From an uncultured Tenacibaculum sp. (lineage in GTDB: Bacteria > Bacteroidota > Bacteroidia > Flavobacteriales > Flavobacteriaceae), in NCBI RefSeq assembly GCF_947504135.1, contig NZ_CANNGG010000003.1, forward strand, positions 482,191 to 546,190: DNA of 64,000 bases. Reading direction: 5' to 3'. The notes below the pieces were generated by a model that was not told where the DNA came from, ran no database searches, and was given only the letters and a program-made list of their open reading frames with translations. A program made the translations under genes and the position numbers. Shown here in pieces: positions 1 through 64,000 of this stretch (within the stretch, counting starts at the first letter, position 1; each line of letters starts with the position of its first letter).

Positions 1-151
1 GATTAGGTTTAGCTTGTGTATATTTTTTTGTTGTTACATCTCCTTTAAAAAGATTATACTTAATATGACACTCTTGGCTTGCTTGCGCTTTTGCTCCATT
101 TACGGCTACAAACAAAAATAATCCTGTAAGTAAATACGTAATTTTTTTCAT
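1..151 (-). CDS. TPR-type secreted protein, N-terminal part (cut by window edge)
   Basis: Fifty codons are visible before the window edge; the ORF was too short for the track. It starts with a clear signal peptide (MKKITYLLTGLFLFVAVNGA, then KAQ) followed by a mature start QECHIKYNLFKGD. From memory this start resembles a flavobacterial tetratricopeptide-repeat protein encoded downstream of coaX and an outer-membrane protein, before lptC. The repeats lie outside the window, so the TPR assignment is inference. It sits 15 bases behind the stop of the outer-membrane gene, on the same strand, so it is probably the third gene of that operon. It is presumably exported to the periplasm. Confidence 0.55.
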   Translation of the reverse strand, partial: MKKITYLLTGLFLFVAVNGAKAQASQECHIKYNLFKGDVTTKKYTQAKPN

Positions 152-166
152 CGTTCTCAGTTTTTG

Positions 167-1426
167 TTAATCTATTTTATTTTTATGGAACCATTTAATA
201 CTATTCAAAGATAAACTTAATCTTACGTTAAAATAATTCTCTTTTATTAAGTTATTGTTAGTTGTTCCTCTTTGCCCATACTCAAATCCTAAATTAAGAT
301 TTGATAATTGTCTTGGTAATGGCAATCCTAGTCCAACATTTATGCCAAAGTCTTTTACTGGCTCAAAATTATCAGTTGTTTTTACTAACAAACCTGTGTC
401 TTCAAAACGTAAACCTGCTCTATAGGTAACTCTATCCCAATAACTAGAAATTGAATTTATTTTTGGAATGTAATATCCTCCTATAGAAAATTTACTTGAA
501 TCGTCATATTTGTGAGACTGTCCATCAGTAATAAACACACTATTACTACCTAAAGCACTTTGAGATTGTTGATTTACTCCTACATACCATTTATTCTCCT
601 TCCCTATACCAAAACCATATACACTTTTCAATGGTACGTTAATATTTCCATTTAAAGGTCTGTTAAACAACTCTGCCTTAATTTTCCCGTCATCATCTGA
701 AACAGAATACAATATTTCGTTTCCTTTTACTGATAGATCAGATGATAAGGTAAACGAAGCTCCTGCAAATAACTGTAACTTATTTTTTAGCTCTGTCTTA
801 TATTGTGTTCCTAACTTAAACTGTCCTCCTCTTACATTAAAAGATTCTTCGTGCGAGGTAGCTAACACTACATCTGCTCTTTTATTAAAAACATTATTCT
901 CTATGTTTCCGAAAACAAAACCTGCTTCAACACCTAACGACAAACCTTTGTATGCGTAAATACCATAGCTCGCATAGATTTTATTAGCTCCTCCTTCACC
1001 AGAAAACACAGTAACATCTTCTGTATTTTCTTTATCTATCAGTGAATATCCTACTGAAGAAAAAGGTTGTAAACCAACCGAAAAACCTGCTTTTTTTCCT
1101 ACTGGAAAACCAAGAGAAATATACCTTAAGCTTGTTGAGTTTCCTGTTTGAGATTCATTTGCTTCTTTTACTGTTAAAAATGTTAGGCTTCCTCCAATTG
1201 CATAAGTAGCTGCCCTTAAATCAGCGTTCGCTGCTGGATTTGTAAAATTTAAGTGATGATTATTTTTCATGGCAACACCAATTCCCCCCATAGAAGCTTG
1301 CTCAACTGTTACTGCTTCAAAACTCTCTCCTATTCCAAAATAAGAGTATGGTGAAGCACTGTTTCTTTGCGCTAATATTGTTGATGTAGTAAATACAAAA
1401 ACTCCTAATATAAATCTCTTAATCAT
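167..1426 (-). CDS. Putative outer-membrane beta-barrel protein
   Basis: A 419-residue exported protein. A signal peptide of about 19 residues ends at ILAQ, followed by SPYSYFGIGE and the segment ASMGGIGVA...NFTNPAA. The glycine-rich start followed by an NPA motif is typical of FadL/PorV-like barrels of Bacteroidota. The rest alternates short hydrophobic and polar stretches and ends in LSLSLNSIKW, compatible with a barrel strand near the C-terminus. The gene overlaps the end of coaX by 8 bases, so the two are translationally linked, and a TPR protein follows. The substrate is unknown; membership in the FadL/PorV group is inferred from the N-terminus only. Confidence 0.7.
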   Translation of the reverse strand: MIKRFILGVFVFTTSTILAQRNSASPYSYFGIGESFEAVTVEQASMGGIGVAMKNNHHLNFTNPAANADLRAATYAIGGSLTFLTVKEANESQTGNSTSLRYISLGFPVGKKAGFSVGLQPFSSVGYSLIDKENTEDVTVFSGEGGANKIYASYGIYAYKGLSLGVEAGFVFGNIENNVFNKRADVVLATSHEESFNVRGGQFKLGTQYKTELKNKLQLFAGASFTLSSDLSVKGNEILYSVSDDDGKIKAELFNRPLNGNINVPLKSVYGFGIGKENKWYVGVNQQSQSALGSNSVFITDGQSHKYDDSSKFSIGGYYIPKINSISSYWDRVTYRAGLRFEDTGLLVKTTDNFEPVKDFGINVGLGLPLPRQLSNLNLGFEYGQRGTTNNNLIKENYFNVRLSLSLNSIKWFHKNKID

Positions 1427-2150
1427 TCGCTAAGTTGTGTATCAAAATAGTATGTAATCCTTCCAAAACAAAATTTGGATGGGCAAATATGACACTTTTT
1501 AATTGTTTTGACAAAAAATATGTGTCTCCTCCTGTTAAAACTACTGTTAAATCTGAATACTTTTTTTGATATTGCTTAATTATTCCGTCAATTTCTTTAC
1601 AAACTCCATTAATAACCCCCGAATGTATTGAAGTATTAGTATCAACTCCTATAAAACTTTCAAGTTTACTCGGTTCTAATAAGGGTAATTTAGCCGTAAA
1701 ATTATGTAATGCTTTGTACCTCATTTTAATACCTGGTGAGATTGCACCTCCTAAATACTCACCCTCTTTTGTAATAAAATCATATGTAATACAAGTTCCT
1801 GCATCAATAACCAATACGTTTTTGTTAGGATACTTGTTAACCGCGGCAGAAGCTAATGCAATTCTATCTACTCCTAATGTCTTAGGGGTTTTATAATTGT
1901 TTTTAAACGGAACGTTTGTAGTAGAATCTAAAAAAATCGGGTTTAAAAGTTCTGCTATTTCTTGCCTTTCTTCTTCTGTAAAATGGGCTACGGATGATAC
2001 AATACTACTAGTAATTGAAAAATTTAAAATTATTTTTTTTACTTCTGAAAGTATTTCTGCTTTATCAAAAACAAAAAATTCTTTAGTAGTATCTAATTCA
2101 AAAACAGCTACTTTAACTCTTGTATTGCCTACATCAATAATTAGGTTCAT
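1419..2150 (-). CDS. coaX: Type III pantothenate kinase
   Basis: Phosphorylates pantothenate with ATP, the first step of coenzyme A synthesis, in the cytoplasm. The 243 residues fit the usual CoaX length. The ASKHA-fold signatures are visible: the phosphate-binding loop IIDVGNTRVK near the N-terminus, GVDR at about residues 93-96 and DAGTCITYDF at about 116-125, where the aspartates bind metal and substrate. The ATG at 2150 directly begins the conserved MNLIIDVGNT. It is the first gene of a minus-strand operon with an outer-membrane protein and a TPR protein. The short gap to the divergent tRNA-Phe genes must contain both promoters. Confidence 0.95.
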   Translation of the reverse strand: MNLIIDVGNTRVKVAVFELDTTKEFFVFDKAEILSEVKKIILNFSITSSIVSSVAHFTEEERQEIAELLNPIFLDSTTNVPFKNNYKTPKTLGVDRIALASAAVNKYPNKNVLVIDAGTCITYDFITKEGEYLGGAISPGIKMRYKALHNFTAKLPLLEPSKLESFIGVDTNTSIHSGVINGVCKEIDGIIKQYQKKYSDLTVVLTGGDTYFLSKQLKSVIFAHPNFVLEGLHTILIHNLAND

Positions 2151-2203
2151 ATTTCATTTCTTAGAGCTTGTAAATTTACGGTACATTTTTTTAAAGTTTT
2201 TAC

Positions 2204-2234
2204 TTTGTATAATTAAAAAACGATTGTATATTTG
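2204..2234 (+). promoter_or_regulatory. Promoter of the tRNA-Phe pair
   Basis: Bacteroidota-type promoter: TTTG at 2204-2207 (-33 region), 19 bases, then TATATTTG at 2227-2234 (-7 box). The following bases GCATCCGCTTA are repeated exactly in front of tRNA-Asp at the right edge of the window. Confidence 0.75.
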
Positions 2235-2259
2235 CATCCGCTTAACGAAAGTAGCAACT

Positions 2260-2332
2260 GGTGCCTTAGCTCAGTTGGTAGAGCAAAGGACTGAAAATCC
2301 TTGTGTCCCTGGTTCGATTCCTGGAGGCACCA
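2260..2332 (+). tRNA. tRNA-Phe (GAA), copy 1
   Basis: A 73-base cloverleaf. The acceptor GGTGCCT pairs with AGGCACC, the discriminator is A, the D-arm carries AGCTCAGTTGGTAGAGC, the anticodon loop is CTGAAAA with anticodon GAA, and the T-arm contains GGTTCGATTCC. CCA is not encoded. It is identical to the copy 138 bases downstream. A hairpin with a T-tract follows directly. Confidence 0.97.
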
Positions 2333-2336
2333 CAAT

Positions 2337-2364
2337 AAAACTCGTAGCGCATGTTACGAGTTTT
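2337..2364 (+). terminator. Hairpin after the first tRNA-Phe
   Basis: AAAACTCGTA pairs with TACGAGTTTT around an 8-base loop, followed by TTTTATTTTA. It lies between the two tRNA copies, so it may only partly stop transcription or act in processing. Confidence 0.65.
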
Positions 2365-2397
2365 ATTTTAAAGATGTTACTTTTTTAAGCTATGACT

Positions 2398-2470
2398 GGT
2401 GCCTTAGCTCAGTTGGTAGAGCAAAGGACTGAAAATCCTTGTGTCCCTGGTTCGATTCCTGGAGGCACCA
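2398..2470 (+). tRNA. tRNA-Phe (GAA), copy 2
   Basis: Identical in all 73 bases to the copy at 2260-2332 (anticodon GAA). No separate -7 box is seen in the 65-base spacer, so it is probably read from the same promoter through the weak hairpin between the copies. CCA is not encoded. Confidence 0.97.
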
Positions 2471-2479
2471 CGATAAAAA

Positions 2480-2505
2480 CCCGAACAAATTTGTTCGGGT
2501 TTTTT
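2480..2505 (+). terminator. Terminator of the tRNA-Phe unit
   Basis: CCCGAACAAA pairs perfectly with TTTGTTCGGG, followed by a run of six T. The stem is strong and the T-tract is directly attached. Confidence 0.85.
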
Positions 2506-2510
2506 AGTTT

Positions 2511-2548
2511 TAAAAACAACAACTCGATAAATAATCGAGTCGTTTTTA
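2511..2548. terminator. Hairpin between convergent tRNA and endonuclease genes
   Basis: ACTCGAT pairs with ATCGAGT (2522-2540) over a 5-base loop. T-rich DNA lies on the right side and an A-rich stretch on the left, so it could serve the minus-strand endonuclease gene ending at 2550 as well as the plus strand. Confidence 0.5.
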
Positions 2549-2549
2549 T

Positions 2550-3527
2550 TTATTTCAATTTGAACCTCATCTCTATTGGATAATGGTCAGATGCTTCTCC
2601 AAATTCATTTAATACTTTCCCTTCAATATATTCAATCGTATTTTCTGTGTAAAAAATATAATCGATACGTTCTACGGGATTTTTAGTATCAAATGTGTTT
2701 TCAGGGTTTTCAGAAGAAAATGCTGCGTTCCCAACTCCTTCGATCGAAAATATTTTTTGAATAATAGCTTCGTTGTCTCTTGCTTTTGAGTTAAAATCAC
2801 CCAATAAAATAGTTGGGTACATTGTTTTATAACTATTGAAAAGATTCAATACGTACACAAATTGACGTACTCGTGTTGTTTTATTAAAAGCTTCTAAGTG
2901 TAGATTTATAACAATCACTTCTTTTCCTTCTAAAATAACTTTTACCACCTGCACCAATCTATCTAAATACAACGCATCTCTATAAAAAGGGTTGTCTGCC
3001 ACACGCTCTAACACAATTCGTTGGTAATCCTTCAATTCATACTTACTTAAAATGGATTGTCCTGACACAATTTTACCAAAGTGCATGCTTGGTGGCCAAT
3101 AAGGAAAAGGAACGTAATGTTCATCCCAATTTATACCTCTTGCCACATAGTTATATCCTAATTTAGCGATCTCTTCTTCCTGATTTACTTCATACGATCT
3201 CGCTGCATTATAATCAATTTCTTGAAAAGCTAATATATCAGGATTTACTTTTTGAATTTCAGTAAGCACCTTTTTCATGTTAGAATCGAACAATTCTTTT
3301 GGCTTTGCTATTGCTCGGTTATTTGTCATTCCGCTTAAATATCCAATATTGTAAGTTACAATGCTGTAAACAGAATCATTATCAGTTGCTGTATCATAGT
3401 TATGTGTAATAATTTTAGCATACTCTGCTTCATCCATTGTTGGTGAAGAAGCCCAGAAAAAAAACACTATAACCAAACCAACTACTAACAATAAAATCCT
3501 TAAAACAATTCTAAAAATTAACTTCAT
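2550..3527 (-). CDS. Endonuclease/exonuclease/phosphatase family protein
   Basis: A 325-residue membrane-anchored protein of the EEP (DNase I-like) fold. Residues 5-27 form one hydrophobic helix. The catalytic domain follows with the family motifs in order: TYNIGYLSG near residue 60, FQEIDYN near 101-107 (metal-binding Glu), LGDFNSKARD near 242 (Asp/Asn), ERIDYIF, and SDHYPIEM near the C-terminus (catalytic His). All key positions are present, so it should be active. The substrate may be nucleic acid or a phospho-compound such as a sphingolipid or inositol phosphate and cannot be told from sequence. It is a single gene, convergent with the tRNA-Phe pair. Confidence 0.88.
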   Translation of the reverse strand: MKLIFRIVLRILLLVVGLVIVFFFWASSPTMDEAEYAKIITHNYDTATDNDSVYSIVTYNIGYLSGMTNNRAIAKPKELFDSNMKKVLTEIQKVNPDILAFQEIDYNAARSYEVNQEEEIAKLGYNYVARGINWDEHYVPFPYWPPSMHFGKIVSGQSILSKYELKDYQRIVLERVADNPFYRDALYLDRLVQVVKVILEGKEVIVINLHLEAFNKTTRVRQFVYVLNLFNSYKTMYPTILLGDFNSKARDNEAIIQKIFSIEGVGNAAFSSENPENTFDTKNPVERIDYIFYTENTIEYIEGKVLNEFGEASDHYPIEMRFKLK

Positions 3528-3630
3528 CTAAATAAAAAAAATGTTAAAAATACTTCCAAATTTAAACTTTTTTAAAGCTGAATGGTCTTAGAGATGTAAA
3601 TAATTACAAAAAAATTAAAACTTAATAAAC

Positions 3631-4095
3631 ATGAAGAAATTACTAACAGTATTGGTTTTAACGGTTGGGTTCACCGTTACTACGCAAGCACAAAGAGGAG
3701 ATAAAGGTAAACGTGAACAATTGTCTGTAGAGCAACAAACAGAGCTAGAAGTTAAAAAAATGACGTTGAAGTTAGATTTAACTGAAGCTCAACAAAATCA
3801 AATAAAACCTTTAATAGCTAAAAAAGTAGCTGACAGAAAAAAAATATGGGCTAAAAGAAAGGCTATGAAACAAAGTGGTAAAAAGGCTACAACTGATGAA
3901 CGTTATGCTATGAAAAGTAAAATGTTGGATAAACAAATTGCACACAAAGCTGAAATGAAACGTATTTTAAATGAGCAACAATATGAACGTTATGAGAAAA
4001 TGACTGCAAGAAAAATGAAAAGACATAAAAAGAAAGGTGCTCATAAAAAATTTGGAAAAGGAAAACACCATAAAAAGCATCAAGAGGAAAAGTAA
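3631..4095 (+). CDS. Spy/CpxP-like basic periplasmic protein
   Basis: 154 residues. The signal peptide ends at TTQAQ. The middle is helical with two LTEAQ/LNEQQ-type repeats (DLTEAQQNQIKPLIAKK and RILNEQQYERYEKM), the pattern of LTXXQ proteins such as Spy and CpxP. The last 30 residues are almost entirely Lys, His and Gly (MKRHKKKGAHKKFGKGKHHK), which could bind metal or nucleic acid or stick to the anionic cell surface. A periplasmic chaperone or stress role is an inference from the repeats. It is a single gene with its own terminator; no TAnnTTTG box was found in front of it. Confidence 0.65.
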   Translation: MKKLLTVLVLTVGFTVTTQAQRGDKGKREQLSVEQQTELEVKKMTLKLDLTEAQQNQIKPLIAKKVADRKKIWAKRKAMKQSGKKATTDERYAMKSKMLDKQIAHKAEMKRILNEQQYERYEKMTARKMKRHKKKGAHKKFGKGKHHKKHQEEK

Positions 4096-4132
4096 GCTTA
4101 ACCTCTTAGTAGATTAGTTTTTGATTGAAAAA

Positions 4133-4167
4133 AAGCTCGGTTTTGAAAACAGAACCGGGCTTTTTTA
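4133..4167 (+). terminator. Terminator of the Spy-like gene
   Basis: AAGCTCGGTTTT pairs with AGAACCGGGCTT (one G-T pair), followed by TTTTTATTTTTT. It lies between convergent genes and may serve both strands. Confidence 0.8.
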
Positions 4168-4176
4168 TTTTTTTAT

Positions 4177-4692
4177 TTACTCTTTAAACCAACCTGAATA
4201 TTTCACATAATTATTAGCAATCCTGTCAATTTCTCCTGAAATAAGTTCTTTAGAAATATCTTTTACTTTTTTTGCTGGTACTCCTGCATAAATACTTCCG
4301 CTTTCAATATACGTGTTTTTAGTTACAACTGCTCCTGCTGCTATTATAGAGTTTGACTCTACTATACAATCATCCATAATTATACTTCCCATACCTACCA
4401 GCACATTATCGTGAATGGTACACCCATGCACTAAAGCATTGTGACCAATAGAAACATTATTACCAATAGTTGTTGGTGATTTTTGATAGGTAGCATGTAT
4501 AACTGCGCCGTCTTGCACATTTACTTTGTCTCCCATTTTTATGTGATGTACATCTCCACGAATTACTGCATTGAACCATACACTACATTCTTTTCCCATT
4601 GTTACATCTCCTACAATAGTTGCATTTTCAGCAACATAACAATCCTTTGGAATTTCTGGGTGCTTCCCTCTTACTGGTTTTATAATTGGCAT
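4177..4692 (-). CDS. Gamma-carbonic anhydrase family protein
   Basis: Left-handed beta-helix protein of hexapeptide repeats (for example ATIVGDVTMGKECSVWFNAV), about 171 residues. The three zinc-ligand histidines of the gamma class are present in VIHATY and SIGHNALVH. The C-terminus has the typical GVPAKKVKDI helix. It may hydrate CO2 or be one of the inactive relatives of the YrdA/PaaY group. The track begins 26 codons earlier, but that start would overlap the regulator gene by 74 bases. The ATG at 4692 opens the conserved MPIIKPVRGKHP and leaves a 4-base gap. It is co-transcribed with the kinase/regulator pair. Confidence 0.88.
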   Translation of the reverse strand: MPIIKPVRGKHPEIPKDCYVAENATIVGDVTMGKECSVWFNAVIRGDVHHIKMGDKVNVQDGAVIHATYQKSPTTIGNNVSIGHNALVHGCTIHDNVLVGMGSIIMDDCIVESNSIIAAGAVVTKNTYIESGSIYAGVPAKKVKDISKELISGEIDRIANNYVKYSGWFKE

Positions 4693-4696
4693 AATT

Positions 4697-5431
4697 TTAT
4701 TTAAAATATGATAATAAATTTGCTTTTTTGGATGCTGAAACCATAATTTCTTTTCCGTTTGACAGCACAACGCTTCCTCCTTTTCCTTTTTTATACTTTG
4801 CTATTTCATTAACGTTGACTAAAAACGATTTGTGTACTCTAACAAAAGTGTTATCTTTTAAAGTTTCTTCAAAATATTTTAGTGTTTTACTCACTAACTT
4901 TTTAGAATTCTCGAAATAAATTTCGGTATAATTATCATCTGCCTTACAAAACAAAATTTCATTCACCGCTACTACTTCAAATCCATCTTGCTGTGGAATA
5001 GTAATCTTTCCATTTACTTGATGTATTCTTTTTGGAGTTAACACAGCTGTTTCTAACTCATTTTCTTTTTCCTTAATTTCAGTTACAATACTTACTGCTT
5101 TAATCAACTCATCTATAGAAATAGGTTTTAACAAATAATAAGTTGCTTGATTATTTAATGCCTCAATAGCGTAATGATCGTATGCAGTTACAAAAACCGT
5201 TTCAAAAGTTTGGTTTTCTACTTTTTCTAACAAATCAAAAGCATTTCCAAAAGGCATTTCTACATCTAAAAACACCAAATCTAATTCATACTTTTCAATT
5301 AATTTTTGTGCTTCTTCAATATTACTTGCTTCTCCTAACAACTCAACATTAGGACAATATTTAGCTATATAATTTCGTAGAATATCTCTACTTATTTGCT
5401 CGTCTTCAACTATAATTGCTTTTATTTTCAT
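4697..5431 (-). CDS. LytTR-family response regulator
   Basis: 244 residues with two domains. Residues 1-120 are a receiver: acidic pocket VEDEQ at 8-12, phospho-acceptor Asp56 in VFLDVEMP, switch Thr in FVTAYD and conserved Lys in LLKPI. Residues about 140-240 form a LytTR DNA-binding domain (FVRVHKSFLVNVNEI). Its gene starts 2 bases behind the TPR histidine kinase, so the two form a cognate pair of the LytS/AlgR type. The target genes are unknown; autoregulation of this operon is possible but not shown. Confidence 0.93.
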   Translation of the reverse strand: MKIKAIIVEDEQISRDILRNYIAKYCPNVELLGEASNIEEAQKLIEKYELDLVFLDVEMPFGNAFDLLEKVENQTFETVFVTAYDHYAIEALNNQATYYLLKPISIDELIKAVSIVTEIKEKENELETAVLTPKRIHQVNGKITIPQQDGFEVVAVNEILFCKADDNYTEIYFENSKKLVSKTLKYFEETLKDNTFVRVHKSFLVNVNEIAKYKKGKGGSVVLSNGKEIMVSASKKANLLSYFK

Positions 5432-5433
5432 CG

Positions 5434-7635
5434 CTAATTTTTGTCTTTTTTTAGTGTCAATTCTACTTTAGTTCCGCTTCCGTCTTCAAAAGCATCTGAA
5501 ACCACCACAGATATTTTGTCCTGATACATATCATTTAAAATAGCAATTCTATTTTTTATTGTACTCATTCCTTTTGACTTCTGTTTGAGTTGGTTCTTTG
5601 TCTTCATTTCTATTGACCTCTCTCTTCCAATTCCATCATCTTCAATTAAAATAGTAATAGAGTCATTATTTTTGGGAAGCATTGAAATTTGAAGTTTTCC
5701 TTTTTCTTTTTTATATCGAAGCCCATGCCAAATAGCATTTTCTATATACGGTTGCAATAACATTGGCGGAATCGAATATTCATCTAAAGGTATACTTTTG
5801 TCTATATTGATATTATAATCAAACTTATCTTTAAATCGGTTATGCTCTAACTTCACATACAACTCTAATAACTCAATTTCTTTGGTTAACGGTATAAAAT
5901 CTTCATCTGAATTTTCTAACACCGAACGCATTAATACTGAAAACTCTGACAAATAACGATTCGCACTTCGTTCATCATTTACAGCAATAAAACTATTCAC
6001 AGAGTTCAATGCATTGAAAATAAAGTGCGGATTCATTTGCGAACGCATCGACTTTAAAGCCAGTAAATTATTGGCTAACTTTTGTTGTTTATTCGTTCTG
6101 AACATAAAATACACCAACAAAACCATTAATAAAAAACCTCCGATTAATGAATAAATAATCCATTTTTGACGTTTGTTACTTTCCTGAACCAATTGCTGGT
6201 CTTTATATGCTAAATTGATTTTACTGTCCGCTAATTCTTTGTCTTTTTCTAAACTAGCTATTCTGTTTTGGTTATCTGAAATTCGCTTACTAAAACGTTT
6301 TACTTGCTGAATTTCCTGTTCTTTTCGTGAATATAAAGTATCTACCAATTCTACATAATCTTGATAGGTTTTTAGTGCTTCCGTGTAATCTCCAACCGTA
6401 GCATATACTTCCGACAAACGCTTAGTAGCATCTTTTTGAATGATTAAATCTTTGTTTTTATCAGCATCTGCAATACTCTTTTTTAAATATGGAATTGCTT
6501 CTTCAAATTCAGATTTTTGCATGTAGGCATTACCAATTTTATAGTTGATTTTTTGTGAAGTAATTGAATCAACTAACGATTCGTTATTCTCCGCTTCTAC
6601 AACTATATCTTCTGCTTCTTTTAGGCTTTCTTTTCGCAACTGAATTTCTTCATCATATCGCTGAGACTTATTGTAAAAATCGGCTACTTTTTGTTGCTCT
6701 TTTAACGAGCGTTTTTTGTTTTCTTCGGAAGCTAATTTTAACGAGTTTTTAAAATAACCATCTGCTTTTTGTGTGTTTCCTTGGGCTGCAAAAACTTCTG
6801 CTAACTTAGAGTTTAAGTCTGTTATTTTTGGTGTAATTAGATCCTTTTTCGCAATTTCCAGTGCTTTTTCGTAATTAACTTTTGCTTGATTGTAGTTTTT
6901 TTGAGCTAAGTACACATCTCCCAATCCTTGGTATGCAGTTAAACGTAAGTAATTATTAAGTACTCCGCTTTGTAAGCTTTGTAAATAGTTTTGTTCACTT
7001 TTGTTATAATCTTCTGATAAAAACGCTGCTTTTGCCAGTTTTAAACGAACCCTAGGCGAGTTTACTTCTTGTAAGGAAATTTGATAATTCTCAACCGCTA
7101 AATCGTACTGTTTCCAATAAAAATATACCTCTGCTAATTCTTTAAATACAGTAGCTCTTTGGTTTTTACTTGGATTCGTCAACAAAGTCTTTTCAACAAA
7201 AGACAAGCTTTTATCAATATCTTTCTTTTTATAAAACTCAACTGAGTCTAAATATTGTGAGTATAAGCCTACTTGCTTTCTTTTACTGTAAGAACTTAGT
7301 TTTGATTTTCTTTTAGGTATAAAGCCTTCAACTTTTACTTTTATATCTTCATCATCTTTAATCGTATAAAAAACACGATCAAAATTAGGATGTGATACTT
7401 CCAGTTGACTTCCCGCTGTAGCTTTTACAGTATAATTTCCTGTTATTTCAGAAAACCGATAAGTTCGTCCGTTTACTTCTACTCTTGCATCTTTAATCGG
7501 GCGACTTGTTTCTTTACTCACTACTTGAACTTTTACTGAGAATTCTTTCGATAGTTCTTTATCTATTTGGGAATAAACCGATGAAAACTTCAGTAAAAGT
7601 ATAGGTAGTAATAATATGTAAAAAAGCTTTTTCAT
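5434..7635 (-). CDS. TPR-containing sensor histidine kinase (HisKA_7TM/LytS type)
   Basis: 733 residues. A signal peptide is followed by a carboxypeptidase-regulatory-like beta domain (about 30-100, SKETSRPIKDARVEVNG), then about eight TPR units (about 125-430, e.g. AYQGLGDVYLAQKNYNQAKV), a coiled coil, one membrane helix (about 494-514) and a His-kinase domain. The phospho-acceptor lies in QMNPHFIFNALNS, the N-box in LQPYIENAIWHGL and the G-box in IEDDGIGRERS. The TPR sensor is therefore periplasmic and probably senses a protein or envelope signal. It is paired with the LytTR regulator 2 bases downstream. Confidence 0.92.
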   Translation of the reverse strand: MKKLFYILLLPILLLKFSSVYSQIDKELSKEFSVKVQVVSKETSRPIKDARVEVNGRTYRFSEITGNYTVKATAGSQLEVSHPNFDRVFYTIKDDEDIKVKVEGFIPKRKSKLSSYSKRKQVGLYSQYLDSVEFYKKKDIDKSLSFVEKTLLTNPSKNQRATVFKELAEVYFYWKQYDLAVENYQISLQEVNSPRVRLKLAKAAFLSEDYNKSEQNYLQSLQSGVLNNYLRLTAYQGLGDVYLAQKNYNQAKVNYEKALEIAKKDLITPKITDLNSKLAEVFAAQGNTQKADGYFKNSLKLASEENKKRSLKEQQKVADFYNKSQRYDEEIQLRKESLKEAEDIVVEAENNESLVDSITSQKINYKIGNAYMQKSEFEEAIPYLKKSIADADKNKDLIIQKDATKRLSEVYATVGDYTEALKTYQDYVELVDTLYSRKEQEIQQVKRFSKRISDNQNRIASLEKDKELADSKINLAYKDQQLVQESNKRQKWIIYSLIGGFLLMVLLVYFMFRTNKQQKLANNLLALKSMRSQMNPHFIFNALNSVNSFIAVNDERSANRYLSEFSVLMRSVLENSDEDFIPLTKEIELLELYVKLEHNRFKDKFDYNINIDKSIPLDEYSIPPMLLQPYIENAIWHGLRYKKEKGKLQISMLPKNNDSITILIEDDGIGRERSIEMKTKNQLKQKSKGMSTIKNRIAILNDMYQDKISVVVSDAFEDGSGTKVELTLKKDKN

Positions 7636-7872
7636 TCTTTATAACTTACTGTAAACATACATACAAAAACCCACACAAAAAAACACCTACCCCACTAAAA
7701 CACTATAAAAAACAGTCATAAAAAGGAGTTTACTCATTTAGTTAATCTTTTACCTAAATGAAATAACCCGTTTACTCATTCTTGATTTTTTAAGAAAATA
7801 GTTGGAAGTAGTTTTGAATAGAAATTAATACTTATCAAACTTTTACCCAATTAATAACTAAAAACAAAAATT

Positions 7873-9003
7873 ATGAAAACGCACGCATTAAAAGTATTTT
7901 TCTTTTGCTTAGTACTACTAACGGTAACTACATTTGCTAATGAAAATCAACCTACAAAAAAAGCTAAAAAACAAACCGTAAAAGTTGCATTGTTATTGGA
8001 TACAAGTAATAGTATGGACGGACTCATCAATCAGGCAAAAGCACAATTATGGGAGATTGTAAACGAGCTATCATATGCTAAATGCAATGGCATCACTCCT
8101 AACTTAGAAATTGCTTTGTACGAATACGGAAACTCAAACTTATCTTCTAGAGAAGGATATATCCGACAAGTTTTACAATTTACCAGTGATTTAGATGAGA
8201 TTTCTGAATATCTTTTTTCCTTAAGTACAAATGGTGGAAGTGAATATTGTGGACAAGTAATACAAACATCACTAAATGAACTAGATTGGGGAGCTAATAA
8301 ACGTGATTTAAAAATGATTTTTATTGCGGGTAACGAACCTTTTACTCAGGGAAAAATTAATTACAGAGATGCTATTACCAATGCCAAAGAAAAAGATATT
8401 ACCATAAATACTATTTTTTGTGGTGATTTTAATCAGGGAATTACTGGAAGATGGCAAGACGGAGCTATTTACGGAGGTGGTGATTATATGACCATTAATC
8501 AAAACAAGCATATTGTACACATTGTAACTCCTTACGACAACGATATTATTATTTTAAATAAGCGCTTAAATGACACCTATATTCACTATGGTTCTTACGG
8601 TTACTCTAAATACAGTAATCAGGCAAAACAAGATATGAATGCGGAAAGTTTGGACGAAGCTGTAGTAGTGAAACGTGCCGTAACTAAAAGCTCTAAACTA
8701 TATAAAAATGCTGAATGGGATTTGGTGGATGCTTCGGAAGAAAAGGAAATTGATTATAGCTCTTTAAAAAAGAAGCAGCTTCCTAAACAGTTACAAAATA
8801 AATCTGCTAAAGAGATTAAAATGTATGTTGAGAAAAAACGTAAAGAGCGTGCTGAAATTCAACAAAAAATTCAAGAGTTAAATAAAAAAAGAAAGACTTA
8901 TGTAGCAAAAAAACAACGTGAAAGTTCTAAAAAGAATGAATTAGAAAGTGTTATGATTAAAGCTATCAAAAAACAAGCGAAAAAGAAAAATTACTCTTGG
9001 TAG
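7873..9003 (+). CDS. Exported VWA-domain protein
   Basis: 376 residues. The signal peptide ends near TTFANE. A von Willebrand A domain covers about residues 36-225; its MIDAS metal site reads LLLDTSNSM (residues 41-48), with the later Thr/Asp positions around STNGGSEYCG and FIAGNEPF. The C-terminal third is a lysine/glutamate-rich coiled coil (KKRKERAEIQQKIQELNKK). It probably binds another protein in the periplasm in a metal-dependent way. It is a single gene with a terminator behind it; the 236 bases in front hold no other gene. The partner is unknown. Confidence 0.85.
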   Translation: MKTHALKVFFFCLVLLTVTTFANENQPTKKAKKQTVKVALLLDTSNSMDGLINQAKAQLWEIVNELSYAKCNGITPNLEIALYEYGNSNLSSREGYIRQVLQFTSDLDEISEYLFSLSTNGGSEYCGQVIQTSLNELDWGANKRDLKMIFIAGNEPFTQGKINYRDAITNAKEKDITINTIFCGDFNQGITGRWQDGAIYGGGDYMTINQNKHIVHIVTPYDNDIIILNKRLNDTYIHYGSYGYSKYSNQAKQDMNAESLDEAVVVKRAVTKSSKLYKNAEWDLVDASEEKEIDYSSLKKKQLPKQLQNKSAKEIKMYVEKKRKERAEIQQKIQELNKKRKTYVAKKQRESSKKNELESVMIKAIKKQAKKKNYSW

Positions 9004-9027
9004 TTTTGATTGGGGTTTGGTTAGTTG

Positions 9028-9054
9028 AAGCGGAGTAAGTACTCCGCTTTTTTT
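9028..9054 (+). terminator. Terminator of the VWA gene
   Basis: AAGCGGAGT pairs with ACTCCGCTT over a 4-base loop, followed by TTTTT. The convergent glucosaminidase gene ends at 9053, so the hairpin probably acts in both directions. Confidence 0.8.
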
Positions 9055-9847
9055 ATTTCACCAACAGATCTTGCCCAATACTAATGTTATTATCACTTAA
9101 TCCGTTTACCTCTTTTAATCGTTGTACCGAAACATTATATCTTCTTGATATAGAATAGAGAGTATCTCCTTTTTGCACTTTATGAGATTCCGTTTTATAA
9201 CTTATTTTTTTAGAAGTTAATGATCCGTCAGGTTTAACTCTATCGTATTCAGCTAAATTGTATTTATTAATGATAGAAATCAACTTTTGCGGATATTTTC
9301 TATCAGTTGCATACCCTGCTTTTTTTAAACCATAGGCCCAACCTTTATAGTCGGTATGTCTTAATTTAAATAAACTTGCATAACGGCTACGCGTTAATAA
9401 AAACTGAGAGTGGTCTTCGTACGAAGTTTCTGGATATTTATATTTTCTAAAACATTCTCCTTTTTCATCATCATCATGAGTTACACTATGTCCTTGCCAG
9501 CCTCTGTGACATTTAATTCCGAAGTGATTGTTCGATTTACGCGCTAACTGACTTCTACCGCTTCCCGATTCTAAAACTCCTTGTGCTAAGGTAATACTTG
9601 CAGGAATTCCGTGCTCATGCATTTTCTTAACTGCAATCGGAGCAAACTTTTGAATATAGGTTTCGGTATGATTCGTAGTTGTTGCTACTGGTCGCTTTAT
9701 TTGCTCTAATTGTGGTAACTTTGGTGCTTTCTCTTCCTTAGTCTCCAGCACTACTTCATTAGGTGTAGACCTTACCACATTTTTACCTGATCCACAACTT
9801 GCCAATACCACAGCACATGCTGCTAAAAAAACTACTCTTATCTTCAT
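9053..9847 (-). CDS. Lipoprotein N-acetylglucosaminidase with LysM domain
   Basis: 264 residues. Lipobox LASC at residue 18 marks an outer-membrane lipoprotein. A GH73 (FlgJ/AtlA-type) glucosaminidase domain spans about 65-200: ASITLAQGVLESGSG with catalytic Glu93, SNNHFGIKCH, and the second family stretch SRYASLFKL...GWAYGLKKAGYATD. A LysM repeat (HKVQKGDTLYSISRRYNV) closes the protein and binds peptidoglycan. The enzyme cuts the glycan backbone during wall growth or separation. It overlaps the upstream PLP-enzyme gene by one base (TAATG), so translation is coupled. Confidence 0.9.
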   Translation of the reverse strand: MKIRVVFLAACAVVLASCGSGKNVVRSTPNEVVLETKEEKAPKLPQLEQIKRPVATTTNHTETYIQKFAPIAVKKMHEHGIPASITLAQGVLESGSGRSQLARKSNNHFGIKCHRGWQGHSVTHDDDEKGECFRKYKYPETSYEDHSQFLLTRSRYASLFKLRHTDYKGWAYGLKKAGYATDRKYPQKLISIINKYNLAEYDRVKPDGSLTSKKISYKTESHKVQKGDTLYSISRRYNVSVQRLKEVNGLSDNNISIGQDLLVK

Positions 9848-10788
9848 TAAACCTTTATTAACTCTTGATTTTTATTCTTTAATTTTTGATTTACTCCAGC
9901 TATACCTTGCAAACCTCCTGTATGAATTGCTAGTATTTTACTACCTACTGGAAATGCATCTTTTGTTACTAAGTCTAGTATTCCAAACAACATTTTTCCT
10001 GTATAAATAGGATCTAACAAAATAGTTGTTTGCTCTTTAAACTCATTTATAAAACGAATTAATTCTGGAGTATATTTTCCGTAGCCTCCAAAATGATATT
10101 TGTTTTGTAAACTCCAGTTTTCATTTCCTTTTACATAAGGTTTTATTTCATCCATTAAAAAATCACCTTTTAAGGCAGGAAAACCAATCACTTCCTGATG
10201 TTCTTTAGCTGAATTTATCAATCCAGAAATGGTTCCTCCAGTACCTACCGCACAACAAATATAATTGAATTTTTCATCTTCATTTGTTAAAATCTCCTCG
10301 CAGCCCTGTACCGCTAACGTATTGGTTCCTCCTTCTGGAACCAAGTAAAAATCACCAAATTCTTTTTTTAAATGTTTGATAAATACTTCGGAAGTTTTAT
10401 TTCGATAAACTTCTCTAGAAACAAATTGGAACTCCATCCCATTATCGAACGCATTTTTTAAGGTTTTGTTTTGAGAAAGTGTCTTAGTTACATCCTTTCC
10501 TAATTCATCTCCTCGAATAATTCCTATGGTTTTGAATCCTGAAATCTCACCTGCAGCAGCAGTCGCTGCAATATGGTTTGAAAAAGCACCTCCGAAAGTC
10601 AACAGGGTTTCTTTTCCTTGTCGCTTTGCTTCTTCAATATTGTACTTTAGTTTTCTGAATTTGTTCCCTGAAACAAATGGATGAATGGTATCTTCTCTCT
10701 TTACAAAAAGTTCAATTCCTTTGTTTGCTAACACTCGCATTTGAATTTGCTGATTTATGGGAGTAGGTATGTTGAGTTGAAAAAGCAT
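9847..10788 (-). CDS. PLP-dependent ACC deaminase / D-cysteine desulfhydrase family enzyme
   Basis: About 313 residues of the tryptophan-synthase-beta PLP fold. The Schiff-base lysine lies in SGNKFRKLKYN, the substrate loop is TFGGAFSNHIAATAAAG, and the phosphate-cup glycines lie in AVGTGGTISGL. Family members open cyclopropane-carboxylate or remove sulfide from D-cysteine; in non-plant bacteria the desulfhydrase activity is more likely (inference). The track's start is a GTG; the ATG at 10788 starts the family-typical MLFQLNIPTPIN and is preferred. It is coupled by TAATG to the glucosaminidase gene. Confidence 0.85.
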   Translation of the reverse strand: MLFQLNIPTPINQQIQMRVLANKGIELFVKREDTIHPFVSGNKFRKLKYNIEEAKRQGKETLLTFGGAFSNHIAATAAAGEISGFKTIGIIRGDELGKDVTKTLSQNKTLKNAFDNGMEFQFVSREVYRNKTSEVFIKHLKKEFGDFYLVPEGGTNTLAVQGCEEILTNEDEKFNYICCAVGTGGTISGLINSAKEHQEVIGFPALKGDFLMDEIKPYVKGNENWSLQNKYHFGGYGKYTPELIRFINEFKEQTTILLDPIYTGKMLFGILDLVTKDAFPVGSKILAIHTGGLQGIAGVNQKLKNKNQELIKV

Positions 10789-10821
10789 TCCAAAAAAAAT
10801 TAACACCACAAAAATACAGGT

Positions 10822-11661
10822 TTAATCTATTTCTAGCTTATACCCTACTCCGTGAATATTGGTGATTTTTATAGAAGCATCCTCTTTTAACTTTTTACGA
10901 AGTTTTGAAATATAGGTATCTAAACTTCTTCCTACCACAACACCGTTTTCTTCCCAAACTTTTTTCATCAATTCTTTTCTTTTAATTACTTCGTTGGGTC
11001 TATCAATAAAAATGGTTAACAACTCGCACTCTTTATTAGATAACGGAATTTCTTCCGCTTCTTTAATCAACTTATTTTGTTCAGGATAAAATGTAAACCT
11101 TCCTAAACTTAGCGAATTGTTCGAAGCTGTGTCGGTTATTGTTTTTCTTTTCTTTTTCTGATACACAACAAAACCCAAAACCGAAATTAAGAGTAGAAAT
11201 CCGTAGAAGAAATATTGATTCTTATTTTCCTTTTTAAGAAACTGGACATCTATAAAATAGCAATTGGCAGGCAACACTCTTCCCTTACAAGGTACAATGG
11301 CGTTTTCTTCACTCTGCATCATTTCGTAACTGTAAGCTACTTCCTCATTCAAACATTTTTTGACCTCTATACGATAGTTGACTGGTAATTCTGATTGAGA
11401 AAAACTTCTTTTCACAATCGCTACCAAACTATCAGGTGATACCTGCAAATTACTTTGAAAGGTTAATTGATATTTATGCTTGTTTAGTTCTTTTATAGGC
11501 AAGACCAATGAAGTAGAATCTTGGTTGGTTAACAACAATTGATGCCCCACATTTCGCAATGAAACTCTTACTTTTTCAGTAAACTCATTGTTGGTTTTAC
11601 AAGAAATAAGTTGTACTGAAATTAAAAATATACCTATATAAAAAATAGCTCTCTTACTCAT
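10822..11661 (-). CDS. Membrane-tethered winged-helix transcriptional regulator
   Basis: About 279 residues from the ATG at 11661 (MSKRAIFYIG); the track extends 24 codons further into a basic stretch without family character. Order: signal-like helix with LISC, an extracytoplasmic domain of about 140 residues with two cysteine pairs, one membrane helix (FFYGFLLLISVLGFVVY), and a C-terminal OmpR-type winged helix (LSNKECELLTIFIDRPNEVI...LDTYISKLRKKL). It has no receiver domain, so it resembles ToxR/CadC-like one-component regulators that read a periplasmic signal and bind DNA from the membrane. The target genes are unknown. Confidence 0.8.
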   Translation of the reverse strand: MSKRAIFYIGIFLISVQLISCKTNNEFTEKVRVSLRNVGHQLLLTNQDSTSLVLPIKELNKHKYQLTFQSNLQVSPDSLVAIVKRSFSQSELPVNYRIEVKKCLNEEVAYSYEMMQSEENAIVPCKGRVLPANCYFIDVQFLKKENKNQYFFYGFLLLISVLGFVVYQKKKRKTITDTASNNSLSLGRFTFYPEQNKLIKEAEEIPLSNKECELLTIFIDRPNEVIKRKELMKKVWEENGVVVGRSLDTYISKLRKKLKEDASIKITNIHGVGYKLEID

Positions 11662-11745
11662 ACAACTTACAAATAACACATTTTTTCTCTTCTTTTTTAG
11701 AGAATTGACATTTCTTTTACACTTTTTTGACATTTTTTACCAACC

Positions 11746-11839
11746 GTCATTCCGACCAGGGGGAGGAATCTCATTAATAGAAATGACTCACAATCTTAAG
11801 ATTTCTCAGTCGCTCATAAAATCGCTTATTCGAAATGAC
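11746..11839. repeat. 94-bp intergenic element with imperfect terminal inverted repeat
   Basis: The left end GTCATTCCGA and the right end TCGAAATGAC are complementary at 9 of 10 positions. Inside it carries GGAGGAATCTCAT and GATTTCTCAGTCGCT. From memory, elements with these ends and core are scattered in many Bacteroidota genomes between genes. Only one copy is in this window, so the repeat status rests on that memory. Confidence 0.5.
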
Positions 11840-11983
11840 ATTATTTTACTATATTGAAACTCGAAAATTGAATTGAAATAAAATTGCTGAAATCTCCTCT
11901 TATCAAATCATAATACAGGGATAACAAAACTTTTATTTCTTATATAACGAGTTGGCAATAATTTAAGAAAAAACACAAACTGA

Positions 11984-12406
11984 ATGAAAATTTATAAACC
12001 AAATAGAAAAGGGTTTATCAATTATTTACTAATTGGTTCTGTGATATTACCAATAGCTATTTTCTTTATGGATAAGAGTACATTCTCGGAAAAACCGTTT
12101 ATTCTTTTACCATTATTGAGTCCACTAATCTCAATATTTTGGATTTATTTTGACACATCTTATAAAATTGAAAATAATGAATTGATTTATAGGTCGGGAT
12201 TTTTAAGGGGAAAAATCGGAATTCCAAACATAAAGGAAATAATGAAAGGAAAAACTATGTGGAGCGGAATAAAACCAGCACTGGCGAGAAATGGACTAAT
12301 TATAAAATTCAATAAATTTGATGAAATTTATATAGCGCCGGAAAATAATGACGAACTGATTTCGGACTTAATAAAATTAAACTCTCAAATAAAAATAACG
12401 GAATAA
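11984..12406 (+). CDS. Small membrane protein with bacterial PH-like domain
   Basis: 140 residues. Two membrane helices (about 13-30 and 42-56) are followed by a domain YKIENNELIYRSGFLRGKIG...IPNIKEI that matches the beta-strand pattern of bacterial PH domains (YdbS/bPH families). The short acidic C-terminus reads PENNDELISDLIKL. The role is unknown; such proteins are common, uncharacterised and often single. It stands alone between two structured repeats: TGGCAATAAT lies 22 bases before the start and TGGCAACAAT 9 bases after the stop, which suggests it was inserted as a unit. Confidence 0.65.
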   Translation: MKIYKPNRKGFINYLLIGSVILPIAIFFMDKSTFSEKPFILLPLLSPLISIFWIYFDTSYKIENNELIYRSGFLRGKIGIPNIKEIMKGKTMWSGIKPALARNGLIIKFNKFDEIYIAPENNDELISDLIKLNSQIKITE

Positions 12407-12410
12407 AAAA

Positions 12411-12545
12411 CTACTGGCAACAATGGCTATAAGTAATTGCTTGTTCTCGCCTACTTCTGAAAATCCTCGCGAATTTTCAGTTTGGTGCGTACTTGCAAAG
12501 TTAAGTGCTAAACCACGCAACTACTCATAGCCGAAACCGTTACAA
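12411..12545. repeat. Structured intergenic repeat with long imperfect stem
   Basis: The outer arms at 12425-12440 and 12517-12532 pair at 14 of 16 positions (GGCTAT-AGTA-TTGC core). An inner hairpin TGAAAAT/ATTTTCA lies at 12458-12479. Similar sequences with TTCTCGCCTACTTCTGAAA and GTGCGTACTTGCAAAGTTA are, from memory, widespread between genes in Flavobacteriaceae. It fills the whole space between the PH-like gene and the SDR gene and creates a false upstream start for the SDR ORF. Confidence 0.6.
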
Positions 12546-12558
12546 CCAAAACAAAAAT

Positions 12559-13362
12559 ATGTACTTAAAAGATAAAACAGTATTAATTACTGGAGGAGCT
12601 TCTGGAATTGGTAAAATAATGGTTCGTTTACTATTAGAACGAAAAGCCAAAGTTATTATCTGGGATATTAATCAAGAAAATATTGATAAAACAGTAACGG
12701 AGTTTTCTAGCCAAGGAGAACTATTTACCTACACCGTTGATATTTCAAGCCTTGAACAAATTCAATACACCGCTAAAAAAGTTAAAGCAGAAATTGGTGT
12801 TGTTGATGTTTTAATCAATAATGCAGGAATTATAGTTGGTAAATATTTTAAAGATCATACGGCAGCTGACATTGCTAAAACCATGGAAATTAATGCTAAT
12901 GCGCCAATGTTTGTCACACTTGAGTTTCTTAAAGATATGCTGGATCGAAATTCAGGGCATATTTGCAATATTGCTTCGTCTGGTGGACTAGTTTCAAACC
13001 CTAAAATGTCGGTGTATGCAGCTAGTAAATGGTCGCTTATCGGTTGGTCGGATAGCTTGCGTTTAGAGATGGAACAACTGAATAAAAAAGTGAATGTTAC
13101 CACAATATTGCCTTACTATATAAATACAGGTATGTTTGACGGTGTAAGGTCTAAAATTCCAATTCTTGAACCTGAAGCAACAGCATTAACCATTGTTAAA
13201 GCAATTGAGAAGAATAAAAAGTTAATCAGTATTCCTGGTTATATTTACAGATTTACACGTTTTGCTCAAGCGGTAACGTCAATTACTATTTTTGATTGGT
13301 TTGCTGGAAACGTCTTTGGAATTTATAAAACAATGGAACATTTCACTGGTCGAAAAAAGTAA
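12559..13362 (+). CDS. SDR-family oxidoreductase
   Basis: 267 residues of the classical short-chain dehydrogenase family. The cofactor loop is TGGASGIGK (residues 11-19), followed by NNAG, the catalytic serine region IASSGG and the YAASK active site (Tyr/Lys). Asp at the end of strand 2 (VIIWDINQEN) suggests preference for NAD(H). The closest general type is the RDH/DHRS-like group acting on long-chain alcohols or ketones; the substrate is unknown. The track starts at 12505 inside the repeat; the ATG at 12559 opens the conserved MYLKDKTVLITGG. The stop is 2 bases from the convergent ABC-F gene. Confidence 0.88.
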   Translation: MYLKDKTVLITGGASGIGKIMVRLLLERKAKVIIWDINQENIDKTVTEFSSQGELFTYTVDISSLEQIQYTAKKVKAEIGVVDVLINNAGIIVGKYFKDHTAADIAKTMEINANAPMFVTLEFLKDMLDRNSGHICNIASSGGLVSNPKMSVYAASKWSLIGWSDSLRLEMEQLNKKVNVTTILPYYINTGMFDGVRSKIPILEPEATALTIVKAIEKNKKLISIPGYIYRFTRFAQAVTSITIFDWFAGNVFGIYKTMEHFTGRKK

Positions 13363-13364
13363 CA

Positions 13365-15281
13365 TTAAAAACTAGCTACTTGTTCTTCTACTTGCTCCCA
13401 CTCTTCCATTAACTCGTCTACTTTTGCTTTTTTGGCTTTATAGTTTTCAAAGAAGTTAGGGCGAGCAGCAACTTCGTCGTAGTTCTGAGCGAGTTCTAAA
13501 TCTATTTTTTCAATTTCGGCTTCTAAATCCGCTATTTGGTTTTCAATTTTATTGAGCTTATTTTTTAGCTTTTTTAGCTCCTTTTCTTGCTCTTTCGATA
13601 ATTGATAGGCTTCTTTTTTAGAAGTGTCTTTATCTTCCTTTACTATGGTTCTTTTTTCAGCATCACGTAAACTTTCCATTTTGTGTTGCTCTAAGAAATA
13701 ATCGATATCACCTAAATATTCTTTTATTTCTCGGTCTTTAAATCCATATACGGTTGTTGTTAATCCTTGTAAGAAATCACGATCGTGAGATACTACGATT
13801 AAGGTTCCGTCAAAGTTCTGTAAAGCTTTCTTTAATACGTTTTTAGAAGCAATATCTAAGTGGTTGGTAGGCTCATCCATTATCAACACATTAAAAGGCG
13901 ATAACAACAGCTTACACAAGGCTAAACGGTTTCGCTCACCTCCTGATAGTACTTTTGCTTTTTTATCTACCGCTTCTCCACCAAACAAGAAAGCGCCTAA
14001 CATGTCTCTTACCTTTACTCTGTTAGTATCGTTAGCAGCGTCTTCCATTATTTCCAACACTGTTTTCTCTGGCGGTAATTCTTCGGATTGGTTTTGTGCA
14101 AAATAACCTATCTCTACATTGTGTCCGAGTTTTAAACTTCCTTCAAACGGGATTTCCCCTACCATCATTTTAGCTAAAGTAGATTTTCCTTGTCCGTTTT
14201 GACCTACAAAAGCAATTCTACTATTTCGCTCGATGAGTAAATCAACATCTTTTAATACTTCTTTTTCTCCGTAGTTCTTCGTTAAGTTTTCAGCTTCTAC
14301 AATAATTTTACCTGGTTCTTTTGAAATTTCAAAACGAACATTCATTACTGCATTATCATCCTGATCAACCTCAATACGCTCTACTTTCTCCAGCTTTTTA
14401 ATCAGCGATTGCGCCATGGAAGCTTTACTTGCTTTTGCACGGAATTTTTCAATCAACTTTTCAGTATGTTCTATTTCCTTTTGTTGATTTTTCTGTGTTT
14501 GCAACTGCTTTTCTTTGATCTCAGCACGCAGTTTTAAGAACTCAGAATACGGTTTTTTATAATCATAAATCTGACCTAACGAAATTTCTATGGTACGATT
14601 GGTTACGTTATCTAAGAACATCTTATCGTGCGATACTAAAACGATAGCTCCTGCATAGTTCTTCAAGAAGTTTTCTAACCAAATAATCGACTCGATATCT
14701 AAGTGGTTGGTAGGCTCATCGAGTAATAAAATATCGTTGTTCTGAAGAAGAAGTTTTGCCAATTCAATACGCATACGCCAACCTCCAGAGAAAGTATCGG
14801 TCAACTTATCAAAATCTTCACGTTGAAATCCTAAACCTTGTAAAATCTTTTCGGTTTCTCCTTGGTAGTTATATCCACCAAGTAGCTCATAACGTTCTGT
14901 TTTCTCGTTTAAATCAACAATTAATTGATTATACGCTTCACTTTCATAATCAGTTCTTTCCGCCAATTGACGGTTGATTTCATCAAGTTCTAGTTCAATT
15001 TCTTTAATTTCAGTAAATGCTTGGTAGGCTTCTTCTAAAATGGTTCTTCCATAATCAAAATCAATATCCTGACGTAAAAAACCGATACGCACATCTTTAT
15101 CAAATGCCAACGTACCACCACTGCTTTCAATATCCTTTGCCAAAACTTTAAGTAGCGTAGATTTACCTGCTCCGTTTTTTCCAATCAATCCAATACGATC
15201 TCCTTTAATTAATTTAAAGGTGATTCCAGAAAACAAGTCTGTTCCCATGAAGGAAACTGATAAATCGTGTACGTTTAACAT
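13365..15281 (-). CDS. ABC-F family ATPase
   Basis: 638 residues with two ATP-binding cassettes and no membrane segment, so it is a ribosome-associated ABC-F protein and not a transporter. Walker A motifs: GKNGAGKST and GQNGQGKST. Signatures: FSGGWRMR and LSGGERNR, each followed by LLDEPTNHLD / IMDEPTNHLD. The linker between the cassettes is long and charged (residues about 240-300), and the C-terminus is a coiled coil (KLKNKLNKIENQIADLEAEI). It is closest to the Uup/YheS type that rescues stalled translation. A TAAGTTTG box on the minus strand at 15353-15360 is a candidate promoter. Confidence 0.92.
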   Translation of the reverse strand: MLNVHDLSVSFMGTDLFSGITFKLIKGDRIGLIGKNGAGKSTLLKVLAKDIESSGGTLAFDKDVRIGFLRQDIDFDYGRTILEEAYQAFTEIKEIELELDEINRQLAERTDYESEAYNQLIVDLNEKTERYELLGGYNYQGETEKILQGLGFQREDFDKLTDTFSGGWRMRIELAKLLLQNNDILLLDEPTNHLDIESIIWLENFLKNYAGAIVLVSHDKMFLDNVTNRTIEISLGQIYDYKKPYSEFLKLRAEIKEKQLQTQKNQQKEIEHTEKLIEKFRAKASKASMAQSLIKKLEKVERIEVDQDDNAVMNVRFEISKEPGKIIVEAENLTKNYGEKEVLKDVDLLIERNSRIAFVGQNGQGKSTLAKMMVGEIPFEGSLKLGHNVEIGYFAQNQSEELPPEKTVLEIMEDAANDTNRVKVRDMLGAFLFGGEAVDKKAKVLSGGERNRLALCKLLLSPFNVLIMDEPTNHLDIASKNVLKKALQNFDGTLIVVSHDRDFLQGLTTTVYGFKDREIKEYLGDIDYFLEQHKMESLRDAEKRTIVKEDKDTSKKEAYQLSKEQEKELKKLKNKLNKIENQIADLEAEIEKIDLELAQNYDEVAARPNFFENYKAKKAKVDELMEEWEQVEEQVASF

Positions 15282-15400
15282 AATTTTAGCAAATTACCAA
15301 GGTTTTGTAACTGTGGTTACAAAATACTGTTTTATTTTTGTTGAAATTTGTGCAAACTTACAAAAAGCAAATAGTTAATCGAACTTAATATCTATAAGAA

Positions 15401-15796
15401 ATGTTTGGAAAAGGAAGTAAATTATACAGTATTTTCAACAGCAAATGTCCTCGTTGTCATGAAGGTGAATTTTTCAAGTATAAACTAAATTTAAACCCAA
15501 AAAAAATAACTACGTTACACGACAATTGTCCTAAATGTAACTTTAAATACATGATGGAGCCTTCTTTCTTTTTTGGCGCTATGTATGTTAATTATGCATT
15601 GGCAGTAGCGCTTTTTGTTGCTGTTTTTATCATTGCAAAAGTTTTTATTGGATTGTCTATTTTACATAGTTTTATTACTATTGTAATTGTTTCTTTAATC
15701 TTAACTCCAGTTACTATTCGTCTTTCAAGAATTATATGGATTAACCTTTTCGTGAGTTACAAAAAAGACGCTAAAGAATTACAATCAGAAAAGTAG
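15401..15796 (+). CDS. DUF983 membrane protein
   Basis: 131 residues. The N-terminus carries two CxxC pairs, CPRCHEGEFF and CPKCNFKY, likely a zinc ribbon. Two membrane helices follow (about 65-85 and 90-112), with the family stretch EPSFFFGAMYVNYALA before the first. This matches DUF983, a family of unknown function found in Bacteroidota and alphaproteobacteria. It is a single gene with a strong terminator behind it, divergent from the ABC-F gene. Confidence 0.88.
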   Translation: MFGKGSKLYSIFNSKCPRCHEGEFFKYKLNLNPKKITTLHDNCPKCNFKYMMEPSFFFGAMYVNYALAVALFVAVFIIAKVFIGLSILHSFITIVIVSLILTPVTIRLSRIIWINLFVSYKKDAKELQSEK

Positions 15797-15822
15797 TTTT
15801 TAAAATACAATCATATCAAAAC

Positions 15823-15858
15823 AAAAATAGCTTCCTATAATCAGGAAGCTATTTTTGT
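15823..15858 (+). terminator. Terminator after DUF983 gene
   Basis: AAAAATAGCTTCCT pairs perfectly with AGGAAGCTATTTTT over a 6-base loop. The symmetric A/T flanks allow use from both strands; the convergent FAD oxidoreductase gene ends at 15882. Confidence 0.87.
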
Positions 15859-15881
15859 TTGTGAACATTTTTAGATTCACA

Positions 15882-16931
15882 TTATTCAAATCTTTTAATA
15901 TCAATCTCGCTATCTAATTTTTTACCATTTTCAAGGTGATTAAACAAGTTTTCAGCAACAGTTGGCGCTACCATAACTCCACGTGTGCCTAAGCCGTTTA
16001 AAACCGCTAATTGAGCGTATTTAGGATGGACGCCTACTAAAGGTCTTCTATCTTTTACCGTAGGACGTATTCCTGCTGATTGCTCTATCACTGTATAAGG
16101 CACGGAAATAATTTTCTGAAGCTTATCTTCCAACTCTTTTCTCCCTTCTTCTGTTGGAATAGAGGTTTTATCTGACCAATTAAACGTTGCTCCAACTTTA
16201 TAGTTATCATTTCCTAAAGGCATTACAAAAACACTTCCTTTTAACAAAAAATCAATTTGTAAGTCAGGTGCATGAATAGTTATTGTTTCTCCCTTTGTTC
16301 CATTAAGTGGTAAGTAATTAAAAAATGGATTCTTTTTCAATCCAAAACCTTCACTAAACACCACTCGTTTTGCAATGGTATCTTGGTATTGAACTTCAGC
16401 ATTATCTTCAATCATTGATTTTGAATAATCAAAAGCTTCTTCAACAAGATTCCCTAAGGAATTGATATATTCTTTATAGGCAGTAACCAGTAATGGTGTA
16501 TCTATTCTTCCTGTACCTGTTAACTCTCCAAATCCATAATCGCCAATTACTCCTTTAATTTTTCCTTTTTGAATAGTAGGGTTCATATAGTGAGCTAACA
16601 TTGGCTTGTCTGAAGCTGTAAACCAATTGTTCTCGTCTCCTACACTTGTAAACACCTTTTTTGTCGTGAAACTATAATCTAACGTTATGTTTAATTTTTC
16701 TTCTAATTTTTTATAAAAAGGGAGTGCTTTTTGCAACTGTTCGTGACCGTTCCAAACAGGTGTAAATCGTTTTAAAATTACAGGATTGTATACACCTCCT
16801 GCTACTACAGATGATACTTGTGAGCTGTTCTCAAAAACTACAAAACTTTTGTTGTTTTCTATAAGCTTTTCTACTAAGGCTATTCCTGACAGTCCTAAAC
16901 CAACAACTATATAATCTACCTTTCTTATCAT
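15882..16931 (-). CDS. FAD-dependent oxidoreductase (DAO family)
   Basis: 349 residues. The N-terminal Rossmann motif VGLGLSGIA binds FAD, followed by an acidic strand end (FVVFEN) and the DAO-family stretch GVYNPVILKR. The C-terminal part contains SAGIRPTVKDRRPLVGVHP and NGLGTRGVMVAP, the substrate/FAD contact segments of D-amino-acid-oxidase-like and MnmC-C-like enzymes. It probably oxidises a secondary or primary amine; the substrate is unknown. It is separated from gldN by a terminator, so it is not part of the gld operon although on the same strand. Confidence 0.85.
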   Translation of the reverse strand: MIRKVDYIVVGLGLSGIALVEKLIENNKSFVVFENSSQVSSVVAGGVYNPVILKRFTPVWNGHEQLQKALPFYKKLEEKLNITLDYSFTTKKVFTSVGDENNWFTASDKPMLAHYMNPTIQKGKIKGVIGDYGFGELTGTGRIDTPLLVTAYKEYINSLGNLVEEAFDYSKSMIEDNAEVQYQDTIAKRVVFSEGFGLKKNPFFNYLPLNGTKGETITIHAPDLQIDFLLKGSVFVMPLGNDNYKVGATFNWSDKTSIPTEEGRKELEDKLQKIISVPYTVIEQSAGIRPTVKDRRPLVGVHPKYAQLAVLNGLGTRGVMVAPTVAENLFNHLENGKKLDSEIDIKRFE

Positions 16932-16956
16932 ACTTCAAAAATACTATTATTACAAC

Positions 16957-16989
16957 AAAAAAGAGCTTGCAATGCAAGCTCTTTTTTTT
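16957..16989 (-). terminator. Terminator of the gldKLMN operon
   Basis: AAAAAAGAGCTTGC pairs with GCAAGCTCTTTTTT around a 3-base loop. It lies between the gldN stop and the start of the FAD oxidoreductase gene. Confidence 0.83.
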
Positions 16990-17006
16990 ATGTATATAGC
17001 AGAATT

Positions 17007-17867
17007 CTAGTAATTCCACATATCCATTTCACGATTACGAATACCTTCTTTAATTCTATTCGCTTCTAATAGTTGGAATAATGAATTTCCACGGATATAA
17101 TCAGAAATAGCTCTGTCTCCATAAATATTTTCTTCCTTTAGAATTGTAGAATTAAAACGTCTTGCGTTTAACAAGTTGTCATAAGACAATGGTTGTGCTG
17201 AATTTTCAGGGTTGAATACTTTTGAGTTATGCAAGGTTTCTCTTGCATCTGGAAAAAACACCCAAAATAACGGATATACATTTTCACTGTCATCAATTTC
17301 TTCAACTCCCATTACTTGTACATCTGGTCCCATTGGAGCTAACGCTAATAAGCGATATTTTAACTCACCTTGTCGCTTATCAAAATACCAAATACCTTTT
17401 AACTGATAGCCCTTAATATCCTGAGACTGGACGTAATAAGGATCGATATAATCACCATTTTGGCGCTCGTTGTAAGTCATTAACTTAACTTCTTCCATCC
17501 CTATTTTAGTAGTAAAATAAGAATCATTATAAACCTCTGTTATCTCACCATTTTTAATACCTTTTAAAAGGGTGTCAAATAACGAACGTCTTGTTAAACC
17601 AGCATTTGCAGTATCAATTGGATAATAATATGGAAGATTTATTTTTTGATTTAAATCTACATATTCCCACACCACTTTAGACCATAACACATCTCTATCA
17701 CTAATATAGCCATAAGGAAGTGGTTTGTCATCTTCTGAAGCGATTTGTGCTTCAGATTTAAATCCAATTTCATCTACCTTTTTAGCATTTAAAAGGTTAG
17801 CTTGTGCACTTGCATAACTTGTAGCTGCAAATGCGAATAAAACCATATAAAAACGCTTCCAATTCAT
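17007..17867 (-). CDS. gldN: Gliding motility / type IX secretion protein GldN
   Basis: 286 residues with a signal peptide ending at YASAQ. The family start of the mature protein is visible: PYGYISDRDVLWSKVVWEYVDLNQKINLPYYYP has the GldN/PorN pattern in which a short peptide precedes Arg/Asp-rich YIxxRDVxW. GldN forms, with the lipoprotein GldK, a periplasmic ring on the inner face of the outer membrane, part of the type IX secretion channel. It is the last gene of gldK-L-M-N; the gap from gldM is only 19 bases. All four genes keep the canonical order. Confidence 0.95.
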   Translation of the reverse strand: MNWKRFYMVLFAFAATSYASAQANLLNAKKVDEIGFKSEAQIASEDDKPLPYGYISDRDVLWSKVVWEYVDLNQKINLPYYYPIDTANAGLTRRSLFDTLLKGIKNGEITEVYNDSYFTTKIGMEEVKLMTYNERQNGDYIDPYYVQSQDIKGYQLKGIWYFDKRQGELKYRLLALAPMGPDVQVMGVEEIDDSENVYPLFWVFFPDARETLHNSKVFNPENSAQPLSYDNLLNARRFNSTILKEENIYGDRAISDYIRGNSLFQLLEANRIKEGIRNREMDMWNY

Positions 17868-17886
17868 ACTTTCTTGTTTTTACTTA

Positions 17887-19422
17887 TTAATTTGTAATTT
17901 CTATAGCAACAGGTAATACTTTTTTGATGCTATAATTAGAGCCAGAAACTGATGCTTTAATATCGAAAATAGTAATTACATCATTTCTTCTAGCTTTATT
18001 TAACGCTGCTTTTGCTCTTGGGTTTAATCTAGTTCCTCTAACTGGAATAGCTACTTGACCAGGAACTTTAATTTTAAAGCTAGATACGTTTAATTTTAAA
18101 TCAAATAAGAAGTCTGGTAAACCAGCTGCAATACTAACATTTCCTAAACTTGCCTTTGGCATTTTAACTGTACCATATTGCCCTCTTACCATACCTACTG
18201 CTGGCGGTATGTCTTTAATTCTAAATTTCTTTACTGAACGTACTCCTTTATCAGACCCTGCTGGTGTACCAGTTACAACGATATTTACTTCACTTCCTTT
18301 ACCAGGGAACATAGTATACTTGTCTCCACTAACTCTTTTTAAACCTGGTGCTCTCGCAGCAACTTTGTTACTTGGCACTCCTGGAATAGAAATAGTTAAT
18401 GGATTTGCTAAACCACGATATACAACGTTCATTTTATCTGCTGAAACTAATGCTTCGTTTGGTCTTGGAATTACCGCATATGCTCCTTTGATATCTATTT
18501 TTACAATAGAATCTCCTTCTTTAAACTGGAACTCTCCTTTTAACTCTTTATCTCCTACATTTCCTGCTGGACCATCTAAGATAACCTGACCTGCTTGAAT
18601 TTTTTCTTCTTCTACTTCTTTATCGTTAATAATAACTTTTTCAGCTGTTAAGTTAGGATCTTTTTTACCTAAAACAATTCTACCTGATAAGTTTTCTCCT
18701 GGGTAGTATGCGCTCTTGTCGAAAACAACCATAGCCTCATACTTTGTCATAGAAACTGCACTTTCAAGCTCTCCTTGTAATAACGCTGTTAACGCATCAG
18801 ATTCTGTAGCTTTAATATCTGCTTGAATTTGAGTTAACTTTGTTAAAGAAGCAATTAAAGGGAAACCTTCATAGTTATACTTTAACCAATCGATTTTGTC
18901 TCCATCTTTATTTGTTACTTTCTCTGTACTGAAACGAGCTGCCACAACATCAGCAACATCTGTTCCTTCTAAAGCTGTCATTGCTTGGTTTCTAAACCCT
19001 TCAATTTTAGCTACAAATTCTTTACCAGCTTCAGTTACTTTTCCACCTTTAAAGAATAATTCGTCTAAAAACTTAGACTTATCCATTGTTTCATATGCTG
19101 TTTTATCTTCTAAATCACCTGTCATTCGGCTCTTTAAATCTCCAACATAAGCATATAACTCATCGGCTGCTACTTTTAACTTGTCTGTTTTCTCTTTAGC
19201 CTCTCCATACTGCTTTGCTTGTTCAGCAGCTTTTTGAGCTAACGTTTCATAAGCCGTTTTGTTTTTTTCTGTTGACTTTATGTTTGCTTCGGTTAATTTT
19301 TCATTCATTAATCCAAAGGCTGATAATACCTCTTTACTCATATTCATTGCTAACATTGCAATAAATACTAAGTACATCAGGTTAATCATCTTCTGCCTTG
19401 GTGATAGTTTTCCTCCTGCCAT
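17887..19422 (-). CDS. gldM: Type IX secretion motor protein GldM
   Basis: 511 residues, the normal length for GldM. The cytoplasmic start MAGGKLSPRQKMINLMYLVF contains Arg9; a single membrane helix at about 12-35 contains Glu31, both family-conserved. The rest is periplasmic: a long helical domain (about 35-220) and four beta-rich domains. GldM dimers sit inside GldL and convert proton flow into movement that reaches GldK/GldN. It is located between gldL and gldN in one operon. Confidence 0.96.
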   Translation of the reverse strand: MAGGKLSPRQKMINLMYLVFIAMLAMNMSKEVLSAFGLMNEKLTEANIKSTEKNKTAYETLAQKAAEQAKQYGEAKEKTDKLKVAADELYAYVGDLKSRMTGDLEDKTAYETMDKSKFLDELFFKGGKVTEAGKEFVAKIEGFRNQAMTALEGTDVADVVAARFSTEKVTNKDGDKIDWLKYNYEGFPLIASLTKLTQIQADIKATESDALTALLQGELESAVSMTKYEAMVVFDKSAYYPGENLSGRIVLGKKDPNLTAEKVIINDKEVEEEKIQAGQVILDGPAGNVGDKELKGEFQFKEGDSIVKIDIKGAYAVIPRPNEALVSADKMNVVYRGLANPLTISIPGVPSNKVAARAPGLKRVSGDKYTMFPGKGSEVNIVVTGTPAGSDKGVRSVKKFRIKDIPPAVGMVRGQYGTVKMPKASLGNVSIAAGLPDFLFDLKLNVSSFKIKVPGQVAIPVRGTRLNPRAKAALNKARRNDVITIFDIKASVSGSNYSIKKVLPVAIEITN

Positions 19423-19465
19423 ATTAATTAGTTTGTTTCGTTAATTATTTAGATAAACTAATTAA

Positions 19466-20104
19466 TTACTTGTTAGACATTGCAGATAACATTCCACCGT
19501 AAACTCCATTTAACGAAGATAAATTCGTTGCTAAAGATTGCATTTGCTCTTGTAAACGTTGAGAGTTTTCAACCATTGCAGAGTTTAAATCAGCTTGCTT
19601 ACTAGCATTCTCTACTTGAGTTTGGTATAAACTGTTTAAAGATTCCATTTGAGCTGCTGCTCTAGACATTTGCTCATTATAGCTGTTTGTAGCTGAAATT
19701 GATTGAGAAGCAGATGCTAAAGGCTCTACCGCTCCTTGGAAACTTTTAATGCTATCTCCTAAACGAGATACTAATTGTGCGTCTAATTTAGCTTCACTTA
19801 AGATATTATCTAACTTTTGAGATAACATGCTTTGTGCTTCAACAGGAGAAGCTTCTTTTGCTTTTTTTCCTATTGCTTGACCGTCAGCTAATTCTGGATA
19901 TACTTTAGTCCAATCTAAATCGTCTTCTACTGCTTCGAAAGCTGATAATGCGAAAACACCTGCTTCCACTATCATACCTACCATTAATACTTCATTTCCA
20001 AAAGGCCAGTGTAAAATTTTAAATAATGCTCCAATGATAACTACTGCGGCTCCTAAACCGTAAGCCATATTGAACATCTTCTTAGTTGATTTTGATTGTG
20101 CCAT
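19466..20104 (-). CDS. gldL: Type IX secretion motor protein GldL
   Basis: 212 residues. Two membrane helices occupy about 14-34 and 37-57. The charged residues expected for proton use are present in them: Lys29 (ALFKILHWPF) and Glu47 (MIVEAGVF). The rest is a cytoplasmic helical domain (KLDNILSEAKLDAQLVSRLG). GldL pentamers form the inner-membrane stator around GldM and drive gliding and secretion. It is encoded between gldK and gldM. Confidence 0.96.
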   Translation of the reverse strand: MAQSKSTKKMFNMAYGLGAAVVIIGALFKILHWPFGNEVLMVGMIVEAGVFALSAFEAVEDDLDWTKVYPELADGQAIGKKAKEASPVEAQSMLSQKLDNILSEAKLDAQLVSRLGDSIKSFQGAVEPLASASQSISATNSYNEQMSRAAAQMESLNSLYQTQVENASKQADLNSAMVENSQRLQEQMQSLATNLSSLNGVYGGMLSAMSNK

Positions 20105-20150
20105 AATTTTTAAATTTTTGGGGATTAATATTTATTCTTGTTTTCTTGTT

Positions 20151-21527
20151 TTAATTACTCTTATTAGTACCTAAATAGTCTTGAACAGTTCTGAATCCGA
20201 TATAGCTTCTTGCTGTATCTGCATATTCCCAATCACGAGAACTTACTTCTAAGAAATAGGCTACATCTTTCCATGAACCTCCACGGATAATTTTTCTTCT
20301 ATTTTCCTTAATTTCTACGTTAGGGTTCATTGTAGACCCCATATAGTAAGACATTTGGTTATACGCTGTATTTGTCCATTCAGAAACGTTACCTGCCATA
20401 TTAAATAATCCATATTCATTAGGATTGTATGACATTGCTTCTACTGTATATAAAGCTCCGTCTGCTGCGTAGTCTCCACGTACTGGCTTAAAGTTTGCTA
20501 AGAAACATCCTCTGTCACTTGTGGTACTTGGTCCACCCCAAGGATATTTAGCATAATCTAAACCTCCACGAGCTGCATATTCCCACTCAGCCTCTGTTGG
20601 CAACCTGAAAGCAGGTACTAATCCTAGCTTTTTTCTTGAACGTTGGAAGTTATTTTTAGTTTGTGTTCTCCAGTTACAAAATGCTTTTGCTTGATTCCAA
20701 GTTACACCTACTACTGGGTAGTTTTCGTATGCTTTATGAGCAAAATATTCTTGGTGCATTGGGTCGTTGTATGAATAATTAAAGTCTTTAATCCAAACTG
20801 TGGTATCTGGATATACGTTAATTACTTCATTTTTCAAGAAATCTTTTCTGTTCTTTCCTGTTCTTGCTGCCGCCTCATTATCAAACCAGTAGTATCTGTA
20901 GTTTAATAATTTAGTATTAAAAGTTCTGATTCCGTTTAAAGCCTCTTCTTTCTTAATATATAGAGAATCCATTACTTCTACATAATCAGCATCTGGATAC
21001 TCAGGAGCTTCCCAAATAATTTCTTCTTCCCAGTTTAATGGTTTTAAAGAATCTAAACCAGCTCCCAACTCATAGTAGTTTTCACGCATATACTTTTCGT
21101 AAGGAGTTTCATTTACTGTATCTTTTGATGCAAACGCATATAACTGAATACCTTCTGCTCTTCCAGCTCCTTCTCCTTCACCAGCTCCCATTGAGGCAAA
21201 CTCTGCCTGATAGGCTAGTTTTGTTCTTGTAATAGAGTCTCTCACCCAGTGAACAAATGCTTTATACTCACTATTAGTTATTTCTGTTTCATCCATGTAA
21301 AATGGTTGTACAGTTACAGTTTTAGTTGGTGCGTTCATAGCTCCCATAGGATCTTCATCTTGTTTACCCATAGTAAAAGACCCTCCAGGTATTTTAGCCA
21401 TTCCGTATGGCTTTTCGGCAAACCATTTTCTCGTAGACTTTACTCCTACTAACTCTCCTCTATCTCCACTTGAACCACAAGAGTAGATGATAGACACCAA
21501 TAATGCAAGTAATGCTATTTTTTTCAT
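20151..21527 (-). CDS. gldK: Gliding motility lipoprotein GldK
   Basis: 458 residues. The lipobox IIYSC at residue 17 marks an outer-membrane lipoprotein. The body has the FGE-sulfatase (SUMF1) fold: IPGGSFTMG, PFYMDETEITNSEYKAF, FRLPTEAEWEYAARGG, NMAGNVSEW and IIRGGSW. The fold is structural here; GldK forms the ring of the type IX secretion system together with GldN. The insert QAEFASMGAGEGEGAGRAEG is Gly/Glu-rich and probably a surface loop. It is the first gene of the gldKLMN operon. Confidence 0.95.
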   Translation of the reverse strand: MKKIALLALLVSIIYSCGSSGDRGELVGVKSTRKWFAEKPYGMAKIPGGSFTMGKQDEDPMGAMNAPTKTVTVQPFYMDETEITNSEYKAFVHWVRDSITRTKLAYQAEFASMGAGEGEGAGRAEGIQLYAFASKDTVNETPYEKYMRENYYELGAGLDSLKPLNWEEEIIWEAPEYPDADYVEVMDSLYIKKEEALNGIRTFNTKLLNYRYYWFDNEAAARTGKNRKDFLKNEVINVYPDTTVWIKDFNYSYNDPMHQEYFAHKAYENYPVVGVTWNQAKAFCNWRTQTKNNFQRSRKKLGLVPAFRLPTEAEWEYAARGGLDYAKYPWGGPSTTSDRGCFLANFKPVRGDYAADGALYTVEAMSYNPNEYGLFNMAGNVSEWTNTAYNQMSYYMGSTMNPNVEIKENRRKIIRGGSWKDVAYFLEVSSRDWEYADTARSYIGFRTVQDYLGTNKSN

Positions 21528-21624
21528 ATTATATCTTTCTTATATAAAGAGGCGTAAACCTATTATTTTTTTTATTAAAAAACAATTACGAGTTATATTT
21601 TTTCACACATTAGACAACTTTCTT

Positions 21625-22785
21625 TTAGACAAGCTTTTGTAAAGCTTTATACCACCTTTCTGGTGTTTTCTGTTGTAATGCGAGTTCATAATCTCTATAG
21701 CTACATGGTATTAACGCATGTCTTTTGTGTTTATTATTCGATATTAAATTTAATTCCATCCACCAACGACCACTTTTATCACTTTTGTAAAAATTAATTG
21801 GGTCGTCATCATTTAAAAGTACTGTAAATTTTTGATAACTTTCTTTTGTTGCAAACGGATAGTCTTTTGCTCTAGAGTTCATTCCTTCTATAAAGTACCA
21901 AATTATTTGAGCTATTAACTTTGCTGTTTGACTGTTTGAATCTAACATAACATTGTACTCATAAATTCCGAAAGAAGTTACTTTATCACTTATCCCTGCG
22001 TATCGTGCTATTGCACAGATTTCTTCTCCGTAAAATCCATTTGGTGAAGCATTCTCATTTGCGGGAGCTTCACTTTGACGAATACTTCCTATATCTACGC
22101 TTACAACATCTGCATCTCTCATTATAGGTTCTACCAAAGTAATATCTTTTACCTCTCCTAATCTATACGCGTCGAAATACAGTTTATCTAATAGTTCTAT
22201 TTCTTCTTGTGAGTTGAAATAGGTTTGATAACCTATGTTACTAAAATTAAAAAGATTGTTAGGCTCCTCCATTACAATTCTACTCACATACGATTTTGAT
22301 GTAAGATCATCTTCTAACGAACCTAAATCGAATCGGCTATCTACAGCTACTAAATTAACTGTTTGTTCTAAGTTATCGTAAGCCCTATAATTTGCATAAG
22401 TAATATCTTGCCCCCCACCTATTATGATCGGCAAAATATTTTTCTTTAGCAAAAACTCTATCGATGACTTCACCGCAAAATAAGTATCTTCTAGGGTACT
22501 TCCTTTTTCTATATTTCCTAAGTCAGCTATTTGGGATGTCCACCTACCAGCAAACAGCTTATAAAAATGTTTACGAATTAGCTCCAAACCGTTTCCGCAA
22601 CCTTCATTCCCTACTGCTCCCCTTCCGTCTTTTACTCCTAAAATAGCTATTGAGACTTCTGTTAAATCTGGAAAACCTTTTTCTAGAGTATGAAGCTGAA
22701 CTGTTTTACCTAATACCGAAGGTGCTAGCTCATGTACGTGAGCTACTACAGATTCTTCGATGGGTGTAAAGAAGTCAAGATTCAT
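21625..22785 (-). CDS. Arginase/formimidoylglutamase-fold protein with degenerate metal site
   Basis: 386 residues of the ureohydrolase fold, usually labelled formimidoylglutamase in flavobacteria. The metal-binding motifs are altered. The GGGHD-type motif reads GGGQD (residues 123-127), DAHxD reads DSRFD (149-153) and SxDxDxxDP reads SVDIGSIRQ (Asp231 kept, second Asp is Gly233). Three of six manganese ligands are therefore missing, which argues against hydrolase activity. The gene lies between topA and gldK on their strand, 97 bases before gldK. A structural or regulatory role linked to gliding or T9SS is possible but is only inferred from position. Confidence 0.8.
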   Translation of the reverse strand: MNLDFFTPIEESVVAHVHELAPSVLGKTVQLHTLEKGFPDLTEVSIAILGVKDGRGAVGNEGCGNGLELIRKHFYKLFAGRWTSQIADLGNIEKGSTLEDTYFAVKSSIEFLLKKNILPIIIGGGQDITYANYRAYDNLEQTVNLVAVDSRFDLGSLEDDLTSKSYVSRIVMEEPNNLFNFSNIGYQTYFNSQEEIELLDKLYFDAYRLGEVKDITLVEPIMRDADVVSVDIGSIRQSEAPANENASPNGFYGEEICAIARYAGISDKVTSFGIYEYNVMLDSNSQTAKLIAQIIWYFIEGMNSRAKDYPFATKESYQKFTVLLNDDDPINFYKSDKSGRWWMELNLISNNKHKRHALIPCSYRDYELALQQKTPERWYKALQKLV

Positions 22786-22842
22786 TTATTGGGGGATTTT
22801 AAGAGCGCTAATATAGCAAACTATTTTTTATAGAAAGCTTCT

Positions 22843-25329
22843 TTATTTCTTTTTGGTTACTTTCTTCTTTGTTGTTTTCTTTTTTGGCGTTTTTGCTTCT
22901 ATCATTTTAACAGCCTCTTCTTGTGTTAGTTTTTCTATCTCTGTTGTCTTTGGAAGTTCTACTTTTATCTTTCCTTTTATTACATTAAAACGTCCCCAGC
23001 GTGCTTTTTCTACACGAATACCAACCTCTTCAAAATTGTGGATTAGCTTTTCACGCTCTTTTCTTTTTTTATCTTCTATTAATTCTTCTAAATCTGCTTG
23101 ACTTAAATTATCAAAATCGTATTTTTTATTTACGTTGATAAAAATAGAATTCCATTTAATAAAAGGGCCAAAACGCCCTACTCCTTTTTGAATTGGCATT
23201 CCTTCATATTCTCCAATAGGAGCATCTGCTTTTCTTTTTGCTTCAATCAACTCAATAGCTCTATCCATATCTACAGACATTGGGTTTTCTCCTTTATCTA
23301 ACGATACATATTTACCATCAAATTTAATATAAGGACCAAATCTTCCGTTAGCTACAACTACTTCTTTCTCTTCGTAGTCTCCCAATGTTTTAGGCAACTT
23401 AAATAAATCCATTGCCTCTTCATAGGTAATTGAATTCATTGTTTGATCACCTTGTAAACTTGCAAAACGAGGTTTCTCTTCATCAGTTGCCTCTCCTATC
23501 TGTACCATTGCTCCGTAACGTCCTAAACGCACATACACATTCTTTCCACTTTCAGGATCTACACCTAATAAACGTTCCCCTTTTGCTCTTTCTGCATTTG
23601 CAGCAACATCCTCTACAACAACATGAAAGTTTTTATAGAAGTCTTTAATCATTGCTATCCAATCTTCTTTTCCTTCTGCAATTTCATCAAATTCATTTTC
23701 TACTTTAGCTGTAAAACCATAATCTAAAATTGCATCAAAATTTTCTACTAAGAAATCATTTACTATATTTCCTATATCTGTTGGCACGAGCTTTCCTTTA
23801 TCTGAACCTACTCTTTCAGTTAAAATTTGCTCTGACACTTCTTGATTGGCTAAACTTAATTGAGTGTAATTTCTTTCTTTTCCTTCTACAGTCCCTTTTT
23901 CAATATACTGTCTTCTTTGAATAGTTGAAATGGTTGGTGCATACGTAGAAGGGCGACCAATACCTAACTCTTCTAATTGTTTTACCAAGGATGCTTCAGA
24001 AAACCTTGCCGGCGGACGCGTGTAACGCTCAGTTGCTGTTATCAACTCGTTTATCAACTTTTCCTTTACTTTCATTTTAGGCAACATTCCTGCTTGTTCC
24101 TCCTCTTCGTTGTCGGTGCCTTCCAAATATACTTTTAAAAACCCTTCAAAAGTAATTACCTCTCCATTTGCAGTAAACTGCTTTTTATTCTTATTGTTAT
24201 CTATTTTTACGACGGTACGTTCTAGCTTAGCTTCACTCATTTGTGAAGCTAATGTGCGTTTCCAAATTAAGCTATACAACCTTGTTTGATCATACTCTCC
24301 AGTAATTTCATGATTCTCCATGTTGGTCGGACGAATTGCCTCATGCGCTTCTTGTGCTCCTTTAGACTTAGTTGCATAATTACGTGGCTTGCTATATTCT
24401 TCACCATAAGAAGCTATAATTTCTGCTTGAGCAGCTTTTTTTGCATCATCAGATAAGTTTACACTGTCTGTTCTCATGTAGGTTATTAACCCTGCTTCAT
24501 ACAAACGTTGCGCTACCATCATAGTTTTGGCAACTGGAAAACCTAATTTTCTTGACGCTTCCTGTTGCAACGTCGATGTAGTAAATGGCGGTGCTGGAGA
24601 TTTCTTTGCTGGTTTTTTTTGTAAATCAGCAACAGAAAATTCTGCTCCTAAACAAGAGTTTAAGAAATTTTCAGCTTCTTTTTTTGTTGAAAAGTTCTTT
24701 GCTAATTTTGCTTTAAATTTTTTCCCTTCTACATTTACAAACTCAGCATCAACACGATAAGAAGCTACTGGTGTAAAACCTTCTATTTCTCTTTCACGTT
24801 CTACAATTAAACGTACTGCAACCGATTGTACTCTACCTGCTGACAATCCTGGTTTTACTTTTCTCCATAATACAGGAGATAATTCATATCCTACAATTCT
24901 ATCTAACACACGTCTTGCTTGTTGAGCGTCAACAAGATTATAATTAATTGTACGTGGATTTTCAATTGCTTTTAAAATTGCATTTTTAGTAATAGAGTTA
25001 AAAACAATACGCTTAGTGTTTTCATTTTTCAACTTCAATTGTTCCGCTAAGTGCCATGCTATAGCTTCTCCCTCGCGGTCTTCATCGGATGCTAACCAAA
25101 CAGTTTCTGCTTTCTTTGCTAAGTCTTTCAGTTTTTTTACTACCGCTTTTTTATCGGTAGAAACTATATACTTCGGTTTGAAATCTCCTTCTACATTTAC
25201 TCCCAACTCCTTAGATGGTAAGTCTGCAATGTGTCCAAAACTCGATTCAACCTGAAAGTCCTTTCCTAAAAACTTTTCTATTGTTTTCGCCTTAGCAGGT
25301 GACTCAACTATTACTAAATTTTTTGCCAT
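22843..25329 (-). CDS. topA: DNA topoisomerase I
   Basis: 828 residues. Type IA topoisomerase relaxing negative supercoils. The N-terminal Toprim domain has VIVESPAKAKTIEKFLG with the catalytic Glu, and DEDREGEAIAWH supplies the metal-binding acidic triad. The active-site tyrosine lies in GLITYMRTDSVNLS. The C-terminal half lacks CxxC zinc ribbons and instead has repeated topo C-terminal units (VRLGRYGAMVQIG, VANGRFGPYIKFDGKYVSL, GVGRFGPFIKW) and a tail of lysines (KKKTTKKKVTKKK), typical for Bacteroidota. Confidence 0.97.
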   Translation of the reverse strand: MAKNLVIVESPAKAKTIEKFLGKDFQVESSFGHIADLPSKELGVNVEGDFKPKYIVSTDKKAVVKKLKDLAKKAETVWLASDEDREGEAIAWHLAEQLKLKNENTKRIVFNSITKNAILKAIENPRTINYNLVDAQQARRVLDRIVGYELSPVLWRKVKPGLSAGRVQSVAVRLIVEREREIEGFTPVASYRVDAEFVNVEGKKFKAKLAKNFSTKKEAENFLNSCLGAEFSVADLQKKPAKKSPAPPFTTSTLQQEASRKLGFPVAKTMMVAQRLYEAGLITYMRTDSVNLSDDAKKAAQAEIIASYGEEYSKPRNYATKSKGAQEAHEAIRPTNMENHEITGEYDQTRLYSLIWKRTLASQMSEAKLERTVVKIDNNKNKKQFTANGEVITFEGFLKVYLEGTDNEEEEQAGMLPKMKVKEKLINELITATERYTRPPARFSEASLVKQLEELGIGRPSTYAPTISTIQRRQYIEKGTVEGKERNYTQLSLANQEVSEQILTERVGSDKGKLVPTDIGNIVNDFLVENFDAILDYGFTAKVENEFDEIAEGKEDWIAMIKDFYKNFHVVVEDVAANAERAKGERLLGVDPESGKNVYVRLGRYGAMVQIGEATDEEKPRFASLQGDQTMNSITYEEAMDLFKLPKTLGDYEEKEVVVANGRFGPYIKFDGKYVSLDKGENPMSVDMDRAIELIEAKRKADAPIGEYEGMPIQKGVGRFGPFIKWNSIFINVNKKYDFDNLSQADLEELIEDKKRKEREKLIHNFEEVGIRVEKARWGRFNVIKGKIKVELPKTTEIEKLTQEEAVKMIEAKTPKKKTTKKKVTKKK

Positions 25330-25491
25330 ACGTCTTATATCTCTTATCTCATTTTACACTTTTGTAATATAAGTGTAATTCAGTTTGCAAAAGTATATAG
25401 TTTTTTTTTAATGGGTCTTTTTTAACTAAATTTTACTTTTTCTTAAAAAAACAATCCATGTCAATTTGTCACAAATTACACTTTTTGGTTG

Positions 25492-25499
25492 TATCTTTG
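25492..25499 (+). promoter_or_regulatory. -7 box of miaB
   Basis: TATCTTTG followed by CAGCC, 30 bases before the miaB start. TTTG at 25465-25468 could be the -33 part, but the 23-base spacing is longer than usual. Confidence 0.6.
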
Positions 25500-25528
25500 C
25501 AGCCTATTTTAGTATGATTTAAGGATTT

Positions 25529-26983
25529 ATGGAACACGTAGAGAAAGTAATTGATGAAAAAAAACAAGGAAAAGCCCTTGTTACAGAACACAAAGAAGGA
25601 AACAACAAAAAACTTTTTATAGAAAGTTATGGTTGCCAAATGAATATGAACGATAGCGAAATTGTGGCGTCAATTTTAGCAGAGCAGGGTTTTAATACCA
25701 CTCAAAATTTAGAAGATGCTGATTTAGTATTGGTAAATACATGCTCTATTCGTGAAAAAGCAGAAACCACTGTTCGTAACAGACTCCAAAAATACAATGC
25801 TGTTAAAAAGGTAAATCCAACGATGAAAGTTGGTGTACTGGGTTGTATGGCAGAACGATTGAAAGAAAAGTTTTTAGAGGAAGAAAAAATCGTTGATTTA
25901 GTTGTTGGTCCTGATGCTTATCGTGACTTACCTAATTTAATTGAAGAAGTTGACGCAGGTCGTGATGCTGTAAATGTAATATTATCAAAGGAAGAAACGT
26001 ACGCCGATGTCTCTCCTGTTCGTTTAAACTCTAACGGAGTTTCTGCATTCGTATCAATTACTCGTGGTTGTGATAATATGTGTACATTCTGCGTAGTTCC
26101 TTTTACTCGTGGTCGTGAACGTAGTCGTGATCCTAAGAGTATTATTGAAGAAATTCGCAGTATGCAAGAAAAGAACTTCAAGGAAATTACTTTACTAGGT
26201 CAGAATGTAGATTCTTATTTATGGTATGGTGGCGGATTGAAAAAAGATTTCAAAAAAGCATCTGAATTAGCGCAGGCTTCTGCAGTAGATTTTGCTCAAT
26301 TATTAGACATGTGTGCTACTGAGTTCCCGAAAATGCGTTTCCGTTTTTCTACGTCTAATCCACAGGATATGACACTGGATGTGATTCATGTTATGGCAAA
26401 ACACCAAAACATTTGTAAATACATTCACTTGCCTGTTCAAAGTGGAAGTAACAATATGTTAAAAGCTATGAACCGTCAACACACTCGTGAAGAGTACATG
26501 GAGTTAGTTGATAATATTTACAAAATTGTTCCTGAAATGGCTTTAAGTCAAGATATGATTGCGGGGTTCTGTGGAGAAACTGAAGAAGACCATCTTGATA
26601 CTTTAGACATGATGAACTATGTAAAATATAGCTTCGGTTTTATGTTTGCTTATTCGGAAAGACCTGGAACGTTGGCTGCTAAAAAAATGGAAGATGATGT
26701 TCCTTTAGCTATCAAAAAACGTCGTTTACAAGAAATCATCGATTTACAACAAGAGCACAGCTTATACAGAACAAAAGAGAACCTTGGTCAAGTTCAAGAA
26801 GTATTGATTGAAGGGACATCAAAAAAGAATCCTAACGAATGGAAAGGTCGTAATACACAAAACACTGTTGTTGTTTTCCCTAAAGAAAACTACAAAATGG
26901 GTGATTTTGTAAATGTAAAAATTGAAGATTGTACTTCTACTACCTTAAGAGGTACGGCTGTTGGATATTCTGACAATAATTAA
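25529..26983 (+). CDS. miaB: tRNA-2-methylthio-N6-dimethylallyladenosine synthase
   Basis: 484 residues. Radical-SAM methylthiotransferase that adds a methylthio group to i6A37 of tRNAs reading UNN codons. The N-terminal UPF0004 domain holds the second Fe-S cluster (SYGCQMNMNDSEIV, NTCSIREKAE, LGCMAERL). The radical-SAM cysteines are in RGCDNMCTFCVVPFTRGRERSR. The C-terminus ends in a TRAM domain (VEDCTSTTLRGTAVG region). It is the first gene of a plus-strand group; a hairpin separates it from the sigma-54 regulator. Confidence 0.97.
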   Translation: MEHVEKVIDEKKQGKALVTEHKEGNNKKLFIESYGCQMNMNDSEIVASILAEQGFNTTQNLEDADLVLVNTCSIREKAETTVRNRLQKYNAVKKVNPTMKVGVLGCMAERLKEKFLEEEKIVDLVVGPDAYRDLPNLIEEVDAGRDAVNVILSKEETYADVSPVRLNSNGVSAFVSITRGCDNMCTFCVVPFTRGRERSRDPKSIIEEIRSMQEKNFKEITLLGQNVDSYLWYGGGLKKDFKKASELAQASAVDFAQLLDMCATEFPKMRFRFSTSNPQDMTLDVIHVMAKHQNICKYIHLPVQSGSNNMLKAMNRQHTREEYMELVDNIYKIVPEMALSQDMIAGFCGETEEDHLDTLDMMNYVKYSFGFMFAYSERPGTLAAKKMEDDVPLAIKKRRLQEIIDLQQEHSLYRTKENLGQVQEVLIEGTSKKNPNEWKGRNTQNTVVVFPKENYKMGDFVNVKIEDCTSTTLRGTAVGYSDNN

Positions 26984-26989
26984 TTTATA

Positions 26990-27046
26990 GAAAAGAGTGT
27001 AAAGAGAAAAGAAAAAGGTATAAGCTTTTCTCTCTGCTCTTTTTTC
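26990..27046 (+). terminator. Imperfect hairpin after miaB
   Basis: AGAGAAAAG pairs with CTTTTCTCT, extended by AAAAGAG/CTCTTTT with small internal loops, and a run of six T follows at 27040-27045. It may weaken read-through from miaB into the sigma-54 regulator. Confidence 0.55.
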
Positions 27047-27063
27047 TTTATTCTAAAAAAGAA

Positions 27064-28296
27064 ATGGAAAATTTACAAGCTATAAAACAACGCTTTGGCA
27101 TTATCGGTAACGATATGCAACTAAATCGTGCTATTGAAAAAGCGATTCGTGTTGCTCCTACTGATATTTCAGTACTAGTTACTGGTGAAAGTGGTGTTGG
27201 AAAAGAAAGTATACCAAAAATAATTCATCAGTTATCACACAGAAAACATGCAAAATACATTGCAGTTAACTGTGGAGCGATTCCTGAAGGAACAATTGAC
27301 AGCGAATTATTTGGACATGAAAAAGGGGCTTTTACAGGAGCTACACAAACCCGAAAAGGCTATTTTGAAGTGGCTGATGGTGGAACTATTTTTTTAGATG
27401 AAGTTGGCGAACTACCGTTAACCACGCAAGTACGTTTATTGCGTGTGTTAGAAAATGGAGAATTTATAAAAGTAGGATCTTCACAAGTACAAAAAACAAA
27501 TGTTCGTATTGTAGCTGCAACCAACGTTAATATGCACGAAGCCATTTCTAAAGAGAAATTTCGTGAAGATTTATATTATCGTTTAAGTACTATAGAAATT
27601 CCACTACCTCCTTTAAGAGACCGTGGGGAAGACATTCATTTATTATTTAGAAAGTTTGCTGCAGACTTTGCACAAAAATATCGAATGCCTACCATCAGGT
27701 TAAATGAGAATGCTGTAAAGGTTTTATTGAACTATCATTTCCCTGGTAACATTCGTCAATTAAAAAACATTGCCGAACAAGTATCAATAGTTGAGGAAGA
27801 CAGATTAATTACCCCAGAAAAACTAGTTCAATATTTACCTGAAAACCGCAATAACTTACCTGCTATTGTTGATGGTAAAACTACAAGTCAATCAGATTTT
27901 GCTACCGAACGAGATATCATGTATAAAATTTTGTTTGATATGCGTAATGACATTAATGATCTAAAAAAATTAACATTAGACTTAATGCAAAGTGGTAACC
28001 TAGAAGAGGTACAAGAAGAAAATCATCGATTAATTGAACGTATTTATCAGGATCAAGATTTATCAGAAGTTTCAAATGTTGAAGTAGTTCAAATCCCTAA
28101 AGTTTCACAACCTCAAGATGATTATGATTATGCTGAAACTATTGAAGAAGACGAAAGTTTATCGTTACAAGAAAAAGAAATAGAAATGATAAAAAAGTCG
28201 CTCGAAAAAAATAACGGAAAACGTAAGTTAGCTGCAAAAGAATTAGGTATTTCTGAACGAACTTTATACCGAAAAATTAAACAATATGACCTGTAA
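27064..28296 (+). CDS. Sigma-54-dependent transcriptional activator without receiver domain
   Basis: 410 residues. The AAA+ domain occupies about residues 10-240: Walker A GESGVGKES, the sigma-54 contact loop GAFTGA, Walker B GGTIFLDEVGEL, and the sensor region LYYRLSTIEIPLPPLRDR. A negatively charged linker follows, then a Fis-type helix-turn-helix at the C-terminus (KRKLAAKELGISERTLYRKI). There is no N-terminal sensor domain, so activity must be set by expression or by a partner, as in PspF-like proteins. It lies between miaB and lptE, as is usual in flavobacteria. The targets are unknown. Confidence 0.93.
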   Translation: MENLQAIKQRFGIIGNDMQLNRAIEKAIRVAPTDISVLVTGESGVGKESIPKIIHQLSHRKHAKYIAVNCGAIPEGTIDSELFGHEKGAFTGATQTRKGYFEVADGGTIFLDEVGELPLTTQVRLLRVLENGEFIKVGSSQVQKTNVRIVAATNVNMHEAISKEKFREDLYYRLSTIEIPLPPLRDRGEDIHLLFRKFAADFAQKYRMPTIRLNENAVKVLLNYHFPGNIRQLKNIAEQVSIVEEDRLITPEKLVQYLPENRNNLPAIVDGKTTSQSDFATERDIMYKILFDMRNDINDLKKLTLDLMQSGNLEEVQEENHRLIERIYQDQDLSEVSNVEVVQIPKVSQPQDDYDYAETIEEDESLSLQEKEIEMIKKSLEKNNGKRKLAAKELGISERTLYRKIKQYDL

Positions 28297-28333
28297 GCTA
28301 ATTTGTTTACTTTTACAACTCATCCAATTTTAA

Positions 28334-28840
28334 ATGAAAAAAACTCTTTATATACTATCTTTGTTTATTAGTTTAACAACTATTATTGGTTGTGGAGCAT
28401 ACTCTTTTACTGGCGGTAACACAGGAGATGCAAAAACAATCCAAGTTGATTTTTTCTCAAATCAGGCACCTTTAGTTGAACCAATACTTAGCCAAAAGTT
28501 CACACAAGATTTACAAGACCTATTTACTCGTCAAACCAATTTAACGTTAGTTAAAGCTGGTGGAGACTTACATTTTTCAGGTGAAATCGTTGATTATCGC
28601 ATCACTCCTATGAGTGCTACTGCACAACAAACTGCAGCACAAAACAGGTTGACAGTTTCTGTAAATGTAAACTTTGTGAATGCTCTTGAAGAAAAAGATA
28701 ATTTTGAAAAACGTTTTTCTTTCTATTACGATTACGGAGCTAACCAACAGTTAACTGGTTCGGTATTAGAAACAGCTTTAGATGAAATTATAGAGCGTAT
28801 TACACAAGATATTTTTAATGCTTCAGTAGCTAAATGGTAA
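28334..28840 (+). CDS. lptE: LPS-assembly lipoprotein LptE
   Basis: 168 residues. The lipobox TIIGC is followed by GAYSFTGG, the family start in Bacteroidota. The middle GDLHFSGEIVDYRITPMSATAQQTAAQNRL and the end LDEIIERITQDIFNASVAKW fit LptE, which plugs the LptD barrel and helps place lipopolysaccharide in the outer leaflet. It overlaps the next gene by 7 bases and is 37 bases behind the regulator gene, so it is probably in the same transcript. Confidence 0.9.
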   Translation: MKKTLYILSLFISLTTIIGCGAYSFTGGNTGDAKTIQVDFFSNQAPLVEPILSQKFTQDLQDLFTRQTNLTLVKAGGDLHFSGEIVDYRITPMSATAQQTAAQNRLTVSVNVNFVNALEEKDNFEKRFSFYYDYGANQQLTGSVLETALDEIIERITQDIFNASVAKW

Positions 28841-29595
28841 ACTCATTGAATAAGGATAAATACATACAATTTTTAGAAAAGCCAGAATTAATTTCCACAG
28901 AAAATTCTTCAGAAATTACGGCTCTTATCCAAGAGTATCCTTATTTTCAATCTGCTAGAGCGCTTCGTTTAAAAATTTTAAAAAACCAAGAAAGCTACAA
29001 ATACAATAACGAGTTAAAAATCACAGCTGCTTATACAACTGATAGAACTGTTTTATTTGATTTTATTACTTCGGAAGCTTTTAAAGAGACTCCTAAAAAG
29101 GAAGAAAAACTTAGCTTAAAAGATAAAATTCTTCCGAAGAAAAAAACAACTGAAACTACTTCTATTGAAGAAGATTTAGCAATTGGAAAGCCACTTTCTT
29201 TTACCCAAAACGAAACCTTTTCCTTTAATCAGTGGTTACAATTATCTTCTAAAAAAACTATTGTCAGAGATGTAGCTCCTGAGAAAGAAGAAAAAAAGCA
29301 AGAAAAAGAACCTCAACCTATAAAGTCTGAACACGACGCTATTATTAATCGCTTTATAGAAACAGCTCCTAAAATATCACGACCAAATAAAACATCTACA
29401 ACTGATGTTAAAATAGCCGACAAACAACAAAGTAATCAATTAGCTACTGAAACTTTAGCAAAAGTTTACCTTGAACAAAAGAAATACGACAATGCTATTC
29501 AAGCATATAAAATATTAAGTTTGAAATATCCAGAAAAAAGTGGTTTCTTTGCAGACCAAATTAAAAGAATACAAATTTTACAAAACAATAAATAG
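28834..29595 (+). CDS. Conserved TPR-ending cytoplasmic protein
   Basis: 253 residues without signal peptide. The N-terminal helical domain (about 1-85, YFQSARALRLKILKNQ) is conserved between lptE and secG in related genomes (from memory). A charged, low-complexity middle follows (KEEKKQEKEPQPIKS), then a final TPR pair (AKVYLEQKKYDNAIQAYKIL). Its ATG lies within the last codons of lptE and its stop directly touches the secG start, so it is translated with both. A function in envelope or export is guessed from position only. Confidence 0.75.
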   Translation: MVNSLNKDKYIQFLEKPELISTENSSEITALIQEYPYFQSARALRLKILKNQESYKYNNELKITAAYTTDRTVLFDFITSEAFKETPKKEEKLSLKDKILPKKKTTETTSIEEDLAIGKPLSFTQNETFSFNQWLQLSSKKTIVRDVAPEKEEKKQEKEPQPIKSEHDAIINRFIETAPKISRPNKTSTTDVKIADKQQSNQLATETLAKVYLEQKKYDNAIQAYKILSLKYPEKSGFFADQIKRIQILQNNK

Positions 29596-29940
29596 ATGAC
29601 AACGTATACTTTACTTTTAGTTTTAATATTGATTGTTGCAATAGCATTAATCTTAATTGTAATGGTTCAAAATCCTAAAGGTGGAGGATTATCTTCATCA
29701 TTTGGAGGCGGTGGAGCTCAAAATATTGGAGGTGTACAAAATACAAATAGCTTTTTAGACAGAACTACCTGGACATTAGCTATTACTATGTTTGCTTTAA
29801 TTTTATTAGCGAACTTTGCTATTCCAAGAGGTAATGCAGCTGATACTCCTCAGTTAGATGACACTTTAAACAATATTGAAACTACAACTACTCCTGCTAC
29901 ACCAGCAGTAACAGATACTGTTAAAGACAGCGCTCAGTAG
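29596..29940 (+). CDS. secG: Preprotein translocase subunit SecG
   Basis: 114 residues. Two membrane helices (about 3-23 and 57-76) are separated by the SecG loop VQNPKGGGLSSSFGGGG, followed by FLDRTTWTLAI. The tail is a Thr/Pro/Ala-rich cytoplasmic or periplasmic extension (TTTTPATPAV). SecG assists SecYE/SecA protein export. The start follows the previous stop without a gap, and a strong terminator follows the gene. Confidence 0.96.
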   Translation: MTTYTLLLVLILIVAIALILIVMVQNPKGGGLSSSFGGGGAQNIGGVQNTNSFLDRTTWTLAITMFALILLANFAIPRGNAADTPQLDDTLNNIETTTTPATPAVTDTVKDSAQ

Positions 29941-29957
29941 TTTGTTATATACAACAT

Positions 29958-29995
29958 AAAAAATGCCAACGTAATGACACGTTGGCATTTTTTTT
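29958..29995 (+). terminator. Terminator after secG
   Basis: AAAAAATGCCAACGT pairs perfectly with ACGTTGGCATTTTTT over a 6-base loop and ends in eight T. Confidence 0.92.
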
Positions 29996-30023
29996 ATATG
30001 TAAACCTAAGCTCTTAGAAAAAA

Positions 30024-30057
30024 TGTCAGCAAAAAATCAATGGCATAATTTCTGACA
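30024..30057 (+). promoter_or_regulatory. Candidate control region of groESL
   Basis: TGTCAG (30024-30029) and CTGACA (30052-30057) form a perfect 6-base inverted repeat. Inside lies TGGCATAATTTCTGAC, which has the GG-N10-G spacing of sigma-54 promoters but GA in place of GC. No CIRCE element and no TAnnTTTG box are seen before groES. Confidence 0.4.
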
Positions 30058-30102
30058 AAAACTAATAAGTAAATTTTAATTTAATCAATCAAAATATATA
30101 AA

Positions 30103-30378
30103 ATGGGATTAAACATTAAACCTTTAGCAGACAGAGTTCTTGTTGAACCAGCTGCAGCAGAAACTACTACAGCATCAGGAATTATCATTCCTGACAACGC
30201 AAAGGAAAAACCACAAAAAGGTACTGTCGTAGCCGTAGGGAACGGAACAAAAGATGAGCCTTTAACTGTAAAAGTTGGTGATACTGTTTTATACGGAAAG
30301 TACGCAGGTACTGAGCTTAAATTGGAAGGAAAAGATTATTTAATTATGAGAGAAAGCGACATTTTCGCAATTATCTAA
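30103..30378 (+). CDS. groES: Co-chaperonin GroES
   Basis: 91 residues. The start [16 protein letters not shown], the mobile loop [20 protein letters not shown] and the roof region [15 protein letters not shown] are all intact. It forms the heptameric lid of GroEL. It has its own leader with an inverted repeat and is followed after 100 bases by groEL on the same strand. Confidence 0.98.
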
Positions 30379-30472
30379 AATTTCTTTGCTATTAGCTTTT
30401 CGCTACTAGCCAATAAAACAAAAAATTAAAAACTAAGCCAAAAGCTATATGCTAACGGCCAAAAAAACTTAA

Positions 30473-32116
<1,644 letters not shown>

Positions 32117-32143
32117 GTCGAGAAGCTCGACACCTAAATATTT

Positions 32144-32178
32144 AAAAACCTCGAGAAATTTCTCGAGGTTTTTATTTT
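32144..32178 (+). terminator. Terminator after groEL
   Basis: AAAACCTCGAGAAA pairs perfectly with TTTCTCGAGGTTTT, followed by TTATTTTTT. A short extra hairpin (TCGAGAAGCTCGA) precedes it. Confidence 0.9.
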
Positions 32179-32562
32179 TTATTCTTTTCTATTTCTAAAA
32201 TCGTATTAAACATGTCTAATTGCTTTTCTGAAAAGCTACTCACAACTCCATCTCTTGCATAAAAATTAATATTAGGGTCATTTTTATGAACTAAAACAAC
32301 TATTGGCTGTCCAATACTCCATGCTTTATAAAACTCTTTTTCGCTGCCATTCAAAAATATTGAATCATTTACAGCATAAGAATAATCCATTAACATATTG
32401 TATGATGAATCAAAAACAGAAGGTGTTTGGTAAACTTTAGTTATAACTCCTTGCACTTCGTAAAAATCATTTTCATTGAAATCTTCATATTTTTTGTCTT
32501 TTGAACAAGAAAAAAAAGATCAAGAAAATAATAAAACAACTATATCTTTCTCTCCACAACAT
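32172..32562 (-). pseudogene. Small lipoprotein gene with single-base frameshift at an A8/T8 run
   Basis: The track shows only the last 94 codons, opened by a GTG. Upstream in the same frame are the codons for SFFSCSKDKKYEDFNEND, a lipobox and mature start, but a TGA interrupts the signal helix. In the next frame an ATG at 32562 gives MLWRERYSCFIIFLIFF. Removing one base from the eight-T run (32510-32517 on the plus strand) joins both parts into a 129-residue lipoprotein. The ATG lies inside the last codons of the polyprenyl synthase gene, so coupled translation is expected. Function unknown. It may be broken, phase-variable or a sequencing error. Confidence 0.7.
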
Positions 32563-33517
32563 AATCAATCATTTGAAGTAGTGATTTTTTGTAGTCAGAA
32601 TCTGGGTAATTATCTAAAATAGCTAAGGCTTTATTTTTGTAATCCATCATTTTAGCTGTGGTGTATTCCAATCCTCCGTTTTGTTTTACAAAAGCAATTA
32701 CTTCTTTTACTCGCTTTTTATTCGTGTTGTGCTTTTTAACGGAGTTAATCAACCAAGATTTTTCTTTTTTAGAACAGTTATTCAAGGTATAAATTAACGG
32801 AAGTGTCATTTTTTGTTCTTTGATATCTATTCCTGTAGGTTTTCCTATTTTATCTTCCGTATAATCAAATAAATCATCTTTAATTTGGAATGCAATACCA
32901 ATGTATTCTCCAAACTTACGCATTTGTTGGACTGTTTCATTGTTCGCTCCTACCGAAGCTGCACCAATTCCACAGCACGCCGCTATTAAAGTGGCTGTTT
33001 TTTGGCGAATAATTTCAAAATAAACTTCCTCAGTAATATCTAATTTACGCGCTTTTTCAATCTGCAACAACTCACCTTCACTCATTTCACGTACTGCAAT
33101 CGAAATCAATTTCAGTAAGTCAAAATCTTCATTATCTATCGAAAGTAATAATCCTTTAGAAAGTAAATAATCACCTACTAAAACAGCTATTTTATTTTTC
33201 CATAAGGCATTCATTGAAAAGAATCCTCTACGACGATTACTATCGTCAACCACATCATCGTGTACTAATGTTGCAGTATGGATTAACTCTACTACTGACG
33301 CCCCACGATAGGTACGTTCATCAAATCCTCCGTTAGAAACCATTTTTGCTACCAAAAACACAAACATTGGTCGCATTTGTTTTCCTTTTCTACGAACAAT
33401 ATAATAGGTGATTCTGTTTAATAATGGAATTTTGGATAGCATCGAATCTTTGAACTTCGTTTCAAAGAGTTCCATTTCTTTCGCTATTGGAAGTTTTATT
33501 TGCTCTACTGGCTTCAT
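32540..33517 (-). CDS. Polyprenyl diphosphate synthase (trans-isoprenyl chain)
   Basis: 325 residues of the all-trans polyprenyl synthase family. The first Asp-rich motif is LVHDDVVDDSNRRRG and the second FQIKDDLFDYTED; both are complete. KGKQMRPMFVFLV holds the basic IPP-binding site. It makes the side-chain precursor of menaquinone; chain length cannot be read from sequence with certainty. The ATG at 33517 gives MKPVEQIKLP. A TATTTTTG box lies only 8 bases before it, so the transcript could be nearly leaderless. A frameshifted lipoprotein gene overlaps the 3' end. Confidence 0.92.
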   Translation of the reverse strand: MKPVEQIKLPIAKEMELFETKFKDSMLSKIPLLNRITYYIVRRKGKQMRPMFVFLVAKMVSNGGFDERTYRGASVVELIHTATLVHDDVVDDSNRRRGFFSMNALWKNKIAVLVGDYLLSKGLLLSIDNEDFDLLKLISIAVREMSEGELLQIEKARKLDITEEVYFEIIRQKTATLIAACCGIGAASVGANNETVQQMRKFGEYIGIAFQIKDDLFDYTEDKIGKPTGIDIKEQKMTLPLIYTLNNCSKKEKSWLINSVKKHNTNKKRVKEVIAFVKQNGGLEYTTAKMMDYKNKALAILDNYPDSDYKKSLLQMIDYVVERKI

Positions 33518-33544
33518 TGGCTAGCAAAAATAAGAAATAAATAC

Positions 33545-34585
33545 CTAACTTTTATTAGCTAATTGCCCACAAGCAGCATCAATATCTTTTCCTCTAGAAC
33601 GACGTACATTTACCACAATATCATTCATTTCAAGGTTAGAAATATAATTATTTAAAGCTCTATCTGATGCTTGTTGAAACTCTCCGTCGTCTATAGGGTT
33701 GTATTCAATTAAATTAACTTTACAAGGAACATAACTACAGAATCGAACCAACGCATCAATATCCTCCTTTCTATCGTTAATTCCATTCCAAACAACATAT
33801 TCATACGTTATTCTTCGCTTGGTCTTTTCATACCAATACTCCAAAGACTCTTTTAGATCTTTTAGAGGAAAAGTAGTATTGAATGGCATAATAGATGTAC
33901 GAACCTCATCAATAGCAGAGTGTAATGAAACTGCTAAATTAAAACGTACTTCATCATCTGCCATTTTCTTTATTATTTTAGGTACACCTGAAGTAGACAC
34001 AGTAATTCTACGGGCAGCCATTCCTAAACCTTCTGGTGAGGTAATTTTATCAATTGCTTTTATAACATTGTTATAATTCATTAAAGGTTCTCCCATCCCC
34101 ATAAACACGATATTTGATAATTTATGATTATGGTATAACCTACTTTGCTTGTCAATAGCAACTACTTGGTCGTAAATTTCATCAGCATTTAAATTACGCA
34201 TACGTTTTAAACGCGCTGTTGCACAAAATTTACAGTCTAAACTACAACCTACCTGACTCGACACACATGCTGTTGTTCTGGTTTCTGTAGGAATTAGAAC
34301 AGATTCTACAATCAATCCATCATGTAACTTGATAGCATTTTTTATTGTGCCATCATTACTACGTTGCATTGCATCTACTTCAATATGGTTTATTACAAAA
34401 TTATCATCTAACATTTGGCGTGTTGCTTTTGATAAATTCGTCATATCATCAAATGAATGTGCTGCTTTTTGCCACAACCATTCATATACCTGATTTCCAC
34501 GAAAGGCTTTATCGCCATTCTCTACAAAAAAATCACGTAGTTGTTCTTTAGTTAATGCTCGTATGTCTTTTTTCTTTACTGTCAT
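33545..34585 (-). CDS. rlmN: 23S rRNA / tRNA adenine-C2 methyltransferase RlmN
   Basis: 346 residues. Radical-SAM enzyme methylating A2503 of 23S rRNA and A37 of some tRNAs. The cluster motif is CSLDCKFCATARL; the methyl-carrying cysteines are in TTACVSSQ and near the C-terminal GKDIDAACGQL. The SAM-contact region GMGEPLMNYNNV is present. The track start at 34612 adds a hydrophobic stretch inside the terminator of queA; the ATG at 34585 (MTVKKKDIRAL) is preferred. A TATTTTTG box ends 7 bases before this ATG. Confidence 0.96.
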   Translation of the reverse strand: MTVKKKDIRALTKEQLRDFFVENGDKAFRGNQVYEWLWQKAAHSFDDMTNLSKATRQMLDDNFVINHIEVDAMQRSNDGTIKNAIKLHDGLIVESVLIPTETRTTACVSSQVGCSLDCKFCATARLKRMRNLNADEIYDQVVAIDKQSRLYHNHKLSNIVFMGMGEPLMNYNNVIKAIDKITSPEGLGMAARRITVSTSGVPKIIKKMADDEVRFNLAVSLHSAIDEVRTSIMPFNTTFPLKDLKESLEYWYEKTKRRITYEYVVWNGINDRKEDIDALVRFCSYVPCKVNLIEYNPIDDGEFQQASDRALNNYISNLEMNDIVVNVRRSRGKDIDAACGQLANKS

Positions 34586-34602
34586 CAGGTACAAAAATAC
34601 AC

Positions 34603-34631
34603 AAAACCTCACAAGTTACTTGTGAGGTTTT
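34603..34631 (-). terminator. Terminator after queA
   Basis: AAAACCTCACAAG pairs perfectly with CTTGTGAGGTTTT over a 3-base loop. It lies between the queA stop and rlmN, and overlaps the region that would carry the rlmN promoter. Confidence 0.8.
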
Positions 34632-34655
34632 GCTAATGATTATAAAAGTTGTTTT

Positions 34656-35705
34656 TTATAAAATTAACATCGCATCTCCGTACGAGTAAAATTTATATTT
34701 TTCTTTAATTGCTTCTTGGTAAGCTTCCATCATAAAATCGTGACCTGCAAATGCTGAGACCATCATTAATAATGTAGATTTTGGCGTATGGAAGTTTGTT
34801 ACCATACAGTTAGCAATACTAAAATCGTATGGAGGAAAAATAAACTTGTTAGTCCACCCTTCATAAGCATTTAATTGCTGACTAGAAGATACAGAAGACT
34901 CAACCGTTCTCATTACTGTGGTACCAACAGCACAAACTCTTTTTTTATTAGCAATCGCATTGTTAACAGTATCAGCACTTGTTTGTGGAATAATGATTTG
35001 TTCAGAATCCATTTTATGCTTAGATAAATCTTCTACTTCAACAGGGTTAAATGTTCCTAACCCTACGTGTAAAGTAGTTTCAGCGAAGTCTACTCCTTTA
35101 ATCTCTAAACGCTTCATTAAATGTTTAGAAAAATGTAACCCTGCTGTTGGAGCCGCTACTGCCCCTTCATGCTTAGCAAATATTGTTTGGTAACGCTCTT
35201 CATCTTCTGGCTCTACCTCACGTTTAATATATTTTGGTAACGGAGTTTCTCCTAACTCAATTAACTTTTTTCTAAATTCTTCATAAGGTCCATCAAATAA
35301 GAAACGTAATGTTCTACCACGAGAAGTTGTATTATCAATTACTTCAGCTACTAAACTATCATCTTCTCCAAAAAATAATTTATTTCCTATTCTTATTTTT
35401 CTTGCTGGATCTACCAATACATCCCACAAACGATTTTCAGCATTTAATTCACGTAATAAAAATACTTCAATACGAGCTCCTGTTTTTTCTTTATTTCCGT
35501 ACATACGAGCAGGAAATACTTTCGTATTGTTTAACATCATTACATCTCCTTCATCAAAATAATCGATTAAATCTCTAAACAATTTATGCTCGATTTTTTG
35601 TGTGTCGCGGTGTAACACCATTAAACGTGCTTCATCTCTATGTTCTGATGGATATTCTGCCAATAATTCCTTTGGCAATTCAAAATCAAAATTTGATAAT
35701 TTCAT
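34656..35705 (-). CDS. queA: S-adenosylmethionine:tRNA ribosyltransferase-isomerase
   Basis: 349 residues. It transfers and rearranges the ribose of SAM onto preQ1 in tRNA, the next-to-last step of queuosine synthesis. Family features: start [66 protein letters not shown] and [16 protein letters not shown]. It carries its own promoter (TATATTTG at 35729-35736) and terminator, so it is a single transcription unit. Confidence 0.97.
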
Positions 35706-35728
35706 TTGTAAAATTTTCTTAACGGTGG

Positions 35729-35760
35729 CAAATATACAATTTCAACATAGGGGTTGTCAA
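35729..35760 (-). promoter_or_regulatory. Promoter of queA
   Basis: On the minus strand, TTG (35758-35760), 21 bases, then TATATTTG (35729-35736) followed by CCACCG. Both the box and spacing fit the Bacteroidota consensus. Confidence 0.7.
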
Positions 35761-35772
35761 GTGATTGCCTGT

Positions 35773-37002
35773 TTATTTTATCTCTTCATTTTTTATCCCT
35801 ACAATAGCCATGTCTTTCCAAAAGCTTCGATATGATTTTGTTACCACCTCAGCTTCTAAAATTTCTATTGGAACTTTTAACGCCAACGGAGCAAAAGCCA
35901 TTGCCATTCGATGATCATTATAGGTTGCTATTTGAATATTATCTTTAATTACTTCGGAAGCTTTTAAATGTAAACTCTCATTAGTAACTAAAATCTCTGC
36001 TCCTAATTTTGTTAACTCTTCACGTAAGGCTTCTAAGCGATCTGTTTCTTTGATTTTTAACGTATGTAGCCCTGATAAGTCACAAGCTATTCCTAATCCG
36101 AAACAAGTAACTGCTATGGTTTGCGCTATATCTGGTGCATTTTTTAAATCTTCTTTTAATACAGCTGAACTATGTTCTCTTTCTTTCGTTAAAAGAATTG
36201 AATTTTCTTCAAAAGTAGTCGTTACTCCAAAGTGTTTATAAATTTCTGACAAACAATTATCTCCTTGTAAACTATCTTTTTTATACGCTGATAATTTTAC
36301 GGAAGCTCCCACTTTACTCAATGCTATAATCGAGTAAAAATAAGACGCTGAACTCCAATCAGACTCTACTACAACTGTTTGTTTCTCTACTGTTGACTTA
36401 GGTTTTATTTTGATAACCTGTCCTCCAAACTCAGCTTCAACATTCAATTGATGTAATAGCTGTATGGTCATATTGATGTACGGAACTGAAGTAATTTTGC
36501 CTACCATCTCAATCTCCAATCCGTTCTGTAAACTTGGAGCAATCAACATCAACGCAGAAATATATTGACTACTTACATTTCCATTAATTGAAACTTTATC
36601 CTTTGTTAGTTTTTTTCCTGATATTTTGAGTGGTGGATATCCTTCTTTTTCTACATATTCTATATCAGCACCTAAATTACGAAGCGCATTAACCAAAATT
36701 TCAATTGGTCGATTATGCATACGGTCTGATCCTTGCAATATTTTTGTAACGCCTTCTTGTGTTGCAAAAAAAGCAGTTAAAAAGCGCATCGCAGTTCCTG
36801 CATGTCCAATATCTGCAACTATATCATCAGAGGTTAATGCCCCTTGTAAATGGTGTGTATCGTCAGAATCTGATAAATTTTCTATCTGCAAACCTGAATA
36901 TAATTGCTGTAAAATCAGTAATCTATTCGATTCACTTTTTGAACCTGAAATTGTAATTTCTTTACCTGATGCAAACAGTTCTGTTCTTAACTTTAAATCC
37001 AT
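35773..37002 (-). CDS. aroA: 3-phosphoshikimate 1-carboxyvinyltransferase (EPSP synthase)
   Basis: 409 residues, two-domain EPSP synthase of the shikimate pathway. Conserved parts: SGSKSESNRLLIL, HAGTAMRFLTAFFA, DRMHNRPIEILVNALRNLGA, SSQYISALMLIAPSL, and KETDRLEALREELTKLGAE near the C-terminus. The Asn-Gly of the usual LGNAGTAMR region reads IGHAGTAMR here. It is the last gene of the operon mazG-like, 82-residue membrane protein, aroA. Confidence 0.95.
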   Translation of the reverse strand: MDLKLRTELFASGKEITISGSKSESNRLLILQQLYSGLQIENLSDSDDTHHLQGALTSDDIVADIGHAGTAMRFLTAFFATQEGVTKILQGSDRMHNRPIEILVNALRNLGADIEYVEKEGYPPLKISGKKLTKDKVSINGNVSSQYISALMLIAPSLQNGLEIEMVGKITSVPYINMTIQLLHQLNVEAEFGGQVIKIKPKSTVEKQTVVVESDWSSASYFYSIIALSKVGASVKLSAYKKDSLQGDNCLSEIYKHFGVTTTFEENSILLTKEREHSSAVLKEDLKNAPDIAQTIAVTCFGLGIACDLSGLHTLKIKETDRLEALREELTKLGAEILVTNESLHLKASEVIKDNIQIATYNDHRMAMAFAPLALKVPIEILEAEVVTKSYRSFWKDMAIVGIKNEEIK

Positions 37003-37008
37003 TGAAGT

Positions 37009-37257
37009 TTACTTCATTCTTTTGTTAACTATGTACATACTATAAATTACCGTAATAACAATTTTGCTTAACCAAAAACGAATCCATTGCTTGTTTGCAA
37101 AATGCACATTATAAACAGTTTCAAAGTCCCCAGAAAAAATAGCGCCTCCTGTTTTAAATAACAGAGAAAACAATGCTACAACTACTAAAAAAGGGATTCC
37201 TACTTTTACTACATTAATCCAAAAGCTTCCTTTTTGTATATTTTTTATAAGACTCAT
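37009..37257 (-). CDS. Small conserved membrane protein
   Basis: 82 residues with two membrane helices: about 17-35 (VVKVGIPFLVVVALFSLLF) and about 60-77 (FWLSKIVITVIYSMYIV). The stretch between carries FKTGGAIFSGDFETVY. I do not recognise a named family. Its ATG directly follows the stop of the MazG-like gene with no gap and the aroA start is 6 bases behind its stop, so it is co-translated. Function unknown. Confidence 0.75.
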   Translation of the reverse strand: MSLIKNIQKGSFWINVVKVGIPFLVVVALFSLLFKTGGAIFSGDFETVYNVHFANKQWIRFWLSKIVITVIYSMYIVNKRMK

Positions 37258-37584
37258 TTATTGTAATTTTTCGTTGTTATGATGACGGTCGTGGTCACGT
37301 TTGGTTTTTAAATCTAATTTCTTATCAAACGCTTCTTGTAAGTTAACTCCTGTTTGGTTCGCTAAACACAACACTACAAAAACTACATCAGCTAACTCTT
37401 CTCCTAAATCTTTGTTTTTATCACTTTCTTTTTCACTTTGCTCTCCATAACGACGCGCAATAATTCGAGCTACCTCTCCAACTTCTTCTGTTAGTTGCGC
37501 CATATTTGTTAACTCATTAAAGTAACGTACTCCATGGTTCTTGATCCATTCGTCTACTTGTTTTTGTGCGTCTTGAATATTCAT
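37258..37584 (-). CDS. MazG-like nucleotide pyrophosphohydrolase
   Basis: 108 residues of the all-alpha NTP pyrophosphatase superfamily. The metal-binding motif pair is EEVGEVARIIARR and GEELADVVFVVLC (ExxE and ExxD). A short charged tail follows (KTKRDHDRHHNN). It probably hydrolyses non-canonical (d)NTPs to monophosphates. It heads the operon with a small membrane protein and aroA; a TATCTTTG box lies 36 bases upstream. Confidence 0.9.
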   Translation of the reverse strand: MNIQDAQKQVDEWIKNHGVRYFNELTNMAQLTEEVGEVARIIARRYGEQSEKESDKNKDLGEELADVVFVVLCLANQTGVNLQEAFDKKLDLKTKRDHDRHHNNEKLQ

Positions 37585-37619
37585 AATGTACTTTGTTTAG
37601 TATTCTTTGGTTAAAGCTT

Positions 37620-37627
37620 CAAAGATA
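37620..37627 (-). promoter_or_regulatory. -7 box of the MazG-like/aroA operon
   Basis: TATCTTTG on the minus strand, 36 bases before the MazG-like start. No clear -33 TTG at the expected distance. Confidence 0.5.
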
Positions 37628-37728
37628 AAACTTCTGTATTTTAATCGGTTTAACTATGCTGATTTTTCTATGTTTATTGATGGATTAATTTCAACTTCTA
37701 AACTACTTTTCATTTCCTTTTTTATAAT

Positions 37729-38875
37729 TCACATCAACATGAATAAAAACAACACTCCAATTCCTGATATTACAATCATAAAATTCCATGTATTATTAAA
37801 TCCGAAATTATCGATTAATTGCATTCCTGAATTATGAGCGAAAATATGAGACATTGAAAATACAATACTATAATATACCATATATTCTCCTTGATTTCCT
37901 TTTTTAGCTCGTTCCACTACAAAAGCATTTGAGAAAGGGAAAGCAATCATCTCTCCGATGGTCATCAGTAACATTCCTACAATTAAAATTCCAATCCAAC
38001 CTGTTAAGTTAATTACTACAAAACTTAACCACGTAAGTAGTAGACCAAAAAAACATTAAGAACTCTTTGATATACTTACTTTTTTCTAACCAAGTAATCA
38101 ACGGCATCTCTAATAAAAAAATGAAAAAACCGTTCATGCCCATTAACAGTCCTATTTCTAACTCTGTTAAATGATGTATATCTTTATAATATAATGGCAT
38201 GGTAGAGAAATATTGTAAAAAAATAAACCCGAACACAAACATTCCTACAAAAAATATCCAAAAAGCCTTATCTAAAAAAATCGACTTTGGATTTTCTATC
38301 TTTATTTCATCTAAGACTCTTGCTTTTTTAAGATGTAATACATTTATCAGTAATAAAGTTGCTAAAACACAAATAACTCCATCTACCCAGAACAGTCCGC
38401 TATAGCCTAATGAAGTAATTATTAATCCTCCAACTGCGGGACCAGCGGAAAAACCTAAATTAATCGCCAAACGAATTAACGTTACCGATCTCGTTTTATT
38501 TTCTGGCTTGCTATAAGTATTCAAAGCCACAAACATAGCGGGTCTAAAAGTATCTGCAACTAACATTACTAAAAAAATGCAGATACAAAATCCCAAAAAA
38601 GTATCTACAAATTATAAGGCTACAAAGAGTAACCCTGTTAAAAATAAACTGGTTTTCATCCTAACCAAGATCCTCCAACAGACCTTAATCCAAAGCAAGT
38701 CATAATCCAACCTACATCATTTAAGGTAAAATGTAAACTTTCTCTCAAATACAATGACATAAAAGGAATTAGCTTTGTACCTGCCCTGTTTATTAAAGTT
38801 ATTAAAGCGAGCCACCAAACTTCGCTTGATAGACCTTTAAAAGTGTCTAGATAATTAAAATAGAGTTTTTTTCAT
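37729..38875 (-). pseudogene. MFS transporter pseudogene with several lesions
   Basis: Pieces of one 12-helix MFS transporter lie in different frames. The ATG at 38875 gives MKKTLF, then one extra T shifts the frame; the next part reads YLDTFKGLSSEVWWLALITL. After SVGGSWLG the loop with the usual GxLxDRxG motif is missing, followed by a frame change into MKTSLFLTGLLFVAL, an in-frame TAA and FVDTFLG. The track pieces 38009-38596 and 37729-37974 are joined by removing one T from a seven-T run near 38050. At least four lesions make function impossible. The substrate is unknown. Confidence 0.85.
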
Positions 38876-38934
38876 GTGGTTTTGTTTTAGTGTTGGTTGT
38901 TTATATAAAAATAAATATGCCAACAAAAAAAGTT

Positions 38935-39684
38935 TTAAATAATTTCGTAAAGAATAGGTTTACTAGGTGTAGCGTCGTTTTCAAATGGTGCTACCATCAA
39001 GTTTAAAAAGTAGGTTCCGTCTTTTACTTTATTTGGAACATATATGAATTCGGTGACAGTTGCATGCTTTCTAATCTCTCCCTTTGTATTCCAAAAAGCA
39101 TTGTGTGCTAGTAATTTTCCTTCATCCTTCTCTTTATCTACCGAAGGTAAATCGATCAACAAATGTTCTATTCCTTTTTCTTTGAGGTACTCTGCAGCTT
39201 CTTCTAACAAATAAGGTGGATTTGTATTTGAATATCGCATCGATTTTTTGCCTGATAGATTTGGAATTGTTCTAATAACTATGGCTTCTCTTTTTTTGTT
39301 TCCCAAAGCATACTGCAACTGTTTTTTTGAAATTACAAAGTCTTTATTTTCTATTTGTTCTGGAGCGATAGTAATCACTTCTGCTAAAAAGAAAAACTTT
39401 TCTAAATTCTTGTTTACTGAATAAACTTTTTTTGTAATGTGCCCCACACACTCTGTATGCGTAATATGTGAGTGCGGATTAAACTGGATATTATTAAAGT
39501 TTACATCAGCACCTTCTTGTACACTTCCAATCCAATTCCCATCAGAAACAGGGAAAATTTTAGGATCATCTAAATACCAAGCATTTACATTTTCTTTTGA
39601 GGTATCAATGGCTATTGAAATGTCTAGTGGTTTTGATAAATCTATTTTGTACTTTCTTGAGTTGTATTCAATTGTTGCTATCAT
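38935..39684 (-). CDS. Cyclase-family hydrolase (kynurenine-formamidase-like)
   Basis: About 249 residues. The family metal/active-site motif HxGTHxDxxxH appears as HSHITHTECVGH, with Ile for Gly and Glu for Asp. LLIDLPSVDKEKDEG and HNAFWNT match the second conserved region of the cyclase family (PF04199). Members hydrolyse N-formylkynurenine or other cyclic amides; the substrate here is open. The track starts at a TTG; the ATG at 39684 gives MIATIEYN. It starts 12 bases after the hemW stop, so the two are likely co-transcribed. Confidence 0.85.
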   Translation of the reverse strand: MIATIEYNSRKYKIDLSKPLDISIAIDTSKENVNAWYLDDPKIFPVSDGNWIGSVQEGADVNFNNIQFNPHSHITHTECVGHITKKVYSVNKNLEKFFFLAEVITIAPEQIENKDFVISKKQLQYALGNKKREAIVIRTIPNLSGKKSMRYSNTNPPYLLEEAAEYLKEKGIEHLLIDLPSVDKEKDEGKLLAHNAFWNTKGEIRKHATVTEFIYVPNKVKDGTYFLNLMVAPFENDATPSKPILYEII

Positions 39685-39696
39685 ACTCAAATATAC

Positions 39697-40821
39697 CTAA
39701 ATTATGAATAACTCACTAGCCAATCCATCTGCTAAGAACTTTCCTTTTTTTGTAGTTTTCAAAACTTCATTTGTAATGACTAGTAGCCCTTGATTAATAA
39801 ACTTCTCAGCATTTTTAAGGAGTTTTTTTCTAAACTCTTCCCCGAAATCCTCCTCAATTTTCTCTAACGACACTCCCCAAATGGTTCTTAATCCTGTCAT
39901 CAAATATTCATTAAACTGATCTTTCTTAGTGAGTTTTTCTTGCTCTAGAGGGAGTTTTCCTTCTTGAATTGCTTTTATATATTTTGCATTGTTAGCTACA
40001 TTCCAACTACGGTGTGTTTTATTAAACGAATGTGCTGATGAGCCAATTCCTATATATTTTTTACCTAGCCAGTAACTTGTATTGTGCTTTGAAAAATAAT
40101 TAGGTTTTCCAAAGTTGGAAATTTCGTAGTGAACAAATCCATTTTTAGCGGTTTCTGCTACCAGAATATCAAAATGTTCTTTGGCTACCGTTTCGTCAAC
40201 ATCAGGATACTTTCCTTGTTTGATAAATGAATCTAATGCTGTTTTGGGTTCAACGGTTAGCGCATACGACGAAATATGATTGATTCCGAAATCAAAAGCG
40301 ATTTGTAAATTCTCTCTCCAACGTTCATTACGCATATTCGGAACTCCGTAGATCAAATCAATAGTTATATTATCAAAGTAACGAGTTGTTATAGACAAAC
40401 AGTTTTTGGCTTCTTGTGCATTATGAGCTCGATTCATCAATTGCAAATCTTCTTCAAAAAAAGATTGTATCCCTATGCTTAAGCGATTAACAGGGGTTTT
40501 AGATAATTCAATTATTTTTTCTTCTGATAAATCATCTGGATTCGCTTCTAAGGTAATTTCTGGATTTGATACTACTGTATAGTTCTGATAAATAGTATCT
40601 ATCAACAACCTTAATTCTTCAATCGACAATAAACTCGGTGTTCCTCCTCCAAAATAGATGGTTTCTATTTCTTCGTGTTGTAGTTCTTCCTTTCGAAATT
40701 CTAACTCTTTCACCAAGCAAGAAACTAACTCCTCTTTCTTTTTTAATGAAGTAGAAAAGTGAAAATCGCAATAATAACACGCTTGCTTACAAAATGGGAT
40801 ATGTAGATAAATTCCTGCCAA
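39697..40821 (-). CDS. hemW: Heme chaperone HemW (radical SAM)
   Basis: 374 residues. MAGIYLHIPFCKQACYYCDFHF holds the CxxxCxxC cluster with an extra Phe/His pattern specific for HemW; the HNxEYW region appears as KHNTSYWLGKKYIGIGSSAHS. HemW delivers heme to respiratory enzymes and was earlier named coproporphyrinogen oxidase-like. The start codon is TTG at 40821, and a 7-bp tandem repeat abuts it directly, so no normal ribosome-binding sequence is visible. No in-frame ATG exists nearby that keeps the conserved N-terminus. Confidence 0.93.
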   Translation of the reverse strand: MAGIYLHIPFCKQACYYCDFHFSTSLKKKEELVSCLVKELEFRKEELQHEEIETIYFGGGTPSLLSIEELRLLIDTIYQNYTVVSNPEITLEANPDDLSEEKIIELSKTPVNRLSIGIQSFFEEDLQLMNRAHNAQEAKNCLSITTRYFDNITIDLIYGVPNMRNERWRENLQIAFDFGINHISSYALTVEPKTALDSFIKQGKYPDVDETVAKEHFDILVAETAKNGFVHYEISNFGKPNYFSKHNTSYWLGKKYIGIGSSAHSFNKTHRSWNVANNAKYIKAIQEGKLPLEQEKLTKKDQFNEYLMTGLRTIWGVSLEKIEEDFGEEFRKKLLKNAEKFINQGLLVITNEVLKTTKKGKFLADGLASELFII

Positions 40822-40867
40822 ATCAGTTATCAGTTATCAGTTATCAGTTATCAGTTATCAGTTATCA
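40822..40867. repeat. Tandem repeat, 7-bp unit, about 6.5 copies
   Basis: ATCAGTT is repeated without mismatch over 46 bases, immediately upstream of the hemW TTG start. The unit is not a multiple of three but lies outside the coding part, so copy-number change would alter the leader and not the frame. Confidence 0.95.
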
Positions 40868-40870
40868 AGA

Positions 40871-41230
40871 TTACTTATAAATCCTTGTCGTTTTTAATAT
40901 TGAAAAAAGAATTTTTGCTATTTCATCGGCTTTTTCAAACAACTCCTCTTACTCCTCTATTCTTATTTCTTCACTATCTTTTAATAAAGACAGCCAATAT
41001 TTAGTTTCTAAACATTCTATATAAGCTATTGAAATTTTTGCTGAGAAATCTGCCTTAGAAATAGCTCCATTAGCCTCTACTATATTTGCTCCTACCGATG
41101 TACCACTTCTTACTATCTGCTTAGATAAAATAAACTCCTTATTTTCCTTCATCAATTTTTTACTTAGTTTAATAATCAAAAGAGCAAAATCGTATGATTT
41201 ATTTTGAAGTGGGTTCTTTTCTAGTTTCAT
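40871..41230 (-). pseudogene. Four-helix-bundle protein (S23/IVP family) with in-frame stop
   Basis: The first 93 residues match the 23S-rRNA-intervening-sequence/four-helix-bundle family: NKSYDFALLIIKLSKKL, LSKQIVRSGTSVGANIVEA and KADFSAKISIAYIECLETKYWL. A TAA follows SEEIRIEE, but the same frame continues with EELFEKADEIAKILFSILKT and a TAA at 40871, the normal family C-terminus. The total of 119 codons equals the usual length. One base change (probably AAA to TAA) explains it. The shortened protein lacks helix four. The gene sits just upstream of hemW. Confidence 0.82.
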
Positions 41231-41278
41231 AGCTATAATATTTGACTACTGTTTACTGTTCATTGATCATTGAAAAAA

Positions 41279-41833
41279 TCAGTTTTTAATTTTTTTCGGA
41301 TTTTGTTTTACAAACGCTGCCCAACCTGTATAGTTCTTACCTCCTACTTTTGTTCCTGAATTATAAAAATGACATACCGCAGCTGCTAAACCATCCGTTG
41401 CATCTAAGTTTTTAGGTAGCACTTTTAAATTCAATAACGATTTTAACATTAAGGCTACCTGTTCTTTACTTGAAGTTCCTTTACCTGTAATTGCCATTTT
41501 TATTTTCTTGGGCGCATACTCGGTTACTGGTATTTGTCTTGACAATCCTGCTGCCATGGCTACTCCTTGTGCACGCCCTAATTTCAACATGGATTGTACA
41601 TTCTTCCCATAAAAAGGAGCTTCCAACGCTATTTCATCTGGATGATAAGTGTCAATCAATTCAATGGTACGTTCAAAAATAATTTTGAGTTTTAAATAAT
41701 GATCGTCATATTTTTTTAAGAGCAATTCATTCATTTGAACAAATTCCATCTTTTTACCTACTACCTTTATAATTCCAAATCCCATAATGGAAGTTCCTGG
41801 GTCAATCCCTAATATAATTTTTTCTGTCTTCAA
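41279..41833 (-). CDS. ruvC: Holliday junction resolvase RuvC
   Basis: 184 residues. The RNase H-like fold is seen with the catalytic acids: GIDPGTSIMGFG (first Asp), EAPFYGKNVQSMLKLGRAQG (Glu), and DATDGLAAAVCHFY (C-terminal Asp pair). It resolves four-way junctions with RuvAB. The start is TTG (MKTEKIILGIDP); no ATG precedes the conserved start in frame. The gene begins 8 bases behind the adenine deaminase stop, so they share a transcript. Confidence 0.95.
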   Translation of the reverse strand: MKTEKIILGIDPGTSIMGFGIIKVVGKKMEFVQMNELLLKKYDDHYLKLKIIFERTIELIDTYHPDEIALEAPFYGKNVQSMLKLGRAQGVAMAAGLSRQIPVTEYAPKKIKMAITGKGTSSKEQVALMLKSLLNLKVLPKNLDATDGLAAAVCHFYNSGTKVGGKNYTGWAAFVKQNPKKIKN

Positions 41834-41841
41834 ACTCTCGT

Positions 41842-43464
41842 TTATTTAACTTCTAAAGAAGTAAATTTAAATGTATTTCCATCAAACAAGCCTTTGTCTG
41901 ATAGTTTTAAGGATGGAATTACCAACAATGCCATAAAAGATAAGGTCATATACGGAGCTCGTAATTTACTACCTAGTTGCTTTGCCATCGCATCCAATTC
42001 TGCATAGGCTTTCCCTATTTCAACTGCTGGTTTATCTGACATGATTCCAGCCACAGGAAGCGGAACAACTTTTTCTTCAAAAGAAGTTACAGCACAAACC
42101 CCTCCTTTATTTTCAATCAATAAATTTACCGCCTTACAAATTAATTCATCCGATACACCGACAGCGATAATATTATGAGAATCATGTCCTACAGAACTCG
42201 CTATTGCCCCTTCTTTTAACCCGAAGTTCTTAATAAACGCAATAGAAGGTTCTGCATTTTGATAACGGTTTACTACGGTCATTTTTAACACATCGTTTGC
42301 TACATCTGAAACTAAATTTCCATCTTTTATCAACGAATCTGCTTCAATTTCATTCGTCACTAATTCTCCATCTAGAGCTTCTATCACTCGAATCTTTTCA
42401 GATGCTGAATGGAATTCAAAATCGGAAACGTTTTTTGCATCAGTGTCAAAATTATTCAACACTTCAAAATCTACATGCTCTACAAATGATTTTCCGTTTT
42501 CAGCCACTAACTCACCATTAATATACGTTTGTAGTATTTCAAACTTTTGTAAGTCTTTCACCACAATAAAATCAGCATCATCCCCTTCGTTTAAAATCCC
42601 AACATCCAAATTGTAATGCTCTACTGGGTTTATACAGGCTGCTTGCAATACTTTAAAAACATCTATTTCTTTCGCTACTGCGCGCTCACATAATTGGTTA
42701 ATATGTCCTAATAACAAATCATCTGGATGCTTATCATCAGAACAGAACATCATGTTCTCATAATACTCAGGTAGCAAATCAATTAATGCTTCAAAGTTTT
42801 TTGCAGCACTTCCTTCACGGATAATGACTTTCATCCCTTTTTCTAACTTCTCCAATCCTTCTTCATAGGTAAAGCATTCGTGGTCGGTATAAATTCCTGC
42901 CGCTATGTATTTATCTAAATCTTCTCCTCGTAGTCCAGGTGCATGACCATCTACAGGTTTTTTGTAATGTTTTGCCCAAGCGATTTTTTGCAACACTTCT
43001 TCATCTTGATAAATAACTCCTGGATAATTCATCATTTCTGCTAAATATTTGATATCAGGATTCTCCATCATTTTTTTTATATCTTCTGAATCAATTACCG
43101 CTCCGGCACTTTCAAAAGAAGTTGCTGGCACACATGATGGTGCTCCAAAATTGAATTTTAACGGAACTTTTTTTCCATTTTCAATCATGAAATTCACACC
43201 TCTCACTCCTAATACATTGGCTATTTCATGCGGGTCAGACACCGTTGCTACCGTACCATGCGTTACGGCTATTTTTGCAAACTCGGACGGCACCAACATC
43301 GAGCTTTCAATATGAATATGTGCATCTATAAATCCAGGTAAAATATAGTTTTCTACAGTATGTTCTACTGCTCTAATTTGTGTAATCTTTCCTTCTTTGA
43401 CCTCAACTTCTCCTTTAAAGATTCGTTTGTTTTGAATATCGACTATATTTCCCTGTACAATCAT
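41842..43464 (-). CDS. ade: Adenine deaminase
   Basis: 540 residues of the amidohydrolase superfamily. The metal ligands are in [22 protein letters not shown] and SDDKHPDD; the purine-specific region [16 protein letters not shown] is present. The C-terminal adenine-deaminase domain contains [12 protein letters not shown] and [18 protein letters not shown]. It converts adenine to hypoxanthine and ammonia for purine salvage. It is followed by ruvC on the same strand. No TAnnTTTG box was found close to its start; the terminator of pckA lies just upstream. Confidence 0.95.
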
Positions 43465-43505
43465 GCTAAAATTTATTTATTGCTAAAATACTGAGTATTT
43501 TTCAC

Positions 43506-43535
43506 AAAAAAAGCACCCGTAACGGATGCTTTTTT
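43506..43535 (-). terminator. Terminator after pckA
   Basis: AAAAAAGCACCCGT and ACGGATGCTTTTTT form a stem with one mismatch; the flanking A and T runs allow termination on both strands. It lies between the pckA stop and ade. Confidence 0.78.
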
Positions 43536-43556
43536 GATAAGTATATTTTTTAAAGG

Positions 43557-45149
43557 TTACGCTATTGGTCCACCTTTAATAATTTCCTCACTTGCCATTT
43601 CTTCAAACTGAGCAAAGTTCTTTCTAAATGAATTCGCTAATTCCATAGCTTTTGCATCATAAGCATCTTTGTCTGCCCATGTTTGCTTTGGATTTAATAC
43701 TTCATCAGGAACATTTTCACAAGTAGTTGGCATTGATAATCCAAAAATTGGGTGTTGTACAAATTCAACATTTTCTAAATTACCTTCTAAAGCTTCTGTA
43801 ATCATAGCACGAGTGTACTTTAATTTCATTCTGCTACCAGTACCGTAAGCACCACCTGTCCATCCAGTATTAATTAACCAAACGTTTACACCTGCTTCTT
43901 GCATTTTCTTACTTAACATTTCAGCGTAACGCGTTGGGTGTAATGGCATAAATGGAGCTCCAAAACAAGCTGAGAAACTTGGTAATGGTTCGTTAATTCC
44001 AGCCTCTGTACCTGCTACTTTTGCTGTGTACCCAGAAATAAAGTGATATGCTGCCTGCCCTGGTGTTAATTTAGAGATTGGAGGCAGTACTCCAAAAGCA
44101 TCTGCTGTTAAGAAGAAAATATTCTTTGGGTTTGCACCTTTAGATGGTTTTTGAATATTTTCAATGTGATAAATAGGATAACTTACACGAGTATTTTGTG
44201 TAATTGATGTATCATGAAAATCTACATTCCCCTTATCATCCATCACAACATTTTCAAGGATCGCTCCTCTTTTAATTGCTCCGTAAATTTCTGGTTCTTT
44301 CTCTTGAGATAAGTCGATTACTTTTGCATAGCATCCTCCTTCAAAATTGAAGATTGTGTTTTCAGCAGTCCAACCATGCTCATCATCACCAATTAAACTA
44401 CGATTTGGATCGGTAGATAAGGTCGTTTTACCTGTTCCTGATAATCCGAAGAAAATAGCTGTATCTCCATCTTTACCAACGTTTGCAGAACAATGCATTG
44501 GTAACGTGTTTTTGAATACAGGTAAAATAAAGTTTAACGCAGAGAAAATACCTTTTTTAATTTCTCCTGTGTATCCTGTACCACCAATTAATGCTACTTT
44601 TCTAGTAAAGTTTAAAATAGCAAAGTTGTGTTGGCGTGTTCCATCTATTGCTGGATCTGCCATAAAACCTGGAGCGTTTACTACTGTCCATTCCGGAGAA
44701 AAGTTTTTTAACTCCTCTGCGGTAGGACGTAAAAACATATTGTGCGCAAACATGTTACTCCAAGGATATTCATTTACAACACGAATATTTAATTTATAAT
44801 CTTCGTCTGCACATGCATAACTATCACGTACAAATACTTCTTTGTTAGATAAATAATTAGTTACTTTATCGTATAGCTTGTCAAATTTTTCTGAATCGAA
44901 AGGAATATTAATATCTCCCCACCAAACTTGGTCTTTAGTTATATCGTCTTTAACAATAAAACGATCCATAGGAGAACGTCCTGTGAACTCACCTGTTTTA
45001 ACAGCTAATGCTCCAAAACTGGTTTCTACTCCTTGTTCTTTTTCAATAGTGATGTCGTGTAACTCGTCTGAAGTTAATTGATAACGAACCGTAGCGTCTT
45101 TTATGCCTAAGTTATCTAACGATATCGTTTTCGTATCAAGATTTGTCAT
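43557..45149 (-). CDS. pckA: Phosphoenolpyruvate carboxykinase (ATP)
   Basis: 530 residues. It catalyses oxaloacetate + ATP to PEP + CO2, the entry of gluconeogenesis. The kinase loop FFGLSGTGKTTLSTDP, the metal/ATP motif LIGDDEHGW and the substrate-binding GEFTGRSPMDRFIV are intact, as is INTGWTGGAYGTGSRMKL. It is a single gene with a TATTTTTG box at 45182-45189 and its own terminator. Confidence 0.97.
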   Translation of the reverse strand: MTNLDTKTISLDNLGIKDATVRYQLTSDELHDITIEKEQGVETSFGALAVKTGEFTGRSPMDRFIVKDDITKDQVWWGDINIPFDSEKFDKLYDKVTNYLSNKEVFVRDSYACADEDYKLNIRVVNEYPWSNMFAHNMFLRPTAEELKNFSPEWTVVNAPGFMADPAIDGTRQHNFAILNFTRKVALIGGTGYTGEIKKGIFSALNFILPVFKNTLPMHCSANVGKDGDTAIFFGLSGTGKTTLSTDPNRSLIGDDEHGWTAENTIFNFEGGCYAKVIDLSQEKEPEIYGAIKRGAILENVVMDDKGNVDFHDTSITQNTRVSYPIYHIENIQKPSKGANPKNIFFLTADAFGVLPPISKLTPGQAAYHFISGYTAKVAGTEAGINEPLPSFSACFGAPFMPLHPTRYAEMLSKKMQEAGVNVWLINTGWTGGAYGTGSRMKLKYTRAMITEALEGNLENVEFVQHPIFGLSMPTTCENVPDEVLNPKQTWADKDAYDAKAMELANSFRKNFAQFEEMASEEIIKGGPIA

Positions 45150-45181
45150 CTTAAAAGATTTTAGTTGTGTTTAATTTTGGA

Positions 45182-45189
45182 CAAAAATA
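45182..45189 (-). promoter_or_regulatory. -7 box of pckA
   Basis: TATTTTTG on the minus strand, 33 bases before the pckA start. The -33 part is not clear. Confidence 0.5.
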
Positions 45190-45235
45190 GTTCTTTTTGA
45201 TTAAACAGCTATATCATTAAATGATTTTATCAACT

Positions 45236-45616
45236 TTAACCTTTAATAACTTTTTTAAAAAAGCTATATGCTAAAAGGCTCCAACCAACGATTAACAACA
45301 CTCCTCCTAACGGCGTTACAAACCAAATTGCTTTTGCAGGAACATTCGCTAAGTAAATTAAATATATAGACCCAGAAAACAATAAAACCCCAGCTATTAA
45401 AAAATAACTAATTCTGTTTTTTTCTTTGTTAGTAAGCTCAGTAAACATATTTACAAAAAGTAATAAAAACACATGAAAAAACTGATAACGTACAGCAGTT
45501 TCAAAACTCTCGAGGGCTTCTAGTGTTAATTTTGTTTTTAAAGCATGAGCTCCGAAGGCACCTAAAATCACAGCAATCATTCCCAAGACTGCAGCTATTG
45601 TTAAATTTTTATACAT
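45236..45616 (-). CDS. DUF423 membrane protein
   Basis: 126 residues with four predicted membrane helices. The family start LGMIAVILGAFGAHALKTKL and the stretch FETAVRYQFFHVFLLLFVNMF are diagnostic of DUF423 (YgdD-like) proteins, whose function is not established. The end has GGVLLIVGWSLLAYSFF. It is a single gene, divergent from the saccharopine dehydrogenase-like gene, 86 bases before pckA. Confidence 0.92.
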   Translation of the reverse strand: MYKNLTIAAVLGMIAVILGAFGAHALKTKLTLEALESFETAVRYQFFHVFLLLFVNMFTELTNKEKNRISYFLIAGVLLFSGSIYLIYLANVPAKAIWFVTPLGGVLLIVGWSLLAYSFFKKVIKG

Positions 45617-45696
45617 TATTTTAATTTTTGTTTAAATTTAAACTTTTTTAGCGATATTGTCGCCTCAAATTTTATACACAACAAAAATAATTATAA

Positions 45697-47067
45697 ATGA
45701 GAAATATATTGATTATTGGTGCTGGTAGATCGAGCTCTTCACTTATAAAATATTTATTGGATAAATCTTCACAAGAAAACCTACATATAACTATTGGTGA
45801 TGTTTCGTTAGAAAGCGCTCAATCTAAAATTCACAATCATTCAAATGCTACAGCAATACAGCTAGATGTTTTTAATGCTGAAGAGCGCTCAAATGCAATT
45901 CAAAAAGCTGACATTGTTATTTCAATGTTACCTGCTCGTTTTCATATTGAAGTAGCTAAAGATTGTATTACTTATGGAAAACACATGGTTACTGCGTCTT
46001 ATATTTCTGATGAAATGAAAGCTTTAGATGAAGAAGCTAAAGCTAAAGGTTTAGTATTTATGAACGAAATTGGTCTAGATCCAGGAATTGACCACATGAG
46101 TGCTATGCAAGTTATTGATCGTATAAAAGAACAAGGAGGAAAAATGCTATTATTTGAATCTTTTTGTGGTGGATTAGTTGCTCCTGAAAGTGATACCAAC
46201 TTATGGAATTATAAATTTACTTGGAACCCAAGAAATGTAGTATTAGCTGGTCAAGGTGGAGCTTCAATGTTTATTCAAGAAGGAACCTATAAGTATATTC
46301 CATATCAAAAATTATTTAGAAGAACTGAATTTTTAACTATTAATGGCAGTGGAAGATTTGAAGCGTATGCAAACCGTGATTCTTTAAAGTATAGAAGTAT
46401 TTATGGTTTAGAAGATATTAAAACCATGTATCGTGGAACTATTCGTAAAGTTGGTTTTTCTCGTGCTTGGAATGTTTTTGTCCAGTTAGGAATGACTGAT
46501 GACACTTACACTATTGAAGATTCTGAAAACATGAGTTATCGTGATTTCACTAACCTTTTCTTAGCTTACTCTCCTTCTGATTCTGTTGAATTAAAGTTCC
46601 GTTCGTATGCAAAGATTGATCAAGATGATTTAATGTGGGATAAATTTGTAGAGTTAGACATCTTCAATCCGAATAAAAAAATAGGGTTGAAAAATGCTAC
46701 TCCTGCTGAAATTTTACAAAAAATATTGATGGATTCTTGGACTCTTGAAGCTGAGGATAAAGATATGATTGTAATGCATCATATTTTTGGGTATCAATAC
46801 AAGGAGGAAAATCATCAAATAGAAAGTAGTATGGTAATTAAAGGTGACGATCAAACCTATACTGCTATGGCAAAAACTGTAGGATTACCTGTAGCTGTGG
46901 CAACCGTACGTATTTTAAATGGTGAAATTACCACTCCAGGAGTACAATTACCAATCAACAAAGAGGTGTACAAACCTATTTTAAAAGAATTAGAAGACTA
47001 CGGAATTACCTTTGTAGAAAAAGAAGTTCCTTATTTAGGTTATAACCCTGAGAGTGTAAAGGGATGA
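45697..47067 (+). CDS. Saccharopine dehydrogenase-like protein
   Basis: 456 residues. N-terminal Rossmann motif ILIIGAGRSSSSLIKYL (NAD(P) binding), followed by VISMLPARFHIEVAKDCI and the interdomain contact GLDPGIDHMSAMQVIDRI. ESFCGGLVAPESDTNLWNYKFTW and the C-terminal HHIFGYQYKEE belong to the glutamate-forming (LYS9-like) saccharopine dehydrogenase type. It probably acts in lysine breakdown; a partner lysine-ketoglutarate reductase is not in this window. It is a single gene without a clear promoter box. Confidence 0.87.
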   Translation: MRNILIIGAGRSSSSLIKYLLDKSSQENLHITIGDVSLESAQSKIHNHSNATAIQLDVFNAEERSNAIQKADIVISMLPARFHIEVAKDCITYGKHMVTASYISDEMKALDEEAKAKGLVFMNEIGLDPGIDHMSAMQVIDRIKEQGGKMLLFESFCGGLVAPESDTNLWNYKFTWNPRNVVLAGQGGASMFIQEGTYKYIPYQKLFRRTEFLTINGSGRFEAYANRDSLKYRSIYGLEDIKTMYRGTIRKVGFSRAWNVFVQLGMTDDTYTIEDSENMSYRDFTNLFLAYSPSDSVELKFRSYAKIDQDDLMWDKFVELDIFNPNKKIGLKNATPAEILQKILMDSWTLEAEDKDMIVMHHIFGYQYKEENHQIESSMVIKGDDQTYTAMAKTVGLPVAVATVRILNGEITTPGVQLPINKEVYKPILKELEDYGITFVEKEVPYLGYNPESVKG

Positions 47068-47165
47068 TAATTTTTATAAACTTATGATAACCTATTAGAC
47101 ACATTCATTGTTAAAAAACAACAATCCTTACCATCATAAACATAACATATTAAAAACTTAAATAA

Positions 47166-47606
47166 ATGAAAAAAATAGTTCTTATAATTTTTATACTTTT
47201 TAATCTTTCTACTTTTTCTCAAGAAATAAATCATAGCCTTTTAGATAAATTAACTAAAATATCATTTCTATCAATTGATGAATTTATAACAGAAGGTTAT
47301 GGATTTACAAAAATAAAAAGTGAAAGTAATCTAAAAAAAAGAGCTTATGCTCGGGATTATTCTGGCAATCCAAAAAAAACGCTTTTCATAAATGTAATTT
47401 CATCAAGTGATTCACCAAATGGGATCGAAATTTATTTAGAAAATTACGATATCAGAAAAATAAAAGATGAGTTATTAGAACTAGGTTATGATTTTAATGG
47501 ATTGAAAAATGAATTTTCTGTTTTTAAAAAAGAAAAGAAGCTTTATTTGATAAGTAAACCTAATAAATTCAATATTACTCAGATTATTATTATGAGCAAA
47601 TGGTAA
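47166..47606 (+). CDS. Small exported protein of unknown function
   Basis: 146 residues with a signal peptide ending at STFSQ. The mature part is charged, with ITEGYGFTKIKSES and PNGIEIYLENYDIRKIKDEL; no motif is recognised. It resembles the many short orphan exported proteins of flavobacteria. It has no operon partner; the next elements are the trmN6-like fragment acting as terminator and a Crp fragment, so this stretch looks like variable DNA. Confidence 0.6.
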   Translation: MKKIVLIIFILFNLSTFSQEINHSLLDKLTKISFLSIDEFITEGYGFTKIKSESNLKKRAYARDYSGNPKKTLFINVISSSDSPNGIEIYLENYDIRKIKDELLELGYDFNGLKNEFSVFKKEKKLYLISKPNKFNITQIIIMSKW

Positions 47607-47618
47607 AACTAATCGACC

Positions 47619-47690
47619 CTACATTCTCAAATAAAAATCTTTAGTTAAATTTATATAGGCATCAGTATACTGGTGCCTTTTCCTTTTAAA
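47619..47690 (-). pseudogene. 3'-end remnant of a trmN6-like gene
   Basis: Minus-strand codons read KRHQYTDAYINLTKDFYLRM then TAG, nearly the same as the last residues of trmN6 at 50371 (ending NLTKDFYLKM). DNA identity over about 60 bases is high, with long exact blocks. Upstream codons are not trmN6-like, so only the tail remains. It probably arose by duplication from the gene 2.7 kb away. Confidence 0.7.
47658..47681 (+). terminator. Terminator formed by the trmN6-like remnant
   Basis: GGCATCAGTATACTGGTGCC is an almost perfect palindrome followed by TTTT on the plus strand. The same hairpin ends the thioesterase gene at 50410-50434. Confidence 0.65.
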
Positions 47691-47746
47691 ACTAAATAGA
47701 GTCTTGATAAAGTTCGTATTTTTACATTTCAACACCACACTAACAA

Positions 47747-47914
47747 ATGTCTGAAAGTGTTTTAAAAAAATACATCAACAGCTACTCTAAAGAAGAAATG
47801 TACTTTAGATTTCAAGAAGAATTCCCTGAATTTGTACAACGAGTCCCTCAATATTTATAAGCGAGCTTTTTAGGATTAACTCCAGAGTACTTGAGTGAAA
47901 TTAAAAGAAAATAA
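47747..47914 (+). pseudogene. Remnant of a Crp/Fnr-family regulator
   Basis: Fifty-six codons: the start MSESVLKKYINSY resembles the N-terminus of a cNMP-binding regulator, then directly EEFPEFVQRVPQYL, a TAA (47858-47860), and ASFLGLTPEYLSEIKRK, the recognition-helix end typical of Bacteroidota Crp-like proteins. The whole cNMP domain is missing, so an internal deletion plus a stop codon has destroyed it. It is too short for the ORF track. Confidence 0.7.
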
Positions 47915-47956
47915 CATTTCTTAAGCTAGTTTATTTTTTACTGAAATCTTCTTAAC

Positions 47957-47964
47957 TACCTTTG
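47957..47964 (+). promoter_or_regulatory. -7 box of the NDH-2-like gene
   Basis: TACCTTTG, 33 bases before the ATG at 47997. No clear -33 TTG. Confidence 0.55.
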
Positions 47965-47996
47965 TACTGATATTAATTTAAGGGCATAATACTATT

Positions 47997-49271
47997 ATGA
48001 AAAACATGAAAAAAATCGTCGTTGTTGGTGGCGGTTTTGCTGGATTAGAACTTATAAAAGGATTAGGAAATTCAGAAAATTATCAGATTATTCTAGTAGA
48101 TAGTAACAACTACAATTTCTTTCCTCCTTTAATCTACCAAGTATCCACTGGTTTTATGGAGCCATCTGCAATTAGCTATCCATTCAGAAAAATTTTAAGA
48201 AAATTTAAAAACGCCCGTTTTCGACTCGGCACCCTTGAAAAAGTTGTCCCAGAAGAAAACAAAATTGTAGTAAGTAATGGAGATATAGAGTATGACATCT
48301 TAGTAATGGCTACCGGTACAGAAACTAATTTTTTTGGAAATAAAAGCATTCAAAAGTATAGTTTACCAATGAAAACTATTAGTGATGCCTTATCTCTTAG
48401 AAATGTAATTTTAACTCGATTTGACCGTGCTACTAGAATTCATAACCCAGAAGAAAGAAAAAAGTGTTTAACTTTTGTAATTGCAGGAGCTGGACCTACT
48501 GGAGTTGAACTTTCAGGAATTTTATCTGAAATTAAAACATCTATCATCATAAAAGATTACCCCGAACTAGATAAAAATGACTTTGGTGAAATACATCTTA
48601 TTGATGGTCAGAGTTCTGTATTAGCTCCTATGTCTAAAAAAGCACAAGAATACACTTCTGAAAAGCTAAGTGAACTAGGTGTAACTCTGACTATGAATAC
48701 AATGGTTAACGACTTTGATGGTGAAACCGTGTATTTATCAAACGGAGAAAAAATAGAAACCAAAAATCTTATTTGGGCAGCTGGTGTATCTGCAAAAACA
48801 TTCGATGGTTTTTCAAAAGAAAGTTTTGGCCCTGGCAGAAGGCTAAAAACAAATCAGTTTAGCTTAGTAGATTCATACGATAATATTTTTGCGTTAGGAG
48901 ACTGCGCCTTGATTTCTGGCGATAAAAACTATCCTAACGGACACCCGCAATTAGCCCAACCAGCTTTACAACAAGCTAAAAACCTAGCGAACAATCTTAA
49001 AAGAAAAGATAGTAATTGGAAACCTTTTCAATATAACGACAAGGGTTCGTTAGCTATTATTGGAAGAAATAAGGCTGTACTTGACTTTCCTGGACAAAAA
49101 CAATCATTAAAAGGTTTTGTTGCATGGTTAATTTGGATTTTTGTACACATAATGGGGCTTGTTAACTTCAAAAATAAAGTAAGAACTCTATACAATTGGT
49201 TAGGATATTACATATATAAAGACCAATATTTTAGAATGATTATTAAACCTACCCAAAGGGAAACTAAATAA
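47997..49271 (+). CDS. Type II NADH dehydrogenase-like FAD oxidoreductase
   Basis: 424 residues (or 421 from the ATG at 48006). Two Rossmann motifs: KIVVVGGGFAGLELIKGL for FAD and FVIAGAGPTGVELSGIL for NAD(P)H. The FAD-contacting region YDNIFALGDCALI and AQPALQQAKNLANNL follow. The C-terminus has an amphipathic or membrane helix (FVAWLIWIFVHIMGLVNF) that binds the inner membrane. It likely passes electrons from NADH to menaquinone without pumping protons. It is a single gene with its own promoter box and terminator. Confidence 0.92.
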   Translation: MKNMKKIVVVGGGFAGLELIKGLGNSENYQIILVDSNNYNFFPPLIYQVSTGFMEPSAISYPFRKILRKFKNARFRLGTLEKVVPEENKIVVSNGDIEYDILVMATGTETNFFGNKSIQKYSLPMKTISDALSLRNVILTRFDRATRIHNPEERKKCLTFVIAGAGPTGVELSGILSEIKTSIIIKDYPELDKNDFGEIHLIDGQSSVLAPMSKKAQEYTSEKLSELGVTLTMNTMVNDFDGETVYLSNGEKIETKNLIWAAGVSAKTFDGFSKESFGPGRRLKTNQFSLVDSYDNIFALGDCALISGDKNYPNGHPQLAQPALQQAKNLANNLKRKDSNWKPFQYNDKGSLAIIGRNKAVLDFPGQKQSLKGFVAWLIWIFVHIMGLVNFKNKVRTLYNWLGYYIYKDQYFRMIIKPTQRETK

Positions 49272-49374
49272 AATATCAATGAAAATTTATTAAAAGCTAC
49301 CTATACTTGAATCAACTTAAAAACTAAAAAACTAAAAAAAATAAACATTAACTGTAAATTTCTTTTTCAAACAT

Positions 49375-49401
49375 AAGCATCAATAAATTGATGCTTTTTT
49401 T
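49375..49401 (+). terminator. Terminator after the NDH-2-like gene
   Basis: AAGCATCAA pairs with TTGATGCTT over a 4-base loop and ends in seven T. Confidence 0.85.
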
Positions 49402-49471
49402 ATCTTCAATTCTAAAAAAATAATACATACATTTACCCTAGATTAAGTTCTTTACATACTTCATCAACCGA

Positions 49472-49630
49472 AAAGGTTTTACTTAACTGTAGATTAATAG
49501 GGAATCGTGTGCAAATCACGAACTGTCGCGCAACTGTAAGTAACACACCAAAAGTTTTTATCCTAGTATATCCACTGCCAAAAGCGGGAAGGATGATAAA
49601 AACTGTTATAAGTCAGGAGACCTTCCTATT
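49472..49630 (+). ncRNA. Cobalamin riboswitch
   Basis: The core elements of the B12 (AdoCbl) riboswitch are present in order: AGGGAATCGTGTGCAAATCA, CGCGCAACTGTAAG, CCACTGCC, GCGGGAAGG and the B12 box AGTCAGGAGACC (49611-49622). AGGTTTT (49474-49480) can pair with the bases after the box to close P1. No B12 transport or synthesis gene follows: the next ORF is an acyl-CoA thioesterase 272 bases downstream. The riboswitch strand is the same as that gene. Confidence 0.9.
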
Positions 49631-49670
49631 CGGATATTGACAATGCTTTCGCGATTTGAAGCTTTTAGAT

Positions 49671-49733
49671 CATACCGATGATATATTTTTAACGCACACT
49701 TTTCTCTATGGAATGCTGTGCATTTTTGGTATG
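49671..49733 (+). other. Nested hairpin between riboswitch and thioesterase gene
   Basis: CATACC (49671-49676) pairs with GGTATG (49728-49733), and inside GCACA pairs with TGTGC. It may be the expression platform of the riboswitch or an independent RNA fold. The rest of 49631-49902 is AT-rich with no gene recognised. A 20-codon ORF from ATG 49708 is without support. Confidence 0.45.
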
Positions 49734-49902
49734 TCATTATTTTTCCCTCAAACATCTTATCGTTATTTAGTATTGCGAAGCATTTAATAGAGCTTTTAAA
49801 ATTAATGTTTAATTATAAAAAGTTTAAAGAGCGTAGTAATTCTATTTCTTTACATAAAAAAAAGAATTAGCAGCTACTTCAATCATCTAACATTTATTAA
49901 AA

Positions 49903-50331
49903 ATGACCACAGAAGAAAAAATAGCAAAATCGGAAACACGTATTTTCAAAGCTGTATTTCCAAATACAACCAATCATTATGATACCTTATTCGGAGGAAC
50001 TGCCATGCAATTAATGGATGAAGTTGCTTTTATTACTGCAACACGATTCTGTAGGCAAAAAGTTGTAACCGTAAGTAGTGATAAAATTGATTTTAAAAAG
50101 CCTATCCCTGCTGGAACTATTATTGAATTAGTAGGAAAAGTAAGTTATATAGGTAACAAAAGTTTAAAGGTCACCGTTAAAATTTTTACTGAACAGATGT
50201 ACTCTCATCACAGAGAAAAAGCCATTGAAGGTGAATTTACATTTGTTGCTATTGATGAAAACAAAAATCCTATTGCAGTAATAAAGACTGACACTGAAGA
50301 ACTACATTACTCACAACAAGAACATAATTAA
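49903..50331 (+). CDS. Acyl-CoA thioesterase (hotdog fold)
   Basis: 142 residues of the YciA/BACH-type hotdog family. The start FPNTTNHYDTLFGGTAMQLMDEVAFITATRFC carries the conserved catalytic Asn/Asp region and GG loop, followed by VVTVSSDKIDFKKPIPAGTII. It hydrolyses acyl-CoA to fatty acid and CoA; chain length is unknown. It is the first gene behind a cobalamin riboswitch, with a 272-base leader, which would be an unusual target. It ends at a palindromic terminator that overlaps the 3' end of trmN6. Confidence 0.88.
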   Translation: MTTEEKIAKSETRIFKAVFPNTTNHYDTLFGGTAMQLMDEVAFITATRFCRQKVVTVSSDKIDFKKPIPAGTIIELVGKVSYIGNKSLKVTVKIFTEQMYSHHREKAIEGEFTFVAIDENKNPIAVIKTDTEELHYSQQEHN

Positions 50332-50370
50332 AACTAAACAGAAATTTTGAAAGTATAACCTCATAAAAGA

Positions 50371-51090
50371 TTACATCTTCAAATAAAAATCTTTAGTGAG
50401 ATTAATATAGGCATCAGTATACTGGTGCCTTTTTGTTTCTATAATTAACTCTTCTTCTTGGATTGTAGTCTCTACAAAAGAAAATTCTAACAAACTACGT
50501 TTGATTTCAGTAGTAGGAGTTCCTTTTACTCGACAAACTCTGTTTAGATATAAATTATACTTTTTTGCTAGTTCTATAAAGTTTTCTTCTTCTTTAAACG
50601 GTATAATGGTTGAAAACCTTCCGTTTTCGGACAATATTTCACTCACTCCTTTTAGTAGCTCTTCAAAAGACAGTGAACTCGTAAATCGTGCTTTATTTCT
50701 CGCTAAATCTTCCGTTTCGTAATTATCAGTATAAAATGGTGGATTGGATACAATTATATCATACTCTTCTTCATCTTCAGACATTTCTTCTGCAAATTCC
50801 ACAAAAGAAGCATTGTAACAAAAGAGCCTATCTCCCCAATCAGACTGCTCAAAATTCTCTACAGTTTGTTCATAAGCATCTCCATCTACTTCTACTGCAT
50901 CAATAGTCATGGCATCGCTTCGTTGCGCTAACATTAATGAAATAACACCTGTGCCTGAACCGACATCTAATATTGTGTCTGGAAACTCTCCTAAATTACA
51001 CCACGCTCCTAATAATACTGCATCGGTACCAACTTTCATCGCTGTTTTGTCTTGATGCACTGTAAACTCTTTAAATTTAAATGGTTTCAT
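50371..51090 (-). CDS. trmN6: tRNA1(Val) (adenine37-N6)-methyltransferase
   Basis: 239 residues of the YfiC/TrmN6 family. Motif I is ILDVGSGTGVISLML, the catalytic motif IIVSNPPFY (NPPF for N6-adenine), and the typical start FKFKEFTVHQDKTAMKVGTDAVLLGAW. It methylates A37 of a tRNA-Val. The ATG lies directly behind the stop of the 43-residue membrane protein gene (TAAATG), so translation is linked. Its last codons contain the palindrome that terminates the convergent thioesterase gene. Confidence 0.93.
   Translation of the reverse strand: MKPFKFKEFTVHQDKTAMKVGTDAVLLGAWCNLGEFPDTILDVGSGTGVISLMLAQRSDAMTIDAVEVDGDAYEQTVENFEQSDWGDRLFCYNASFVEFAEEMSEDEEEYDIIVSNPPFYTDNYETEDLARNKARFTSSLSFEELLKGVSEILSENGRFSTIIPFKEEENFIELAKKYNLYLNRVCRVKGTPTTEIKRSLLEFSFVETTIQEEELIIETKRHQYTDAYINLTKDFYLKM
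50410..50434 (+). terminator. Terminator of the thioesterase gene inside trmN6
   Basis: GGCATCAGTATACTGGTGCC forms a hairpin followed by TTTTT on the plus strand. It lies within the coding 3' end of the convergent trmN6 gene. Confidence 0.7.
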
Positions 51091-51222
51091 TTATAAAAAT
51101 CTTCCAAGAATTTTTTCTGCATTGAAAAACAAATACAACACAACAATTAATAAAACTACTAAAAACAACCCTCTTTTAGGATTCCTTCTTTTTCGATTAC
51201 CGAAACGTCTTTTAAACTCCAT
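51091..51222 (-). CDS. Small basic single-pass membrane protein (43 aa)
   Basis: Not in the ORF track because of its length. The minus strand reads MEFKRRFGNRKRRNPKRG, then one membrane helix (LFLVVLLIVVLYLFF) and a short tail NAEKILGRFL. The stop TAA is directly followed by the trmN6 ATG, so translation is probably coupled. The highly basic N-terminus would stay in the cytoplasm. Function unknown. Confidence 0.65.
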   Translation of the reverse strand: MEFKRRFGNRKRRNPKRGLFLVVLLIVVLYLFFNAEKILGRFL

Positions 51223-51261
51223 TTCTTTATTTTCTAATTTCTACATTAATCACGTAAAATA

Positions 51262-51921
51262 TCACGTTATAATTTTTGTTCCTCGTAACATTTCTCTTTT
51301 ACCTGGAGGCCCGGGTAAACGCTCAACATCAAAACCTACAGCTTGCATTGCTCGTCGTACACTTCCCTTTGCTGAGTAAGTTACTAAGACACCTTCTGGT
51401 TTTAGTGCAGCAAACATGATTTTAAAAATATCTTCCGTCCACAAATCGGGTTGTACTCTTGCTCCAAAAGCATCAAAATAAATTAAATCGAAATAATTCT
51501 CATCAGTAATTTCAACAAAAAACTGTTTACGCTTAGTTAATGAAAAATTAGGAGTAATGTTGTGTTTTTCTTCCCAAGAAACTTCGTGAATTTTTTCAAA
51601 AAATTCTCTTTTATCATCGGCGTCCAACTCCGCAACATAATTTAATTTTGATACTTCTTCTTTAGCTACAGGATATGCCTCTACTCCAACATAATCAATC
51701 TCCTTTTTAGCTTCCAATAACGTGATAAAAGAATTAAGTCCTGTACCAAAGCCTATTTCAAGAATAGAAACACTTTTAGCATCTACATACTTTAATCCAT
51801 TTCTAATGAATACATGATAGGCCTCTTGTATTGCTCCGTGTTTAGAATGATATTGTTCATTCCATTCTGGTAAATGAATAGTTGTGGAGCCATCTGACGT
51901 TATGATAATTTCTCGTTTTAT
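51262..51921 (-). CDS. mnmD: tRNA 5-methylaminomethyl-2-thiouridine methyltransferase MnmD, no standard start codon
   Basis: The track shows only 151 codons from an internal TTG. In the same frame the family N-terminus continues upstream: KREIIITSDGSTTIHLPEW, HSKHGAIQEAYHVF and SILEIGFGTGLNSFIT (SAM motif I). The full 219 residues are the normal MnmD domain length (MnmC N-domain), with FDLIYFDAFGARVQPDLW as catalytic region. At the expected start codon there is ATA (51919-51921), 7 bases behind the upstream stop; the codons up to the next upstream stop include no ATG, GTG or TTG. It may start at AUA, be poorly expressed, or the base may be an error. Confidence 0.85.
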   Translation of the reverse strand: MKREIIITSDGSTTIHLPEWNEQYHSKHGAIQEAYHVFIRNGLKYVDAKSVSILEIGFGTGLNSFITLLEAKKEIDYVGVEAYPVAKEEVSKLNYVAELDADDKREFFEKIHEVSWEEKHNITPNFSLTKRKQFFVEITDENYFDLIYFDAFGARVQPDLWTEDIFKIMFAALKPEGVLVTYSAKGSVRRAMQAVGFDVERLPGPPGKREMLRGTKIIT

Positions 51922-51928
51922 AACTAAA

Positions 51929-52348
51929 CTATTTAATCAGTAATTTTTTAATTCTTGGTATTGGTCCTGTACAAGTAGTTTTATGACAGGCAATACAACT
52001 GTTTACTGCTTGGTTAAAATTTTGTTTTAAAGAATCTTTAGAACCAGAATATACTAATTGCATATTTTGAATATACAGTTTAGAAAAAGCTTCAAAACTT
52101 GCATTTCTATCTACAGGATCGGTTAAAACAGCATTATGAATATTCAGATAAGTTTCAGGAAAGTCACCTATTGGCTCTCCTTCTAAAATCTTATTTTTAA
52201 CGGTCATATTCCCTTCGTACATAGCATTCATTAAAGCTGCCATTTCAGAAGACTGATACATTATAAGTTCCTCTTTTGGTTGTTTCTTTTCCTCTTTGCA
52301 AGAAAAAAGCACCAAAGACATCAATAAAACAATAATTAATTGTTTCAT
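51929..52348 (-). CDS. Lipoprotein cytochrome c
   Basis: 139 residues. The lipobox LFSC is at residue 17. A single heme-binding motif CIACH lies near the C-terminus (NSCIACHKTTC). The part before is helical, similar to the C-class (c') cytochromes where the heme site is near the end. It is likely an electron carrier attached to the outer membrane facing the periplasm. Its ATG overlaps the stop of the DUF4920 lipoprotein gene by one base, and mnmD follows 7 bases behind. Confidence 0.8.
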   Translation of the reverse strand: MKQLIIVLLMSLVLFSCKEEKKQPKEELIMYQSSEMAALMNAMYEGNMTVKNKILEGEPIGDFPETYLNIHNAVLTDPVDRNASFEAFSKLYIQNMQLVYSGSKDSLKQNFNQAVNSCIACHKTTCTGPIPRIKKLLIK

Positions 52349-52860
52349 TATTTTTTCATTAACACGCCATCTGCTTCAAAAGCATAGGTGTATTTTGGTT
52401 CTATAATTTTTGCTATTTCTTCTTCTGATTTTCCTGCATCTTTAGCATAATGTTTTAATTCATCAACAGAAATCTCAGTAACAAAAGCTTTACCGTTTAC
52501 TACCACTTCTTTATTATCTGCATTTAAAGGCATGAAAAAACCATAATCTTTAAAACGTACCATTGATTCTTGTTCTTCACCTAAATCTAGCTTCATCCAA
52601 CACCCTTTTTTCTTACATACTTCGTTTATTGTTGAAGCAAATTTTACATTTAAAGTATCTCCTGCCTTTAAGTTTTTGAACTTCAATCGCATTTCATCTG
52701 CCGAAATTACATCAGCATCCGTAATCTTTTCTCCAAAAGATGCATATTCTATTTTTTGTACTTCAGTAGCATTTGTAGTAGATTTTTCTTCTTTCTTTTC
52801 AACTTTACATGAACTAAGTGCTACGCTTAAAACCGTAGCAAAAACTAGTAGTCTTTTCAT
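52348..52860 (-). CDS. DUF4920 lipoprotein
   Basis: 170 residues from the ATG at 52860 (MKRLLVFATVLSVALSSCK); the track adds 10 residues upstream that break the signal peptide. Lipobox LSSC. The domain has CKKKGCWMKLDLGEEQESMVRFKDY, GFFMPLNADNKEVVVNG and KHYAKDAGKSEEEIAKI, which matches DUF4920, a family with a conserved CxxxxCW motif that may bind metal. It is translated together with the cytochrome gene (one-base overlap). Confidence 0.85.
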   Translation of the reverse strand: MKRLLVFATVLSVALSSCKVEKKEEKSTTNATEVQKIEYASFGEKITDADVISADEMRLKFKNLKAGDTLNVKFASTINEVCKKKGCWMKLDLGEEQESMVRFKDYGFFMPLNADNKEVVVNGKAFVTEISVDELKHYAKDAGKSEEEIAKIIEPKYTYAFEADGVLMKK

Positions 52861-52977
52861 TTTCAAAATTTTAAAATTAATAATCAACAAATATACTTAT
52901 TATTTCTTCAAGCAATAAGCCATCCTAAAACATACCGCTAGATTTTGTATCTTCGTGGCACTTCTAAAAACAACACA

Positions 52978-54027
52978 ATGAATATTGATATTGAGCTTAT
53001 ACAAGAATCGAAAATAGATGCAGTAGATTTTAACAATTTGGCGTTTGGTCGTATTTTTTCTGACCATATGTTAGTTTGTGATTTTAAAGATGGTGAGTGG
53101 AAAACACCTCAAATTATGCCTTACGGACCTATGACTTTTGAGCCTTCGGCTAGAGTTTTTCATTATGGACAAGCTGTTTTTGAAGGAATGAAAGCTTACA
53201 AAGATGATAATGACGACGTTTTCTTATTTCGTCCTGATGAAAACTTTCACAGAATTAATAAGTCTGGAGAACGTTTAGCAATGCCTCCTGTTCCTGAAAA
53301 TGTTTTTATGGAAGGACTAAAAAAGTTATTAGAGATTGACGATGCTTGGATTAAAAAAGGATTTGGAAACTCATTATACATCCGTCCTTTTATTATTGCT
53401 TCTGAAGGAGCTATTTCTGCTTCTCCTGCTGAAGAATACAAATTCATCATCATCTGTTCACCTGCACAATCGTACTATGCTGGAGAAGTTCGCGTTCTTT
53501 TTGCTGAAAAATACAGTCGCTCTGCCGATGGTGGTGTCGGATTTGCTAAAGCAGCAGGTAACTACGCTGCACAGTTTTATCCAACTAGTTTAGCCCATAA
53601 AGAAGGATATCAGCAAATTGTTTGGACAGATGCTAACACACACGAGTATCTTGAAGAAGCAGGTACTATGAACGTTTTCTTTAGAATTGGTGATAAACTT
53701 GTTACCGCACCAACAAGTGATCGTATTTTAGATGGGGTTACCCGTAAATCAATCATTCAACTTGCTCAAGACAATAATATTGAAGTAGAAGTACGAAGAG
53801 TATCAGTTACTGAGGTAAAAGAAGCTGCAAGAAAAGGAGAATTGAAAGAAATTTTTGGTTCTGGTACTGCTGCGGTAATCAACCCTATTAAAGGATTTAA
53901 ACATCAAGATGAAACTTTTGAATTACCTGACATGGAAGATTCATACGCTGCTTTTTTCAAAGAGAAACTACTAGGAATTCAATATAACAAACTGGAAGAC
54001 AAGCATAACTGGAGAGTAAAAATTTAG
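52978..54027 (+). CDS. ilvE: Branched-chain amino acid aminotransferase
   Basis: 349 residues of fold-type IV PLP aminotransferases. The Schiff-base lysine is in GFAKAAGNYAAQF and the cofactor region in WTDANTHEYLEEAGTMNVFF; the substrate loops EGAISASPAEEYKF and GSGTAAVINPI fit the BCAT type. It makes or degrades Leu, Ile and Val. The track begins 11 codons too early; the ATG at 52978 (MNIDIELIQESKI) follows TATCTTCG at 52949-52956, a weak form of the -7 box. Confidence 0.95.
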   Translation: MNIDIELIQESKIDAVDFNNLAFGRIFSDHMLVCDFKDGEWKTPQIMPYGPMTFEPSARVFHYGQAVFEGMKAYKDDNDDVFLFRPDENFHRINKSGERLAMPPVPENVFMEGLKKLLEIDDAWIKKGFGNSLYIRPFIIASEGAISASPAEEYKFIIICSPAQSYYAGEVRVLFAEKYSRSADGGVGFAKAAGNYAAQFYPTSLAHKEGYQQIVWTDANTHEYLEEAGTMNVFFRIGDKLVTAPTSDRILDGVTRKSIIQLAQDNNIEVEVRRVSVTEVKEAARKGELKEIFGSGTAAVINPIKGFKHQDETFELPDMEDSYAAFFKEKLLGIQYNKLEDKHNWRVKI

Positions 54028-54094
54028 TTTTTTCATTAAAAAAAGTTATATTAGTGGATAATATTCAATTTTTGAATATAAAAATCTAAATAAA

Positions 54095-55096
54095 ATGAGA
54101 AATATAGTACCAGCATTATTATCTATAGGAATTGGTTTTGCTATTTCTTTTTTTGGTTTACAAAGTTACTCGAACTCTCTATCGGGTAAACCTGTTTTCG
54201 CTATAAACGAAACCGTAGACACCCAAGAAGAAACACAACTTCCTGAAGAGGAAGAAACAACTGACACTGAAAATACGCAACAAGAAATTAGCGCGGATAT
54301 TAATGAGGAAACCCCTTCTATTGAAGAAACTATCCCTGAAGAGGATACTCATGAAAACATAGATGAAGGAGAAGAAGCTGTCGAAGTTAAAGCAACTACT
54401 TCAACTTCTTACGACTCTAGTAATATTCAAAAGAGTTTTGATAATTGGGAAGCTTATACAAAAGACAATATCGATTTAATGTCTACTTTTACTCCTTTAG
54501 ATGAAAAAGGAGCTACTATCGAAAAAGGTATTTTCCTAACATTATTACGTACTGGTGCTTATATTCCTATTAAATCTGTAAAAGAAGAAAAAATACAATA
54601 CCAACTTACGAATATCGAAAGTACTTCTGATGAAAAAATAAAGAAGTCTATTACTAGTAAGGCTGCTATAGCACACCAATATTTTAAAATGGAGGGGAAA
54701 AAACTTCCAGATTATAATTTTGTTGACCTAGAGGGGAAAGCACATAATAAAGCTGACACAAAAGGAAAGTTATTAGTCATTAAATGTTGGTTTATTACCT
54801 GTAAAGTATGTGTAGAAGAGTTCCCAGAATTAAATGATTTAGTAGACAAATACAAAAATGAAAAGATTGAATTTGTTAGTTTAGCTTTTGATAAAAAGGA
54901 CGAATTAATTGAGTTTTTAGAAACTAAAGAGTTTAAATACCCAACTATTCCTGAGCAAAAGGATTACATGGCTAAAAAATTAAAGGTTAAGCAATACCCT
55001 ACACACTTAATTATTGATTCTAACGGTGTTATCATTAAAATGGTTAATAATGTTAAAACATTAACATCAGAATTAGAAAGAATTATGGGTAAATAA
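54095..55096 (+). CDS. TlpA-like thioredoxin-fold protein with acidic linker
   Basis: 333 residues. An N-terminal membrane helix (about 4-22) is followed by an acidic low-complexity linker of about 75 residues (EETQLPEEEETTDTENTQQE). The C-terminal 135 residues are a redoxin/TlpA domain: LPDYNFVDLEGKAH, the active site WFITCKVCVEEFPEL (CKVC, with Thr before the first Cys), and KQYPTHLIIDSNGVI with the cis-proline. It is probably a periplasmic thiol-disulfide protein. It is a single gene with terminator; the substrate is unknown. Confidence 0.85.
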   Translation: MRNIVPALLSIGIGFAISFFGLQSYSNSLSGKPVFAINETVDTQEETQLPEEEETTDTENTQQEISADINEETPSIEETIPEEDTHENIDEGEEAVEVKATTSTSYDSSNIQKSFDNWEAYTKDNIDLMSTFTPLDEKGATIEKGIFLTLLRTGAYIPIKSVKEEKIQYQLTNIESTSDEKIKKSITSKAAIAHQYFKMEGKKLPDYNFVDLEGKAHNKADTKGKLLVIKCWFITCKVCVEEFPELNDLVDKYKNEKIEFVSLAFDKKDELIEFLETKEFKYPTIPEQKDYMAKKLKVKQYPTHLIIDSNGVIIKMVNNVKTLTSELERIMGK

Positions 55097-55114
55097 CTAT
55101 AGAATACAAAATGT

Positions 55115-55147
55115 AAAAAAAAGCTCCTCTTTTGAGGAGCTTTTTTA
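55115..55147 (+). terminator. Terminator between convergent TlpA-like and MazG-like genes
   Basis: AAAAAAGCTCCTC pairs with GAGGAGCTTTTTT over a 4-base loop. The right part reaches the stop of the minus-strand gene, so it serves both. Confidence 0.88.
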
Positions 55148-55531
55148 TTTATCTAAAATTTCTTTAATATTTGGTTTGAAGTAATTTGGGCCTTTAAGCA
55201 CCTTGCCATCTTCACGATAAATTGGCTTTCCATCTTCTCCTAACTTACTCATATTACTTCGTTGAATTTCATTAAACACTTCTTCAATTTTGTGTTGCAT
55301 TCCGTGTTCAATAATAGTTCCGCATAAAATATACAGCATATCTCCCAAGGCATCAGCAACCTCAACTAAATCATTGTTTTGTGCTGCTTCTAAGTATTCT
55401 TCATTTTCTTCTTTCATTAAATTGTATCGAAGTAGGTTTCGTTCCTCGCTAATGTTAGCTGTTGGTTCATTTTTGATTCCTAACCCGAAAGCTGTATGAA
55501 ATTCGTGTACTGCCGCTATTCTTTTCTTCAT
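55145..55531 (-). CDS. MazG/HisE-like nucleoside triphosphate pyrophosphohydrolase
   Basis: 128 residues of the all-alpha NTP-PPase superfamily. The metal site is KEENEEYLEAAQNNDLVEVADALGDMLYILCG (ExxE, then ExxD). It starts with VHEFHTAFGL, and the tail GEDGKPIYREDGKVLKGPNYFKP is typical of the group annotated as phosphoribosyl-ATP pyrophosphohydrolase-like; true HisE activity is doubtful without other his genes nearby. It is a second member of the superfamily beside the one at 37258, but not closely similar. Confidence 0.87.
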   Translation of the reverse strand: MKKRIAAVHEFHTAFGLGIKNEPTANISEERNLLRYNLMKEENEEYLEAAQNNDLVEVADALGDMLYILCGTIIEHGMQHKIEEVFNEIQRSNMSKLGEDGKPIYREDGKVLKGPNYFKPNIKEILDK

Positions 55532-55635
55532 TGTAATTAACCTATTTTATATTTGTTTATGTTGCTTTTTCTGACACATGAACTAGAATCAAAAATAATT
55601 GCTGTTTTAGTTTTCTCCATTCTAAAATCATTCTT

Positions 55636-55643
55636 TAACTTTG
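55636..55643 (+). promoter_or_regulatory. -7 box of the 70-residue membrane protein gene
   Basis: TAACTTTG followed by CTAAAAAT; the first ATG is 17 bases further. Confidence 0.5.
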
Positions 55644-55659
55644 CTAAAAATACAATTTT

Positions 55660-55872
55660 ATGTTTATACTTATTGCTGCTAAAATGTTTACTACAGGCAG
55701 AATCATTTTTGCTAGTTTATTTGTAATAGCTTTTATTATTTTGATGTTTTTTAGCTACAAAAAAGACGCTAAAAACAATAAGAAATACTACCAAAATGCA
55801 GCTATTTATGTAGCAATAGGGATTGCAGTAGTAATTGCACTGTTGTTTTTATCAAAGCTACTAACAAAATAG
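55660..55872 (+). CDS. Small two-helix membrane protein
   Basis: 70 residues from the first ATG, or 62 from the ATG at 55684 (MFTTGRIIFASLF), which would leave a leader of normal length and is slightly preferred. Two membrane helices: IIFASLFVIAFIILMFFSY and AAIYVAIGIAVVIALLFL, with a basic loop KKDAKNNKKYYQN between. It is conserved among flavobacteria from memory, with no named function. It has its own -7 box and terminator. Confidence 0.7.
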   Translation: MFILIAAKMFTTGRIIFASLFVIAFIILMFFSYKKDAKNNKKYYQNAAIYVAIGIAVVIALLFLSKLLTK

Positions 55873-55903
55873 CACAACCTTTTTAGGTTCCATTATAAAA
55901 CAA

Positions 55904-55933
55904 AAAAACCGATTCTTTTCAGAATCGGTTTTT
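55904..55933. terminator. Bidirectional terminator before the M49 peptidase gene end
   Basis: AAAAACCGATTCT pairs perfectly with AGAATCGGTTTTT over a 4-base loop, between convergent genes. Confidence 0.9.
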
Positions 55934-55954
55934 ATTATTTAGTCTTTAAACTTC

Positions 55955-57988
55955 TTAATTTTTTATCGGTAAGAAATTATAGTTTTTAGCGTAGAAGTTC
56001 ATTTGCTCTTCAAACGTTTCTGGTTGCGTAATTTTAATATCGGTAATATTTCCTTCAGTATCAGTTACTGGCTCTAATACTGGATTTACAAATCCGCTAT
56101 AAGGAGCTGATGTAAATTGAGCATTACGATCTAAAACTTCTTTATGAATATCTTGATCTACTTTTACTCCGTAACCTTCAACTAATGCTTTTGCCGCTTC
56201 AAAATCTCCTTCAGATTTAATTCTTTGTGTTTCTTTTAATAAACGTCCGAAAATTTCACGAAGCTTCTCATAATCGTTAATATTATAAAAAGTTTTTCCA
56301 TCTCTGGTAACTTTTTCAATTACATTATCTTTCGCTCCTTGCTCAAAAGCCCAAGCTGAAACCCATTGACGGTTTACCATGTGATCTTCTTCAATATCGT
56401 CTCCTAAATTGATTCTGATTAACTGTGTCATTAATCCGTTTCTGATGTACCCGTCATAAGCAGCTTTTCCTACTTTTTGCCAATCATCAACTAATCCTAA
56501 TTCTTGTAATTTAGGATCCATTAAGTAATAAAGTCCAACTAAATCTGCTCTACCCTCTTCCATTGTAGAAGCGTAGTTTTTCAAAGTTTCTTTTGGTTGA
56601 CCAACTCCGTCGTTAATTACACCTGAAGCATGCCCAATTACCTCGTGTAATGCTGTGTGTAGTTTGTCAGCTAATTTACCATATTTAATCTCTAAATCAA
56701 TTTCTTCTTGATCGTTAGCAAACTCTTTTAAACGTCCTGTTCCTCCAGCATTGTTATAAGAACCTATAATATTTCCTAACGATACTGATTTAGAACCATG
56801 TTGTTGACGAATCCAGTTATTGTTTGGTAAGTTCACTCCAATTGGAGTACTAGGAGATGCATCTCCTGCCTCACCAGCAACATTTACTGTTTTATAAGAA
56901 ACCCCAACTACGTTTTCTTTTTTATGTGCTGGATCTAACGGAGCATTATCCTCAAACCATTGTGCATTGTCTGATAATACCTTCATCTTTTTAGACATAT
57001 CAAAGTCTTTGATTTGTACAATTGTTTCGTACGAACCTCTATATCCTTTAGGATCATTATACACTTCAATAAAACCATTAATCCAATCAATATTTCCTTC
57101 GGTAGATTCAACCCAAGCAATAGCATACTCATCCCAAGTATGTAAATCTCCTGTTTTATAGTATTCGATTAATAACTCTAAGGTTTTTGCTTGCTTTTCA
57201 TTTTCTGCTACTTCTTTAGCTTTTTCTAACCACTCAATAATTTTATCGATTGCTTGTCCGTACATTCCACCAGACTTCCAAACTTTCTCTACTAATTTTC
57301 CGTCTTCACGAACCAACTTAGAGTTTAATCCTGCTTCAATTGGTTGATCTTTTGGCCCTTTATCCGCTTTCGCGTAAAAGTCTTCTACATCTTTACTTGT
57401 AATATCTGCTCCGTAAAAGTTTACTGCAGATGCTAATACATTATCTACTCCAGCTTTTTTGTTTACTTTTTTAGCATCTTTATCGTTAAAAATAACCTCT
57501 AAAGCTTCTGCAGATAACTCAGTGTTAGTTTCTTTTAATAACGATTCAAAATATTCTTTAGAAAATTCAGGTTTTAACTTATCGTTAGAATAGTGGTGGT
57601 GAATTCCATTTGAAAACCATACACGTTTTAAATAGGTAGTGAATGCTTTAAACTCTTCACTCTCTTTATCACCTTTAAAGTTATTGTTAATATTTTCTAA
57701 AGCTGCTCTAATTTCAAGGTTATGACGGTAGTTTTGATCCCACATAATATCACGACCAGACAAACCAGCTTGCGTTAAATAATACACTAACTTTTTTTCT
57801 TTTAGTGTTAACTCATCAAAACCAGGAATTTGATAACGTAGTACTTTTATATCAGCAAATTGCTCAACAACATATTCAAACTCTTTTGCTTTTTTTTCAG
57901 CTACTTTAGGCTCTTTTTTGGCTTCTGTTCCGCATGAAGTTAATACTCCAGCTGCAACAACTGCACAAAGCATTTGTTTTAGTTTCAT
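55955..57988 (-). CDS. Dipeptidyl-peptidase III-like M49 metallopeptidase (lipoprotein)
   Basis: 677 residues. Lipobox LTSC at residue 19. The M49 zinc motif is HEVIGHASG (HExxxH), followed after about 40 residues by the third ligand in MEEGRADLVGLYYL (EExxxD). GSYETIVQIKDFDMSKKM and NLPNNNWIRQQHGSKSVSLGN are family segments near the active cleft. It probably trims dipeptides from the N-terminus of short peptides in the periplasm. Database names such as dihydrofolate reductase for relatives are misleading. It is a single gene. Confidence 0.92.
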   Translation of the reverse strand: MKLKQMLCAVVAAGVLTSCGTEAKKEPKVAEKKAKEFEYVVEQFADIKVLRYQIPGFDELTLKEKKLVYYLTQAGLSGRDIMWDQNYRHNLEIRAALENINNNFKGDKESEEFKAFTTYLKRVWFSNGIHHHYSNDKLKPEFSKEYFESLLKETNTELSAEALEVIFNDKDAKKVNKKAGVDNVLASAVNFYGADITSKDVEDFYAKADKGPKDQPIEAGLNSKLVREDGKLVEKVWKSGGMYGQAIDKIIEWLEKAKEVAENEKQAKTLELLIEYYKTGDLHTWDEYAIAWVESTEGNIDWINGFIEVYNDPKGYRGSYETIVQIKDFDMSKKMKVLSDNAQWFEDNAPLDPAHKKENVVGVSYKTVNVAGEAGDASPSTPIGVNLPNNNWIRQQHGSKSVSLGNIIGSYNNAGGTGRLKEFANDQEEIDLEIKYGKLADKLHTALHEVIGHASGVINDGVGQPKETLKNYASTMEEGRADLVGLYYLMDPKLQELGLVDDWQKVGKAAYDGYIRNGLMTQLIRINLGDDIEEDHMVNRQWVSAWAFEQGAKDNVIEKVTRDGKTFYNINDYEKLREIFGRLLKETQRIKSEGDFEAAKALVEGYGVKVDQDIHKEVLDRNAQFTSAPYSGFVNPVLEPVTDTEGNITDIKITQPETFEEQMNFYAKNYNFLPIKN

Positions 57989-58036
57989 TTATAATAATAT
58001 TTAGTTTATTTTTTTGGAAGGATAAAATTACGAAAT

Positions 58037-58597
58037 TTAAACTTCATGATATCGGAAACAGTCGGTTGTATGGTCGTTTACCATCCCCGTAGCCTGCATA
58101 TGCGCATAAATTACTGTTGAACCTACAAACTTAAATCCTCGTTTTTTTAAATCTTTTGAAATCGCGTCAGAAAGCTCTGTTGTTGCCGGTACTTCTTCTC
58201 TCTTTTCAAACTTATTCACTATCGGTTGTCCATTAGTAAAAGCCCAAATATATTTTGAAAACGTGCCAAACTCTTCTTGTACTTTCATAAAAGCCTGAGC
58301 ATTGGTTATAGTCGCTTTTATCTTTAATTTATTTCTTATAATTCCAGCATCTTGAAGCAATTCTTTATATTTGTCTTCAGAGTATTTTGCTATTTTTTTA
58401 TAGTCGAAATTATCAAATGCCTTTCTAAAGTTTTCTCTTTTCTTCAAAACTGTAATCCAACTCAAACCTGCTTGGAAAGTTTCTAATATTAAAAACTCAA
58501 ACAGCTTATCATCATCATATACAGGCACTCCCCATTCATTATCGTGATACTCAATATATAGTGGATCATCACTAACCCAAAAACATCTTTTCTTCAT
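58037..58597 (-). CDS. tag: DNA-3-methyladenine glycosylase I
   Basis: 186 residues. The family start RCFWVSDDPLYIEYHDNEWG with the zinc-binding Cys and conserved His/Glu, FLILETFQAGLSWITVLKKRENFR for base recognition, and the end KFVGSTVIYAHMQATGMVNDHTTDCFRY with the other zinc ligands. It removes 3-methyladenine from alkylated DNA. It lies 48 bases upstream of the M49 peptidase start on the same strand. Confidence 0.96.
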   Translation of the reverse strand: MKKRCFWVSDDPLYIEYHDNEWGVPVYDDDKLFEFLILETFQAGLSWITVLKKRENFRKAFDNFDYKKIAKYSEDKYKELLQDAGIIRNKLKIKATITNAQAFMKVQEEFGTFSKYIWAFTNGQPIVNKFEKREEVPATTELSDAISKDLKKRGFKFVGSTVIYAHMQATGMVNDHTTDCFRYHEV

Positions 58598-58696
58598 TTT
58601 CTATTGTTTAATGCTGAAAATTACTGTTAAACAAATTAAAAATCAATAAAAAATGGAATAATTTTTGCGCCTTTATAATTACAAATCACACTGATT

Positions 58697-59122
58697 ATGA
58701 AAACCTTACAACATACTCTTTTTCTTAGTATTATTGGAATTATGATATGGGCTTGCAGTTCCTCGCCTATAAAAAATACTTCTAAAGAGGAACCAGTTGT
58801 AATTGCTAATGATAGTTTAGAATATGAAATTATAATTATAGACCCTGGTTTTACTACCTATTTAAACAGCATTGCTAAACCCGAAGGATTTTATTCACAA
58901 CAATACCTCGAAAATAAAAATCGTTTGTATGTTATTACATGGAATTACCGAGCACAAAATCCACTACAATTCAATCCTAATATTTATGAAAATGTAATTG
59001 ATTACAGTCCGCATATTGATTATGGTTACGAAGTAAACTACAAATTATTCAATTATTTTGAATTTGCTCAACGTAAATACAAGATGAGTTTAGGAGCTGG
59101 ATCAACTCGATTTAATAGGTGA
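58697..59122 (+). CDS. Small lipoprotein (DUF6146-like)
   Basis: 141 residues. Lipobox WACS at residue 20. The mature domain has EYEIIIIDPGFTTYLNSIAKPEGFYSQ, LYVITWNYRAQNP and YEVNYKLFNYFEFAQRKY. This pattern fits a flavobacterial lipoprotein family that I believe is DUF6146; its function is unknown. It is divergent from tag and precedes sppA, which has its own -7 box. Confidence 0.7.
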   Translation: MKTLQHTLFLSIIGIMIWACSSSPIKNTSKEEPVVIANDSLEYEIIIIDPGFTTYLNSIAKPEGFYSQQYLENKNRLYVITWNYRAQNPLQFNPNIYENVIDYSPHIDYGYEVNYKLFNYFEFAQRKYKMSLGAGSTRFNR

Positions 59123-59155
59123 TTTTTACTCAAAAAAGCATTTTTGTAAAAACTG

Positions 59156-59163
59156 TATATTTG
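59156..59163 (+). promoter_or_regulatory. -7 box of sppA
   Basis: TATATTTG followed by CTCAAAAA, 23 bases before the ATG. Confidence 0.6.
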
Positions 59164-59186
59164 CTCAAAAAAATTAATCATACAAC

Positions 59187-60932
59187 ATGAAGTTTTTAAG
59201 AAATTTACTTGCCTCTGTTCTAGGCTTTTTCATTGCCCTATTTTTACTGTTTGTATTCTTTTTTGCTATAGCTGCTTTTGTAGGAGCTGAAGAAAAAATT
59301 GTTGTAAAATCAAACTCAGTTTTAGAATTAGACTTATCAACCCCTATTAAAGATTATGCTCCAAAAGAAGACAATCCTATTGCTGAAGCTCTAGAACTAA
59401 CAGATGAAAAATTGGCTTTAAACAAAATTATCAACGCTATTGAAAATGCAAAAACTGATGATAAAATAAAAGGAATAAGTATTAAAACATCTTTTGTTAA
59501 TGCTGGTATTGCCCAAACGCAAGCCATTAGAAATAAATTAGAAGAATTTAAAGAAAGTGGTAAATTCATATATGCATACAACGACATTTATACTCAAAAA
59601 AATTATTACCTAAGCTCTGTTGCTGACAGTTTATTCTTAAACCCGGTTGGGGCTATCGATTTTAGCGGTTTATCAACTGAAATTTTATATTTCAAAGATT
59701 TTGAAGATAAATACGGTATTAAAATGGAAGTTGTTCGCCACGGTAAATATAAAAGTGCCGTTGAACCATTTTTAGAAAATAAAATGAGTGATGCAAATCG
59801 CGAGCAGACTACCTCTTTCTTAAAATCAATTTGGTCAGAAATCACTGAAGATATTAGCAATAGTAGAAACATTTCAATTGAAGAATTAAATACTATTGCT
59901 GATAACTCTAACGGAAGAAATGTTACTGTTGCAAAAGAAAACAATTTAATTGATGCTTCTATTTACGAAGATGAATACGAAGAAAAATTAGCTATGGGGT
60001 CTGACAAGAAACTAAATACTATTTCTATTGAAGACTACATAAACTCTGGAAAAGGAAGAATTTCTTCTACTGCTAAAGATAAAATCGCCGTGATTTATGC
60101 ACAAGGTGATATTGTGTATGGAAAAGGAAGCGAAGACTATATCGGACAAGGAATTATAAACAAAGCTATCAGAAAAGCCCGAAAAGATGATAATGTAAAA
60201 GCTATCGTTCTTCGCGTAAATTCTCCTGGTGGTAGTGCTTTAGCCTCTGAATTAATTTGGCGTGAACTAGAATTAACAAAAAAAGAAAAACCTTTAGTAG
60301 TTTCTATGGGTAACTATGCAGCTTCTGGAGGTTACTATATTGCTTGTAATGCTAACAAAATTATTGCAGAACCTACTACAATTACAGGATCTATTGGAGT
60401 TTTTGGAGCCATTCCTAACTTTAGTCAGTTTACCGATAATATTGGTATCAATGCAGAACAAGTCTCTACTAACAACAGTGCTTCTTATAGTGTTTTTGAG
60501 CCAATGAACCAGAAATTCTACGATGTAACTAAAGAAGGTGTTGAACAAATCTACACTACTTTTGTTAACCGTGTTTCTGCAGGGCGTAACATGACTTTTG
60601 AGCAGGTAAACGAAATTGCACAAGGTAGAGTTTGGACTGGTAAAGAAGCTATTGAGAATGGCTTAGTAGATCAATTAGGAGGATTAAATGACGCTATTAA
60701 AGTTGCCGCTGAATTAGCTGAAGTTGAAAATTATAGAGTTCGTAACTATCCTCACTACAAAACTGATTTAAAGGATGCTTTACAAATGAATCCTTTTATG
60801 AAAGCTTCTAAAGAAGAAATTTTAAAAGAAACAATGGGTGATGAAAACTATCAGCTATACAACAACATTCATAAAATGAAAAACCTAGAAGGAATTCAAG
60901 CTAGAATACCTTTTATATTTCAAGTGAAGTAA
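59187..60932 (+). CDS. sppA: Signal peptide peptidase SppA, 67K type
   Basis: 581 residues with a tandem ClpP-like fold. One N-terminal membrane helix (about 10-32). The first half carries the catalytic lysine region (MEVVRHGKYKSAVEPFLE, Lys near 190). The second half has the serine in MGNYAASGGYYIACNANKI (Ser near 380) and the following GSIGVFGAIPNF. It degrades leftover signal peptides in the membrane from the periplasmic side. It is a single gene with a strong terminator shared with convergent metK. Confidence 0.96.
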   Translation: MKFLRNLLASVLGFFIALFLLFVFFFAIAAFVGAEEKIVVKSNSVLELDLSTPIKDYAPKEDNPIAEALELTDEKLALNKIINAIENAKTDDKIKGISIKTSFVNAGIAQTQAIRNKLEEFKESGKFIYAYNDIYTQKNYYLSSVADSLFLNPVGAIDFSGLSTEILYFKDFEDKYGIKMEVVRHGKYKSAVEPFLENKMSDANREQTTSFLKSIWSEITEDISNSRNISIEELNTIADNSNGRNVTVAKENNLIDASIYEDEYEEKLAMGSDKKLNTISIEDYINSGKGRISSTAKDKIAVIYAQGDIVYGKGSEDYIGQGIINKAIRKARKDDNVKAIVLRVNSPGGSALASELIWRELELTKKEKPLVVSMGNYAASGGYYIACNANKIIAEPTTITGSIGVFGAIPNFSQFTDNIGINAEQVSTNNSASYSVFEPMNQKFYDVTKEGVEQIYTTFVNRVSAGRNMTFEQVNEIAQGRVWTGKEAIENGLVDQLGGLNDAIKVAAELAEVENYRVRNYPHYKTDLKDALQMNPFMKASKEEILKETMGDENYQLYNNIHKMKNLEGIQARIPFIFQVK

Positions 60933-60971
60933 AAAAGCAAAGCCTCGACAATGTCGAGGCTTTGCTTTTTT
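60931..60971. terminator. Strong terminator between sppA and metK
   Basis: AAAAAAGCAAAGCCTCGAC pairs perfectly with GTCGAGGCTTTGCTTTTTT over a 3-base loop: a 19-bp stem with T-tracts for both strands. Confidence 0.95.
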
Positions 60972-60992
60972 AATAGTTTATCGTTTCGTTTA

Positions 60993-62246
60993 TTACAAAC
61001 CGAAACTCTCTTTTACTTTAGACACATAATCTAATTTTTCCCAAGTAAATAACTCTACATCTAGCGTTATACTTTCTCCATTAGGTTGTGTAAACGTTTT
61101 AGAAACTACTTCATTTGTACGTCCCATGTGTCCGTAAGCTGCAGTTTCGCTATATATTGGATTACGTAATTTTAAACGATCTTCAATAGCGTGTGGACGC
61201 ATATCAAAAATTTCAGAAACTTTTTGAGCAATTTCTCCATCAGTTAAATCAACTTTTGAAGTTCCGTAAGTGTCTACAAAAATACCCATCGGCTCTACTA
61301 CTCCAATTGCGTATGATACTTGAACTAATACCTCATCAGCAACTCCAGCAGCTACTAAATTCTTTGCGACATGACGTGTTGCATAAGCTGCAGAACGATC
61401 TACTTTACTTGGATCTTTTCCTGAAAATGCTCCACCGCCATGTGCTCCTTTTCCTCCGTACGTATCAACAATAATCTTACGACCTGTTAACCCTGTATCT
61501 CCATGAGGTCCTCCAATTACAAACTTTCCAGTTGGATTAATATGATATTTAATATCATTATTAAACAACGCTTGAATTTCAGGAGTTAATTGTGCTTTAA
61601 CTCTAGGAATTAAAATCTCAACAATATCTTTTCTAATTTTTGCTAACATCGTTTCGTCATCAGCAAAATCATCGTGCTGTGTAGAAACAACAATTGCTTC
61701 AATACGTTGTGGTACATTATCATCAGAATACTCAATAGTTACCTGACTCTTAGCATCTGGACGTAAATAAGTAATTTCTTTGTTTTCTCTACGAATAGCA
61801 GCTAATTCCTTTAAGATCATGTGCGATAAATCTAACGCTAACGGCATATAATGCTCTGTTTCGTTAGTTGCATACCCAAACATCATACCTTGGTCTCCTG
61901 CACCTTGCTCTTCCTTTGAAGCTCTATCTACTCCACGGTTAATATCGTCTGATTGTTCATGAATTGCTGATAAAACTCCACAAGAATTTCCATCAAACAT
62001 GTATTCTCCTTTAGTATAACCAATTTTATTGATTACTTCACGAGCTATTTTTTGAACATCTAAATAGGTTGATGACTTTACCTCTCCAGCCAATACAACC
62101 TGACCTGTAGTTACTAAAGTTTCACAAGCAACCTTAGATTGTGGGTCAAATGCTAAAAAATTATCTATTAAAGCGTCAGAAATTTGATCTGCTACTTTAT
62201 CTGGATGTCCTTCAGAAACACTTTCCGAAGTAAAAAAATATGACAT
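60993..62246 (-). CDS. metK: S-adenosylmethionine synthase
   Basis: 417 residues. It makes SAM from methionine and ATP. The conserved parts are present: [57 protein letters not shown] and [19 protein letters not shown]. It is a single gene. Its leader on the minus strand carries a TAACTTTG box and, after it, a SAM-II-type pseudoknot, so the enzyme is likely feedback-controlled by its product. Confidence 0.98.
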
Positions 62247-62316
62247 AAAAACTTCTTTTTAAATTAATTAAAAGAAAAAACTTGAATTGCTAGGTCGCTA
62301 AAAGGAGTAGAAAATT

Positions 62317-62385
62317 ACTGCTTTAGCATTTTTATTCTGAACTATTGTTCATTGAGGTTGCAATCAGTCAAATTTTTCCTCAAAT
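62317..62385 (-). ncRNA. SAM-II-type riboswitch in front of metK
   Basis: On the minus strand the leader shows P1 TTGAGG (5' side) with CCTCAA (3' side, 62351-62357). Inside the P1 loop lies ATTTGACTGATTGCA, and downstream TGCTAAAGCAGT. ACTG and GCA pair with CAGT and TGC of this last segment, giving the H-type pseudoknot with the conserved GCTAAAG. These are the hallmarks of the SAM-II (metA) aptamer known from Bacteroidota and alphaproteobacteria. The metK ATG is 70 bases further. Confidence 0.78.
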
Positions 62386-62396
62386 AAATATTGGTG

Positions 62397-62404
62397 CAAA
62401 GTTA
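62397..62404 (-). promoter_or_regulatory. -7 box of metK
   Basis: TAACTTTG followed by CACCAA on the minus strand. The expected transcription start lies about 5 bases before the riboswitch P1 stem. Confidence 0.65.
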
Positions 62405-62515
62405 TAGATTATTTTACACACATAAAAACAAACTAAGCTATAAAAAAATAGAAAGTATTGATACTATGATAATAAAAAGTAATTTTTATAAAATGGCATT
62501 GGAAAAATATTTGCT

Positions 62516-62523
62516 TACTTTTG
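62516..62523 (+). promoter_or_regulatory. -7 box of trxA
   Basis: TACTTTTG, 44 bases before the trxA ATG. No well-spaced -33 TTG. The DNA from 62405 to 62515 is AT-rich and shows no gene. Confidence 0.5.
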
Positions 62524-62567
62524 TGGTGTACAAAGTAAGATAATAACTTAGATAAAACATATATAAA

Positions 62568-62885
62568 ATGGCATTAGAAATTACAGATGCTTCTTTCGAA
62601 GAAGTAGTATTAAAATCTGACAAACCAGTATTAGTAGACTTTTGGGCAGCTTGGTGCGGACCATGTAGAATGGTGTCTCCTATCGTTGATGAAATCAGTA
62701 GCGAGTATGAAGGAAAAGCTGTTGTTGGTAAAGTAGACGTAGACGCAAACCAAGAATTTGCTGCTAAGTATGGTGTAAGAAACATCCCAACTGTATTAAT
62801 TTTCAAAAACGGAGAAGTTGTAGACAAGCAAGTTGGTGCTGCTCCTAAAAAAGCTTATACAGATAAAATTGATGCTGCTTTATAA
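62568..62885 (+). CDS. trxA: Thioredoxin
   Basis: 105 residues, the classic length. The active site is FWAAWCGPCRM; cis-proline lies in RNIPTVLIFKNG, and the buried Asp in PVLVDFW. It is a cytoplasmic disulfide reductant for ribonucleotide reductase and others. A short hairpin terminator follows, then the DUF58 gene. Confidence 0.97.
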   Translation: MALEITDASFEEVVLKSDKPVLVDFWAAWCGPCRMVSPIVDEISSEYEGKAVVGKVDVDANQEFAAKYGVRNIPTVLIFKNGEVVDKQVGAAPKKAYTDKIDAAL

Positions 62886-62909
62886 AAAGTATTTCAATTC
62901 ATCTCATAA

Positions 62910-62938
62910 AAAAGGTTTGGCTATTGCTAAACCTTTTG
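62910..62938 (+). terminator. Hairpin after trxA
   Basis: AAAAGGTTT pairs with AAACCTTTT around a 10-base loop, ending in TTTTGTT. Moderate strength. Confidence 0.65.
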
Positions 62939-62954
62939 TTATTTTCGGTACTGT

Positions 62955-63875
62955 ATGATTGATTTAAACAGTACTGCTTCAAAAATTAACAACCTTGAGC
63001 TACTTGCCAAACAAGTAGTAGAAGGTTTTATTACAGGAATGCACAAAAGTCCGTTTCATGGGTTTTCGGTTGAATTTTCTGAACACAAACTATACAATAA
63101 AGGTGAAAGCACTCGCCATATAGATTGGAAGCTATTTGCTAAAACCGAAAAACTGTACACCAAAAAATATGAAGAAGAAACGAATCTTAGATGTCATTTA
63201 ATTATCGACAATTCTTCTTCTATGCATTATCCTATAAGTAAGAATCAATCAATAGATAGTTTAAATAAGGTTGGTTTCTCAGCGGTAGCTGCAGCTTCTT
63301 TAATGGATATTTTAAAACGACAACGCGATGCTGTTGGGTTAAGTATTTATTCTGACACTTACGAATATTATGCTCCTGAAAAAGGGAGTGAGCGTCATCG
63401 TAAGATGTTATTACATCAATTAGAACAGTTACTATCATCTAATTCTACCTCTTCAACAGAAACCTATCAATATTTACATGAAATAGCAGAGAAGATTCAT
63501 AGAGGATCTTTAATTTTCTTATTTACCGATATGTTTCAAACTTCAAAAAATGAAGAAGCTCTTTTTGATGCTTTACGACATCTAAAATTTAACAAACATG
63601 AGGTAGTGTTGTTTCATACACACGATAAAAAGACCGAATTTTTGTTTGATTTTGACAATTCACCAAAAAAATTTGTAGATATTGAAACTGGAGAAGAAAT
63701 AAATTTATACGCCGAAAATGTACAGCAAAAATATCAAGAATTAAGCTCTGAATTTTTCAAAAACCTAAAAAACAAATGCTTACAATATAAAATTGATTAC
63801 ATACCTGTAGATATTAATGAAGGTTATGATAAAGTACTTATCGCTTATCTTATCAGCAGACAGAATTTTTTATAA
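62955..63875 (+). CDS. DUF58 (VWA-like) protein
   Basis: 306 residues. The DUF58 signature is YNKGESTRHIDWKLFAKTEKLYTKKYEEE (Asp-Trp in the center), followed by LRCHLIIDNSSSMHYP, a MIDAS-like DxSxS. Later IFLFTDMFQTSKNEEALFDAL is a further VWA strand-helix. No membrane segment. DUF58 proteins usually work with MoxR ATPases and other VWA proteins; no moxR gene is in this window. It is the last protein gene before the right edge, with tRNA-Asp following. Confidence 0.9.
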   Translation: MIDLNSTASKINNLELLAKQVVEGFITGMHKSPFHGFSVEFSEHKLYNKGESTRHIDWKLFAKTEKLYTKKYEEETNLRCHLIIDNSSSMHYPISKNQSIDSLNKVGFSAVAAASLMDILKRQRDAVGLSIYSDTYEYYAPEKGSERHRKMLLHQLEQLLSSNSTSSTETYQYLHEIAEKIHRGSLIFLFTDMFQTSKNEEALFDALRHLKFNKHEVVLFHTHDKKTEFLFDFDNSPKKFVDIETGEEINLYAENVQQKYQELSSEFFKNLKNKCLQYKIDYIPVDINEGYDKVLIAYLISRQNFL

Positions 63876-63904
63876 ATAACTCTTTTTTATTTAAAAAAAG
63901 GTTA

Positions 63905-63912
63905 TATATTTG
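63905..63912 (+). promoter_or_regulatory. -7 box of the tRNA-Asp unit
   Basis: TATATTTG followed by CATCCGCTTA, identical over 18 bases with the tRNA-Phe promoter at 2227. The tRNA begins 18 bases behind the box. Confidence 0.75.
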
Positions 63913-63929
63913 CATCCGCTTAGAGCAAC

Positions 63930-64000
63930 GGTCTGGTAGTTCAGCTGGTTAGAATACATGCCTGTCACGCATGGGGTCGCGGGTTCGAGTCCCGTCCAGA
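63930..64000 (+). tRNA. tRNA-Asp (GTC), cut by the window edge
   Basis: 71 bases are visible. The acceptor starts with GGTCTGG, the D-arm is AGTTCAGCTGGTTAGAAT, the anticodon loop is CTGTCAC with anticodon GTC, and the T-arm carries GGGTTCGAGTCCC. The 3' acceptor strand ends at CCAGA, so the last few bases lie outside. A long tRNA operon may continue to the right. Confidence 0.93.

Follow-up and report, generated by a model that had tools for sequence, protein, structure and literature searches.

A cobalamin riboswitch in front of an acyl-CoA thioesterase gene in an uncultured Tenacibaculum: probable remnant of a B12-repressed metE operon

What does a cobalamin riboswitch control when no B12-related gene follows it? 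This question is raised by a locus of an uncultured Tenacibaculum sp., located in a stretch of 64,000 nt (contig NZ_CANNGG010000003.1, positions 482,191 to 546,190, forward strand) that was analysed as a whole and is called the window here. It belongs to a genome of 2.62 Mb and 99.97% completeness (G000; G and L with a number denote genomes and loci, TE the thioesterase). In an earlier note on this DNA, the conserved core and B12 box of a cobalamin riboswitch were described, with no B12 gene beside it and a thioesterase ORF following after 272 bases. The covariance model (cmscan) confirmed the RF00174 aptamer at full length (model positions 1-189) with 87.4 bits, compared to a gathering score of 31.5 (E 3e-20). 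The absence of B12 genes within several kb was likewise borne out by ORFs and domain search, and the first plus-strand ORF behind the riboswitch encodes a 142-aa 4HBT (hotdog) thioesterase. The gap between both, measured from the Rfam end of the riboswitch, is 259 nt instead of 272. The locus comprises the following features.

49375-49396, plus strand: intrinsic-terminator-like hairpin with a T tail to approx. 49404; the hairpin is kept in three aligned relatives
49457-49643, plus strand: cobalamin riboswitch aptamer RF00174
49611-49626, plus strand: B12 box AGTCAGGAGACCTTCC, from the covariance-model match and box comparison
49903-50331, plus strand: YciA-like hotdog acyl-CoA thioesterase (PF03061), probably once the last gene of a riboswitch-metE-TE operon
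50371-51090, minus strand: methyltransferase gene, convergent with TE
50409-50430, plus strand: terminator-like hairpin 3' of TE, at the 3' end of the convergent methyltransferase gene

The riboswitch is the only one for cobalamin in the window according to the Rfam scan, and exactly two RF00174 matches were found in the whole genome; the second copy precedes a TonB receptor and lies near cobU/cobT/cobS-type salvage genes. The window box retains 15 of the 16 positions of the conserved B12 box AGYCAGGAGACCTGCC, the exception being T for G at 49624, and the family assignment by the covariance model is clear despite this altered base. Since the hairpin at 49375-49396 would end upstream transcription, the leader probably starts a transcript of its own. 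The thioesterase scores 65.5 bits with Pfam PF03061 (gathering score 20.6), which places it in the 4HBT hotdog superfamily. It shares the single 4HBT domain with YciA/Acot-type acyl-CoA thioesterases, but differs from the NCBIfam YciA equivalog by its score (50.5 bits, cut-off 162). The nearest solved chains are 2gvh from Agrobacterium and 2eis from Thermus (TTHB207), TTHB207 being apparently the plasmid-borne Thermus gene that is linked to a riboswitch.

In close Tenacibaculum relatives, the gene order is riboswitch, approx. 190 nt, metE (774 aa, PF08267 and PF01717), approx. 60-80 nt and TE. At the corresponding place, the window carries a deletion.

49829-49888, no strand: metE deletion scar; approx. 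2.4 kb lost compared to T. discolor, identical junction in the sister genome G078

The alignment of the window with T. discolor stops 6 bases before the metE start and resumes just before TE, and the scar ends 14 nt upstream of the TE start codon in both the window genome and G078. Six-frame protein searches of these two whole genomes gave no metE. The gene was recovered from nine relatives and also from G119, where a stop splits it; all 13 genomes checked have metH. The G119 metE (L183) consists of two overlapping pieces, due to a stop or frameshift, and is either a pseudogene or a sequencing error. In the TE tree, the window and G078 are sisters inside the metE-bearing clade (support 98/77), so that a single loss of metE, in the ancestor shared by both, is most likely. 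A second independent loss in T. adriaticum (G083) was considered and dropped, since its TE groups away from those of other Tenacibaculum and might have been transferred. The TonB receptor gene that had been suggested between riboswitch and thioesterase in relatives is ruled out as the deleted target by the metE found at that place. A coding remnant in the leader was rejected as well: the one ORF there (50 aa, 49718-49870) is short and looks like a chance occurrence, and in the alignment the leader corresponds to the non-coding leader upstream of metE in the relatives. Upstream, a DJ-1/PfpI-domain gene is located between NDH-2 and the riboswitch in relatives (L063:5507-6262, L067:7073-7828); the window lacks it (interval 49271 to 49375), and G078 and others have it.

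Riboswitches of the RF00174 family in front of metE, encoding the B12-independent methionine synthase, belong to the same aptamer family as the window locus, match the ancestral order in its relatives and are expected to be repressed by B12. Such systems keep metE, whereas the window lineage deleted it, and the remaining target is an acyl-CoA thioesterase. The locus is probably the remnant of a B12-repressed riboswitch-metE-TE operon, in which TE was left as the sole gene behind the riboswitch and is itself a member of the B12-off response. The earlier note had left the choice between a deleted target and a B12-controlled thioesterase, and had taken transcripts ending before the thioesterase, together with a B12 gene at this place in relatives, as a sign of a simple orphan. 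A target was deleted, namely metE, and relatives do carry this B12 gene. This does not settle orphan status, since metE and TE stand together in the relatives. The riboswitch does not seem to be merely orphaned, because TE is recurrently riboswitch-linked in other genera and phyla and the leader is constrained in G078. Retaining the old metE switch for the second gene would be a natural step after the loss of metE. The window genome keeps metH and genes for B12 uptake and salvage, and should need B12 for methionine.

The state of the leader in the window strain bears directly on this reading. Behind the aptamer, three structures can be drawn.

49644-49662, plus strand: P13-like stem-loop TGCTTTCGCGATTTGAAGC, same sequence in all eight close genomes
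49653-49671, plus strand: alternative hairpin GAUUUGAAGCUUUUAGAUC, predicted to mask L13 and favoured only in the window sequence, by the private changes 49667A and 49669A
49677-49738, plus strand: long hairpin with a T-rich stretch behind it, candidate terminator of the expression platform (z -2.8 in the window, -4.1 and -3.6 in two relatives)

In this riboswitch class, P13 is placed between the aptamer and the start codon (PMC9600662). The L13 loop AUUUG is complementary over 5 nt to CAAAU of L5 in the window sequence, and an L5-L13 kissing loop through these bases is possible. Since the deletion is common to both lineages, the divergence between the window and G078 postdates it. The two differ at 4 of 187 positions in the aptamer, compared to 58 of 281 four-fold sites in three flanking genes (Fisher p 4e-10), and the aptamer is conserved even against the lower local rate of TE (dN 0.027, dS 0.110). 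Judging from these rates, the leader was still under selection after the loss of metE. In the 150 nt following the aptamer, 12 of 149 positions differ between the window and G078.

A true orphan in the window strain, with a riboswitch that became irrelevant after metE loss and is starting to decay while TE uses another promoter or is expressed independently of B12, is considered unlikely, although several changes in the window copy speak for it. The T at 49624, a private change in the aptamer at a position where 128 of 130 compared B12 boxes have G, turns the innermost U-G pair of the Rfam structure into U-U. Ten private changes were counted in the 150 nt after the aptamer, compared to 0 to 3 in seven relatives. 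Two of them, at 49667 and 49669, convert wobbles of the alternative hairpin to A-U pairs, and a shift from P13 to this anti-P13 hairpin is predicted: the GAUUUGA of the window is paired in it with a probability of approx. 0.9, compared to 0.0 in four relatives, with isolated segments. The P13 stem has a probability below 0.1 in the window, and just 0.1-0.3 in two of the four relatives, again with isolated segments. On the other hand, the 187-nt aptamer of the window has only a single private change, and in G078, carrying the same deletion, nearly the whole leader is unchanged (one private change in the 150 nt after the aptamer). No convincing promoter was detected between the leader and TE, where four promoter-like sites (one at 49773-49802) compare with 6.3 expected in a scan that does not cover Bacteroidota promoters. 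Moreover, TE is riboswitch-linked elsewhere. The window leader has possibly decayed or been retuned towards the ligand-free state, and the switch may already be biased to this expressed state; B12 regulation in the window strain is uncertain.

The reading of TE as a B12-off gene draws mainly on its position in other genomes. A B12 box was found at most 600 nt upstream of the TE orthologue in 89 of 109 loci, a redundant set consisting mostly of Chryseobacterium and including some species twice; eight of the 109 have the order riboswitch-metE-TE. Of 398 genomes sampled evenly across the taxonomic order, 91 bear TE, approx. 52 of them with a riboswitch at or near the gene (coordinates matched by hand). 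No riboswitch was detected nearby in approx. 39, e.g. in those of the Flavobacterium type with a ribB-TE arrangement. In Flavobacterium-type loci without a detected riboswitch (L228-L231, L266-L275), TE abuts the end of a ribB-like gene, named by eye. The order riboswitch-metE-TE is also found in Salegentibacter, Paenimyroides, Taibaiella and other Bacteroidota of the same class, while TE stands alone behind the riboswitch in Chryseobacterium, Crocinitomicaceae and others. Distant Bacteroidota have riboswitch-nrdB-nrdA-TE, and the variants riboswitch-metE-nrdB-nrdA-TE (L293) and riboswitch-nrdB-TE-nrdA (L290) were observed. In these Bacteroidota loci, Pfam served to assign the small subunits of ribonucleotide reductase (RNR), and the large subunits of L288, L293 and L294 were recognised by eye. 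The arrangement is riboswitch-TE-nrdB-nrdA in Thermus and AdoCbl-II riboswitch-nrdIEF-TE in Allomeiothermus. In Deinococcus, TE-nrdI-nrdE-nrdF-thioredoxin is preceded by AdoCbl-II matches that stay below the threshold (25 bits) and have the same location in two species, and TE is probably riboswitch-linked there. In Shinella, a hotdog protein of 264 aa follows riboswitch-metE, and another riboswitch precedes nrdHIEF; Sinorhizobium medicae has riboswitch-TE-LysR-DUF1852-methionine synthase and Glaciecola riboswitch-CWC protein-TE. Azospirillum was rejected as another case, TE being located upstream of the riboswitch and not behind it. According to the TE tree, gene arrangements arose or changed many times.

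The place of TE behind B12 riboswitches thus recurs in independent contexts. Given this recurrence across genera and phyla, TE behaves like a B12-off regulon member that has apparently not been described so far and is in many cases accompanied by MetE and class I RNR. B12 riboswitch regulons with class I RNR (nrdAB, nrdIEF) include the TE family in Thermus, Allomeiothermus, Deinococcus and some Bacteroidota; they differ from the window locus, which has no RNR gene. TE could also be a mere passenger that came to lie next to metE by chance and is carried along behind the riboswitch without any function related to B12. This fits its position behind metE in Tenacibaculum and its unrelated places in some lineages, but is highly improbable: in Chryseobacterium, Crocinitomicaceae and others, TE stands by itself behind the riboswitch, in Thermus, Deinococcus and distant Bacteroidota its partner is RNR and not metE, and none of its three paralogues in the window genome has a riboswitch in the whole-genome RF00174 search.

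If TE is a B12-off gene, cobalamin binding would stabilise P13 and the L5-L13 contact and repress the downstream gene, possibly through the hairpin at 49677-49738, and the thioesterase would be made when B12 is scarce. It could then cleave the acyl-CoAs that accumulate while AdoCbl-dependent mutases (methylmalonyl-CoA mutase, IcmF-like fused mutase) are without their cofactor, and CoA would be freed. Hydrolysis of acyl-CoAs from stalled mutases would be the most likely use of the enzyme, the substrate being a guess. MetH and class II RNR can be replaced by their usual B12-independent counterparts, and AdoCbl-dependent acyl-CoA mutases are the remaining major B12 users. No isozyme is known for these mutases. 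Mutase-family proteins are encoded in all 28 TE-bearing genomes checked, which, as only such genomes were included, is consistent with the proposal and not discriminating. The set comprises mostly a methylmalonyl-CoA mutase-like pair and an IcmF-kind protein of approx. 1100-1350 aa, named by length and domain only. Tentatively, and with more doubt than for the operon remnant itself, TE might complete the B12-off response of Bacteroidota, Deinococcota and Pseudomonadota as its missing third branch: MetE would back up MetH and class I RNR class II RNR, and cells with mutases lacking an isozyme would switch on TE instead, purging stalled propionyl-, methylmalonyl- or isobutyryl-type CoAs and freeing CoA.

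The targets of B12 riboswitches have been classed as biosynthesis, transport, cobalt transport and isozymes (PMC3766115), to which a desaturase was added (PMC2211319); the word thioesterase is absent from both papers. No link between a cobalamin riboswitch and a thioesterase was found in papers mentioning the two, represented mostly by their titles and abstracts. Two comparative-genomics papers on B12 from 2003 may reportedly mention a gene of the acyl-CoA hydrolase kind together with metE in rhizobia; in that case the novelty would be lower. The recurrence of TE suggests that a part of how bacteria respond to B12 shortage has been overlooked. If this holds true, B12-limited bacteria induce an acyl-CoA hydrolase besides swapping isozymes, and a so far unassigned thioesterase family with one structurally solved member (2eis) gains a physiological role. 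Marine and soil bacteria living on scavenged B12 are a natural test bed.

Several other genes were observed next to TE. A PAS-domain protein with an FLQG motif directly precedes it in L114, L292, L233 and L234 (Pfam on the L292 protein only); it lies behind a B12 riboswitch in L114 and L292, and no riboswitch was detected in L233 and L234. A small cysteine-rich protein precedes TE in L149, L104, L152 and L289, assigned to PF14375 (CWC) by Pfam in L149 and represented by ORFs that look similar by eye in the others. In L245, the riboswitch is followed by a PF01902 diphthamide-synthase-like protein and then by TE. Elsewhere in the window, a SAM-II riboswitch (62313-62387, minus strand, 65.3 bits) was identified in the Rfam scan, as was a pair of tRNAs (2260-2332 and 2398-2470) with equal Rfam score and identical printed sequence, located 65 nt apart.
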